Shown here in pieces: positions 1 through 40,228 of a stretch of DNA of 40,228 nt. The notes beneath the pieces are model-generated. The model saw nothing but the letters and a program-made list of their open reading frames with translations. It was not told where the DNA came from and searched no databases. The first letter of the stretch is position 1. Every line of letters begins with the position of its first letter. Source of the stretch: Anaerophilus nitritigenes (GTDB lineage: Bacteria; Bacillota; Clostridia; Peptostreptococcales; Thermotaleaceae); assembly GCF_004138215.1 (NCBI RefSeq), contig NZ_RYYS01000105.1:1-40228 (forward strand), given 5' to 3'. The translations under genes and the position numbers were made by a program.

Positions 1-126
1 ATTCTATTTCTTTCAATTCTTCTACTGTTACAATTTAACCTAAACATGAGATGTATTGAAACTGATAAAAATCTTTTGGATCATAGTTTTTAAGCTATTT
101 AACCTAAACATGAGAAGTATTGAAAC
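1..126 (+). CRISPR. 3' end of CRISPR array 1 (two repeats visible)
   Basis: Two 30-bp repeats lie at 33-62 and 97-126, starting ATTTAACCTA and ending TGTATTGAAAC (second copy AGTATTGAAAC). They are separated by a 34-bp spacer (63-96). Bases 1-32 look like a spacer cut by the window edge, since the spacers here are 34-36 bp. The second copy has one substitution (GAGATG to GAGAAG), as expected for a degenerate terminal repeat, so the array ends at 126 and its leader is outside the window to the left. The ATTGAAAC 3' end is the usual 8-nt crRNA handle, which places transcription on the + strand. Confidence 0.93.
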
Positions 127-476
127 CATCAAAATCTCTTTCAGAAATTCCGCAGCATTCACGGAATCAAAGGGATAGGTATAACGATTTTTCATTGATT
201 CTTAAATCAAAATAAATGTTTAAATAAAATATATTGAAATATTTGTTAATCACAGACAATCATTTAATATAAGTATATTTTGTATTGAAAAAATATTAAC
301 TTATAGTAGATGATATGAATGTGATTTTTTTGTTTATTAAAATATAAAAATAGATATTGCATAATACGAAGGAAAATGTAAAATTAAGTTTTAATTTGAT
401 AACAAAGTATAATATAATAAAATTATCTAATATTAACAAAAATTGTAATGTATAAATGAAAGGAAGTGGATTGTAA
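127..476. other. AT-rich intergenic region between array 1 and the cas operon
   Basis: This 350-bp stretch has no convincing ORF. It contains a weak inverted repeat just after the array (147-152 with 162-167, no T-tract), a block at 282-307 resembling part of the array 2 leader, a candidate promoter at 384-413, and the ribosome binding site AAAGGAAGTGGA (459-470) of the first cas gene. Confidence 0.6.
384..413 (+). promoter_or_regulatory. candidate promoter of the cas operon
   Basis: TTAAGT (384-389), an 18-bp spacer and a perfect TATAAT (408-413) lie about 60 bp before the first cas start codon. The region is so AT-rich that -10-like hexamers occur by chance. A second candidate is TTGTAT-N16-TATAGT ending at 307. 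Confidence 0.35.
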
Positions 477-2174
477 ATGTGTAAGGATGATTCAACATAT
501 ATATTTATAGATGTGTCTAAAAAACAATCATTTATATATAAAAATAATAAGTTAAAAGATAATGTTTATAATTCAGTAATTATAAAAGCTATAACAGAAA
601 CTTTAGAGGAAGAAAACATAAAGGATTTATATATAAAATTTAAAAAAGAAATAATATCTTTGAAATATGAACTAGATGAACTTAAAAAAGAAGGAAAAAT
701 AATAGAGACCATGTATTCTGGTGGAGGAAATAGTATTATCAAATTTGAAGACGAAAAAACTGCTATACAATTTATTGAAAATTATTCTTTGAAGATTTAT
801 GAAAAATTTCCACAACTAGAACTTTATATAAGCTATGTAAAGGGTAGCGAATTTGATATGGATGAAGAAAAAATTCATGAAGAATTACATAAAAGAGCAG
901 ATAAGCTTAAAGATGCTAGAAGGGGACAAATAAAAAGGTTGACTTATGGTGTTGAGCAAATAGATGAATTAGGTTATCCAAAACAAAATTCAAGTGAGAA
1001 AAAATGTGTTAAAGAAGCTAAAAATTTTTTGCAATCAAAATTAAAAAATGATTTAAATGAAAAAAATATAGAATTTACATATGAACTTGAAAGTTATAAA
1101 AAAAACAATAAACCATTTAAAGAAGATAATACAGTTAATAAAAATTACATGGGAGTAATAGCTATTGATGGCAATAAAATGGGAGAATTAGTAAATGCAA
1201 TAAAAACTATGGATAAAGAAAAGTCATATTATTATTATTTAAAACAAATGAGTAAAGAAATAAGTAAGGTTTATTATGAATCTGTAAAAAATGCAATATT
1301 GACTGTTGCTAAAAAAAGAAATGGGATTATAATAACTCCAATTGTGTTAGCAGGAGATGATATTTGCTTAATAACACAAGGAACTATAGCAATTGAATTA
1401 GCAGCAGAAATTATCAATCAATTACATATTCGATCAGATACATCTAAATTGGATAAAGAAAGCATATTAAAAAAATTGATGGAGAATAAAAATATAAAAA
1501 ATTTAACGGCAGCTGCAGGTATTTGTATAGTCAAACCAGGATATCCATTCTTCGAAAGTATAAAAATAGCAGAATCAAGACAAAGTTCTGGAAAAACAAG
1601 TATGCATCAAATAAAGACAATAGAAACCGATCAAGACAATAAGACAGATGGTCTTAGAGTAGCTAATGTATCTATGATTGATTGGGAAATAGTAAAAGGC
1701 TCTAATAAAGAAGAAATTGATTATCTTGAATATATATCAGAAGGATCAAAACTTAAAACGTATCATATTAAACCACTTTGGATAACTACACAAAGATATA
1801 AAGGAAATAAGTTTTATAACGAAGGGACATTTTTATATGAAGGATTTAAAAATATTGTAGAAAAAATTCAAGAAATGAAGAAAAAAGAAGAAATAAGTTC
1901 ATCAGAGTTACAAAATATAAAAAATGCCATGTATTCTGGGGAGAAACAATATGAATTAGTTTTTGATATGCAAAAAACAACAGGTATAAAAAACTTAGAA
2001 ACAATGATAAATCAAGAGTTGAATCAAGAAAATTCATCTGTTGAAAAAAGATATTGTATATTTAATAAACAATGTCAAGAAGATGAGAAAAAAAATGAGA
2101 GTATTTATATATTGAATGATATAATAGATGTTTTAGATTTTATGGAACCTGTAAAAATGGGAGGGGCAGAATGA
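477..2174 (+). CDS. cas10: Cas10-like protein (double palm, no HD domain, AGDD motif)
   Basis: This is the probable large subunit of a type III effector, 565 residues, short for Cas10. The N-terminus (IFIDVSKKQSFIY...NNKLKDN, about 8-30) and SGGGN (81-85) match the first palm-like domain of Cas10/Cmr2 proteins. GVIAIDGNKMGEL (226-238) with D231, followed by LAGDD (291-295), forms the second, cyclase-type palm. The canonical GGDD reads AGDD, keeping both aspartates. No N-terminal HD nuclease and no CxxC zinc finger are visible. The C-terminal part (about 400-565) is charged and mostly helical. ATG 477 follows AAAGGAAGTGGA. The gene overlaps the next by ATGA. Cyclic-oligoadenylate synthesis is possible from the retained aspartates but is inference. 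Confidence 0.82.
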   Translation: MCKDDSTYIFIDVSKKQSFIYKNNKLKDNVYNSVIIKAITETLEEENIKDLYIKFKKEIISLKYELDELKKEGKIIETMYSGGGNSIIKFEDEKTAIQFIENYSLKIYEKFPQLELYISYVKGSEFDMDEEKIHEELHKRADKLKDARRGQIKRLTYGVEQIDELGYPKQNSSEKKCVKEAKNFLQSKLKNDLNEKNIEFTYELESYKKNNKPFKEDNTVNKNYMGVIAIDGNKMGELVNAIKTMDKEKSYYYYLKQMSKEISKVYYESVKNAILTVAKKRNGIIITPIVLAGDDICLITQGTIAIELAAEIINQLHIRSDTSKLDKESILKKLMENKNIKNLTAAAGICIVKPGYPFFESIKIAESRQSSGKTSMHQIKTIETDQDNKTDGLRVANVSMIDWEIVKGSNKEEIDYLEYISEGSKLKTYHIKPLWITTQRYKGNKFYNEGTFLYEGFKNIVEKIQEMKKKEEISSSELQNIKNAMYSGEKQYELVFDMQKTTGIKNLETMINQELNQENSSVEKRYCIFNKQCQEDEKKNESIYILNDIIDVLDFMEPVKMGGAE

Positions 2175-2884
2175 ATAAGAAACTAAAGATTATTTTAAAA
2201 TCTGAAGCGATATTTAATAGTGGAGAAGCTGAAAGTAATATGGTTCATATAAAAGCACTTACTGATGAATTTGGATTTGTTTATTTTCATAGCAAAACAC
2301 TAAAAGGACAATTAAAAGATCATGCTTTTTGGTTGTATGAATTGTATAAATATGCTGAAAAAAAAGATAAGAGAATTGAAAAATCCAAACATTGGCTTAA
2401 ATGTATAGTGAAATTATTTGGAATTACAGAAGCTGAATTGAAATATAGAAATTTAGAAGAAGAAAGTAAACTTTACAAATATGTAGAAGGTTCTTTGAAG
2501 ATTAGCAATTTGGAGTTGGAAAAGCCCGTTAGAGAGTATTTTATAAATTTATTTAAAGAAGATAAACAAAGCAGTTACTATAGATTAACACAAAATGATT
2601 TGATACAAGCTCAAACACAAATAAGAACTAGTATAAGATTGAAAGATGGAGTTGCAGAACAAGGAGGATTAGTGACATATCATACCGTAAAAGAAGGATT
2701 AGTACTTTATTCTGAATTGAATTTACTGAATAATAAGTCAGATGTAAAAAATGATTTGAAGAAAGTAGAGCCTACCAATGAAGAATGTTGGGAAGTACTC
2801 GAAAAAATTGTAAAAACATTTAATAGAATCGGGGCGAATACACATAGAGGAAGAGGTGAAATAGAAGCAGTTTTAGAAAATTAG
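2171..2884 (+). CDS. small Cas7/Csm3-like RAMP subunit
   Basis: This 237-residue protein has the basic layout of a single Cas7-type RAMP: an N-terminal strand, the loop HSKTLKGQLKDH (about 41-52) corresponding to the (I)PGSSLKG motif, and a C-terminal glycine-rich loop IGANTHRGRGEIEAVL. It probably forms part of the crRNA-binding backbone. In the segment where Csm3 carries its target-cleaving aspartate (before SSLKG), this protein has SGEAESNMVHIK, with Glu/Ser instead of Asp, so it may lack RNase activity. Its ATG overlaps the cas10 stop codon, indicating translational coupling; the ribosome binding site GGGAGGGG is inside cas10. Confidence 0.72.
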   Translation: MNKKLKIILKSEAIFNSGEAESNMVHIKALTDEFGFVYFHSKTLKGQLKDHAFWLYELYKYAEKKDKRIEKSKHWLKCIVKLFGITEAELKYRNLEEESKLYKYVEGSLKISNLELEKPVREYFINLFKEDKQSSYYRLTQNDLIQAQTQIRTSIRLKDGVAEQGGLVTYHTVKEGLVLYSELNLLNNKSDVKNDLKKVEPTNEECWEVLEKIVKTFNRIGANTHRGRGEIEAVLEN

Positions 2885-2936
2885 GTGATTACCTTCAATT
2901 AAGCATCTGGTGAAATAGTGGGAGGAGAATTTAAAT

Positions 2937-4748
2937 ATGGCTTTTTATATTATAGATGTTGAAAATCTAGAGCCACTAAAAATAGGGGCATCAGGAAGTA
3001 AAGCAAATCAAACAGAGGCTACACTTGAGCATATACCAGGATCTACATTAAGAGGAGCAATTGTTAGTAGAATTTTCAATAAGTATCCTAATTTGACAGA
3101 AACTGAACAAATAGAGATCTTGACTAAAATTAAGTTTTATAATTTGTATCCAGTAGATAAGAAACAGCAAATATATGTTCCTACCCCCAAAAATTTAAGA
3201 GTAGATAAACATATATGGAGAAGTCAAAAAAATAAATTTGAACAATATAAGAAATTTAAAGATATAGAAAATAAGATTAGTTGTCAAATTGATAATCTTA
3301 TCGAACCCAAAAATGATAATTTAGAATATGATAAAGAAGATAGTACAACAAAACAACCTGCTAAAAATAATATAAGTTATAATTTTGTAATGATAGGAGA
3401 GTCACTAAAAGGAATCAATATAAAGAAAACTTATAAATTACACCACGATACAAGAAAAAACAGAAACAATAATACAGAAGAAAAAGATAACTTGTTTAGG
3501 TATGAATCTATTGACAAAGGACAAAAGTTTAGAGGTTTTATAAAAATTGAAGAAAATAGTTCGTGTTTAGACCAAAAAATAGAAGCTTGCTTTGGATACA
3601 GTGAAAATATTTATTTGGGAGGATCTAAAACAACAGGGTATGGGCATTGTAAGTTTAAAATACAAAAGATAGATGTTACAAGCCCTTCACAATTTATTTT
3701 TAAAAATAATCAAAGAGAACTTGATGATTCTCGGTTAGTTGTTTTGGCTTTGTCAGATTGTCTTTTTAGAGATGAATATGGACAACCAATATCGAAAATT
3801 CCTAAAGAAGAGATGGAAAGATATTTTTCAAATGCAAAACTCGAAGATGTGTATTTAGATATAGGACAAACAGAAGGTTACAATTCTAAATGGAGAGCGA
3901 GAAATCCAAAGGAAGCAACTATTAAGGCTGGTTCTGTATGGGTATATAATATTGACGCTGAGGAAAAAGAAAAATTTAAAAATAAAATTATTCAATTTGA
4001 AAGTATATTACATGGAGATAAAACTCAAGAAGGATATGGATGGTTAGCTGTAAACCTGAAATATCCTAATGAATTTGTATTTAATGAAATAGAAAAATTA
4101 AATTTAAGTTCAAAAAAATTAAATCAGATTGGTTTATCAGAGGCTAAAAAGATGATAGAAAAATATCCTTCAATTAAAATTATATTAGACGGTTTAGTTG
4201 ATGATAGAAAAAAATGGCTTCAAGGCATAATTAAATATAGTATTGATAACAAAGAATCTTCAACTGAAGAAGAGAACCAAAACAAGAACTTGTTTATAGA
4301 AGATAAAAGTAAATTAACTCAAAGTAGAAGAAGAAAGATGATGGAGATTTTAAAGGAAACAGAAAATAAGATTATGGAAATTTTCAATGAAACAAAAGAG
4401 GCGTTGATAAAAGAGAATTTTAAAATAGAAAGTACTGAAGAAACAAAAAAATATATAGATATTAGAAGTTACATAGAAAATAATGAAATATTTAGTTTTA
4501 AAGGAAAAAATTTTAAAAATTGCTTAGAGTATATTCAAAAAGAACTTACTGTTGAATCTGAAGAGGAAAAAGTGGGTGAATACATAGAAATTGATAAATA
4601 CATAGAAAATCATCTAAATAGTATTAAAGGGATACATTTCTATTTTAAATACCTAGAAAATAATCGATTAGCAAAAAGTTTGTTTTTAAATGAATTATTA
4701 TATGAATATTTTTATATGACCAATAGATTGAATGATGGGAGGGAATAA
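2937..4748 (+). CDS. csx10: Csx10/Cas5-like RAMP with helical C-terminal extension
   Basis: This 603-residue protein begins like Csx10, the Cas5-type subunit of type III-D: LEPLKIGASG (11-20), HIPGSTLRGAI (32-42) and KFYNLYPV...VPTPKNLR (66-88). Glycine loops at 228-238 (GGSKTTGYGHC) and 359-368 (HGDKTQEGYG) close two RAMP-like folds. Csx10 proteins normally end soon after the second loop. Here about 200 further residues (395-603), predicted largely helical and rich in Lys and Glu, follow. As no separate small subunit is in the operon, this tail could be a fused Cas11 (inference). ATG 2937 follows GGGAGGAGA; the 52-bp gap to the previous gene contains no terminator. Confidence 0.75.
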   Translation: MAFYIIDVENLEPLKIGASGSKANQTEATLEHIPGSTLRGAIVSRIFNKYPNLTETEQIEILTKIKFYNLYPVDKKQQIYVPTPKNLRVDKHIWRSQKNKFEQYKKFKDIENKISCQIDNLIEPKNDNLEYDKEDSTTKQPAKNNISYNFVMIGESLKGINIKKTYKLHHDTRKNRNNNTEEKDNLFRYESIDKGQKFRGFIKIEENSSCLDQKIEACFGYSENIYLGGSKTTGYGHCKFKIQKIDVTSPSQFIFKNNQRELDDSRLVVLALSDCLFRDEYGQPISKIPKEEMERYFSNAKLEDVYLDIGQTEGYNSKWRARNPKEATIKAGSVWVYNIDAEEKEKFKNKIIQFESILHGDKTQEGYGWLAVNLKYPNEFVFNEIEKLNLSSKKLNQIGLSEAKKMIEKYPSIKIILDGLVDDRKKWLQGIIKYSIDNKESSTEEENQNKNLFIEDKSKLTQSRRRKMMEILKETENKIMEIFNETKEALIKENFKIESTEETKKYIDIRSYIENNEIFSFKGKNFKNCLEYIQKELTVESEEEKVGEYIEIDKYIENHLNSIKGIHFYFKYLENNRLAKSLFLNELLYEYFYMTNRLNDGRE

Positions 4749-4751
4749 AAA

Positions 4752-6116
4752 GTGAATAATAAAATATTGATATATACTTTTCATCTTATTAGTGAAACAG
4801 CCCTCCGAATTGGTGATGGGGAAGATCAAAAGTGTATAGTTAAAAATGCAAAAAATGAACCTATAATATTGGGAACAACTATTGGAGGTATAATAAGAAG
4901 TTTTTTAGAAAAAACAACTGCAGAAATTAAAAACATACATGATTTTATGGGTGGAGAATCAGAAGAGAAAGAAAAAAGAGAATTCATAAAAAGTAGTGTT
5001 TATATTAGTGATGCTAAAATACCAACCAAATATAAATATGAAGTTAAGGAAGGAACTAAAATTTCTAGTGAATATGGTTCGGCTGAAAAAAACAATAAAT
5101 ATAGTTTGGAATATTTACCCTTAGGAACAAAAGTGAAGTTTAATATAGAAAAGTATATAAATGATGTTGAGGATGAAAAAATTTTTAATAAAATTATATA
5201 TACTATTGCACAAGGTTTTAAAAATAAAAATATTCGTCTAGGAGGGCATAAAAATAATGACTTTGGACGTATGAAATTAGAAGGTTTAGAAAAGCAAACA
5301 TATGACTTGTCTACTATAGAAGCTATTGAAGATTATATCGCCAATAGAACTATTAAAAGTGAATATGTAAAAGTAGAAATGTTGAATAAAGATAAAAAAA
5401 TGGATACATATGCACTAAAAGATAAGTTTCATAAAATCAAATTTGAAATGAACGGAAAATTTGATTATGGGGTATATCAAAACTATAAACTAGATAATGG
5501 AATAACAGGAATAAAAAATAACTCTATACCAGCATCGAGTATAAAAGGAATATTAAGAAGTGAAGTGGAAAAAATGATTAGAACGATTAGAGAATCAATG
5601 AATGAAGCTTACATTCAAAACAAAATAGAAGAAATATTTGGAGGTAACAATTCTGTTGGAAAAATTTATTGTACAGATGTAAGTATATCTGATAAAGATA
5701 ATAAAAACATATCACAAGTATTACATATTGATAAAGAGTTTTCAAAAATTGAAGAGGATCCTAGTTATGTAAAGATTGATAGATTGACAGGCGGAACATT
5801 TAATCAAGCTTTATTAAAACAAAGAGAAAATAGAGGGATGGCAAAAATACAAGTATCTATGCAAAAAGAATATGTGGTTAAAAATGATTTGGGGAAAGAA
5901 GAAATCGTTGATTATACAAATTATATATTTCCTATTCTTTATACGCTTGATCGAATCAAGAAAGGGGAGGTTCCATTAGGGGGAAGAACTTCTATTGGAT
6001 TAGGAACATTTACTGCGAATGAAATAAAAGTATCTATGGGAGATCATGAAGATTTAGATATAAAAAAGGACTTAGAAGATTACTTTGAAAAATTTGTTAG
6101 GTGGTGTGAAAAATGA
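4752..6116 (+). CDS. tandem double Cas7 RAMP (Cas7-2x-like)
   Basis: Two RAMP domains are fused in 454 residues. Domain 1 spans about 1-180: ALRIGDGEDQ (17-26), the loop LGTTIGGIIRS (40-50) and the glycine loop LGGHKNNDFGRM (163-174). Domain 2 spans about 225-430: IPASSIKGILRS (259-270), IDRLTGGTFNQALL (342-355, typical of Csm3/Cas7) and LGGRTSIGLGTF (409-420). D25 is spaced from the SSLKG-like loop as the catalytic Asp of Csm3 is; D248 is the nearest candidate in domain 2. A double Cas7 is a hallmark of the III-D variant. The start is GTG 4752 with GGGAGGGA upstream; the end overlaps the next gene by ATGA. Confidence 0.77.
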   Translation: MNNKILIYTFHLISETALRIGDGEDQKCIVKNAKNEPIILGTTIGGIIRSFLEKTTAEIKNIHDFMGGESEEKEKREFIKSSVYISDAKIPTKYKYEVKEGTKISSEYGSAEKNNKYSLEYLPLGTKVKFNIEKYINDVEDEKIFNKIIYTIAQGFKNKNIRLGGHKNNDFGRMKLEGLEKQTYDLSTIEAIEDYIANRTIKSEYVKVEMLNKDKKMDTYALKDKFHKIKFEMNGKFDYGVYQNYKLDNGITGIKNNSIPASSIKGILRSEVEKMIRTIRESMNEAYIQNKIEEIFGGNNSVGKIYCTDVSISDKDNKNISQVLHIDKEFSKIEEDPSYVKIDRLTGGTFNQALLKQRENRGMAKIQVSMQKEYVVKNDLGKEEIVDYTNYIFPILYTLDRIKKGEVPLGGRTSIGLGTFTANEIKVSMGDHEDLDIKKDLEDYFEKFVRWCEK

Positions 6117-6547
6117 TTACAAGAATAAAAAATGATTATAACATGGAAACATTTAATTTCATAGCCCATAGATTAGACAAAGTGATTGTAGGCAAGATTG
6201 ATAAAAATGTATCAGAAGGGGAAGAAATAAGAAACCAACTTAAAGAAGAATGGTTACTAGAACTACATATATTTAATGAAAAAAAAGAGATTTTTTATAG
6301 AAGGATAAATGGAGGACTAAAACCGTATAAAGTATTAGAGCATGAACAAGATGCTGAGAATAAAAGAATAAAAACAATTGACAGAAATTATATACTAGAA
6401 AAACAATTTCAAAGAGAGACACAATACAATATGTTGAGTATAAGAGAGTATATTAAATTAGATCAAGACTCACATTTGCCATATGTAGATAAAACAGTTT
6501 TACTAGATTTGATATATGATGAAAACATCAAGGGAGGATTAAAATAA
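6113..6547 (+). CDS. csx19: small Csx19-like protein
   Basis: This 144-residue protein is tightly coupled to the double-Cas7 gene (4-bp overlap). It has a short helical start, a strand-rich middle (LLELHIFNEKKEIFYRRING), a charged D-R-N-Y-I-L-E segment and the C-terminal SIREYIKLDQDSHLPYVDKT. This layout (a line about the target's face value, then REY-x(2)-D near the end) resembles the TIGR03984/Csx19 family found only in type III-D loci, and the position between two RAMP genes fits. Similarity was judged by eye and is weak, so the name is tentative. No catalytic motif is visible. Confidence 0.5.
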   Translation: MITRIKNDYNMETFNFIAHRLDKVIVGKIDKNVSEGEEIRNQLKEEWLLELHIFNEKKEIFYRRINGGLKPYKVLEHEQDAENKRIKTIDRNYILEKQFQRETQYNMLSIREYIKLDQDSHLPYVDKTVLLDLIYDENIKGGLK

Positions 6548-6548
6548 A

Positions 6549-8873
6549 ATGGCAGAAAAAAACAAAAAATTGAAAGAAGTATCATTGCCGTATGATTTTA
6601 TTCCATTCCCTGAAAAACAAAATTGGTATTATGTTTATAAAGAAAATACATTACCAAAACATAATAAAATAGAAGGTCTAAGTGGGAGAATTGACTATAG
6701 TCTAGATCCACAAACAGATATTTCATTGGAGTTTAGAAAAGCAATGGATTATAAAGATAGAAGGTGTAAGCATTATCAAATTAGTGGAAGTTCAATGAAG
6801 GGAAAAGTAAGGAGCAATTTGGAGATATTAAGCATGAGTTATCCTTGTATGATTGAAGGACGAAATATGACATATAGAAATCTTTCTGATTCAAAATATA
6901 AAGATAAGGTTAATAAAGAAGGAAATATTGAAAAAATCATTCATACAGGATTTTTGAAAAAAATTAATGGAGATTATTATATTCAGCCTGCAATTGAAAT
7001 TGGAAATAGATGGTTTAAAACAATTAAAGAAGATGAAATTATAGGACACATATCACAAAAAAATTTCAAATCAATTTTTTTATGGGATGATGATAGTAAA
7101 AAAGAGTTTAAAGAATTAAGAGGAAAAATAAATAAATATACAGAAAAAATTATTAAAATAAAAAAAGAGTTTAAAAAAGGTAATAAAAGTAATAAGGATA
7201 AAGAAATATTTGAAGAAATAATAAAAGAAATGGATGGAATTTTTAAAAAAGATTTTAATTTTGGGAAAAAATTTAATAAAAATAAAAAAGAATTTGACAT
7301 AGAGAAAGAAGCAAATAATATAAAGAAAGAATTAAGTAGAAAATTAAAAGAAATACCTACTCAAAAATTAGATCTCCAAGAATTGTTTAAGCTGTATGAA
7401 GAGAGAATGGCTTTAAAAGCTACCTTATATTTAAGATATCCAAAAATGAAAATGAATCGTGAGTTTCATCCATATCAAAAAAATATATATTATCAATTAA
7501 ATGAAAATAATGGATTAAAGGTAATAAAAACTGAAGTAGGGTCTAATGAAAAAAATGGACTTTTAAAAGGTTATCTATATAATTCAACAAATGCTAGTTC
7601 GAAAAGATCACATTATATTATTGGAGAGGTAGATAATTCTTTTGAATTTATGGAAAATGAAAAAACTAAGAGTTTATTGAAAATAGATGAATCTATTATA
7701 GTAGTTTATAAAGACATAATGAAAAATTTCAGAGTATCTCCAAAACGAGGCAATCAAAAAAAGAACCAAACAAATATAGATGATTATCAAAAGGAAATCA
7801 AAGCATTTTATGATATATTTGATGAAGAAAATCATAAAGAATTACAAAAAAAATATAAAGAAGGTATTATTGTTTTTTATAGAACTGATGGAGAAAATAA
7901 AGTAACAGATATAGGAAGAACTCCTCATATGAGAGTTAGTTATAATAATCAAATAGAAAATTTAATAAACAATACAGAAAATAAAAAAGATGAGTATATT
8001 GATTATGCTAGAGCATTATTTGGTTATGCAAATCATGATTTTAAATATGAGTTGGATGATGAAAAAGTCAAATCTATGTCTAATTATAAATCGAGATTAA
8101 GATTTTCACATATGGATATTGAAGCCGAAAGTGATCCAGAATTAATAAGTAATTTTACTTTAATGACACCATCTCCTACTGCTTGTGCAATGTATATTGA
8201 TCAAAAGAAAAAAGATGAAATAGTTACATATGACGATGAAAATGTTAAATTAAATGGTTATAAATATTACAAACTTCTAGATGAACCTATAAAACCAAAA
8301 CAAGATAATAATAAAGAGAGTTATCAATGTGATAAATTGATTATGAAGAAAGACAATATAAAAAAAATAACTGGAAGTATTTATTTTAAAAATATCAATA
8401 AAGTTGAATTAGGTTTATTGTTAAGTAGTTTGGATGCTAATCTTATTAAAGATAAAGTAGGCTTAAAAGATTGTGAACAATTATTTGACAGTATTGGTGG
8501 AGCTAAGCCTTATGGTTATGGACGTGTAAAAGTAAATATAGAAAAAGTAATAATAGATTATGATTTAGATTCTAATGTAAAACCTTCAAATATAGAGTTT
8601 TGGTTAGGAAAAAAAGAATATACAAAAGAAAATATTCAAGAATGTATAGATTTATATTATAAAAAAAGTATCATTGAAGATAAAGTTTTGGAAGCTTATG
8701 TTTGTAGTAAAGAAATAAAGGAAGAACCTAAAATTAATTGGGATAACTTGCAAAACCAGTTAGGAAATCCTGCAGGATATAAAAAAACATGGAAAATTAA
8801 AATTGAAAAACCTAAAAAATGTGAAGAAAAGTTGAATCTAGAAAGATTACTAAAGAAATATGGAAGAAAATAA
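6549..8873 (+). CDS. TIGR03986-like large RAMP (Cas7 with insertion)
   Basis: This 774-residue protein opens with PYDFIPFPE (14-22), GLSGRIDYSL (43-52) and YQISGSSMKGKVRSNLE (76-92). That series is typical of TIGR03986-family CRISPR RAMPs. A matching C-terminal loop IGGAKPYGYGRVKV lies around 647-660. Between about 180 and 290 sits a very lysine-rich, probably coiled-coil insertion without RAMP motifs. In type III-D effectors such a Cas7 with an insertion occupies one end of the backbone. D67 or D70 precede the SSMKG loop and could serve as cleavage residues, but the alignment is uncertain. ATG 6549 is preceded by GGGAGGATT. Confidence 0.75.
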   Translation: MAEKNKKLKEVSLPYDFIPFPEKQNWYYVYKENTLPKHNKIEGLSGRIDYSLDPQTDISLEFRKAMDYKDRRCKHYQISGSSMKGKVRSNLEILSMSYPCMIEGRNMTYRNLSDSKYKDKVNKEGNIEKIIHTGFLKKINGDYYIQPAIEIGNRWFKTIKEDEIIGHISQKNFKSIFLWDDDSKKEFKELRGKINKYTEKIIKIKKEFKKGNKSNKDKEIFEEIIKEMDGIFKKDFNFGKKFNKNKKEFDIEKEANNIKKELSRKLKEIPTQKLDLQELFKLYEERMALKATLYLRYPKMKMNREFHPYQKNIYYQLNENNGLKVIKTEVGSNEKNGLLKGYLYNSTNASSKRSHYIIGEVDNSFEFMENEKTKSLLKIDESIIVVYKDIMKNFRVSPKRGNQKKNQTNIDDYQKEIKAFYDIFDEENHKELQKKYKEGIIVFYRTDGENKVTDIGRTPHMRVSYNNQIENLINNTENKKDEYIDYARALFGYANHDFKYELDDEKVKSMSNYKSRLRFSHMDIEAESDPELISNFTLMTPSPTACAMYIDQKKKDEIVTYDDENVKLNGYKYYKLLDEPIKPKQDNNKESYQCDKLIMKKDNIKKITGSIYFKNINKVELGLLLSSLDANLIKDKVGLKDCEQLFDSIGGAKPYGYGRVKVNIEKVIIDYDLDSNVKPSNIEFWLGKKEYTKENIQECIDLYYKKSIIEDKVLEAYVCSKEIKEEPKINWDNLQNQLGNPAGYKKTWKIKIEKPKKCEEKLNLERLLKKYGRK

Positions 8874-8910
8874 AAACCAAATTCTAAAAAAATAAGGAGA
8901 TAAAATATCG

Positions 8911-9864
8911 ATGAGTGAAACTGTGAAAGATGAAAAAGAAAAGCTAAAAGAAATAGTGAAATCTAAGATTAAGGATAATTATAAAAATATGGAAAGGGTT
9001 ATTTGTGGAGAGCTGGAAATGGCTTCAAAACATCCAGGAATAACAGGACATTGTAGAGAAGAATATTGGATAGGTTTTTTTAGAAAAATAATTCCACAAA
9101 AATTTACATTAGAAACAGGGGTTATGATTATTGATTCTAAAGGAAATGTTTCTAATGAAGTAGATATAGTAGTATTTGATAATCAGTACACACCTTATTT
9201 ATTCAACTATGGTAGCTTGAAATTTATTCCTATTGAAGCAGTTTCGATAGTTATAGAGTGTAAAAGCACTAGTTGGACACAAGGAGGATTGGAAAATTGG
9301 AGTGAGTCAATTGATGAGTTAGAGGCTGTGCCGATAGGTATATCAAGAATGGTTAATGGATATATAATTGGATTAACTAATAAATCACAACAAAGAACTA
9401 GACCAATTAAAATATTAGCTAGTATTCGTAAAAATGCTGAGAATCAAACAATTGAAAATATAAATAAACATTTTGATATTTTGATTTATGAAAGCAAAGA
9501 AAAAGATAACGTTAGTTTAAAGGTCAATATCCCTAATAAAGATAAAAGTTTAGGTTGGTGGGGATCAAGATTGAATAATAATACTTCTAGTGATGAAGAT
9601 GAAGGGTTGGTATTAGAAAATGCAAAAAAGAATGAATATAATAAGCTAAGAGAAAACCAATATAATAATTATATTGATGTTGACGATAACAATGAAAAAG
9701 ATAAAGTAATATTAAAGAATACTTTAGAATCCCTTAAAATTGAAAACAATCCATTATTATCTTTAAATTTTCAACTGAATCAACTACTTATGCTTATTAA
9801 TAATCCTATGCTATTTCCTCATTTTGCATATGCAAATTTTTTAAAAGAAGAATCAAAGGAATAG
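8911..9864 (+). CDS. DUF6602-like PD-(D/E)XK nuclease in the cas operon
   Basis: This 317-residue protein carries a restriction-endonuclease-like core: GHCREEYWIGFFRKIIP (46-62), LETGVMIIDSKGNVSNEVDIVVFD (67-90) with D85, then PIEAVSIVIECKST (107-120) giving E116-x-K118. This order (an E-containing helix, G-V-hydrophobic-D-x(2)-G-x(2)-S, VDIV, then E-x-K) matches the DUF6602 nuclease-like family. The C-terminal 140 residues are charged (SSDEDEG at about 227) and end in a hydrophobic helix (LLSLNFQLNQLLMLI). No CARF, SAVED or other nucleotide sensor is recognisable. It is the last gene before the operon terminator, 37 bp after the large RAMP, with ribosome binding site AAGGAGAT. It is plausibly the effector or accessory nuclease. 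Confidence 0.72.
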   Translation: MSETVKDEKEKLKEIVKSKIKDNYKNMERVICGELEMASKHPGITGHCREEYWIGFFRKIIPQKFTLETGVMIIDSKGNVSNEVDIVVFDNQYTPYLFNYGSLKFIPIEAVSIVIECKSTSWTQGGLENWSESIDELEAVPIGISRMVNGYIIGLTNKSQQRTRPIKILASIRKNAENQTIENINKHFDILIYESKEKDNVSLKVNIPNKDKSLGWWGSRLNNNTSSDEDEGLVLENAKKNEYNKLRENQYNNYIDVDDNNEKDKVILKNTLESLKIENNPLLSLNFQLNQLLMLINNPMLFPHFAYANFLKEESKE

Positions 9865-9889
9865 ACATACTAACTGTATAATATAAATC

Positions 9890-9929
9890 AAAACAGCAAT
9901 AGGTACACATATGCACCTGTTGCTGTTTT
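9890..9929 (+). terminator. terminator of the cas operon
   Basis: A 15-bp stem (9890-9904 with 9915-9929, one U-G pair) encloses a 10-nt loop and runs into T-rich sequence. Confidence 0.85.
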
Positions 9930-10157
9930 ATATAGGTGTAAATTTAAAAATTGTTCAAGTAAAATCTTTTAAAGTATAAATTTTACCAGACAACTATGTA
10001 TTATTTTTGATATAAATATTAGTGTTTGCAATAGATTGTATATATTTTTAAAGATAAAAATTATATAATGAAAATTAGCTGGTAAATTTTTTGTGAAGTA
10101 TTGAAAAATGGCTACTTATAGTGTATACTGATTTAAAGAAACAGCTATTTTACTAGC
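9930..10157 (+). other. leader region of CRISPR array 2
   Basis: These 228 AT-rich bp lie between the cas terminator and the first perfect repeat. No ORF is visible. The region contains the array promoter. First repeats are perfect and the last is degenerate, so this is the leader end. Confidence 0.7.
10101..10129 (+). promoter_or_regulatory. promoter of CRISPR array 2
   Basis: TTGAAA (10101-10106), a 17-bp spacer and TATACT (10124-10129) form a near-consensus sigma-A promoter. The first repeat starts 28 bp after the -10 box, so transcription would begin just before the array. Confidence 0.75.
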
Positions 10158-10514
10158 ATTTAACCTAAACATGAGATGTATTGAAACTCAAATAATGATA
10201 CCCAATATCATTCCACTTGTTAAATTTAACCTAAACATGAGATGTATTGAAACTACAACTAAGATATTATGAAAATTACACAATAAAATTTAACCTAAAC
10301 ATGAGATGTATTGAAACTAAATTGGTATGACTTGTTGTGCTGGAATAATTACAATTTAACCTAAACATGAGATGTATTGAAACATGCTCTTAAAATGCTC
10401 TCTCTATAATGCTCAGTTATTTAACCTAAACATGAGATGTATTGAAACTTTATTCTAGTATTTTGATTGATAGCTTTTGCCAAAATTTAACCTAAACATG
10501 AGATGTATTGAAAT
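10158..10514 (+). CRISPR. CRISPR array 2: six repeats, five spacers
   Basis: The 30-bp repeats are at 10158-10187, 10224-10253, 10288-10317, 10354-10383, 10419-10448 and 10485-10514. The spacers are 36, 34, 36, 35 and 36 bp. The first five repeats are identical to each other and to the first repeat of array 1. The last ends in T instead of C, marking the trailer end. The ATTGAAAC handle shows + strand transcription. The array is followed at once by a strong hairpin terminator. Confidence 0.98.
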
Positions 10515-10520
10515 GACTGC

Positions 10521-10557
10521 AAAATATAAAGACCCTAAAATAGGGTCTTTATATTTT
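10521..10557. terminator. bidirectional terminator between array 2 and the next gene
   Basis: A perfect 17-bp stem (10521-10537 with 10541-10557) with a 3-nt loop has an A-run before it and T-run after it. It can end both the array transcript (+) and the convergent gene at 10604-10993 (-). Confidence 0.88.
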
Positions 10558-10603
10558 TATCTATTATAATGAGGAGAGAGGGATTATAAAATATGAAAAA
10601 TTT

Positions 10604-10993
10604 TTAATAGAAGTAAGGTCTACGCCAAATTGCAGCTAATGTTAAAAACCATAATAAAAGGCTACTACCTCCATAAAAATATTGTCCTGTTACTTCTTTT
10701 TTCATTTGAGGAGGTTTTGGAGAATTTAAGATTCTTCTTACTGTTTCGATTCTTCCTAGGTGTTCTTTTTCTACAAAGCCTTGCATTTTTTCTACAAGCT
10801 CTAAATTTTTTATATGTTGACTTAATAAGTCATCAGATACTTGATTTTTTACCATATCTATTTCTCTAAAAATAGCTCGATCTGGAAGATTACCGTATTT
10901 TTCCATGAAATTATCAAATTCTTTCATTTGTTCATCTGTTAAAACAAATTGATTCATCATTTGAGGAATATTGTTATTATAATTTCTTCTCAT
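10604..10993 (-). CDS. hypothetical small protein with C-terminal membrane segment
   Basis: This 129-residue protein is not recognised. ATG 10993 is chosen because AAAGGAGGTGA lies at ideal spacing before it; an upstream ATG at 11020 would add nine residues but has no ribosome binding site. The N-terminus is Asn-rich (RRNYNNNIPQMMNQ), the middle (about 18-90) is a charged, probably helical region, and residues 109-122 (GSSLLLWFLTLAAI) form one hydrophobic segment followed by WRRPYFY. It may be a tail-anchored protein. Asn-rich starts of this kind are common in spore-associated proteins, but nothing here proves that role. It is a single-gene unit. Confidence 0.75.
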   Translation of the reverse strand: MRRNYNNNIPQMMNQFVLTDEQMKEFDNFMEKYGNLPDRAIFREIDMVKNQVSDDLLSQHIKNLELVEKMQGFVEKEHLGRIETVRRILNSPKPPQMKKEVTGQYFYGGSSLLLWFLTLAAIWRRPYFY

Positions 10994-11067
10994 GGATAAG
11001 TCACCTCCTTTGCAATACATACTATGTCCAAATTTTAAAAAGGTTCCAAGAAATAAAAAATATTACC

Positions 11068-11097
11068 TTGACAACATTGTCATATTATAGTTAAAAT
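11068..11097 (+). promoter_or_regulatory. candidate promoter of T-box/ileS
   Basis: A perfect TTGACA (11068-11073) is followed after 18 bp by TAAAAT (11092-11097), just before the T-box leader. Confidence 0.55.
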
Positions 11098-11126
11098 AGA
11101 ATATAAAAATAGAAGAATATAAAAAC

Positions 11127-11355
11127 AGTGAAGAGAAGAGTAGTAAAAAAGATCCATCTACAGAGAATTAATCATTTGGTGAGAGATTATTATGGTATTT
11201 TTTATGAAAATCATCTCGGAGTTAAAAATCTGAAAACAATAGTAAGATTTTTCGCAGACATGCGTTATGATGTATCAAGTGATGAGACTTTTGTCTTATA
11301 ACTAGGGTGGTACCACGGATTATTCGTCCCTAAGCATATGCTTAGGGACTTTTTG
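11127..11355 (+). promoter_or_regulatory. T-box riboswitch of ileS, with terminator
   Basis: The conserved T-box sequence AGGGTGGTACCACG is at 11304-11317. It is followed by a terminator with a perfect palindromic stem (11326-11349) and T-run. Stem I contains an AUC triplet at 11210-11212 in the context GAAA-AUC-ATCTCGG, the expected specifier for isoleucine. Uncharged tRNA-Ile would bind the T-box and favour readthrough into ileS, 32 bp downstream. The 5' boundary is approximate. Confidence 0.93.
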
Positions 11356-11386
11356 TATAAAAAGATAAAAGAGAGGATGACGATAC

Positions 11387-14300
11387 ATGGAGAAATTTAA
11401 AGCTTTATCTGATTTATCTATTGCAGATGTTCAAAATAATATTTCTAATGATTGGGACACACAAGATATTCTTCATAAATGTGTAGAGACAAGAAAAGAA
11501 GGTAAGCCTTTTATATTTTATGAAGGACCTCCTACTGCAAATGGAAAACCTGGGATTCACCATGTCATTGCAAGAACGTTAAAGGATTCAGTATGTAGAT
11601 ATAAAACAATGACAGGTCATCAAGTAAAAAGAAAAGCAGGATGGGATACTCATGGACTTCCTGTAGAAATTGAAGTAGAAAAGCAATTGAATTTGTCTAA
11701 CAAACAAGAAATTGAAAACTATGGAATAGATAAATTTAACGAAAAATGTAGAGAATCTGTATTTTCTTATGAAAGACAATGGAGAGAAATGACAAGAAGA
11801 ATGGGATATATGATTGATTTAGACAATCCATATATTACTCTTGATAATAATTATATTGAATCTGTATGGTGGATTTTAAATAAATTTTTTAAAGAAGATT
11901 ATATTTATGAAGGACATAAAATATTACCATATTGTCCTAGATGTGGAACAGGACTTGCTTCTCATGAAGTAGCACAAGGATATAAGGAAATAAAGTCTAA
12001 TACTGTTATTGTTGCATTTAAAAGAAAAGATCAAGATGAATATTTCTTAGTATGGACAACTACTCCATGGACACTAGCTTCAAATGTAGCATTAGCTGTT
12101 CATCCAGAAGAGACTTATTTAAAAGTAAGATCACAAGGAAATATTTATTATGTAGTTAGTCAGCTTGCAAACAAAGTATTAGGAGAAGACTATGAAGTAC
12201 TTGAAAAATTAAAAGGAAAAGATTTAGAGCATATAGAGTATGAGCAATTAATGCCTTTTGTAGAGCCAGATAAAAAAGCATTTTTTGTAACTGTAGCAGA
12301 TTATGTTACTACAGATGATGGAACAGGTATTGTTCATATTGCACCAGCCTTTGGGGAAGATGATTATCAAGTAGGAAGAAAATACAACCTTCCAGTAATC
12401 CAACCTGTTGATGAAAGTGGTAAATATACAACGACTCCTTGGGAAGGAAAATTCGTAATGGACCCTGAGGTGGATGTAGATATTATCAAATGGCTTCATG
12501 CTGAAGGTAAATTATTTAAAAAAGAAAAAGTAGCTCATAACTATCCTCATTGTTGGAGATGTTCTACACCTCTTTTATATTATGCAAAACCAAGCTGGTA
12601 TATAGAGATGACAAAGTTAAAGGATCAATTAATTGAAAATAATAATACAGTGAATTGGTATCCTGATTATGTGGGGGAAAAAAGATTTGGAAACTGGCTA
12701 GATAACTTAAATGACTGGGCATTGTCTAGAAATAGATATTGGGGAACACCTCTTAATATTTGGAGATGTGAATGTGGACACACTACATCTGTTGGATCAA
12801 GAAAAGAACTAGTAGAAAAAGCAATAGAAAATATTGATGAGTCTATAGAACTACACAGACCATATGTAGATGATGTTCATTTAAAATGTGAAAAATGTGA
12901 AGGTACTATGACTAGAGTATCAGAAGTAATTGACTGTTGGTTTGACAGTGGTGCTATGCCTTATGCACAACAACATTATCCGTTTGAAAACAAAGAAATC
13001 TTTGATGAAGAATTATTCCCAGCAGATTATATTTGCGAAGGAATTGACCAAACTCGTGGATGGTTCTATTCACTGCTTGCTATTTCTACTTTTGTCAAAG
13101 GAAAAGCTCCATACAAAAATGTATTGGTAAACAACTTAATCCTTGACAAAGAAGGAAGAAAGATGTCCAAATCTAAAGGAAATACAGTAGATCCATTTAA
13201 ATTATTCGATCAATATGGAGCAGATGTATTAAGATGGTACCTACTTTATGTATCTCCTGCTTGGACACCAACAAGATTTGATGAAGATGGACTAAAAGAA
13301 GTGCAAAGTAAATTTTTCGGAACCATTAAAAATGTATATAACTTCTTTACTCTTTATGCAAATACAGATGAAATTAATCCAAAAGAATTCTTTGTACCTT
13401 ATGAAAAACGTCCTGAACTAGATAGATGGATTTTATCTAAGTATAATAATGTAATTAAAGGTGTGAAAGCTGAATTAGGTGAGTTTGATTTAACAAAAGC
13501 AGTAAGAAAAATTCAAGAATTTGTAAGTGAAGATTTATCAAATTGGTATATTAGACGTTCTCGTAGACGTTTTTGGGATACTGAGCTTTCAGAAGATAAA
13601 AAGGCGGTATACAATACGACTTATGAAATTTTAGTAGGAATTTCAAAAATGATTGCACCGTTTGCACCATTTTTATCAGAAGAAATGTATAAAAATTTAA
13701 CAAGAGAAGTTTCTGTACATCTTGCATATTATCCTGAAGTTAGTGAAGAGCTAATTGATGAAAAAGTGGAAAAAAGAATGGATTTAGTAAGAGATTTAGT
13801 AGGCTTAGGACGTGCAGCAAGAGAGAAAGAAAAAATAAAGGTACGTCAACCAATACAAAAGATTATGATTGATGGTAAATATGAAAATTTAATTGGCGAT
13901 TTGGTGCCTTTAATACAAGAAGAATTAAATGTAAAAGATGTAGTATTTGAAAAAGAATTAAATCAATATATGAATTATAGTTTAAAACCAAACTTCAAAG
14001 TAGCAGGACCAATTTTTGGAGCAAAAATAAAGCTTTTAGGAAAGGCATTAGGCCAAATGGATGCTTCAGTAGTTGTACCAAAGCTTGAAGGGGGAGAGAC
14101 TATAGAGGCTATAGTAGATGGAGAAACATTAGAAATTACAAAAGAGCATGTATTAATTACTATAGCTGCAAAGACAGGCTTTACAGTTGAAATGATGAAC
14201 AATCTATTTGTAATACTAGATACAACACTTACTAAAGAATTAATAGATGAAGGATATGCAAGAGAGTTTATTTCAAAGGTACAACAAATGAGAAAAAATA

Positions 14301-14494
14301 ATGGCTATCAGATGATGGACAAAATTAATATCTTCTTTGATGGAGATGAAGAAATTTCTGATGCTATAAAATTGCACACAGACTATATTATGAGTGAGAC
14401 ATTAGCAGAAAAAATTGAGAAAGTGTCAGATGAAACTTTTGAAAAACAAAACTTAAATGGTCATGATACAGGAATGAAATTAGAAAGAATATAA
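11387..14494 (+). CDS. ileS: isoleucyl-tRNA synthetase, type 2
   Basis: This class Ia synthetase attaches isoleucine to tRNA-Ile. It has 1035 residues, the usual size of the IleS2 group and longer than most bacterial IleS1 proteins. GPPTANGKPGIHH (47-59) is the HIGH-motif region, and KMSKSKGN (about 591) is the ATP-binding KMSKS loop. CPRCGTG and CWRCSTP are zinc-knuckle-like pairs, and GIDQTRGWFYSLL is characteristic of the family. The editing domain and the anticodon-binding C-terminal region are present. ATG 11387 follows GAGAGGATG. Expression is controlled by the upstream isoleucine T-box. IleS2 enzymes are typically insensitive to mupirocin; that this one is, is inference. Confidence 0.97.
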   Translation: MEKFKALSDLSIADVQNNISNDWDTQDILHKCVETRKEGKPFIFYEGPPTANGKPGIHHVIARTLKDSVCRYKTMTGHQVKRKAGWDTHGLPVEIEVEKQLNLSNKQEIENYGIDKFNEKCRESVFSYERQWREMTRRMGYMIDLDNPYITLDNNYIESVWWILNKFFKEDYIYEGHKILPYCPRCGTGLASHEVAQGYKEIKSNTVIVAFKRKDQDEYFLVWTTTPWTLASNVALAVHPEETYLKVRSQGNIYYVVSQLANKVLGEDYEVLEKLKGKDLEHIEYEQLMPFVEPDKKAFFVTVADYVTTDDGTGIVHIAPAFGEDDYQVGRKYNLPVIQPVDESGKYTTTPWEGKFVMDPEVDVDIIKWLHAEGKLFKKEKVAHNYPHCWRCSTPLLYYAKPSWYIEMTKLKDQLIENNNTVNWYPDYVGEKRFGNWLDNLNDWALSRNRYWGTPLNIWRCECGHTTSVGSRKELVEKAIENIDESIELHRPYVDDVHLKCEKCEGTMTRVSEVIDCWFDSGAMPYAQQHYPFENKEIFDEELFPADYICEGIDQTRGWFYSLLAISTFVKGKAPYKNVLVNNLILDKEGRKMSKSKGNTVDPFKLFDQYGADVLRWYLLYVSPAWTPTRFDEDGLKEVQSKFFGTIKNVYNFFTLYANTDEINPKEFFVPYEKRPELDRWILSKYNNVIKGVKAELGEFDLTKAVRKIQEFVSEDLSNWYIRRSRRRFWDTELSEDKKAVYNTTYEILVGISKMIAPFAPFLSEEMYKNLTREVSVHLAYYPEVSEELIDEKVEKRMDLVRDLVGLGRAAREKEKIKVRQPIQKIMIDGKYENLIGDLVPLIQEELNVKDVVFEKELNQYMNYSLKPNFKVAGPIFGAKIKLLGKALGQMDASVVVPKLEGGETIEAIVDGETLEITKEHVLITIAAKTGFTVEMMNNLFVILDTTLTKELIDEGYAREFISKVQQMRKNNGYQMMDKINIFFDGDEEISDAIKLHTDYIMSETLAEKIEKVSDETFEKQNLNGHDTGMKLERI

Positions 14495-14495
14495 T

Positions 14496-14523
14496 AAAAA
14501 ATCAGCCTTAAGGCTGATTTTTT
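14496..14523 (+). terminator. terminator of ileS
   Basis: A perfect 28-bp palindrome (14-bp arms, no unpaired loop bases beyond the turn) ends in a T-run directly after the stop codon. Confidence 0.88.
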
Positions 14524-14609
14524 ATTATATAGTTTGAGTCATTAGATTGTAGAACGATTTTCATTATGGTAAAATATTTGGAAATAAGGAAGTGATATTG
14601 GGGGATATT

Positions 14610-16334
14610 ATGTGTGAAATCAATGTAGAAAAAATGAGTAAAAAAATTAAAATTGCTCAAAAAATATTAGATAGTACAAAAGAAGGGATTGTCATTACAG
14701 ATATTAAAGGAAATATCAAGTGGGTTAATCCTGCATTTACAACGATTACAGGATATGAAAAAGAGGAAGTATTAGAAAAAAACCCACGTATATTAAAATC
14801 TCAAAGGCATGATTCATTATTTTATAAAAATATGTGGAAAAGTATTCTTCAAAAAGGTTTTTGGCAGAATGAAATCTGGAATAGAAGAAAAAATGGAGAA
14901 ACATATTTAGAGTGGTTGACTATATCATCTGTTTTAGATGATGAAGGGAAAATTATTTATTATATTTCTGTATTTCATGATTTGACAGAGTCCATGCTTC
15001 AAGAAGAATATATTAAGTATCAAGCAAATTATGATGCACTTACAGATCTTCCTAATAGATATCTCTTAAAAGATAGAATAGATCGTGGGATTACTCATGT
15101 TTGTAAAAAGAAAAAGATATTAGCTGTATTTTTTTTAGATGTGGATAGGTTTAAAAGAATTAATGAAACATTAGGACATTATATAGGAGATGTATTGATT
15201 CAAAAAATAGGAAAAAGATTAAAAGAATGTATGAATGAAGAAGATACAGTAGGAAGATTAGGTGGAGATGAGTTTATCATTATACTTGAAGAGGAAGAAA
15301 ATACTAAACAGATTATGAAAAAGGCACAAAAAATTTTAAAGATATTTGATGAACCTTTTTTACTAGATGGATATACAACTTATATTACAGCGAGTATGGG
15401 AATTAGTATTTATCCATCAGATGGAAAAGATGCAGATCATTTAATAAAAAATGCAGAGACGGCTATGTATAGAGCAAAAGCAAAAGGCAAAAATGGATAT
15501 CAACTCTATACAGCAAAGATGAATCAAAAGGCTTTAGAAAAGTTAACGATAGAAAATGATATGCATAAAGCATTAGAACGAAAAGAGTTTGTTCTGTATT
15601 ATCAACCTCAAGTAGAAGCTACTACAGGAAGAATAATAGGAGTAGAAGCTTTGATTCGATGGAACCATCCTCAAAAGGGAATGATTCCTCCAGGAGAGTT
15701 TATTTCTTTAGCAGAGGAAACAGGTTTTATTGTTCCATTAGGAGAATGGGTAATTTATGAAGCTTGTAGACAAGGTAGACTTTGGGAAGAAAAAGGATTA
15801 AAAGGAATACAAATATCAGTAAATCTTTCTCCTTTGCAATTTCAACAAAAGAATATTATAGAGAAAATAAAAAGTATATTAGAAAAAACGGGTATGAAGG
15901 CAGAAAATTTAGAAATAGAAATTACAGAAAGTGGTGCTATGATTAATCCAGATTTTACAATAGAGCTTTTGAAAGAAATGAAGAAAATGAATATAAAAGT
16001 TGCTATTGATGATTTTGGAACAGGATATTCTTCGTTGTCTTATTTTACTAAATTTCCTATAGATAAGATGAAGATAGATCAGTCGTTTATTAGAAATATA
16101 TGTAGTGATGATAGGAATAGGGCAATCGTCTTAGCCATTATAAACATTGCTAAAAGTCTTGGATTATCTTGTATTGCAGAAGGAGTAGAAACACAAGATG
16201 AACTTGATCTTTTAATAGAATATGAATGTGAACAAATACAAGGATATTTTTTTAGTCGTCCTATATCACCAACATCTTTTGAAGAATTATATGAAAATCC
16301 TAATTTTTTTTATAACGACTTTCTAAAAAAATAG
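14610..16334 (+). CDS. PAS-GGDEF-EAL cyclic-di-GMP protein
   Basis: This is a cytosolic signalling protein of 574 residues. A PAS domain (about 15-125; GIVITDIKGNIKWVNPAFTTITGY) with a PAC-like tail is followed by a GGDEF domain with intact GRLGGDEF and an EAL domain with intact EALIRW, EITES, DDFGTGYSS and EGVE motifs. Diguanylate cyclase and phosphodiesterase activities are therefore both possible; which dominates cannot be read from sequence. No transmembrane segment is present. I prefer ATG 14610, which follows TTGGGGGA; GTG 14592 would add six residues but has a poorly spaced ribosome site. The gene stands alone between two terminators. Confidence 0.93.
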   Translation: MCEINVEKMSKKIKIAQKILDSTKEGIVITDIKGNIKWVNPAFTTITGYEKEEVLEKNPRILKSQRHDSLFYKNMWKSILQKGFWQNEIWNRRKNGETYLEWLTISSVLDDEGKIIYYISVFHDLTESMLQEEYIKYQANYDALTDLPNRYLLKDRIDRGITHVCKKKKILAVFFLDVDRFKRINETLGHYIGDVLIQKIGKRLKECMNEEDTVGRLGGDEFIIILEEEENTKQIMKKAQKILKIFDEPFLLDGYTTYITASMGISIYPSDGKDADHLIKNAETAMYRAKAKGKNGYQLYTAKMNQKALEKLTIENDMHKALERKEFVLYYQPQVEATTGRIIGVEALIRWNHPQKGMIPPGEFISLAEETGFIVPLGEWVIYEACRQGRLWEEKGLKGIQISVNLSPLQFQQKNIIEKIKSILEKTGMKAENLEIEITESGAMINPDFTIELLKEMKKMNIKVAIDDFGTGYSSLSYFTKFPIDKMKIDQSFIRNICSDDRNRAIVLAIINIAKSLGLSCIAEGVETQDELDLLIEYECEQIQGYFFSRPISPTSFEELYENPNFFYNDFLKK

Positions 16335-16354
16335 TAGCATTAAGCTACTATTTT
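16328..16354. terminator. bidirectional terminator between convergent genes
   Basis: An 11-bp stem (16328-16338 with 16344-16354) lies across the stop codons of both convergent genes and has A and T runs on its two sides. Confidence 0.85.
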
Positions 16355-16988
16355 AATAAGAACTTTTATCTAATGCAGTTATGATTTGAAGAGGAGCTTT
16401 TTTGTTACCAAGACCTACGGCATATACAGTATAGTATCTATTTGGTCGTAGATTTTGATTAGGAGCTGTAAGAACTATTTTGTTGGTACCTGCTAATCTA
16501 AGTTGTAGAGTATGATTACCAGGAGATATGGAGAGATTGTTAGTAATGTCTCTAAAGTCTACGTTTCTAAATAGAATAGTTCCATCTCCTAATGTAAGAT
16601 CTACTTTAGGAGCATTAGGAGATAAATGAACAAATTTAATTTGTGTTTTCCCAGGGAGCATAGGAGATGCTGTATCAGGTATTACAAGAGGTTGAAGATC
16701 TCTTAAGGTTCCTGTAGCAGCAATTGTATAATTTTGATTAGGCATTACATCTATTACAGTATTAATCACAGGTGTATCTTTTTTTCCAGTAGGGAAAACT
16801 AAAATGGTATATCTTCCAGGAATGATAGATAAATAATTTGTAAACTCTTTATATTTAAGATTTTTTGCAATTAGTGCTCCATTGGCATATACATCTACAC
16901 CAGGAGCATCAGGAGATGCATGAAATACTCTTACATAGCTAGGAATAGGAGTGCTTTGATAGTACGGCATATAAGGATAATACATCAT
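16353..16988 (-). CDS. DUF4397 domain protein, two repeats
   Basis: This 211-residue protein begins with a Tyr/Pro-rich segment (MMYYPYMPYYQSTPIP) followed by two tandem beta-rich modules. Repeat 1, about 17-100, contains VRVFHASPDAPGVDVYANG; repeat 2, about 115-205, contains IKFVHLSPNAPKVDLTLGDG. The HASPDAPxVDVY signature identifies DUF4397. There is no signal peptide, which together with the Tyr/Pro-rich start and the neighbouring spore genes suggests a spore-surface or mother-cell protein (inference). The ribosome binding site AGAGGTGA precedes ATG 16988. The biochemical role of DUF4397 is not established. Confidence 0.9.
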   Translation of the reverse strand: MMYYPYMPYYQSTPIPSYVRVFHASPDAPGVDVYANGALIAKNLKYKEFTNYLSIIPGRYTILVFPTGKKDTPVINTVIDVMPNQNYTIAATGTLRDLQPLVIPDTASPMLPGKTQIKFVHLSPNAPKVDLTLGDGTILFRNVDFRDITNNLSISPGNHTLQLRLAGTNKIVLTAPNQNLRPNRYYTVYAVGLGNKKAPLQIITALDKSSY

Positions 16989-17054
16989 TATTGATCACCT
17001 CTTTTTCTATTTACCATATAAATATGAAAAAAATAACCATTGTGTGACAAAAGG

Positions 17055-17086
17055 ATAGACTACTTAGAAAAAGTAAAGTAGTCTAT
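17055..17086 (-). terminator. terminator of the gerQ-like gene
   Basis: An 11-bp perfect stem (17055-17065 with 17076-17086) is followed on the minus strand by a short T-run, just past the gerQ-like stop codon. Confidence 0.75.
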
Positions 17087-17092
17087 TTATAC

Positions 17093-17476
17093 TTATTTAA
17101 ATATTCTTACGAATTTAATAGAATAAATATCACATAAAACATGATCATCTGTTTGAGGTTCTTGAAGAATAATATAGCTAATGCCAACATCTATTAAAGT
17201 TCCTTCTCGGTCTATAAACATATTCGTACCAATTAAAAATTCTACTTTTACATATTGACCAATTTGAGTTCTTAAGTACCCTTGTGTATAATTGATATCA
17301 TCTTGAACAGGTGGGCCTGGTTCTATGATGAAATCTGGAGGTAGTGGAGAAGTTGGTATACCTATAGGTGGTTGTGTAGGTGGAGTCATAGGTCGATCAG
17401 GTTGCATGGGAACGTTAGGTTCCGTTGGCATTTGTGGCATCATAGGATAATAATTAGAATAAAAATCATTAAACAT
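17093..17476 (-). CDS. gerQ: GerQ-like spore coat protein
   Basis: This 127-residue protein has a Pro/Met-rich N-terminal half (residues 10-55, many PMxPQMP-type units) and a compact C-terminal domain (about 65-127): YLRTQIGQYVKVEF, FIDREGTLIDVGISYIILQEP, then DIYSIKFVRI. This matches GerQ (YwdL), the coat protein needed for CwlJ localisation and Ca-dipicolinate germination in Bacillus. It lies directly after the cwlJ-like gene on the same strand (40-bp gap). In Bacillus the two genes are also neighbours, which supports both calls. AAGGAGGC upstream serves as ribosome site. Confidence 0.8.
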   Translation of the reverse strand: MFNDFYSNYYPMMPQMPTEPNVPMQPDRPMTPPTQPPIGIPTSPLPPDFIIEPGPPVQDDINYTQGYLRTQIGQYVKVEFLIGTNMFIDREGTLIDVGISYIILQEPQTDDHVLCDIYSIKFVRIFK

Positions 17477-17516
17477 AAAAAAGCCTCCTTAAATTAAGTA
17501 GTTTTAATATATAAAA

Positions 17517-17960
17517 TTAAGTTTGTGCATAAAGCTCTGTAGGGTTATAAAAGCAATGTTGTAGTACTCGAACTTGAAAGCTACCACTTCCATTTCGAGG
17601 AAATATATTTGGACAGGTAGGTATAAATGGATTAAAATACCATAAAGAATACCCTATCGTAAATAATCTATTTCCTGCTATTGCCCAATCTGCTATGTCA
17701 TAATGAATTTGCTCTGGTGGATTTGACCAAATGGTTTGAGGATTTGGTTTTCCTGCTAAAACAGAACGCATGCAGTCAAATTGACCAGGTTGAGTGATCA
17801 CCTTTCTAATATCTCCTTGACCAATTCTATGATATTCTCCATAAGGGACACGAACTCGATTCATAACAACGGTAGCCACAGCTTTCATTCCGTTTTCCCC
17901 TTCTCCTCCAGCTTCGCATCTGATAATTCGGGCTAAAAGCTCTCTGTCTGAATAAGACAT
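17517..17960 (-). CDS. cwlJ: spore cortex hydrolase CwlJ-like
   Basis: This is a 147-residue Hydrolase_2 (SleB/CwlJ) domain without signal peptide, close to Bacillus CwlJ in size. Recognisable are ELLARIIRCEAGGEGENGMKAVATVVMNRV, with the putative catalytic Glu in CEAGGE, then QFDCM and the C-terminal LWYFNP. The family degrades spore cortex peptidoglycan during germination. ATG 17960 is chosen because AGAGGTGA precedes it at normal spacing; an upstream ATG at 18005 has none. It is the first gene of a two-gene unit with gerQ. Confidence 0.9.
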   Translation of the reverse strand: MSYSDRELLARIIRCEAGGEGENGMKAVATVVMNRVRVPYGEYHRIGQGDIRKVITQPGQFDCMRSVLAGKPNPQTIWSNPPEQIHYDIADWAIAGNRLFTIGYSLWYFNPFIPTCPNIFPRNGSGSFQVRVLQHCFYNPTELYAQT

Positions 17961-18133
17961 ACTTGATTCACCTCTTTTATAGGAAGATTGACTTGGAATT
18001 TTCATGATGATACTATCAATTTATGCACTATAAAAAAAAATGCTACTGAATTATTCATAAAACCATTGAAAAAGATAAGGAAATCATATATTTTTAGAAG
18101 AGGTGTATAAAAATAGATTTAGGAGTGAAAGAA

Positions 18134-18898
18134 ATGAAGATTTATTCATGGAATGTAAATGGAATACGAGCTATTCAAAAGAAAGGATTTGTAGAGTGGT
18201 TACAAAATGAAGATCCTGATATTTTATGTATACAGGAAACAAAAGCAAATGTTGAGCAATTAGAGGATGAACTGATTCATATAAATGGATATTATTCTTA
18301 TTTTCATAGTGCCCAAAGAAAAGGTTATAGTGGTGTAGCTGTATATACAAAAGAAAAGCCTGAAATTGTACAAGATAAGATAGGAATTGATAAATTTGAT
18401 GAAGAAGGACGAATTCTTATTTTACAATATGAATATTTTACATTACTAAATATTTATTTTCCAAATGGGCAAAAGGATGACGAAAGACTTTCTTATAAAT
18501 TAGAATTTTATGATTTTATTTTAGAGTATTGTGAGAAACTAAAAACACAAGGAAAGAAGCTCGTGATTTGTGGAGATTATAATACTGCACACAAAGAAAT
18601 AGATTTAAAAAATCCAAAAGCTAATGAAGATCGATCAGGATTTTTGCCTATTGAAAGAGCTTGGATTGATAAATTTATATCTTATGGATACATAGATACT
18701 TTTAGATATATCCATCCAGACGAATTAAAATATTCTTGGTGGAGTTATAGATTTAATGCACGAAAGAATAATGCTGGGTGGAGAATAGATTATCATTTTG
18801 TATCTGATAATTTATTAAATAAAGTAAAAGATGCACAAATTCTAAATGAAGTAGAAGGATCAGATCATTGTCCAGTAACTCTTTATCTAGAACTATAA
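18134..18898 (+). CDS. exoA: exodeoxyribonuclease III / AP endonuclease
   Basis: This 254-residue enzyme of the Xth/ExoA family cuts DNA at abasic sites and removes 3' blocks. All family motifs are present: SWNVNGIRA at the N-terminus, IQETK (metal-binding Glu), GDYNTAHKEIDL (catalytic Asp and Asn), WWSYR, RIDYHFVS and the C-terminal GSDHCPV. ATG 18134 follows AGGAGTGA; GTG 18125 lies within that ribosome site and is unlikely. It precedes a helicase gene but a joint transcript is not certain. Confidence 0.96.
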   Translation: MKIYSWNVNGIRAIQKKGFVEWLQNEDPDILCIQETKANVEQLEDELIHINGYYSYFHSAQRKGYSGVAVYTKEKPEIVQDKIGIDKFDEEGRILILQYEYFTLLNIYFPNGQKDDERLSYKLEFYDFILEYCEKLKTQGKKLVICGDYNTAHKEIDLKNPKANEDRSGFLPIERAWIDKFISYGYIDTFRYIHPDELKYSWWSYRFNARKNNAGWRIDYHFVSDNLLNKVKDAQILNEVEGSDHCPVTLYLEL

Positions 18899-18960
18899 AA
18901 AATAAATATGCTTAGATAAGTAAATAATGAATCTAAATATAATATATAAGGAGCGTTAAT

Positions 18961-20121
18961 ATGAAAACATTTTCAAGTTATACATTAAAAGATTTTATAG
19001 TAAATAATTTGCAAAAAAATAATCTAGTAAGTCCCACCCCGATTCAAGAGACAACTCTTATAGATACTTTAGAAGGAAAAGATTTAATAGGAAAGGCAAA
19101 AACAGGAACAGGAAAAACATTAGCATATCTACTACCTATGATTCAAAAGATAGATACTTCTTCAAAAGATATACAAACTTTAGTATTAGCACCAACAAAA
19201 GAATTAAGTATTCAAATTAAAAATGAAGCACAAAAAATTATAGAAGGAACTTCTATTCGTATAGAAGCCATTGTAGAAGGAATGAAGATAGAAAAACAGC
19301 TAGATCAAATGAAAAATAAGCCGCATATGATTATTGCAACACCAGGAAGATTTGTGCATCTTATGAGTATAAAAAAAATAAAACTGCATGAAGTAAAGAT
19401 TATTGCATTGGATGAAGTAGATGAAATATTAAAAGCAGGGCTTTTAGATAAAGTTCAATTTATTATGAATAATACTTTAAAAGACAGACAAATATTAAGT
19501 TTTTCTGCGACGATTTCTAAGGAAGCAAAAGATTTATTAACAAATAAAATGAAGAATCCTATTATTGCTTATTTAGATCAAGACAAACCTATCCCATCGA
19601 CAATTTATCATCAATATATGGTTACAAAAGCTTCTAAAAAAACAGATGCTTTAGAAGAAATTTTAAAGTCAATAAAGCCTTCAAAAAGTTTAGTGTTTAT
19701 TAATAAAAATGAAAATGTAGATCGTTTTGTAAAGGAATTAAAAAGTTTGGGATTTTTAGTAGGAGGCATTCAGACGAGAACAAAGAATCAAGATAGACAA
19801 AATACACTTACACAATTTAATAAAGGAAAAATCAAAATATTAGTTACAACAGATCTTTTTACAAGAGGGATGGATTTTCAAAAGGTAAGTCACGTATTTA
19901 ATATGGACCTTCCTTTTAATGAAACAGATTATCTTCATCGTGCAGGACGTACAGGAAGAATAGGACAAGAAGGAACGGTTATAAATATTGTTAGAGATAG
20001 AGAAAAATTTATTTTATATAAGATGATGAAAAAACTTAATATAAAAGTAGATCATATAGATGTAATGAATGGAAAAATAGTTTTAATAAAAGATTTTATT
20101 CAAAGAAAGAATAATAGATAA
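18961..20121 (+). CDS. DEAD-box family RNA helicase (DEVD variant)
   Basis: This is a compact 386-residue helicase with no long C-terminal RNA-binding domain. It shows the Q-motif region (VSPTPIQETTL), Walker A AKTGTGKT (about 43-50), PTKEL, TPGR, motif II as LDEVDEIL in place of DEAD, SAT (motif III), TRGMDF (motif V) and HRAGRTGR (motif VI). The size and layout resemble the short YfmL-type helicases of Firmicutes, which act in ribosome assembly; that assignment is inference. The ribosome site AAGGAG precedes ATG 18961. Confidence 0.93.
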   Translation: MKTFSSYTLKDFIVNNLQKNNLVSPTPIQETTLIDTLEGKDLIGKAKTGTGKTLAYLLPMIQKIDTSSKDIQTLVLAPTKELSIQIKNEAQKIIEGTSIRIEAIVEGMKIEKQLDQMKNKPHMIIATPGRFVHLMSIKKIKLHEVKIIALDEVDEILKAGLLDKVQFIMNNTLKDRQILSFSATISKEAKDLLTNKMKNPIIAYLDQDKPIPSTIYHQYMVTKASKKTDALEEILKSIKPSKSLVFINKNENVDRFVKELKSLGFLVGGIQTRTKNQDRQNTLTQFNKGKIKILVTTDLFTRGMDFQKVSHVFNMDLPFNETDYLHRAGRTGRIGQEGTVINIVRDREKFILYKMMKKLNIKVDHIDVMNGKIVLIKDFIQRKNNR

Positions 20122-20162
20122 GTAAAGAATAATATGCATATAAAGAGAAAGGAGAGTTGGAA

Positions 20163-20540
20163 ATGACAGGACAAGAAATGCTAAAATATAAGAATTGGGC
20201 AGTAGTAGGAGATGTACTCAATCAATCAAAGTTTGCTCATAAAATCAAAAATAGACTTATAGATGCAGGTTATTGTGTGTCATTAGTGAATCCAAGAGAA
20301 ACTAAGAATGAAGTATTTCATTCTTTAAAAGAAATAAAAGAAGAAGTAGATGTCATAGATCTTTGTATCCATTCTAAAAAAGGAATAGATATAGTAAAAG
20401 AAGCGTATAACTTAGGAATAGATAATATTTTTATTCAACCAGGAGCTGAAAGTGAAGAAATATTATTATTTTGTAAACAACATCATATGAATGTTGTACA
20501 AAGTTGCGTGTTAGTAGAGTTAACAAGAAAAAGCATATAA
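20163..20540 (+). CDS. CoA-binding domain protein
   Basis: A single Rossmann-like CoA-binding domain (PF02629 type) fills 125 residues: WAVVGDVLNQSKFAHKIKNRL, YCVSLVNPRE, VDVIDLCIHSKKGIDIV, then IFIQPGAES and CVLVE at the end. Such stand-alone proteins resemble YccU. The ligand or role here is not known. ATG 20163 is chosen over TTG 20157 because AAAGGAGA lies at normal distance from it. Confidence 0.88.
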   Translation: MTGQEMLKYKNWAVVGDVLNQSKFAHKIKNRLIDAGYCVSLVNPRETKNEVFHSLKEIKEEVDVIDLCIHSKKGIDIVKEAYNLGIDNIFIQPGAESEEILLFCKQHHMNVVQSCVLVELTRKSI

Positions 20541-20566
20541 AAAAGGAACAATATGTTCCTTTTTTT
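20541..20566 (+). terminator. terminator of the CoA-binding gene
   Basis: A 10-bp stem with a 3-nt loop (20541-20550 with 20554-20563) is followed by T residues. Confidence 0.87.
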
Positions 20567-20628
20567 ATAAATTAACATAATATAGTATATATTTTAAAAT
20601 TCAGATGCTTTTATAAGGGGAGGACAGA

Positions 20629-21309
20629 ATGATTAGTAATGGAGAAATTATTTTTAGACTAATATTATCAAGTATATTGGGAGGATTGGTTGGACTAGAA
20701 AGAGAATCTAATAATAGACCAGCAGGATTTAGAACTCATATTTTAGTTACTACTGGATCAGCTTTGGTCATGCTTGTATCTATGTATGGTTTTGAAGGGC
20801 TTGGATCAGGAGGAGATCCAGCAAGATTAGCAGCACAAGTAGTAAGTGGGATAGGATTTTTAGGAGCAGGAACTATTTTAAGACAGGGAAATAGTGTACA
20901 TGGACTTACTACAGCAGCAAGTCTTTGGGTTTGTGCTTGTATAGGTCTTGCTATAGGCAATGGATATTATGTAGGAGGCTTGGTTACGGGTGCGATTGTA
21001 TTATTTTCTTTAGTAAGTTTAGGATTATTTGAAAAAAATATTTTTAAATCAAAATATAAGACAATTCATATTATATGTAAAGAAAGGCCAGGATTAGTAG
21101 GTGAAATAGGTACATTGGTAGGAAAATATTGTGCTACCATAAAACATATGCAAATGTGTACAGAAGAAGATTGTGATTGCAATTTGCATCTTGATGTAAC
21201 GATAAAAATTCCTACTCATTTTGAAGCTAAGGAATTATTTGAAAGTATAGAAAAAATAGAAGGAATCAAAGAAGTTCGATGGGAAGACCGAGAAGAAATG
21301 ATAAGATAA
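20629..21309 (+). CDS. MgtC/SapB family membrane protein
   Basis: This 226-residue protein has about five transmembrane segments in the first 145 residues and a soluble C-terminal domain. The conserved signature GGLVGLERESNNRPAGFRTH (18-37) and QVVSGIGFLGAGTILRQG identify the MgtC/SapB/YhiD family. The C-terminal part (about 146-226, HIICKERPGLVGEIGTLVG) resembles an ACT-like fold. MgtC proteins are linked to Mg2+ limitation and ATP synthase control in some bacteria, but function varies. No M-box was seen before this gene. The next gene begins 16 bp later, so a two-gene operon is likely. Confidence 0.93.
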   Translation: MISNGEIIFRLILSSILGGLVGLERESNNRPAGFRTHILVTTGSALVMLVSMYGFEGLGSGGDPARLAAQVVSGIGFLGAGTILRQGNSVHGLTTAASLWVCACIGLAIGNGYYVGGLVTGAIVLFSLVSLGLFEKNIFKSKYKTIHIICKERPGLVGEIGTLVGKYCATIKHMQMCTEEDCDCNLHLDVTIKIPTHFEAKELFESIEKIEGIKEVRWEDREEMIR

Positions 21310-21325
21310 CGAAAGAAGGAATGAA

Positions 21326-22264
21326 ATGAAGGATAATAAAATTTTACCTATTATAGCAGGTTTAGTTACCTCTTGTATATTTGGTTTTTCATTTTTATTT
21401 ACAAAGGAAGCTCTTGATACAATTGATCCATTTGATCTTTTAGGTTTTAGATTTATAACAGCAGCTCTTGCTTTGATTTTTTTAAGATGTATAGGAATCA
21501 TAAAAATAGATTATAAAGGAAAAAATATAAAAGCATTACTTATACTAGCTTTATTTCAACCATCATTTTATTTTATATTTGAAACATTAGGTATACAAAA
21601 AACTACGACCTCAGAAGCAGGTGTTATGATGGCGCTGATTCCCATTGTAGTAACTTGTTTAGCTGCTTTATTTTTAAAAGAAATTCCATCAAAGGCTCAA
21701 ATGCTTTCCATATGTATATCTGTTTTAGGAGTCATTGTAGTAGTTTTGATGAAAAGTACAGATGAAAAAGGAAGTTTTATAGGAGTGTTTTTATTATTAT
21801 GTGGTGTTTTATGTGCATCTATTTTAAATATTTTATCAAGAAAATTATCCATAAGCTTTAAACCTGTTGAAATCACTTTTTTTATGATGTGTACAGGAGC
21901 AATATTCTTTGGAGGAATTTCCTTTGCTTCTCATTTGTTAAAGGGAAATTTAGGAAATATATTTGTTCCATTAAAAGAAACAAAAGTATGGATAGCTATT
22001 TTTTACCTAGGTATATTATCTTCTGTTGTGGCTTTTTTTCTTACCAATTATAATTTATCAAAATTAGAAGCTTCTAGGGCTGTAATTTTTTCAAATTTAA
22101 TTACAGTAGTTTCTATTGTAGCTGGGGTATTGATTCGAAAAGAGCCTTTTGGAATTTATCAAATTATAGGAACGTGTATGATTCTTATAGGGGTAGGAGG
22201 TACAAATTATTATGGAGAGAAAAAATATACAATATCTACAAATAGAGATGTAAAGAATCATTAG
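21326..22264 (+). CDS. EamA-family (DMT) transporter
   Basis: This 312-residue protein with about ten hydrophobic segments is arranged as two EamA repeats. Repeat 1 begins IIAGLVTSCIFGFSFLFTKEAL and ends near GVIVVVLM; repeat 2 contains ILNILSRKLSI and ends IGTCMILIGVGGTNYYGEKK. It belongs to the drug/metabolite exporter superfamily; the substrate cannot be deduced. It is probably co-transcribed with the MgtC-like gene just upstream. Confidence 0.92.
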   Translation: MKDNKILPIIAGLVTSCIFGFSFLFTKEALDTIDPFDLLGFRFITAALALIFLRCIGIIKIDYKGKNIKALLILALFQPSFYFIFETLGIQKTTTSEAGVMMALIPIVVTCLAALFLKEIPSKAQMLSICISVLGVIVVVLMKSTDEKGSFIGVFLLLCGVLCASILNILSRKLSISFKPVEITFFMMCTGAIFFGGISFASHLLKGNLGNIFVPLKETKVWIAIFYLGILSSVVAFFLTNYNLSKLEASRAVIFSNLITVVSIVAGVLIRKEPFGIYQIIGTCMILIGVGGTNYYGEKKYTISTNRDVKNH

Positions 22265-22321
22265 ACTAGGCTTTTATATTATGTTATGATAAATAAGATA
22301 CTAATACAAAGGAGAATTTAT

Positions 22322-23080
22322 ATGAATAAACAAGTGTTAGCTACTGTTAATGGATTTGAAATTACAAAAGAAGAGTTGGATTTATTATTACAACATGCAC
22401 CAGCAGAGCAAAAAATGCAGTTAAATACGCTAGCTGGAAAAAAATATTTATTAAATGAAATGATTACACAACAAATGCTTTATCTAGATGCAAAAGAAAA
22501 GGGATTGGATCAAGATCAAGAGTATTTAAAAGAGTTAGATGTTTTAGGACAAAATCTTTTAAAACAATATGCTGTTAAAAAAGTATTAGATACAGTAGTT
22601 GTAGATGAAGCAGAAGCAAGAGAATATTATGAAAAAAATCCAGAACAATTTGTCAAAGGACCTTGCGTGCGTGCAAAACATATCTTAGTCAAAGAAGAAG
22701 AACAAGCACAAAATATTTTTAAAGAAATAAAAGAAGGTAAAAAATTTGAAGATGCAGCAAGTGAATATTCTCAGTGTCCATCTAAAGAAAATGGTGGAGA
22801 TTTAGGAGAATTTGAAAAAGGAAAAATGGTACCTGAATTTGAGAAAGTAGCTTTTGAATTAGAAATAGGAATAGTAAGTGAACCTGTAAAAACTCAATTT
22901 GGATATCACTTGATTTTAGTAGAAGATAAAAAAGATAAAAAAGATATTCCTTTTGAAGAAGTAAAAAATACAATTAAAGATTATATGCTAAAAATGAAAC
23001 AAAATGATACATATAAGTCTTATGCAGATGGATTAAGAAACCAATATGAAATTACAACAAATGAAGAGTTACTAAAATAA
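22322..23080 (+). CDS. cytoplasmic parvulin-type peptidyl-prolyl isomerase
   Basis: This 252-residue protein begins ATVNGFEITKEELD, a SurA-N-like segment, and carries a rotamase domain at about 115-210: RAKHILVKEEEQA, FEDAASEYSQCPSKENGGDLGEF, then VKTQFGYHLI. It lacks the signal peptide and lipobox of PrsA, so it probably acts in the cytosol. ATG 22322 follows AAAGGAGA; an upstream ATG at 22286 would add a 12-residue extension with no ribosome site. It sits alone, closed by a strong terminator. Confidence 0.93.
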   Translation: MNKQVLATVNGFEITKEELDLLLQHAPAEQKMQLNTLAGKKYLLNEMITQQMLYLDAKEKGLDQDQEYLKELDVLGQNLLKQYAVKKVLDTVVVDEAEAREYYEKNPEQFVKGPCVRAKHILVKEEEQAQNIFKEIKEGKKFEDAASEYSQCPSKENGGDLGEFEKGKMVPEFEKVAFELEIGIVSEPVKTQFGYHLILVEDKKDKKDIPFEEVKNTIKDYMLKMKQNDTYKSYADGLRNQYEITTNEELLK

Positions 23081-23099
23081 GGGCCATATTGGCCCTTTT
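23081..23099 (+). terminator. terminator of the parvulin gene
   Basis: A 6-bp GC-rich stem (GGGCCA with TGGCCC) and a 3-nt loop are followed by TTTT, directly after the stop codon. Confidence 0.82.
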
Positions 23100-23167
23100 A
23101 TAAACAGGTTTAAATTATTTATATATTGTTTATAATATTCAATAAAGAAGAGAAAGGAAGAATGGAT

Positions 23168-23410
23168 ATGGAAAAAAAAATAGTGACTCTTTTAGATGAA
23201 GAAGGAAACAAAGAAGATATGGAAGTAGTAGATGTAGTGGAGATGGAAGAAAATAAGTATGCTCTTTTAGCACTTATTGGAGAAGATGAAGATGCTTATG
23301 TATATAAAGTGATTGAAACAGATGGAAAAGAAGAATACATACCCGTAGAAGATGATGATGAATTTAATATGGTGTTAGAAGAATATGAATCTTATTTTGA
23401 TGAAGAATAA
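23168..23410 (+). CDS. DUF1292 (YrzB-like) acidic small protein
   Basis: This 80-residue, very acidic protein begins KKIVTLLDEEGNKEDMEVVDVVEMEENKYALL and ends DDEFNMVLEEYESYFDEE. The pattern (a strand-rich core with E-D-G-N and Y-x-L-L, then a D/E-rich tail) is that of DUF1292, a widespread Firmicute family of unknown function. Start ATG 23168 lies seven bases after AGAAAGGAAG; ATG 23162 is too close to that site. A terminator-like hairpin follows. Confidence 0.88.
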   Translation: MEKKIVTLLDEEGNKEDMEVVDVVEMEENKYALLALIGEDEDAYVYKVIETDGKEEYIPVEDDDEFNMVLEEYESYFDEE

Positions 23411-23437
23411 ACCTTGGTGAAAATCACTAAGGTTTTT
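23411..23437 (+). terminator. terminator after DUF1292 gene
   Basis: A 9-bp stem with one G-U pair (ACCTTGGTG with CACTAAGGT) runs into TTTT. It sits just before the ribosome site of rlmN. Confidence 0.75.
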
Positions 23438-23460
23438 ATCAAGGAGTGAAAGATATACAC

Positions 23461-24504
23461 ATGAAAGAAAAAATAGATTTAAAAAGTTGTACAATAGAAG
23501 AATTAGAAAGTTTTTTAGAAATATTAAATGAAAAAAAGTTTAGAGGAAAACAAATATTTAGTTGGATTCATAAGGGCGTAGAAGATATAGATGAAATGAC
23601 AAATCTTTCTAAAGATTTAAGAGAAAAATTAAAAGAAAAAGCTTATATGAGTACACTAAAAATTGAAAATGTACTCATATCTCAAATAGATGAAACTAGA
23701 AAATATTTATTTTTATTAGAAGATGGAAATATTATAGAAAGTGTATGGATGAAATATAAACATGGAAATTCGGTATGTGTATCTACTCAAGTAGGATGTA
23801 AGATGGGATGTAGTTTTTGTGCATCGACATTAGAAGGAGTTATGAGGAATTTAACAGCAGGAGAAATACTAGATCAAATTTTATCTATACAAAAGGATAC
23901 GAAAGAAAGAGTATCTAATGTAGTTTTAATGGGAAGTGGAGAGCCTTTTGATAATTATGAAGAGGTATTAAAATTTTTAGAACTTGTAAATCATAAGGAT
24001 GGTCTTAATATTGGACTTAGAAATATTACAATATCTACTTGTGGACTTGTTCCTAAACTTTTAGATTTTGCAGATAAAAAACCTCAAGTAACGCTTGCTA
24101 TTTCTTTGCATGCTTCTAATGATGATCTAAGAAGCAGTATGATGCCTATCAATAGAAAATATCCTTTAGAAGAATTACTAAAGGCATGTAAATTATATAC
24201 AGAGAAAACTAATAAAAGAATTACTTTTGAATATGCATTGATTAAAGATGTAAATGATAGAGAAAAAGATGCATTAGAGCTTGCAAAAAAAATAAAGGGA
24301 ATATTGTGTCATGTAAATTTAATACCTCTTAATCAAGTAGATGAGAGAGGATATGAAAGAGCAAATATGGATAGAGTAAGAAAATTTCAAAATATATTAA
24401 AGCAAAAAGGAATGGAAGCTACTATAAGAAGAGAGCTAGGACGAGATATTCAAGCGGCTTGTGGACAATTAAGAAGAAGATATATAAAAGAAAATGGTAT
24501 TTAA
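23461..24504 (+). CDS. rlmN: 23S rRNA A2503 / tRNA A37 methyltransferase RlmN
   Basis: This is a radical-SAM enzyme that methylates C2 of adenosine 2503 in 23S rRNA and A37 in some tRNAs. The 347 residues include [12 protein letters not shown] in the N-terminal domain, the cluster motif [41 protein letters not shown] and the C-terminal [16 protein letters not shown], whose cysteine is the catalytic one. GTG 23446 overlaps the ribosome site AAGGAGTG, so ATG 23461 is preferred, though its spacing is long. Confidence 0.96.
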
Positions 24505-24525
24505 AAAAATAGTTGATTCATATGG

Positions 24526-24577
24526 ATTGAGTTCATAACTTAGAATAAAAGGATTTAAGTTATGAACTCAATTTTTT
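24526..24577 (+). terminator. terminator of rlmN
   Basis: A perfect 17-bp stem (24526-24542 with 24556-24572) and a 13-nt loop are followed by a T-run. The hairpin ends at the stop codon of the convergent gene. Confidence 0.85.
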
Positions 24578-24818
24578 ATGAAATAAATTCTTTTCCTAAA
24601 TATTTTTTTATATCTTCAGGACTACTCAATGGAGTGATGAGGATTTCTCGATCACTTTCTAAAAAATATACTAAAACCTCTACATCTCCTTCTAAAAATC
24701 CTTTTGCAACAGTTTCAGGCTTTACTTCTCTTACTTTATTTTTATGATGCTTCTTTTTTACAAATTCCTTTGTATAGTAAGTACCAGTAAGTCCGATTAC
24801 TTTTGTATAACGATTCAT
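24576..24818 (-). CDS. hypothetical 80-residue protein
   Basis: The family is not recognised. The 80 residues begin MNRYTKVIGLTGTYYTKEFV, then a basic stretch KKKHHKNKVREVKPETV, then an acidic part with alternating hydrophobics (GDVEVLVYFLESDREILI) and a short C-terminal helix. The protein is soluble, with no signal peptide. AGGAGG stands six bases before ATG 24818, so translation is well supported. It is a single gene running toward rlmN. Confidence 0.75.
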   Translation of the reverse strand: MNRYTKVIGLTGTYYTKEFVKKKHHKNKVREVKPETVAKGFLEGDVEVLVYFLESDREILITPLSSPEDIKKYLGKEFIS

Positions 24819-24936
24819 ATTTTTCCTCCTATTACTTTTTTCATTATTAGTATAACATATTTTTCATTTCTTAAAAGATGATTTGCACATATTAAAGCTG
24901 AAAAGGATATGATGATAAAGAGAGGAGGTGAAAATT

Positions 24937-26208
24937 TTGAGAATCTTAAAGAAAGGATTACAGGGAACTGATGTAATGGAAATACAAGCTCTTCTAAAAA
25001 AAATAGGATATGATCCAGGTCCTATAGATGGCATATTTGGAATAAAAACAGAAGAAGCGGTTAAAAACTTTCAAAAGAATAATGGACTTACTTCTGATGG
25101 AATTATTGGTCCTAAAACATATGAAGCTTTAGAACCTATTTTGTTAGGATATGATGAATATATAGTAAGGCCTGGAGACACTATGTATAATATTGCAAAA
25201 AAATATTACACAAATGTAAATAGTATTGTAGCTGCTAATCCAAATCTAAATCCTTATAATCTTCAGATAGGACAGAAGATTATTGTTCCCTTTGGAATAG
25301 ATGTAGTAGATACAAATATTGATTATACTTATGAAATTTTAGAAAGAGATATTTTAGGACTCAAAGCAAGATATCCATTTTTAGAAGTAGGGGTAGCAGG
25401 AAAAAGTGTTTTAGGAAAAAATTTATACTATATTAAAATTGGAAATGGACCTAATCAAGTTTTTTATAATGGAGCTCATCACTCACTAGAATGGATCACA
25501 TCTCCTCTTTTGATGAAGTTTATAGAAAATTTTTCAAAGGCTTATATAAAAAATCAAAAAATAAGAACATATGATGTAAGGGATATATGGGAGAAAAGTA
25601 CTATTTATATTTTACCTATGGTCAATCCTGATGGTGTCAACTTAGTACTCAATGGACTAGATCCAAATAATCCGTACTATGAAAAATTGATTCAATGGAA
25701 TAATGGGAGTACAGATTTTTCTAGAAACTGGCAAGCAAATATAAGAGGAGTAGATTTAAATCATAATTATAATGCATTATGGGAAATTTCAAAGGAAATG
25801 GAACCTGCCTATGGAGTATATGGACCAGGACCTACAAGATATGGAGGTGCTTATCCAGAGTCAGAGCCAGAATCAAAAGCAGTAGCAGATTTTACAAGGA
25901 ATCATAATTTTAGACTTGTATTGGCTTATCATACTCAAGGAGAAGTGATTTATTGGAATTTTGAAAATATGGCTCCTCCTATAGCAAAAGAAATCGGAGA
26001 ATTATTTTCAAAGGTGAGTGGATATGATTTAGATGAAACTTATGGAATTGCATCTTATGCAGGATATAAAGATTGGTTTATACAAGACTATAAAAGACCA
26101 GGATATACTATTGAAGCAGGAAAAGGAGTAAATCCTCTTCCTATAGAACAATTTACAAGAATCTATGAGGAAAATGAGGAGATCCTTTTATTAGCATCTT
26201 TAGTGTAA
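24937..26208 (+). CDS. peptidoglycan-binding/LysM/M14 peptidase
   Basis: This 423-residue cell-wall enzyme has no signal peptide. The N-terminal PG_binding_1 domain (about 5-65; GTDVMEIQALLKKIGYDPGPIDGIFG) is followed by a LysM domain (about 75-120; YIVRPGDTMYNIAKKYY). An M14 zinc carboxypeptidase domain (about 135-423) has HHSLEW (zinc ligands His and Glu), NPDGVNL, a later zinc His in AYHTQGE and the catalytic region TIEAGKG. The layout resembles gamma-D-glutamyl-diaminoacid endopeptidase I of spore formers. The start is read as TTG 24937, eight bases after AGGAGG; GTG 24928 sits in that ribosome site. Confidence 0.9.
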   Translation: MRILKKGLQGTDVMEIQALLKKIGYDPGPIDGIFGIKTEEAVKNFQKNNGLTSDGIIGPKTYEALEPILLGYDEYIVRPGDTMYNIAKKYYTNVNSIVAANPNLNPYNLQIGQKIIVPFGIDVVDTNIDYTYEILERDILGLKARYPFLEVGVAGKSVLGKNLYYIKIGNGPNQVFYNGAHHSLEWITSPLLMKFIENFSKAYIKNQKIRTYDVRDIWEKSTIYILPMVNPDGVNLVLNGLDPNNPYYEKLIQWNNGSTDFSRNWQANIRGVDLNHNYNALWEISKEMEPAYGVYGPGPTRYGGAYPESEPESKAVADFTRNHNFRLVLAYHTQGEVIYWNFENMAPPIAKEIGELFSKVSGYDLDETYGIASYAGYKDWFIQDYKRPGYTIEAGKGVNPLPIEQFTRIYEENEEILLLASLV

Positions 26209-26230
26209 GCGGCTTATGCCGCTTATTTGT
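26206..26230 (+). terminator. terminator of the M14 peptidase gene
   Basis: An 8-bp stem (TAAGCGGC with GCCGCTTA) with a 4-nt loop overlaps the stop codon. The T-tract is short. Confidence 0.65.
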
Positions 26231-26404
26231 ATGTAAAGAAAATTTAATGATTAAGCGTGTACCTATGTGGATATCTATTTTAAAGAAGAGTGTATGATAT
26301 ATTATGTCTTTAGGGACACTAGCAGAGAATAGACCTTTATAGTATAATGAGATGAGAGAAAATCCCTCAAGGAAATACTTTTAGTTTTTGAAAGGGGTCT
26401 TAAA

Positions 26405-26809
26405 ATGAATAAAGAGTATAATATTATGGTATGTGTAACCCAGCAAAAGACCTGTGAAAGATTAATCAAAAGAGGTGCACAAATAAGAGATCAATATGAA
26501 GGAGAATTATTTGTTATTCATGTAGCAAAAGAAGGAGAGAATTTTTTGGGAAAATCTAAAGAAGGAGATGCTTTAGAATATCTTTTTGAAAAATCTAAAG
26601 CCTATGGAGCAAATCTTACAGTAGTAAGATCTCAAGATGTATTAACAACTTTAGGAGATTTAGCTCAAAAAAATCATATCCATTTGATTATTCTAGGGGA
26701 ATCCTATGAAAATGAAGATAAGAATGTAGTAAATAAATTGCAGAAGAAGTTGCCAGAAGGTATTGAAATAGAAGCTGTACCTGTACAAAAAAAGGAAAAA
26801 GTAAGTTAA
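26405..26809 (+). CDS. UspA-like protein
   Basis: This 134-residue single-domain protein has the universal-stress fold: YNIMVCVTQQKTCERLIKRGAQI at the start, ELFVIHVAKEG, then NLTVVRSQDVLTTLGDLAQKNHIHLIILGES. It resembles the Usp domain of KdpD sensors more than ATP-binding UspA, as the GxxG-x9-G-S/T motif is not clear. The function is unknown. It is followed 12 bp later by the radical-SAM gene, with which it is probably co-transcribed. Confidence 0.85.
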   Translation: MNKEYNIMVCVTQQKTCERLIKRGAQIRDQYEGELFVIHVAKEGENFLGKSKEGDALEYLFEKSKAYGANLTVVRSQDVLTTLGDLAQKNHIHLIILGESYENEDKNVVNKLQKKLPEGIEIEAVPVQKKEKVS

Positions 26810-26821
26810 GGAGAAGTTTTC

Positions 26822-27787
26822 ATGATAAATCGGTATAGGATATATTCTAACTATTTGAAAGAAAAATATAAAGAAAAGGTATATAAAATCCCTATACATC
26901 TTCCGGTTACTTGTCCCAATAGAGATGGTATGTTAGGATGTGACGGATGTATATTTTGTGGAGAGGAAGGGGCAGGTTTTGAGAATCTGCCCAGCAGTTT
27001 ATCTATAAAAGAGCAATTAGGTAAAAATATTTCTTATATACAAAAAAAATATAAAGCAAATAAGTTTATTGCATATTTTCAAAACTATACAAATACCTAT
27101 GTACCTCTATCTACATTTAAAAAGTATGTATTAGAAGCTTGTGAAGAAAATATAGTAGAAATATCTATATCTACAAGACCAGATTGTATTCATGAGGATT
27201 ATATGTCTTTTCTTAAGGAAGTAAAGGATACAAAAAATGTGAATATATTGATAGAATTAGGGCTTCAAAGTGTTAATTATCATACTCTAAAAAAAATTAA
27301 TAGAGGACATACTCTTGCAGAATTTATTGATGCTATTATGCGTATTAAAAAATATGACTTTGAAACTTGTGCACATATGATTTTAAATCTTCCATGGGAT
27401 CATGAAGAAGATGTAATAGAAGGAGCTAAAATATTATCTTCTTTAGGGGTTGATCAAGTAAAGCTTCATTCTTTATATATTGTGAAAGATTCTCCTATGG
27501 GAAAAATGTATGAAAATAAAGAATTTGAAATGATGTCGCTAGAAGATTATATCAATAGAGTGATTCTTTTTTTAGAATATATTGATCCAAATATTGTTTT
27601 TCAAAGAATTATAGGAAGAGCACCAAAGGAAAATACTTTGTTTTGCAACTGGAATACAAGTTGGTGGAAAATTAAAGATATGTTAGAGGAGAAAATGGAT
27701 AAGATTGATAGTTATCAAGGAAAAAAATTTGATTATTTAAATGGTAAAGGATTAAAAAATATACATAAATCTAAGAATACTCTGTGA
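26822..27787 (+). CDS. TIGR01212-family radical SAM protein
   Basis: This 321-residue protein has an Elp3-like radical-SAM core and the atypical cluster motif C-x9-C-x2-C-x2-C (CPNRDGMLGCDGCIFC, about 31-46). FIAYFQNYTNTY, ISISTRPDCI, ELGLQSVNYHTLKKINRGH and the LPWDHEEDVIEGAK block are as in TIGR01212/YhcC proteins. The substrate is not established; a role in RNA or cofactor modification is often suggested. It is probably in an operon with the UspA-like gene; its stop codon lies in the terminator. Confidence 0.93.
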   Translation: MINRYRIYSNYLKEKYKEKVYKIPIHLPVTCPNRDGMLGCDGCIFCGEEGAGFENLPSSLSIKEQLGKNISYIQKKYKANKFIAYFQNYTNTYVPLSTFKKYVLEACEENIVEISISTRPDCIHEDYMSFLKEVKDTKNVNILIELGLQSVNYHTLKKINRGHTLAEFIDAIMRIKKYDFETCAHMILNLPWDHEEDVIEGAKILSSLGVDQVKLHSLYIVKDSPMGKMYENKEFEMMSLEDYINRVILFLEYIDPNIVFQRIIGRAPKENTLFCNWNTSWWKIKDMLEEKMDKIDSYQGKKFDYLNGKGLKNIHKSKNTL

Positions 27788-27801
27788 GTATTCTTTTTTT
27801 T
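27773..27801 (+). terminator. terminator of the radical-SAM gene
   Basis: A 10-bp stem (27773-27782 with 27786-27795) with a 3-nt loop is followed by a T-run. Confidence 0.87.
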
Positions 27802-27832
27802 GAAAAAATGTATAACTGTGTATACAATTTAT

Positions 27833-27874
27833 ATTATTTATGTTATTATAATAATATAATATAACATAAATAAT
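27833..27874. promoter_or_regulatory. inverted repeat over gap promoter region
   Basis: Two 14-bp arms (27833-27846 and 27861-27874), perfectly complementary, flank a 14-bp centre made of overlapping TATAAT-like hexamers, 70-110 bp before gap. This looks like an operator around a promoter; the binding factor is unknown. Confidence 0.5.
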
Positions 27875-27942
27875 AAATAATACATACAATTAACGCATAT
27901 CTTAGGATATATGTGTACATATCGGAAAATGGAGGGAATAAA

Positions 27943-28953
27943 ATGTCAATTAAAGTAGGAATCAATGGTTTTGGAAGAATTGGAAAGAATGTATTAAAAG
28001 CTTGGTTAGAAAGAGAAATGGATATAGAAATTGTTGCAATTAATAGCACAAGTGGACCAGAAAAGCATGCACATATTTTTAAATATGATTCTTTATATGG
28101 AATTTTACCTTATGATGTAAAAGCTACTGAAAATTCTATTATTATAGGAGAAAAAGAAATTCAATTTACAGCGCATAGAGATCCAGCACAAATTCCTTGG
28201 AAAGAATTAGGAGTAGACATTGTTGTAGAATCAACAGGAAAATTTACATCAAGAGAAGATTGTCAAAAACATATTGATGCTGGAGCAAAAAAAGTAATTA
28301 TTTCTGCTCCAGGAAAAAATGAAGATAAAACTATTGTAATGGGAGTAAATCATACAGAATATGATCCAGAAAAACACCATGTTGTATCTAATGCATCTTG
28401 TACAACAAATTGTCTAGCACCTGTTGCAAAAGTTATAAATGATGAGTTTAAAATTAAAAAAGGCTTAATGACAACTGTACATGCATATACAAATGACCAA
28501 AAAATATTAGATCTACCACATAAAGATTTAAGAAGAGCAAGAGCTGCAGGCGAATCTATTATTCCAACTACAACAGGAGCTGCAAAAGCTGTGGCATTGG
28601 TATTACCAGACTTAGATGGAAAATTAAACGGAATGGCTATGAGAGTTCCAACTCCAGTAGTATCTGTAGTAGACTTAGTTGTTGAATTAGAAAAAAATAC
28701 TACAGCTGAAGAGGTAAATCAAAAATTAAAAGAAGCTTCTGAAGCAGCTTTATCTGGAATATTAGGATATTGTGAAGAACCATTAGTTTCTATAGACTAT
28801 AAAAAAGATTATAGATCTTCTATAGTAGATGCATTATCTACTATGATGGTTGGAGATAATATGTTAAAAGTAATATCTTGGTATGATAATGAATGGGGAT
28901 ATTCTAATAGAGTGATTGATTTAGCTGAATATATGGGGAAAATAGGATGCTAA
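27943..28953 (+). CDS. gap: glyceraldehyde-3-phosphate dehydrogenase
   Basis: This glycolytic enzyme oxidises glyceraldehyde-3-phosphate with NAD(P)+. The 336 residues include the Rossmann start VGINGFGRIGKNVL, the active-site SNASCTTNCLAP with its catalytic Cys, and the C-terminal WYDNEWGYSNR. ATG 27943 follows GGAGGGA; an upstream ATG at 27913 would add ten residues. The gene is monocistronic: a strong terminator follows and no pgk or tpi is adjacent. The inverted repeat before it may be its operator. Confidence 0.97.
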   Translation: MSIKVGINGFGRIGKNVLKAWLEREMDIEIVAINSTSGPEKHAHIFKYDSLYGILPYDVKATENSIIIGEKEIQFTAHRDPAQIPWKELGVDIVVESTGKFTSREDCQKHIDAGAKKVIISAPGKNEDKTIVMGVNHTEYDPEKHHVVSNASCTTNCLAPVAKVINDEFKIKKGLMTTVHAYTNDQKILDLPHKDLRRARAAGESIIPTTTGAAKAVALVLPDLDGKLNGMAMRVPTPVVSVVDLVVELEKNTTAEEVNQKLKEASEAALSGILGYCEEPLVSIDYKKDYRSSIVDALSTMMVGDNMLKVISWYDNEWGYSNRVIDLAEYMGKIGC

Positions 28954-28992
28954 AAAATAATCCTGCTTATGATAAGCAGGATTATTTTTTTT
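28954..28992 (+). terminator. terminator of gap
   Basis: A 16-bp stem (28954-28969 with 28973-28988) with a 3-nt loop is followed by a T-run. Confidence 0.9.
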
Positions 28993-29047
28993 GGTAAAAC
29001 CAAAAACGTGATATAATAAAAGAAATAGCCTATAGGGGGAGGGTCTT

Positions 29048-29722
29048 ATGAAAAATATATTGATTGTATGGGATATAGATGGAACTTTGATTGATGCGAA
29101 AGATTGTGGACGGGAAGCTCTAAATAGAGCGTTCTATAAAGTATTTGGCATTAATAATGGATTTAAAGGGATTTCTATGGCAGGAAGATTAGATGCTTGT
29201 ATTATTGAAGATGCATTCCAACAAAATAATATTTCATATGTAGATAGAGATCTATTTTTTGATACCTATGTAAAAATTTTAGAAGATGTAATAAACAATA
29301 AAAAATATATAGAAATATTGCCAGGAATCAAAGAAATTCTTAAATATAAAAATCAAGATCATATTTTTCACATTTTAGGAACCGGAAATATTGAAAAAGG
29401 AGCTAAAATTAAATTAAGAGCTCATAACATAGATGAATATTTTCTCCTAGGAGGTTTTGGAGAGGAAAAAGTGCAAAGATGGCAAATGGTTCAAAAGGCA
29501 ATAGAGAAGGCACAAAAGTTTAAAGGAATAAATTATCAAAAGGAAAATATTTATGTAATAGGAGATACAACAAAAGATATTGATTGTGCAAAAAAAATAG
29601 GAGTGAGAAGTATTGCTGTTTGCACAGGATCAAATACAAAAGAAGAATTAGGTAAAGGTCAACCAGACTATCTATTTGAAAATCTAAAAGACACCAAACA
29701 ATTTTTTGATTTATTTTTATAA
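29048..29722 (+). CDS. HAD-family hydrolase (phosphoglycolate-phosphatase-like)
   Basis: This 224-residue protein has motif I DIDGTL (9-14), an alpha-helical cap, GTGN as motif II and VIGDTTKDIDCAKKIG as motif IV. The layout is that of Gph/PgmB-type HAD phosphatases; substrate unknown. It stands alone between the gap terminator and relQ. The ribosome site is GGGGGAGGG before ATG 29048. Confidence 0.9.
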   Translation: MKNILIVWDIDGTLIDAKDCGREALNRAFYKVFGINNGFKGISMAGRLDACIIEDAFQQNNISYVDRDLFFDTYVKILEDVINNKKYIEILPGIKEILKYKNQDHIFHILGTGNIEKGAKIKLRAHNIDEYFLLGGFGEEKVQRWQMVQKAIEKAQKFKGINYQKENIYVIGDTTKDIDCAKKIGVRSIAVCTGSNTKEELGKGQPDYLFENLKDTKQFFDLFL

Positions 29723-29857
29723 TACATATAGTGAAGTCATTGAAAAGATTGCAATAAAATGGTATTGTAAAAATAGATAATTTCAAAAATGAAAAATAAG
29801 GATAAAGCTTCATAATAAAAATCATTGTGGGTATAAAGAAGTTAGAGGTGAGCTAGA

Positions 29858-30646
29858 ATGAGACATTGGAAAAAAATTCTAATACCTTATCAACAAGCAG
29901 TAGAAGAATTAAAAGTAAAATTTAAAGGAATTCGTAATGAATTAAGAGAAATGAGCGATTATTCTCCTATAGAATTTGTAACAGGGAGAGTAAAAAAAGT
30001 ATCTAGTATATTAGAAAAAGCAAAAAAATATGGAATTTCTGAAGATGAAATAGAAGAAAAAATGGAAGACATTGCAGGAATTCGTATCATGTGTCAATTT
30101 GTAGATGATATTTATAAGGTTGTAGAGCTTATTGAACAAAGAGATAGTAGAGATTTAGAAATTTTGTATGTAAAAGATTACATAAAAGAGCAAAAAGAAA
30201 GTGGATATAGAAGTTATCATATGATTATAAGATATCCTATTCAAACTGCTTTTGGACTTAAAAAAATTTTGGCTGAGATACAAATACGTACTTTAGCTAT
30301 GAATTTTTGGGCTACTATTGAGCATTCACTTAATTATAAATATAAACAAAATGTTCCAAATCATATTCAAGAAAGACTAAAAACATCTGCAGAAGCTGCG
30401 TATCGTTTAGATATGGAAATGTGGGCAATCAGAGATGAAGTTATTAACGCACAAAAATTATTTGAAGCAAAATCTAATACAGTTTCAAGCATTGTAAATA
30501 ATATACAGATTCTAAAGCCTATAGGAGATGAAGAGGAAGTCAATCAATTTAGAGAAAAATTTGATAATCTTTTAGAAAATGGAAATATTTTAGAATTAAA
30601 AGATCTTGCTGATGATATAAAATATGCAATAGAAAAATATGAATGA
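29858..30646 (+). CDS. relQ: small alarmone synthetase RelQ-like
   Basis: This is a GTP pyrophosphokinase (small alarmone synthetase) of 262 residues without hydrolase domain. FVTGRVKKVSSILEKAKKYGI, DIAGIRIMCQFVDDIYKVV, ESGYRSYHMIIRYP and EIQIRTLAMNFWATIEHSLNYKY are the synthetase motifs and closely follow Bacillus YjbM/RelQ. The C-terminal 60 residues are a helical tail longer than in RelQ of Bacillus. Its function is (p)ppGpp synthesis in stress. It is bounded by a bidirectional terminator. Confidence 0.94.
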   Translation: MRHWKKILIPYQQAVEELKVKFKGIRNELREMSDYSPIEFVTGRVKKVSSILEKAKKYGISEDEIEEKMEDIAGIRIMCQFVDDIYKVVELIEQRDSRDLEILYVKDYIKEQKESGYRSYHMIIRYPIQTAFGLKKILAEIQIRTLAMNFWATIEHSLNYKYKQNVPNHIQERLKTSAEAAYRLDMEMWAIRDEVINAQKLFEAKSNTVSSIVNNIQILKPIGDEEEVNQFREKFDNLLENGNILELKDLADDIKYAIEKYE

Positions 30647-30653
30647 TGAAATT

Positions 30654-30681
30654 AAAGAGATGTAGAATCTTACATCTCTTT
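30654..30681. terminator. bidirectional terminator between relQ and the flavin reductase gene
   Basis: An 11-bp perfect stem (30654-30664 with 30671-30681) with a 6-nt loop lies between convergent genes. Confidence 0.82.
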
Positions 30682-31252
30682 ATCTTTTTCTCTTCTTTTT
30701 TGATACAGAAAATCCAAAATGACCTAAAGGTTTTTTAAGATTATAATATTCTCCATGAGAATAACAAATAGGTTTTGCTTTTTCAAGATGAAACTTATTT
30801 TTTGCATCCATATACTTTTCATCTACATGCACTGCCAAGACTTTTGCAGTAAACATATGGTGTGAACCTAGAGGAATAATATCTTCTACTTTACATTCAA
30901 TATTGACTGGGCTTTCCAAAATCAAAGGAGCAGATACGTGTGTAGCCTTTTGTGGAGTTAAATTTAGAGTTTGAAATTTATCTACATCTCTTCCTGATTT
31001 GACACCACAAAAATCTGTAGCATATACTAAATCTTCTGTGGTTAAATTGATTACAAATTCTTTTGTTTTTTTGATTAGATCATAAGAATATCTCTCAGGT
31101 CTTAAGGAAATATAAGTCATAGCAGGATCAGTGCATATAGTACCTGTCCATGCTACTGTAATGATATTATCTTTTGTTCCATCTTTACAAGATACTAAAA
31201 CAGCAGGAACAGGATAGATCATAGTTCCTGGTTTCCAAGTTAATTTGCTCAT
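30680..31252 (-). CDS. flavin reductase-like FMN-binding protein
   Basis: This 190-residue protein of the flavin reductase/DIM6-NTAB fold begins TWKPGTMIYPVPAVLVSC and includes NIITVAWTGTICTDPAMTYISLRPERYSYDLI, EFVINLTTEDLV and GLGSHHMFTA-like residues (IIPLGSHHMFTAKVL). It probably binds FMN; the partner oxygenase or role is unknown. A very basic C-terminus (KKKRKR) follows. AAGGGAGA serves as ribosome site before ATG 31252. Confidence 0.9.
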   Translation of the reverse strand: MSKLTWKPGTMIYPVPAVLVSCKDGTKDNIITVAWTGTICTDPAMTYISLRPERYSYDLIKKTKEFVINLTTEDLVYATDFCGVKSGRDVDKFQTLNLTPQKATHVSAPLILESPVNIECKVEDIIPLGSHHMFTAKVLAVHVDEKYMDAKNKFHLEKAKPICYSHGEYYNLKKPLGHFGFSVSKKKRKR

Positions 31253-31506
31253 ACAAATTTCTCCCTTATTCTATATTTTCACAAATTCTCAATAATTGTT
31301 CTTAATTTTATGACTTTGTTAAAATATACTATTGTCAATAATCTGAGGAGATATAGTGATCTCCTGTTGTAATTTTATAATGATTATAATTTCTTTGCTA
31401 TTATATAGTATTTTTTAACTTTCTTCAATGGTATAGAATTTTGTTAAGAAAATTTCTTTTATTTAGGGTATAATATTTATGTACTTTATAAAAAGTAGGT
31501 GAATAA

Positions 31507-32196
31507 ATGGGATTATTTTCAATAGGAGATTTACATCTTAGTTTATCAGTACATAAGCCGATGGATATTTTTGGGTATCAATGGGAAAATCATCATGAAA
31601 AAATTAAAGAAAATTGGTTACAAACTATAAGTGAAGAAGATACTGTTTTAATTCCAGGGGATATTTCCTGGGGAATGACCTTAAAAGAAGCTACAAAAGA
31701 TTTGAAATGGATTGATGATCTTCCGGGTAAAAAAATTCTTTTAAGGGGTAATCATGATTATTGGTGGAGTTCTGTAAGCAAGCTTAATAGTATGTTTAAA
31801 AATATGAAATTTTTACAGAACAATTATTTTTTATATGAAGATTTTGCTATATGTGGAACAAGAGGATGGATTTGTCCTAATGATAAAAAATTTACCCAAC
31901 ATGATCAAAAAATATACGAAAGAGAAATTCATAGATTAAAATTATCATTAGATGAAGCCCTAAAGGCAGGATGTCAAAATATCATTGTCATGACACATTA
32001 CCCTCCTACGAATGATACAATGGAGCCTTCAGAGTTTACTAATATTTATGAATCTTATAAAGTTAAAAAAGTAATATATGGGCATCTTCATGGGCAGGAA
32101 TCTTTTAAGGTGGGATTACAAGGAATTTTGAATGAAGTAGAGTATAATTTAGTTTCTTGTGATTATATTTCTTTTATACCATTAAGAATATTATAA
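31507..32196 (+). CDS. metallophosphoesterase
   Basis: This calcineurin-like phosphoesterase of 229 residues shows all metal-binding blocks: GDLHLS (7-12), PGDISWG, RGNHDYWW, MTHYPP and YGHLHG. No signal peptide or extra domain is present. The substrate cannot be read from the sequence. A YvyF-like gene follows 53 bp later and may be on the same transcript. Confidence 0.93.
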   Translation: MGLFSIGDLHLSLSVHKPMDIFGYQWENHHEKIKENWLQTISEEDTVLIPGDISWGMTLKEATKDLKWIDDLPGKKILLRGNHDYWWSSVSKLNSMFKNMKFLQNNYFLYEDFAICGTRGWICPNDKKFTQHDQKIYEREIHRLKLSLDEALKAGCQNIIVMTHYPPTNDTMEPSEFTNIYESYKVKKVIYGHLHGQESFKVGLQGILNEVEYNLVSCDYISFIPLRIL

Positions 32197-32249
32197 TTTA
32201 CGAAGTTATGATATAATAAAAAAAATGTATCTTTCATGAGAGGTGGATT

Positions 32250-32690
32250 ATGACAAATCAAAAAAAATATGGTAAAGGGATTCAAATTAGAACTTGTAGA
32301 AGATGTAAAAAACCAATCAATGAAAATTCACTATATGATTATTGCCCAGAATGCTTTAAGAGAATTGAAGAGGTTTTCGATAAAATTGAAGATTATTTAA
32401 ATGAATATCCAGGAGCAACGGCTTTTGAAATTGAACAAGAAACAGGAGTTCCTTATCATGTTATTCATAATTTTATAAGTGATGGAAGACTTTTGGAGAT
32501 TCCTAATGAATATCTAAATTTTGAATGTAAAAGATGTGGATGTCTTCTTTTATCTGCTCATCATAAATATTGTCCACGTTGTAGAAAAGAATTAGAAAAG
32601 GAAATGGAATTAGCTAAAACGCAATTGAAGATGTCTATAAATGATAGTGATGGAGCAAAAATGCATATTAAGCATAGAAATAGAAAATAG
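32250..32690 (+). CDS. YvyF/TIGR03826-like zinc-ribbon protein
   Basis: This 146-residue protein has two zinc-ribbon-like knuckles (CRRCKKPINENSLYDYCPEC and CKRCGCLLLSAHHKYCPRC) on either side of a MerR-type helix-turn-helix region (ATAFEIEQETGVPYHVIHNFISDGRL). That order is the signature of TIGR03826/YvyF, normally found in flagellar operons. Here no flagellar gene is adjacent, so it may act as a DNA-binding or adaptor protein elsewhere. AGAGGTGG precedes ATG 32250. Confidence 0.85.
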   Translation: MTNQKKYGKGIQIRTCRRCKKPINENSLYDYCPECFKRIEEVFDKIEDYLNEYPGATAFEIEQETGVPYHVIHNFISDGRLLEIPNEYLNFECKRCGCLLLSAHHKYCPRCRKELEKEMELAKTQLKMSINDSDGAKMHIKHRNRK

Positions 32691-32748
32691 AAAAAGAAGA
32701 AAATCTAAAAAGTATATAATTTAGAATGAGATAGAAAAAATATTATTG

Positions 32749-32780
32749 AAACAAAGTGAAATACACTTTGTTTTTTTTAT
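32749..32780 (+). terminator. terminator of the YvyF-like gene
   Basis: A 10-bp stem (32749-32758 with 32764-32773) and 5-nt loop are followed by T residues. Confidence 0.85.
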
Positions 32781-32897
32781 GAAATTTTAAATTATATAAA
32801 ATAAAAATAAACAGCTGTGCTAGGAACATGCGAAATTTTTATTTAAATGATATAATAAAAAGAAGTAAAACATTATATTAGAAATTGGGTGTAAAAA

Positions 32898-33452
32898 ATG
32901 AACTATAGATTGAAAGAAAGTGTTTTTGATAAATTTTTTGATAATAGAGAAGGATTGATTCGTCAATTTAGAAAAGGAGATATTACAAAGAAAGAATTTA
33001 TTGAGGAACACTATTTTTTCATAAAAGGACTAAAATTAAAACCTTTTAAAAATGGTATTAATTCTTTTGAAAAGGGAATTTATAACTATCAATATTATAA
33101 TATGCTTGCAAAATATAGTTATATGAAATCAAAAGATTCTAAACTACAACAAAAACATCCTCAACTTATAGAAAGACTAAGAAAAGATTCTCAATATTAT
33201 TATAGTCAGAAGGACAAAACAACTTTAAAATTATTAGAATATCTTGATTTTCATAATGTAGAATCCTATTTTGTCAAAGTAGAGTCAAAAGCATTAGAGA
33301 ATAGGTTGTTTGAAATTGTTTTAAAGGATTATGAGCATGTAATACTACATTCTGTGAGTGAATGGCTTTTAATACGTTTGAAAGAAGAGGGAGTTTTTAT
33401 ATCACAAAAAAGAAGATCCTTAATTGATAAATATATTAATGAAAGATATTAG
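32898..33452 (+). CDS. conserved hypothetical protein (perhaps DUF6648)
   Basis: This 184-residue, basic, largely helical protein has no signal peptide or membrane segment. Notable segments are FDNREGLIRQFRKGDITKKEFIEEHYFF (15-42), rich in Tyr further on (YNYQYYNMLAKYSYM), and a C-terminal EWLLIRLKEEGVF. The first segment recalls the clostridial DUF6648 family, but this was judged from memory. The function is unknown. Confidence 0.72.
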   Translation: MNYRLKESVFDKFFDNREGLIRQFRKGDITKKEFIEEHYFFIKGLKLKPFKNGINSFEKGIYNYQYYNMLAKYSYMKSKDSKLQQKHPQLIERLRKDSQYYYSQKDKTTLKLLEYLDFHNVESYFVKVESKALENRLFEIVLKDYEHVILHSVSEWLLIRLKEEGVFISQKRRSLIDKYINERY

Positions 33453-33465
33453 ATTTTGAAAAATT

Positions 33466-33524
33466 ATCCTTTCTAAAAAATCATCTCTATACACATAATA
33501 ATTAGAGTAACCATAAGAAAGGAT
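33466..33524 (+). promoter_or_regulatory. inverted repeat covering the prsW ribosome site
   Basis: ATCCTTTCT (33466-33474) is complementary to AGAAAGGAT (33516-33524), and the second arm contains the ribosome site (GAAAGGATG) of prsW. A 41-nt loop separates them. Pairing could limit translation; the effect is not demonstrated. Confidence 0.35.
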
Positions 33525-33531
33525 GTAAAAA

Positions 33532-34239
33532 ATGACAACAAGACTTTTTATTATTGCTATATCTCCAGGAATTGCTCTTATGTTAGGAATTTATTTGACA
33601 GATCGATATGATAAAGAACCAATTTCTCTTTTGGCAAAAGTATTTCTATTAGGAGCTTTATCTGTTATTCCAGCGGCTTTTGTTGAAGGAATACTTCAAA
33701 AGTTTAATATTTTTAAAGGATTATTATCAGCAGCATATACAGCTTTTATTGTAGCTGGATTTACAGAAGAATTTTTTAAAAGAATGGTAGTTTTAAAAAC
33801 TGCTTATCATCATGAAGCATTTGATGAAAAATTAGATGGAATTGTATATGCTACTTTTTCTGCTCTAGGATTTGCTACGATAGAAAATATTATGTATGTT
33901 GTATTTAGATTTGCAACAAATCCTTATGTAGGATTATACAGAGGAATTTTATCTGTTCCAGCTCATATGCTCTTTGGTGTTACTATGGGTTATTATTTGT
34001 CTTTATCAAAGTTTGCAGAAGATGAAGAGATCAGTAAAAAATCCTTGAAAAAAGCTTTGTTAATACCTATGATTTTACATGGTATATTTAATTTTATTTT
34101 AATGTCAAAGATTCCAGGGTTAATGATTTTTTTAGTGCCCTTTGTAATTTATCTTTGGGTAATTAATTTAAGAAGACTTAATGAATATACTCATGAATCT
34201 AAAAGCATATACAAAAATAGAAAAGATCCTTTAGAATAG
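33532..34239 (+). CDS. prsW: PrsW-family intramembrane protease
   Basis: This is a polytopic membrane protein of 235 residues with about seven hydrophobic segments. The PrsW signatures are present: LTDRYDKEP near the start, GFTEEFFKR with the conserved double Glu, ATIENIMYV, a His in PAHMLFG and a second in LHGIFNF. PrsW cleaves the anti-sigma factor RsiW at site 1 in Bacillus; the target here is not known. No anti-sigma or sigma gene is adjacent. Confidence 0.93.
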   Translation: MTTRLFIIAISPGIALMLGIYLTDRYDKEPISLLAKVFLLGALSVIPAAFVEGILQKFNIFKGLLSAAYTAFIVAGFTEEFFKRMVVLKTAYHHEAFDEKLDGIVYATFSALGFATIENIMYVVFRFATNPYVGLYRGILSVPAHMLFGVTMGYYLSLSKFAEDEEISKKSLKKALLIPMILHGIFNFILMSKIPGLMIFLVPFVIYLWVINLRRLNEYTHESKSIYKNRKDPLE

Positions 34240-34259
34240 GCATGAAAATGCCTATTTTT
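34235..34259 (+). terminator. terminator of prsW
   Basis: A 9-bp stem (AATAGGCAT with ATGCCTATT) and a GAAA tetraloop are followed by T residues, overlapping the stop codon. Confidence 0.85.
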
Positions 34260-34341
34260 CTTTATTTATAAGAGAAGTAGCAAAATTAAATATTATGCAT
34301 AAAATGGTATTGTCTAAGATTAATAAATAGGGGGAGGAAAC

Positions 34342-34599
34342 ATGAATAAGGAACGATTAAAAATGCTTTTAAAGCTTCAAGAAGTAGAATTTGCTTGTAT
34401 AGAGCTAAACTTGTATTTAGATACTCATCCACAAGATCAAATGGCACTTATGAAGTATAATACATGTGCATATCAGCTAGATGTATTAAAGAAACAATAT
34501 GAATGTATGTATGGTCCCATTTTAAACTTTGGATTTTCGCAAAGCCAATATCCATTTCAATGGATAGAAGATCCTTGGCCTTGGGAAATTGAATACTAG
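34342..34599 (+). CDS. cotJB: spore coat protein CotJB
   Basis: This 85-residue protein begins KERLKMLLKLQEVEFACIELNLYLDTHP and ends WIEDPWPWEIEY, the characteristic CotJB tail. It is an inner coat polypeptide; its partner CotJC is the next gene (18-bp gap). The cotJA gene that usually comes first is not seen between prsW and this gene. The ribosome site is GGGGGAGG. Confidence 0.93.
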   Translation: MNKERLKMLLKLQEVEFACIELNLYLDTHPQDQMALMKYNTCAYQLDVLKKQYECMYGPILNFGFSQSQYPFQWIEDPWPWEIEY

Positions 34600-34617
34600 A
34601 CATAAGGGGGAAGAAAT

Positions 34618-35190
34618 ATGTGGATTTATGAGAAAAAATTAGAGTATCCAGTAAGAGTATCAGGTTGTGATCCAAGAATGGCACAATATGTGATGACTCA
34701 ACTAGGAGGACCAGATGGAGAATTATCTGCCGCTATAAGGTATTTAAATCAAAGATATAAAATGCCTACAGGAAAATCAAAGGCACTTCTGACAGATATA
34801 GGTACGGAAGAAATGGCTCATGTAGAAATGATTCAAACTATGATTTATAAACTTACAAAAGATGCTAGTATAGAAGAAATTAAAGAAAATGATATGGGGG
34901 CTTATTATGCTATTCGAGACAAAGCCATTTATCCTGCAGATTCTACAGGAAATCCATGGACTGCTGCATATATCCAATCCATAGGAGATGTAAAAGCAGA
35001 TTTGTATGAAGATTTAGCAGCAGAGCAAAAGGCAAGAGCAGTGTATGAAAATCTATTAAAGCTTACAGATGATCCATTGCTTAAGGATTCTTTAAATTTT
35101 TTAAGAGAAAGAGAACTTGTTCATTTTAAAAGATTTGGAGAAGCGCTAAGAGATGTAGAGGAATATAGTCAATGTAAAAAGCATTATTAA
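34618..35190 (+). CDS. cotJC: spore coat protein CotJC (manganese-catalase-like)
   Basis: This 190-residue protein of the manganese catalase fold, used in the spore coat, begins MWIYEKKLEYPV. Metal-ligand-type residues appear in GPDGELSAAIRYLNQRY, IGTEEMAHVEMIQ, DLYEDLAAEQKARAVYENLL and REREL-VHFKRFGEAL. Whether it is catalytically active is not known. Directly after cotJB, the two form one operon closed by a terminator. Confidence 0.95.
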   Translation: MWIYEKKLEYPVRVSGCDPRMAQYVMTQLGGPDGELSAAIRYLNQRYKMPTGKSKALLTDIGTEEMAHVEMIQTMIYKLTKDASIEEIKENDMGAYYAIRDKAIYPADSTGNPWTAAYIQSIGDVKADLYEDLAAEQKARAVYENLLKLTDDPLLKDSLNFLRERELVHFKRFGEALRDVEEYSQCKKHY

Positions 35191-35236
35191 AAATATAAAG
35201 TCATAAGCTATTGTTTAGTTTATGGCTTTATATTTT
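35190..35236 (+). terminator. terminator of cotJB-cotJC
   Basis: A 17-bp stem with one G-U pair (35190-35206 with 35220-35236) and a 13-nt loop sits at the stop codon. Confidence 0.82.
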
Positions 35237-35287
35237 ACATATAAATAGTAAAGATATCTATAAATTTAATGTTTTTACTATATGACC

Positions 35288-35317
35288 TTGAATAACTTCA
35301 CTAAAATGTAGTATAAT
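35288..35317 (+). promoter_or_regulatory. candidate promoter of the mgtE leader
   Basis: TTGAAT (35288-35293), an 18-bp spacer and TATAAT (35312-35317) stand just before the M-box. Confidence 0.6.
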
Positions 35318-35340
35318 AATAAAAGAAAATAATATAGTTT

Positions 35341-35525
35341 GTTAGGTGAGGCTCCTGTAAAGATATATGCTGCTGCCCAGAAAAATCGAGAGATTCCAAT
35401 GGGTTAACAGGAATAATCGTGAAGGTTATTTTTAATGTAGCTGACTAATGGTCAAAGCTTTTCAGTGCTAAAGCTCAACAATAAAGAAATCAAATTTTTT
35501 CTCTACTGTTGGGTAGAGATTTTTT
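35341..35525 (+). promoter_or_regulatory. M-box (ykoK) magnesium riboswitch and terminator
   Basis: The conserved elements GTTAGGTGAGGCTCCT (35341-35356), GCTGCTGCCC, TCGAGAGAT and CCAATGGGT appear in order, as in M-box RNA. A terminator follows (TCTCTAC with GTAGAGA, 35500-35519, then T-run). High Mg2+ is expected to favour the terminator and switch off mgtE. The 3' end of the aptamer is approximate. Confidence 0.92.
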
Positions 35526-35548
35526 AATTGTAGAAAGGGGTGGTGATT

Positions 35549-35629
35549 GTGGATTCGGGTCCGGAACATAGTTATCAGCAAAATAGAACAAAATATAAGA
35601 GAAGAGTCACAATCACCTTGCAAAGATAG
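35549..35629 (+). CDS. possible 26-codon leader peptide before mgtE
   Basis: A GTG codon eight bases after AAAGGGG opens an ORF of 26 codons ending in TAG, 24 bp before mgtE. The peptide begins MDSGPEHSYQ and ends RRVTITLQR; it is strongly basic near the end. It lies beyond the M-box terminator, so it would be translated only on read-through. Its sequence overlaps two mutually exclusive pairings (35542-35551 with 35608-35617; 35600-35606 with 35633-35639). A chance ORF is possible. Confidence 0.4.
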   Translation: MDSGPEHSYQQNRTKYKRRVTITLQR

Positions 35630-35653
35630 AGGCTCTTCTAAGGAGGAGTGACT

Positions 35654-36988
35654 ATGATAGAAAGAGTATTAGAGTTATTACAGGAGAAAAAATATCAAGA
35701 AATAAGAGAAGAAGTTATCAAACTCAATAAAGTAAAGATAGCAGATCTTATAGAAGAACTAGATATAAATGATGCAATGGTGTTGTTTAGAATGCTTCCA
35801 AAAGATATGGCTGTAGATGTATTTTCATATTTATTACCAGAACAACAAAAGCATATCATTAATTCTATTACAGAGAAAGAAATCAAATATATAATGGATG
35901 AATTGTTCTTTGATGATATGATAGACTTTATTGAAGAAATGCCTGCAAATATTGTAAAAAAGATTCTTAAAAATACAAAAGAAGAAGAAAGAAAACTAAT
36001 CAATCAATTTTTAAATTATCCAGAAAACTCTGCTGGAAGCTTGATGACTATTGAATATGTAGATTTAAGGAAAAGTATGACAGTCAAAGAAGCACTAGAT
36101 CATATTAAAGAAACAGGAATTAATAAAGAAACTATATATACTTGTTATGTAATAGATCAAAATAGAAAACTAGAAGGAATTTTATCTTTAAGAAAATTAG
36201 TAACAAGTCCTTATGAAAAGACAATAGAAGAAATCATGAGTACAGATGTAATTCATGGATATACTCATGATGACCAAGAAGATGTAGCAAATTTGTTTAA
36301 AAAGTATGGACTCATTGCTATTCCTATTTTAGATAAAGAAGAACGCCTTACAGGAATTATAACGGTAGATGATATTGTAGAGGTCATTGAGCAGGAAAAT
36401 ACAGAAGATTTTCAAAAAATGGCAGGGATGAAACCATCTGAGATAGCTTATTTAGATACTCCATTTACTTCTTTGGCAAAGCATCGAATTATTTGGCTTT
36501 TAATACTTATGATTTCTGCTACCTTTACAGGAAGAATCATTAGACAATTTGAAGATGTATTGCAATCTGTAGTTATATTAGCAGCATTTATTCCAATGCT
36601 TATGGATACAGGAGGAAATGCAGGAGCTCAATCATCTACATTAGTCATAAGAGGACTAGCATTAGGAGATATTGAAACAAAAGATATTTTAAAGGTTATA
36701 TGGAAAGAATTCACTGTAAGTACAGTAGTAGGGATTGTTTTAACTGGAATTAATTTTATAAGAATTTATTATATAGAAAAAGTAGATTTGTATGTAGCGC
36801 TTACTGTAACAGGTACATTATTTATTACCATTGTACTAGCAAAAATTGTAGGAGGTATTTTACCTATTGTTGCAAAAAAGATAAATGTAGATCCTGCTAT
36901 TATGGCAAGTCCACTGATTACTACTATTGTAGATGCAGTAGCTTTAGTCATTTATTTCTCTTTAGCAGCTTCTCTTTTAGGCATATAA
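35654..36988 (+). CDS. mgtE: magnesium transporter MgtE
   Basis: This 444-residue Mg2+ channel/transporter has an N-terminal MgtE_N superhelix (about 1-130; IEELDINDAMVLFRMLPKDMA and repeated E-helix units). Two CBS domains follow (about 135-255; GSLMTIEYVDLRKSMTVKEALDHI ... IPILDKEERLTGIITVDDIVEVI). About five transmembrane helices come next, with the pore region FIPMLMDTGGNAGAQSSTLVIRGLALG. ATG 35654 stands seven bases after AGGAGG; GTG 35648 overlaps that region. The M-box upstream fits an Mg2+-repressed importer. Confidence 0.97.
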   Translation: MIERVLELLQEKKYQEIREEVIKLNKVKIADLIEELDINDAMVLFRMLPKDMAVDVFSYLLPEQQKHIINSITEKEIKYIMDELFFDDMIDFIEEMPANIVKKILKNTKEEERKLINQFLNYPENSAGSLMTIEYVDLRKSMTVKEALDHIKETGINKETIYTCYVIDQNRKLEGILSLRKLVTSPYEKTIEEIMSTDVIHGYTHDDQEDVANLFKKYGLIAIPILDKEERLTGIITVDDIVEVIEQENTEDFQKMAGMKPSEIAYLDTPFTSLAKHRIIWLLILMISATFTGRIIRQFEDVLQSVVILAAFIPMLMDTGGNAGAQSSTLVIRGLALGDIETKDILKVIWKEFTVSTVVGIVLTGINFIRIYYIEKVDLYVALTVTGTLFITIVLAKIVGGILPIVAKKINVDPAIMASPLITTIVDAVALVIYFSLAASLLGI

Positions 36989-37065
36989 GAAAAATTTAAA
37001 AAAGTTTGTATTTTAAAAAGAAAGTGGATAAAAATAAAGTAAAAGATGAAGAAAGGAAGAAAAAA

Positions 37066-37797
37066 ATGAAAATCACAGTTATAGGATATTGGGGTGCTTA
37101 TCCACAAAAAAATGAAGCAACTTCTTCTTATCTTTTACAAACAGAACAAGCAAATATATTAATAGATTGTGGATCAGGATCTTTATCAAAGCTTCAAAAT
37201 TATATAGATTTAGAGAAATTAGATGCAGTGGTGTTATCTCATTATCATGCAGATCATATAGCAGATGTGTATCCGCTTCAATATGCTATTCGAATTTTAA
37301 CAGATTTAGGAAAAAGAGAAAATCCGCTACCCTTCTATGGACATCTAGAGGATGAAAAATATGCAACACTAACTTATGATAAGTATACAAAGGGGTATCC
37401 TATAGGAGTAGAAAATTCTTTAAAAATAAAAGACATTACTTTTCACTTTCAAAAGAATGTTCATCCAGGAACTTGTTTTGCTATAAAAATAGAAAAAGAT
37501 AGTAAAAAAATTGTGTATACAGCAGATACAGGATGGTATAATGAATTGATTTCTTTTTCTAAAAATACAGATTTAATGATTTGTGAAGCAAGTCTTTATA
37601 AGGAAAATTATGGATTGATTCCAGGACATATGACAGCAAAAGAAGCAGGAAAAATTGCTCAGATGTGTGATACAAAAAAATTAGTACTTTCGCATTTGCC
37701 GCATTTTGGAGAACATAATAATCTTTTAAAAGAAGCAAAAGAAGAGTTTAAAGGAAATGTAGAAATAGCAAAAACAGGAAGTACATGGAGAATATAA
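37066..37797 (+). CDS. YhfI-like metallo-beta-lactamase-fold hydrolase
   Basis: This MBL-fold protein of 243 residues carries the metal-binding motif SHYHADHIAD (about 58-67), with further ligands in HPGTCFA, YTADTGW and LSHLPHF. The arrangement (VIGYWGAYPQKNEATSSYLL at the start) is close to YhfI, a RNase Z-like family. ATG 37066 is chosen because AAAGGAAG precedes it by six bases; an upstream start would add a 20-residue Lys-rich extension. Its substrate is not established. Confidence 0.88.
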   Translation: MKITVIGYWGAYPQKNEATSSYLLQTEQANILIDCGSGSLSKLQNYIDLEKLDAVVLSHYHADHIADVYPLQYAIRILTDLGKRENPLPFYGHLEDEKYATLTYDKYTKGYPIGVENSLKIKDITFHFQKNVHPGTCFAIKIEKDSKKIVYTADTGWYNELISFSKNTDLMICEASLYKENYGLIPGHMTAKEAGKIAQMCDTKKLVLSHLPHFGEHNNLLKEAKEEFKGNVEIAKTGSTWRI

Positions 37798-37886
37798 CCA
37801 AAGACTTAGTCTACTATTGAAGAGTTATAAAGAATATGATAACCTAAAAAGCATATAGTAAATTTGGGTTAAAGGTTGGGATAAGT

Positions 37887-38540
37887 GTGATAAAAGACAT
37901 AGAGGCGGTCATATTTGATCTAGATGGAACTTTAGTAGATTCTATGTGGATTTGGAAACAAATTGATATAGAATATCTGGGAAAAAGAGGACTTACTTTG
38001 CCAGATGGTCTTCAAAAGGAAGTAGAAGGAATGAGCTTTACAGAAACAGCTAATTATTTTAAAGAGAGATTTCATTTACAAGAATCTATAGAAGAAATAA
38101 AAGCGGAATGGATGGATATGACAAAAGATTATTATGCAAACCAGATCCCTACTAAAAATGGAGTTTATACTTTTTTGATGAAGCTTAAAAACAAAGGGAT
38201 TAAAATGGGAATCGGAACAAGCAATGACAAAGAACTAGTAAATTTAGTTCTTCAAAAAAATAATATTATGGATTTTTTCGAAACTATTAGAACAAGCTGT
38301 GAGGTACAAAGAGGAAAACCTCATCCAGATGTGTTTTTAAAAGTTGCATATGATTTGGGGGTAGAACCTAAAAATTGTTTAGTTTTTGAAGACACATATG
38401 CAGGGGTACTTGCTGCAAAGAGAGCAGGTATGAAAGTATATGCTATTGCAGATGAAAGTTCTTTTGCTTACAAACAAGATATTAGTAATTTGGCAGATTA
38501 TTATATAGAAGGATTTGAAGCAATTGAAAAAGCCGAGTAA
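37887..38540 (+). CDS. HAD hydrolase (beta-phosphoglucomutase-like)
   Basis: This 217-residue HAD protein begins IKDIEAVIFDLDGTLVDS (motif I), with a helical cap, GIGTSND (motif II), RGKPHPDVFLKVA (motif III, Lys) and VFEDTYAGVLAAKRAGM (motif IV). The cap and the GKPHPDVF motif match the beta-phosphoglucomutase/phosphatase subfamily. The start is GTG 37887; a clear ribosome site is not visible, so the start is less certain. Confidence 0.9.
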   Translation: MIKDIEAVIFDLDGTLVDSMWIWKQIDIEYLGKRGLTLPDGLQKEVEGMSFTETANYFKERFHLQESIEEIKAEWMDMTKDYYANQIPTKNGVYTFLMKLKNKGIKMGIGTSNDKELVNLVLQKNNIMDFFETIRTSCEVQRGKPHPDVFLKVAYDLGVEPKNCLVFEDTYAGVLAAKRAGMKVYAIADESSFAYKQDISNLADYYIEGFEAIEKAE

Positions 38541-38553
38541 ATCTCGGCTTTTT
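38527..38553 (+). terminator. terminator of the HAD gene
   Basis: An 11-bp stem (38527-38537 with 38543-38553) and 5-nt loop ends in T residues. Confidence 0.87.
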
Positions 38554-38688
38554 GCAACTATTATAAAATGATAAAAATGTAAATACTATGTATGAGGTGA
38601 GATAATATAAAGTTTCTAATTAAATTACTCTTTTTCAACTAGATCAAGAGTTATGAGCAAAAGATTAAGATGGGTGTAGGAGGAAGAT

Positions 38689-40050
38689 ATGAAAAAAAAA
38701 GATATAATAGATATTGAAATCAAAGACTTAGAATTTCCAGCAAAAGGAATTGGATTTTATGAAGATAAAAAAGTTTATGTAAAGAATGCAGTAGTAGGAC
38801 AAGTTGTACGTGTCTGTATTCAAAAGGTTCGAAAAGATCATGCAGAAGGAAAGCTTATGGAAGTAGTAAAGCCTTCTTTGGTAGAGACAAAATCCTTTTG
38901 TTCCCATTTTGGAAGATGTGGAGGATGTGCTCGTCAAACATTACCTTATGAAGAGCAATTAAAAATAAAAGAAAATGCTGTAAAAAAATTATTAGAAGAA
39001 GCAAATATTAAAGGATATGAATTTTTAGGAATAGAGAAAAGTCCTGAAGTATATGAATATAGAAATAAAATGGAGTACTCTTTTGGAAATGAAGAAAAGG
39101 GTGGAGAATTAAATTTAGGAATGCACAAAAAAGGAAAATTTTATGATGTAGTAACAGTAGATGAGTGTAAAATTGTAGATGAAGATTTTAATAAAATTTT
39201 AAAAGAAATTCTTATTTATTGCAGAGCGAATGAAATACCACTATACAATAATAGAAGCCATGAAGGATATTTAAGACATTTAATTGTAAGAAAGGCAAAG
39301 AAGACAAAAGAGATTATTGTCAATTTGATTACAAGTACTCAAATGAACTTGAATTTACAAGAACTTGTAGAAAAAATAAGAAAGTTGAGTTTAAAAGGTC
39401 ATGTAGTAGGATTTTTACATACTTTAAATGACAATTTAGCAGATGCAGTGGTTCCAGATGAAACAAAAGTTATTTGGGGAGAAGATTATTTTACAGAGGA
39501 ATTATTAGGGCTTAAATTTAAAATATCTGCTTTTTCCTTCTTTCAAACGAATTCATTAGGGGCTGAAAAATTATATAGTATGGTTCTTGATTTTATGGAA
39601 GATGCAAAGGATAAGGTAGTATTTGACTTATATTGCGGAACAGGAACTATAGGACAAATTGTTGCTAAAAAAGCAAAAAAAGTAATGGGTATAGAGCTTG
39701 TAGAAGAAGCAGTACAAGCAGCTAATGAAAATGCAATAATGAATAATCTAAAAAATTGTACATTTATTGCAGGAGATGTGTTTAAAAAAATAGATGAGCT
39801 AAAGGTAAAGCCTGATATTATTATACTAGATCCTCCAAGAGTAGGAGTTCATCCAAAGGCATTACAAAAGATTATAAGATACAATTCTCCTGAGATTGTT
39901 TATGTATCTTGTAATCCCAAAACATTAGCTCAAAACCTAATTGATCTACAAGAAGCAGGTTATCAAGTGAAAAAGGTAAAATGCATGGATATGTTTCCTC
40001 ATACACCACATTGTGAGGTTATATGCCTGTTGCAACGTGCTGAGAGATAA
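38689..40050 (+). CDS. rlmD: 23S rRNA (uracil-5-)-methyltransferase RlmD/RumA-like
   Basis: This 453-residue enzyme has an N-terminal TRAM domain (about 5-60; FPAKGIGFYEDKKVYVKNAVVGQ) and an iron-sulfur cluster region (CSHFGRCGGC, about 71-80). A SAM-dependent methyltransferase domain contains DLYCGTGTIG, DPPRVG, and the catalytic Cys in YVSCNP. It makes m5U in 23S rRNA. In Firmicutes a single enzyme often serves two sites (RlmCD); which applies here is unknown. AGGAGG precedes ATG 38689. Confidence 0.94.
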   Translation: MKKKDIIDIEIKDLEFPAKGIGFYEDKKVYVKNAVVGQVVRVCIQKVRKDHAEGKLMEVVKPSLVETKSFCSHFGRCGGCARQTLPYEEQLKIKENAVKKLLEEANIKGYEFLGIEKSPEVYEYRNKMEYSFGNEEKGGELNLGMHKKGKFYDVVTVDECKIVDEDFNKILKEILIYCRANEIPLYNNRSHEGYLRHLIVRKAKKTKEIIVNLITSTQMNLNLQELVEKIRKLSLKGHVVGFLHTLNDNLADAVVPDETKVIWGEDYFTEELLGLKFKISAFSFFQTNSLGAEKLYSMVLDFMEDAKDKVVFDLYCGTGTIGQIVAKKAKKVMGIELVEEAVQAANENAIMNNLKNCTFIAGDVFKKIDELKVKPDIIILDPPRVGVHPKALQKIIRYNSPEIVYVSCNPKTLAQNLIDLQEAGYQVKKVKCMDMFPHTPHCEVICLLQRAER

Positions 40051-40068
40051 AATAGAATAAAAATTAGC

Positions 40069-40102
40069 GAAAGCCGTGAGTTGAAATAAGCTCACGGCTT
40101 TC
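40069..40102 (+). terminator. hairpin after rlmD (probable terminator)
   Basis: A 12-bp perfect, GC-containing stem (40069-40080 with 40091-40102) with a 10-nt loop lies 18 bp after the stop codon. The T-tract is short and partly inside the stem, so termination is likely but not certain. Confidence 0.65.
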
Positions 40103-40171
40103 ATGTATCCTTAATTGAGAAAAGAGATTGATATGAAAAAGCTGAGAAGAATATTAATATCAAGATTTTAT

Positions 40172-40228
40172 GGCTCTATGTCAATAGTTGGGGTGGGATT
40201 GTTCATAATCCCGCTCCATTACTTTATT
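40172..40228. mobile_element. possible insertion-sequence end at the window edge
   Basis: GGCTCTATGTCAATAG (40172-40187) resembles the GGCTCT-x-TGTCAA type end of ISL3-family elements, and a hairpin (GTGGGATT with AATCCCGC, about 40194-40217) follows. The element would continue outside the window. An overlapping open frame from ATG 40133 to the end (MKKLRRILIS...) also exists, so a truncated gene is an alternative. Both readings are weak. Confidence 0.3.

Follow-up and report, generated by a model that had tools for sequence, protein, structure and literature searches.

Which protein supplies the small subunit (Cas11) in a type III-D CRISPR operon without a recognised cas11 gene? The question is raised by a locus of Anaerophilus nitritigenes, and the stretch of DNA that we analysed (the window) is contig C9, 40,228 bases long, from a genome assembly of 3.06 Mb comprising 112 contigs, with 99.5% completeness. 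An operon on its plus strand has the gene order cas10, cas7, csx10, cas7-2x, csx19, cas7-insertion, and nucC, with CRISPR repeats on both sides. A preliminary description of this DNA had pointed out that the csx10 product continues well beyond its Cas5 part, and had proposed a Cas5-Cas11 fusion as the simplest reading. The genes were named by their PADLOC and NCBIfam matches, with shorter labels after III-Dv usage, and the features are as follows.

33..126, plus strand: two CRISPR repeats of 30 nt, the second with one mismatch, at the contig start
477..2174, plus strand: cas10, 565 aa (PADLOC Cas10d, 3e-62; PDB 8s9t_C, E 1.7e-13)
2171..2884, plus strand: cas7, an ORF of its own, 237 aa (PADLOC Csm3, 3.1e-25)
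2937..4748, plus strand: csx10, whole ORF with ATG start, 603 aa
2937..4067, plus strand: Cas5 (Csx10) part, residues 1-377, with glycine loops at 227-236 and 359-368
4068..4745, plus strand: C-terminal extension, residues 378-603, proposed linker and Cas11 domain
4752..6116, plus strand: cas7-2x, 454 aa, two Cas7 domains (PADLOC Cas7_IIId, 9e-51)
6113..6547, plus strand: csx19, 144 aa (PADLOC Csx19, 2.5e-07; NCBIfam TIGR03984, 5.1e-08, just below cut-off)
6549..8873, plus strand: cas7-insertion, 774 aa (NCBIfam TIGR03986, 8.8e-57, above cut-off)
8911..9864, plus strand: nucC, effector nuclease, 317 aa (PADLOC NucC, 2.8e-79)
10158..10514, plus strand: CRISPR array, six copies of the same 30-nt repeat, the last with one mismatch

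The operon contains Csx10, Cas10, several Cas7 proteins, and Csx19, as expected for a type III-D effector module, in which Csx19 is often present, and the window matches to TIGR02674 (Csx10) and TIGR03984 (Csx19) lie below the cut-offs of these models. The csx10 product is a Csx10/Cas5_IIId protein (PADLOC PDLC02090, E 1.2e-42, residues 7-487), and the family profile matches PDB 8s9t_A and 8bmw_M. The cas10 product has an AGDD palm motif at residues 292-295 and no HD dipeptide; AGDD is one of the Cas10 motif variants that PMC11229360 describes in loci with known effectors. The window cas7 matched the cas7 profile at 1.1e-63, a profile built partly from the window cas7 itself. Seven further repeat copies were observed at the end of contig C82, beside a Cas6 gene (L112, 9658-10347). 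Since the same repeat stands at both contig ends, C82 and the window contig are probably neighbours, with the CRISPR array continuing across the break. The single Cas1 match of the genome sits on another contig.

No Cas11 gene was found in the operon, in agreement with the earlier claim. The gaps from cas10 to nucC are at most 52 bases, and no further plus-strand ORF of 80 aa or more was found between the two arrays. Genome scans with Csm2 (PF03750) and Cmr5 (PF09701) gave matches below the curated cut-off only, and two III-D Csm2 profiles gave zero matches in the genome. A separate Cas11 elsewhere in the genome, named in the preliminary description as evidence against a fusion, was thus not found with these four profiles, which a very diverged Cas11 would escape. 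In type I systems, the Cas11 encoded within cas8 is a precedent for a product of an internal start, and a separate Cas11 might also be made from within csx10. The best candidate is the in-frame ATG of M406 (4152..4154, plus strand), which has GAGG 8 bases upstream with a duplex energy of -5.8 and would give a product of 198 aa. However, the true csx10 start is stronger (-10.2), M406 is replaced by Ile in the same-genus relative L027, and strong sites before in-frame starts were not enriched among 43 loci (17 of 261, compared with 48 of 507 out of frame). The solved III-Dv complex is also described as having no repeated subunits (PMC11026444). The proposed check for an internal start therefore yielded no conserved one and left M406 unsupported, and we regard a separate product of this kind as very unlikely. 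Another candidate for the small subunit is Csx19, which is the sole small protein in the operon, and one PADLOC Csx19 model (PDLC01034) is annotated 'core gene (cas11)'. Nevertheless, PMC11026444 describes the Csx19 of the III-Dv structure as a protein of beta sheets that sits at the base, between Cas5 and Cas10, with Cas11 forming a helical domain of its own. Synechocystis also carries both Csx19 and Cas11, and it is extremely improbable that Csx19 is the small subunit here.

We then turned to the C-terminal part of Csx10. The extra residues reported after the second glycine loop (359-368) are present, amounting to 226 aa past residue 377, and the extension begins at about residue 378, slightly before the position of 395 given earlier. 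In a 13-sequence Csx10 alignment, G360, G366, and G368 are invariant. The extension, which is the longest among the loci gathered, is rich in charged residues as reported (K+R+E+D+Q 38%, G+P 4%). Its helical character stands as a prediction: the AlphaFold2 model shows mostly helices at very low confidence. When the structure prediction proposed in the preliminary description was run with two input sequences each (window and L026), the pLDDT values were 34.5 for the whole Csx10 and 37.8 for the extension alone, and the helices drawn speak neither for nor against a Cas11 fold. Between the window and L027, the extension shows 88.9% identity with a dN/dS of 0.22, and the Cas5 part 96.3% identity with a dN/dS of 0.14. 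Judged by these ratios, the extension is under constraint, though weaker than that on the Cas5 part, and a dN/dS of 0.22 rules out an unconstrained sequence. When the window extension alone was searched, the single PADLOC family matched was Csm2, whose profile aligned with residues 455-517 (4299..4487, plus strand) at a noise-level E of 0.013; a T-Q-S-R-R-R-K run in these residues lines up with the S-x-x-Q helix present in other extensions. Since the extension of L027, a 94%-identical relative of the same genus, matched no PADLOC family, we downgraded the Csm2 match as support.

To place the extension within its family, we gathered 51 Csx10 loci, consisting of the window, 9 class relatives, 2 family relatives, 32 phylum relatives, and 7 plasmid records. 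The class relatives came from 391 sampled genomes, the family relatives from 16, and the phylum relatives from 398 sampled genomes (profile PDLC02090), the class and phylum sets being samples of larger groups. L026, from the class sample, stands for L011, which is apparently the same contig (each has 40,986 bases), and three Synechocystis copies and one Nostoc record were omitted from the 11 plasmid records listed. Of two scans of genome contigs, one gave no locus and the other gave L026 alone, and five scans of viral contigs revealed no relative. The extensions fall into two length groups: 44 of the 51 loci (43 of the 50 relatives besides the window) have 131-226 aa and six have 5-9 aa, with one protein (L013) cut by an assembly gap. 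In each of the six loci of the short group, the end of csx10 is overlapped by another ORF, which encodes 131-215 aa. A Csm2 profile matches this small ORF in five of them, namely the plasmid locus L030 and four of the five short genomes, and the small ORF of the remaining short genome, which has no Csm2 match, is partly masked by N. A Csm2 match (PDLC01474) beside csx10 was found in none of the other 39 genomes (38 long and one gap-cut), and genome G758 has a weak PDLC01474 match (E 4.9e-4) on a different contig from its csx10. PDLC01519 matches three of 44 genomes, all three of the short type. In 42 of the 44 long loci, csx10 is followed by an ORF of 330 aa or more, which corresponds to cas7-2x in size. 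Across the family, the extension takes the place of a separate small-subunit gene, as seen from the swap with the adjacent ORF. Since the six short proteins make up one clade, set apart by a branch with support 98/93 on the 48-row Cas5 tree, this swap is counted as one evolutionary event and not as many. For annotation, the absence of a cas11 gene from a III-D locus may simply mean that Csx10 is long, as it is in 44 of 51 loci. Near one short Csx10, a 138-aa protein (L101, 9323-9739) had an E of 0.01 with the unfused-extension profile and matched no PADLOC family; it is possibly another small-subunit protein.

Homology of the extensions to a structurally proven Cas11 was found at the family level. 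First, a profile of 25 unfused Csx10 proteins (A12, built without Synechocystis) matched PDB 8s9t_A with an E of 1.9e-48, and positions 2-529 of 537 in the profile aligned with residues 246-773 of 791, spanning the Cas11 domain. Cas5 supplies most of this score and the Cas11 domain adds about 16 bits: Synechocystis scored 164.9 bits in full, 148.6 bits without the last 199 residues, and a mean of 152.3 and a maximum of 158.9 bits when these residues were shuffled (20 shuffles). In the same shuffle test, the gain was clear for L031 (183.4 vs at most 161.2) and L080 (271.1 vs 238.1), marginal for L028 (245.8 vs 243.7), and absent for L085 (179.2 vs 183.7), so that for two of the five fused proteins tested (L028 and L085) the extension does not clearly raise the score over that of its shuffled versions. 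Second, hhalign comparison of the extensions only, with 26 unfused against 17 fused proteins (including Synechocystis), gave a score of 35.2 over 138 columns, compared with 8.3 when reversed. Against Csm2, the scores were 25.6 for the unfused extensions (reversed 8.6), 20.0 for all 44 extensions (reversed 9.1), and 11.5 for the fused extensions, which is like their reversed control of 11.0. Among 20 background windows taken from these loci, the highest scores were 19.2 against the unfused extensions, 18.9 against the fused ones, and 14.6 against Csm2. Third, a profile of 22 unfused extensions, with the window's own clade excluded, retrieved Synechocystis L029 with an E of 0.0046 and L031 with an E of 4e-08 among 4157 sequences.

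Searches of the PDB with extension-only profiles gave nothing significant, with 8s9t_A not appearing up to E 10; among the nine matches listed for the unfused profile were two Csm2 chains (E 0.34 and 0.39), and the matches listed for the fused profile contained no Csm2. A single-sequence search of the PDB with the window Csx10 found 8s9t_A with an E of only 0.66, in the Cas5 region, and Pfam gave no match above cut-off for ten extension and small-subunit sequences. The architecture of Cas5 followed by an extension is already contained in curated profile sets, where it is labelled Cas5_IIId. PADLOC PDLC02090 spans both parts and matches 12 of the 26 unfused extensions alone, and PDLC02089 and PDLC02091 (679 and 709 positions) align in their N-terminal parts with the window cas7 (5-200 and 2-192) and further on with csx10 (306-669 and 232-684).

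Within the window's own clade, which has four members (the window, L027, L026, and L092), the relationship becomes indirect. The hhalign scores of the window-clade extension profile were 13.6 against the unfused extensions, 12.0 against the fused ones, and 11.3 against Csm2, with a best background of 20.3. The profile of 22 unfused extensions reached only L092 of this clade, with an E of 0.02, shuffled decoys starting from 0.21, and among 1,000 decoys searched with the profile of fused extensions, one came at 0.0037, ahead of every window-clade member. When full-length profiles were compared directly, the alignments of the window clade with ten other unfused proteins, with the fused proteins, and with the Synechocystis pair ended with Cas5. 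The window clade aligns with L012, L014, and L077 as far as clade position 464, some 90 positions beyond Cas5. The alignment of this group with the ten other unfused proteins continues through the extension, and that of the ten with the Synechocystis pair continues through Cas11. Because the direct comparisons end at Cas5, the window extension is assigned as a putative Cas11 by its position, its family, and this chain of profiles rather than by a direct match.

These results bear on whether the extension could be a helical addition that has nothing to do with Cas11, such as a module for dimerisation or NucC docking, with the Cas10 C-terminus alone filling the place of the small subunit. The window-clade extension is not recognisably like the others, NucC lies near csx10 in all four members, and a type III-A2 variant in which no Cas11 was identifiable is reported in PMC12669027. 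On the other hand, L012, L014, and L077 group with the window in a clade of 11 rows that is well supported on the Cas5 tree, and their extensions can be aligned with those of the remaining family members, and the position, the length, and the csm2 swap are consistent across the family. Since Cas5 carries most of the 8s9t_A score, we raised our estimate for an unrelated add-on from quite unlikely to somewhat less so, and lowered our confidence in the fusion slightly from its former higher level. An unrelated add-on is still unlikely in our estimate.

Based on the synteny and the family homology, which support the reading that the preliminary description considered simplest, we suggest with good confidence that the window Csx10 is a Cas5-Cas11 fusion in a III-D effector complex of III-Dv layout. 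Residues 1-377 would be Cas5, residues from about 378 to 400 a linker, and those from about 400 to 603 a single Cas11 domain. Cas5 in type III complexes holds the 5' handle of the crRNA. The Cas11 domain would turn back to lie against the Cas7 filament, adjoining the helical C-terminal part of Cas10. In this position it would hold the duplex of crRNA and target and link target binding to Cas10. Cas7, Cas7-2x, Csx19, and Cas7-insertion are supplied by separate genes. Upon binding of target RNA, Cas10 would make cyclic oligoadenylate, which would fire NucC. The gene layout, the failure to find a Cas11 gene, the family-level homology to the solved Cas7-Cas5-Cas11 protein, and the swap with a separate small-subunit gene are observations, and we infer the fold and placement of the window extension, as well as this signalling chain.

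We also compared the Cas7 catalytic sites of the window with those of its relatives. At site 1 of the window cas7 (2171-2884; Synechocystis D26), His stands instead of Asp. The Asp is kept in 37 of 43 loci (counted without the six short loci, L097, and L098) and is replaced by His in the window, L027, and L026, by Gln in L092, and by Asn in L028 and L016. In cas7-2x (4752-6116), L026 and L092 have no Asp in the canonical column of sites 2 and 3, and in the window and L027 an Asp lies 1-3 residues from this column and may or may not serve the site; L017, L018, and L028, among others, also lack Asp at both sites, in columns that are loosely aligned and for which L077 differs between two alignments. 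NucC relatives near csx10 were also observed in L027, L026, L092, L077, and L093, with two copies in L093. The pairing of NucC with III-D is not new, as a Virgibacillus case is described in PMC11229360. A NucC-linked III-B complex is presented in PMC8682760 as cleaving its target very slowly, which is thought to prolong NucC activity. Taking this case together with the Asp losses, we tentatively propose that the NucC-bearing III-D clade of the window gave up target RNA cleavage and turned into a switch that senses RNA and leaves Cas10 signalling and NucC on, and that its built-in Cas11, freed from the cleavage sites, diverged beyond recognition. We hold this proposal to be rather doubtful: the NucC loci L077 and L093 keep the site-1 Asp, and several loci without NucC lack at least one of these Asp residues.

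The evolution of the fusions was examined on a tree of the Cas5 part with 48 rows, from which L013 (assembly gap) and L097 and L098 (incomplete N-terminus and no upstream ORF) were left out; L098 was also excluded from the comparison of fused and unfused proteins and from the internal-start scan. The 25 unfused loci that were counted were all confirmed to have a separate cas7 ORF adjoining csx10. The 17 fused proteins require six changes, five of them forced by well-supported branches, and a single clade of fused proteins was rejected with p 3.1e-62 on the 48 rows and p 8.95e-07 on a 50-row tree. The long branches of L019, L028, and L093 make some placements unsure, and the tree gives no direction between fusion and fission. 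Among the loci sampled, the attachment of Cas11 to Cas5 thus needs one change on the tree and the Cas7-Cas5 junction at least five, and the III-Dv-style fusions are accordingly not one lineage, since the junction changed at least five times. If so, Cas5-Cas11 would be a stable unit to which Cas7 is attached in a labile manner, and the finding adds to the picture of how type III effectors passed from many genes to few. A fused Cas7-Cas5-extension protein of 742 aa was observed in a genome from the window's own family (L028, 6547-8775), where a Mem_03-like protein (E 0.00025) stands in the neighbourhood instead of NucC.

Among known systems, the III-Dv complex of Synechocystis PCC 6803 is the nearest solved relative of the window. 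Its protein (WP_011153735.1; PDB 8s9t chain A), the III-D precedent for a fusion invoked in the preliminary description, does exist and is described as Cas7-Cas5-Cas11 in PMC11026444. As in the window, a C-terminal extension follows Cas5, and the operons are collinear (cas10, [cas7/cas5-cas11], cas7-2x, csx19, and cas7-insertion). While cas7, cas5, and cas11 are one gene in Synechocystis, the window cas7 is a separate ORF 52 bases before csx10, and no direct alignment was obtained between the window-clade extension and the Cas11 domain of Synechocystis. According to the structural description in PMC11026444, the III-Dv Cas11 domain follows the Cas7 filament alongside the Cas10 C-terminus, arginines R678, R706, R769, and R773 of the fusion lie at the Cas7-2x cleavage sites, and Cas10 makes cyclic oligoadenylate upon target RNA binding. 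By analogy, the duplex of guide and target would be held by the window extension and thereby linked to Cas10, and NucC would be the effector. We found no description of an arrangement with separate Cas7 and Cas5-Cas11 within the openly licensed PMC literature searched.

The unfused Csx10 proteins on cyanobacterial plasmids (Planktothrix, Nostoc, Anabaena, and Sphaerospermopsis) likewise have a separate cas7. They are 533-548 aa long with extensions of 168-176 aa, are directly followed by cas7-2x, and are 20-25% identical with the window protein, and a search of the four stretches fetched revealed no NucC relative. The short-Csx10 loci, which we label III-D1-like (e.g. Allocoleopsis pMIC7113.03, L030), belong to the same Csx10 family; unlike the window, they have a separate Csm2/Cas11 gene, overlapping csx10 by 4 bases in L030. 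Finally, III-Dv is described in PMC11026444 as an intermediate towards type III-E, and the window cas7-2x matches the NCBIfam model of the III-E protein Cas7-11 (Cas7-11e gRAMP) partially, with 4.6e-11, far below the family cut-off. Type III-E is a single polypeptide without Cas5 and Cas10, whereas the window has both.
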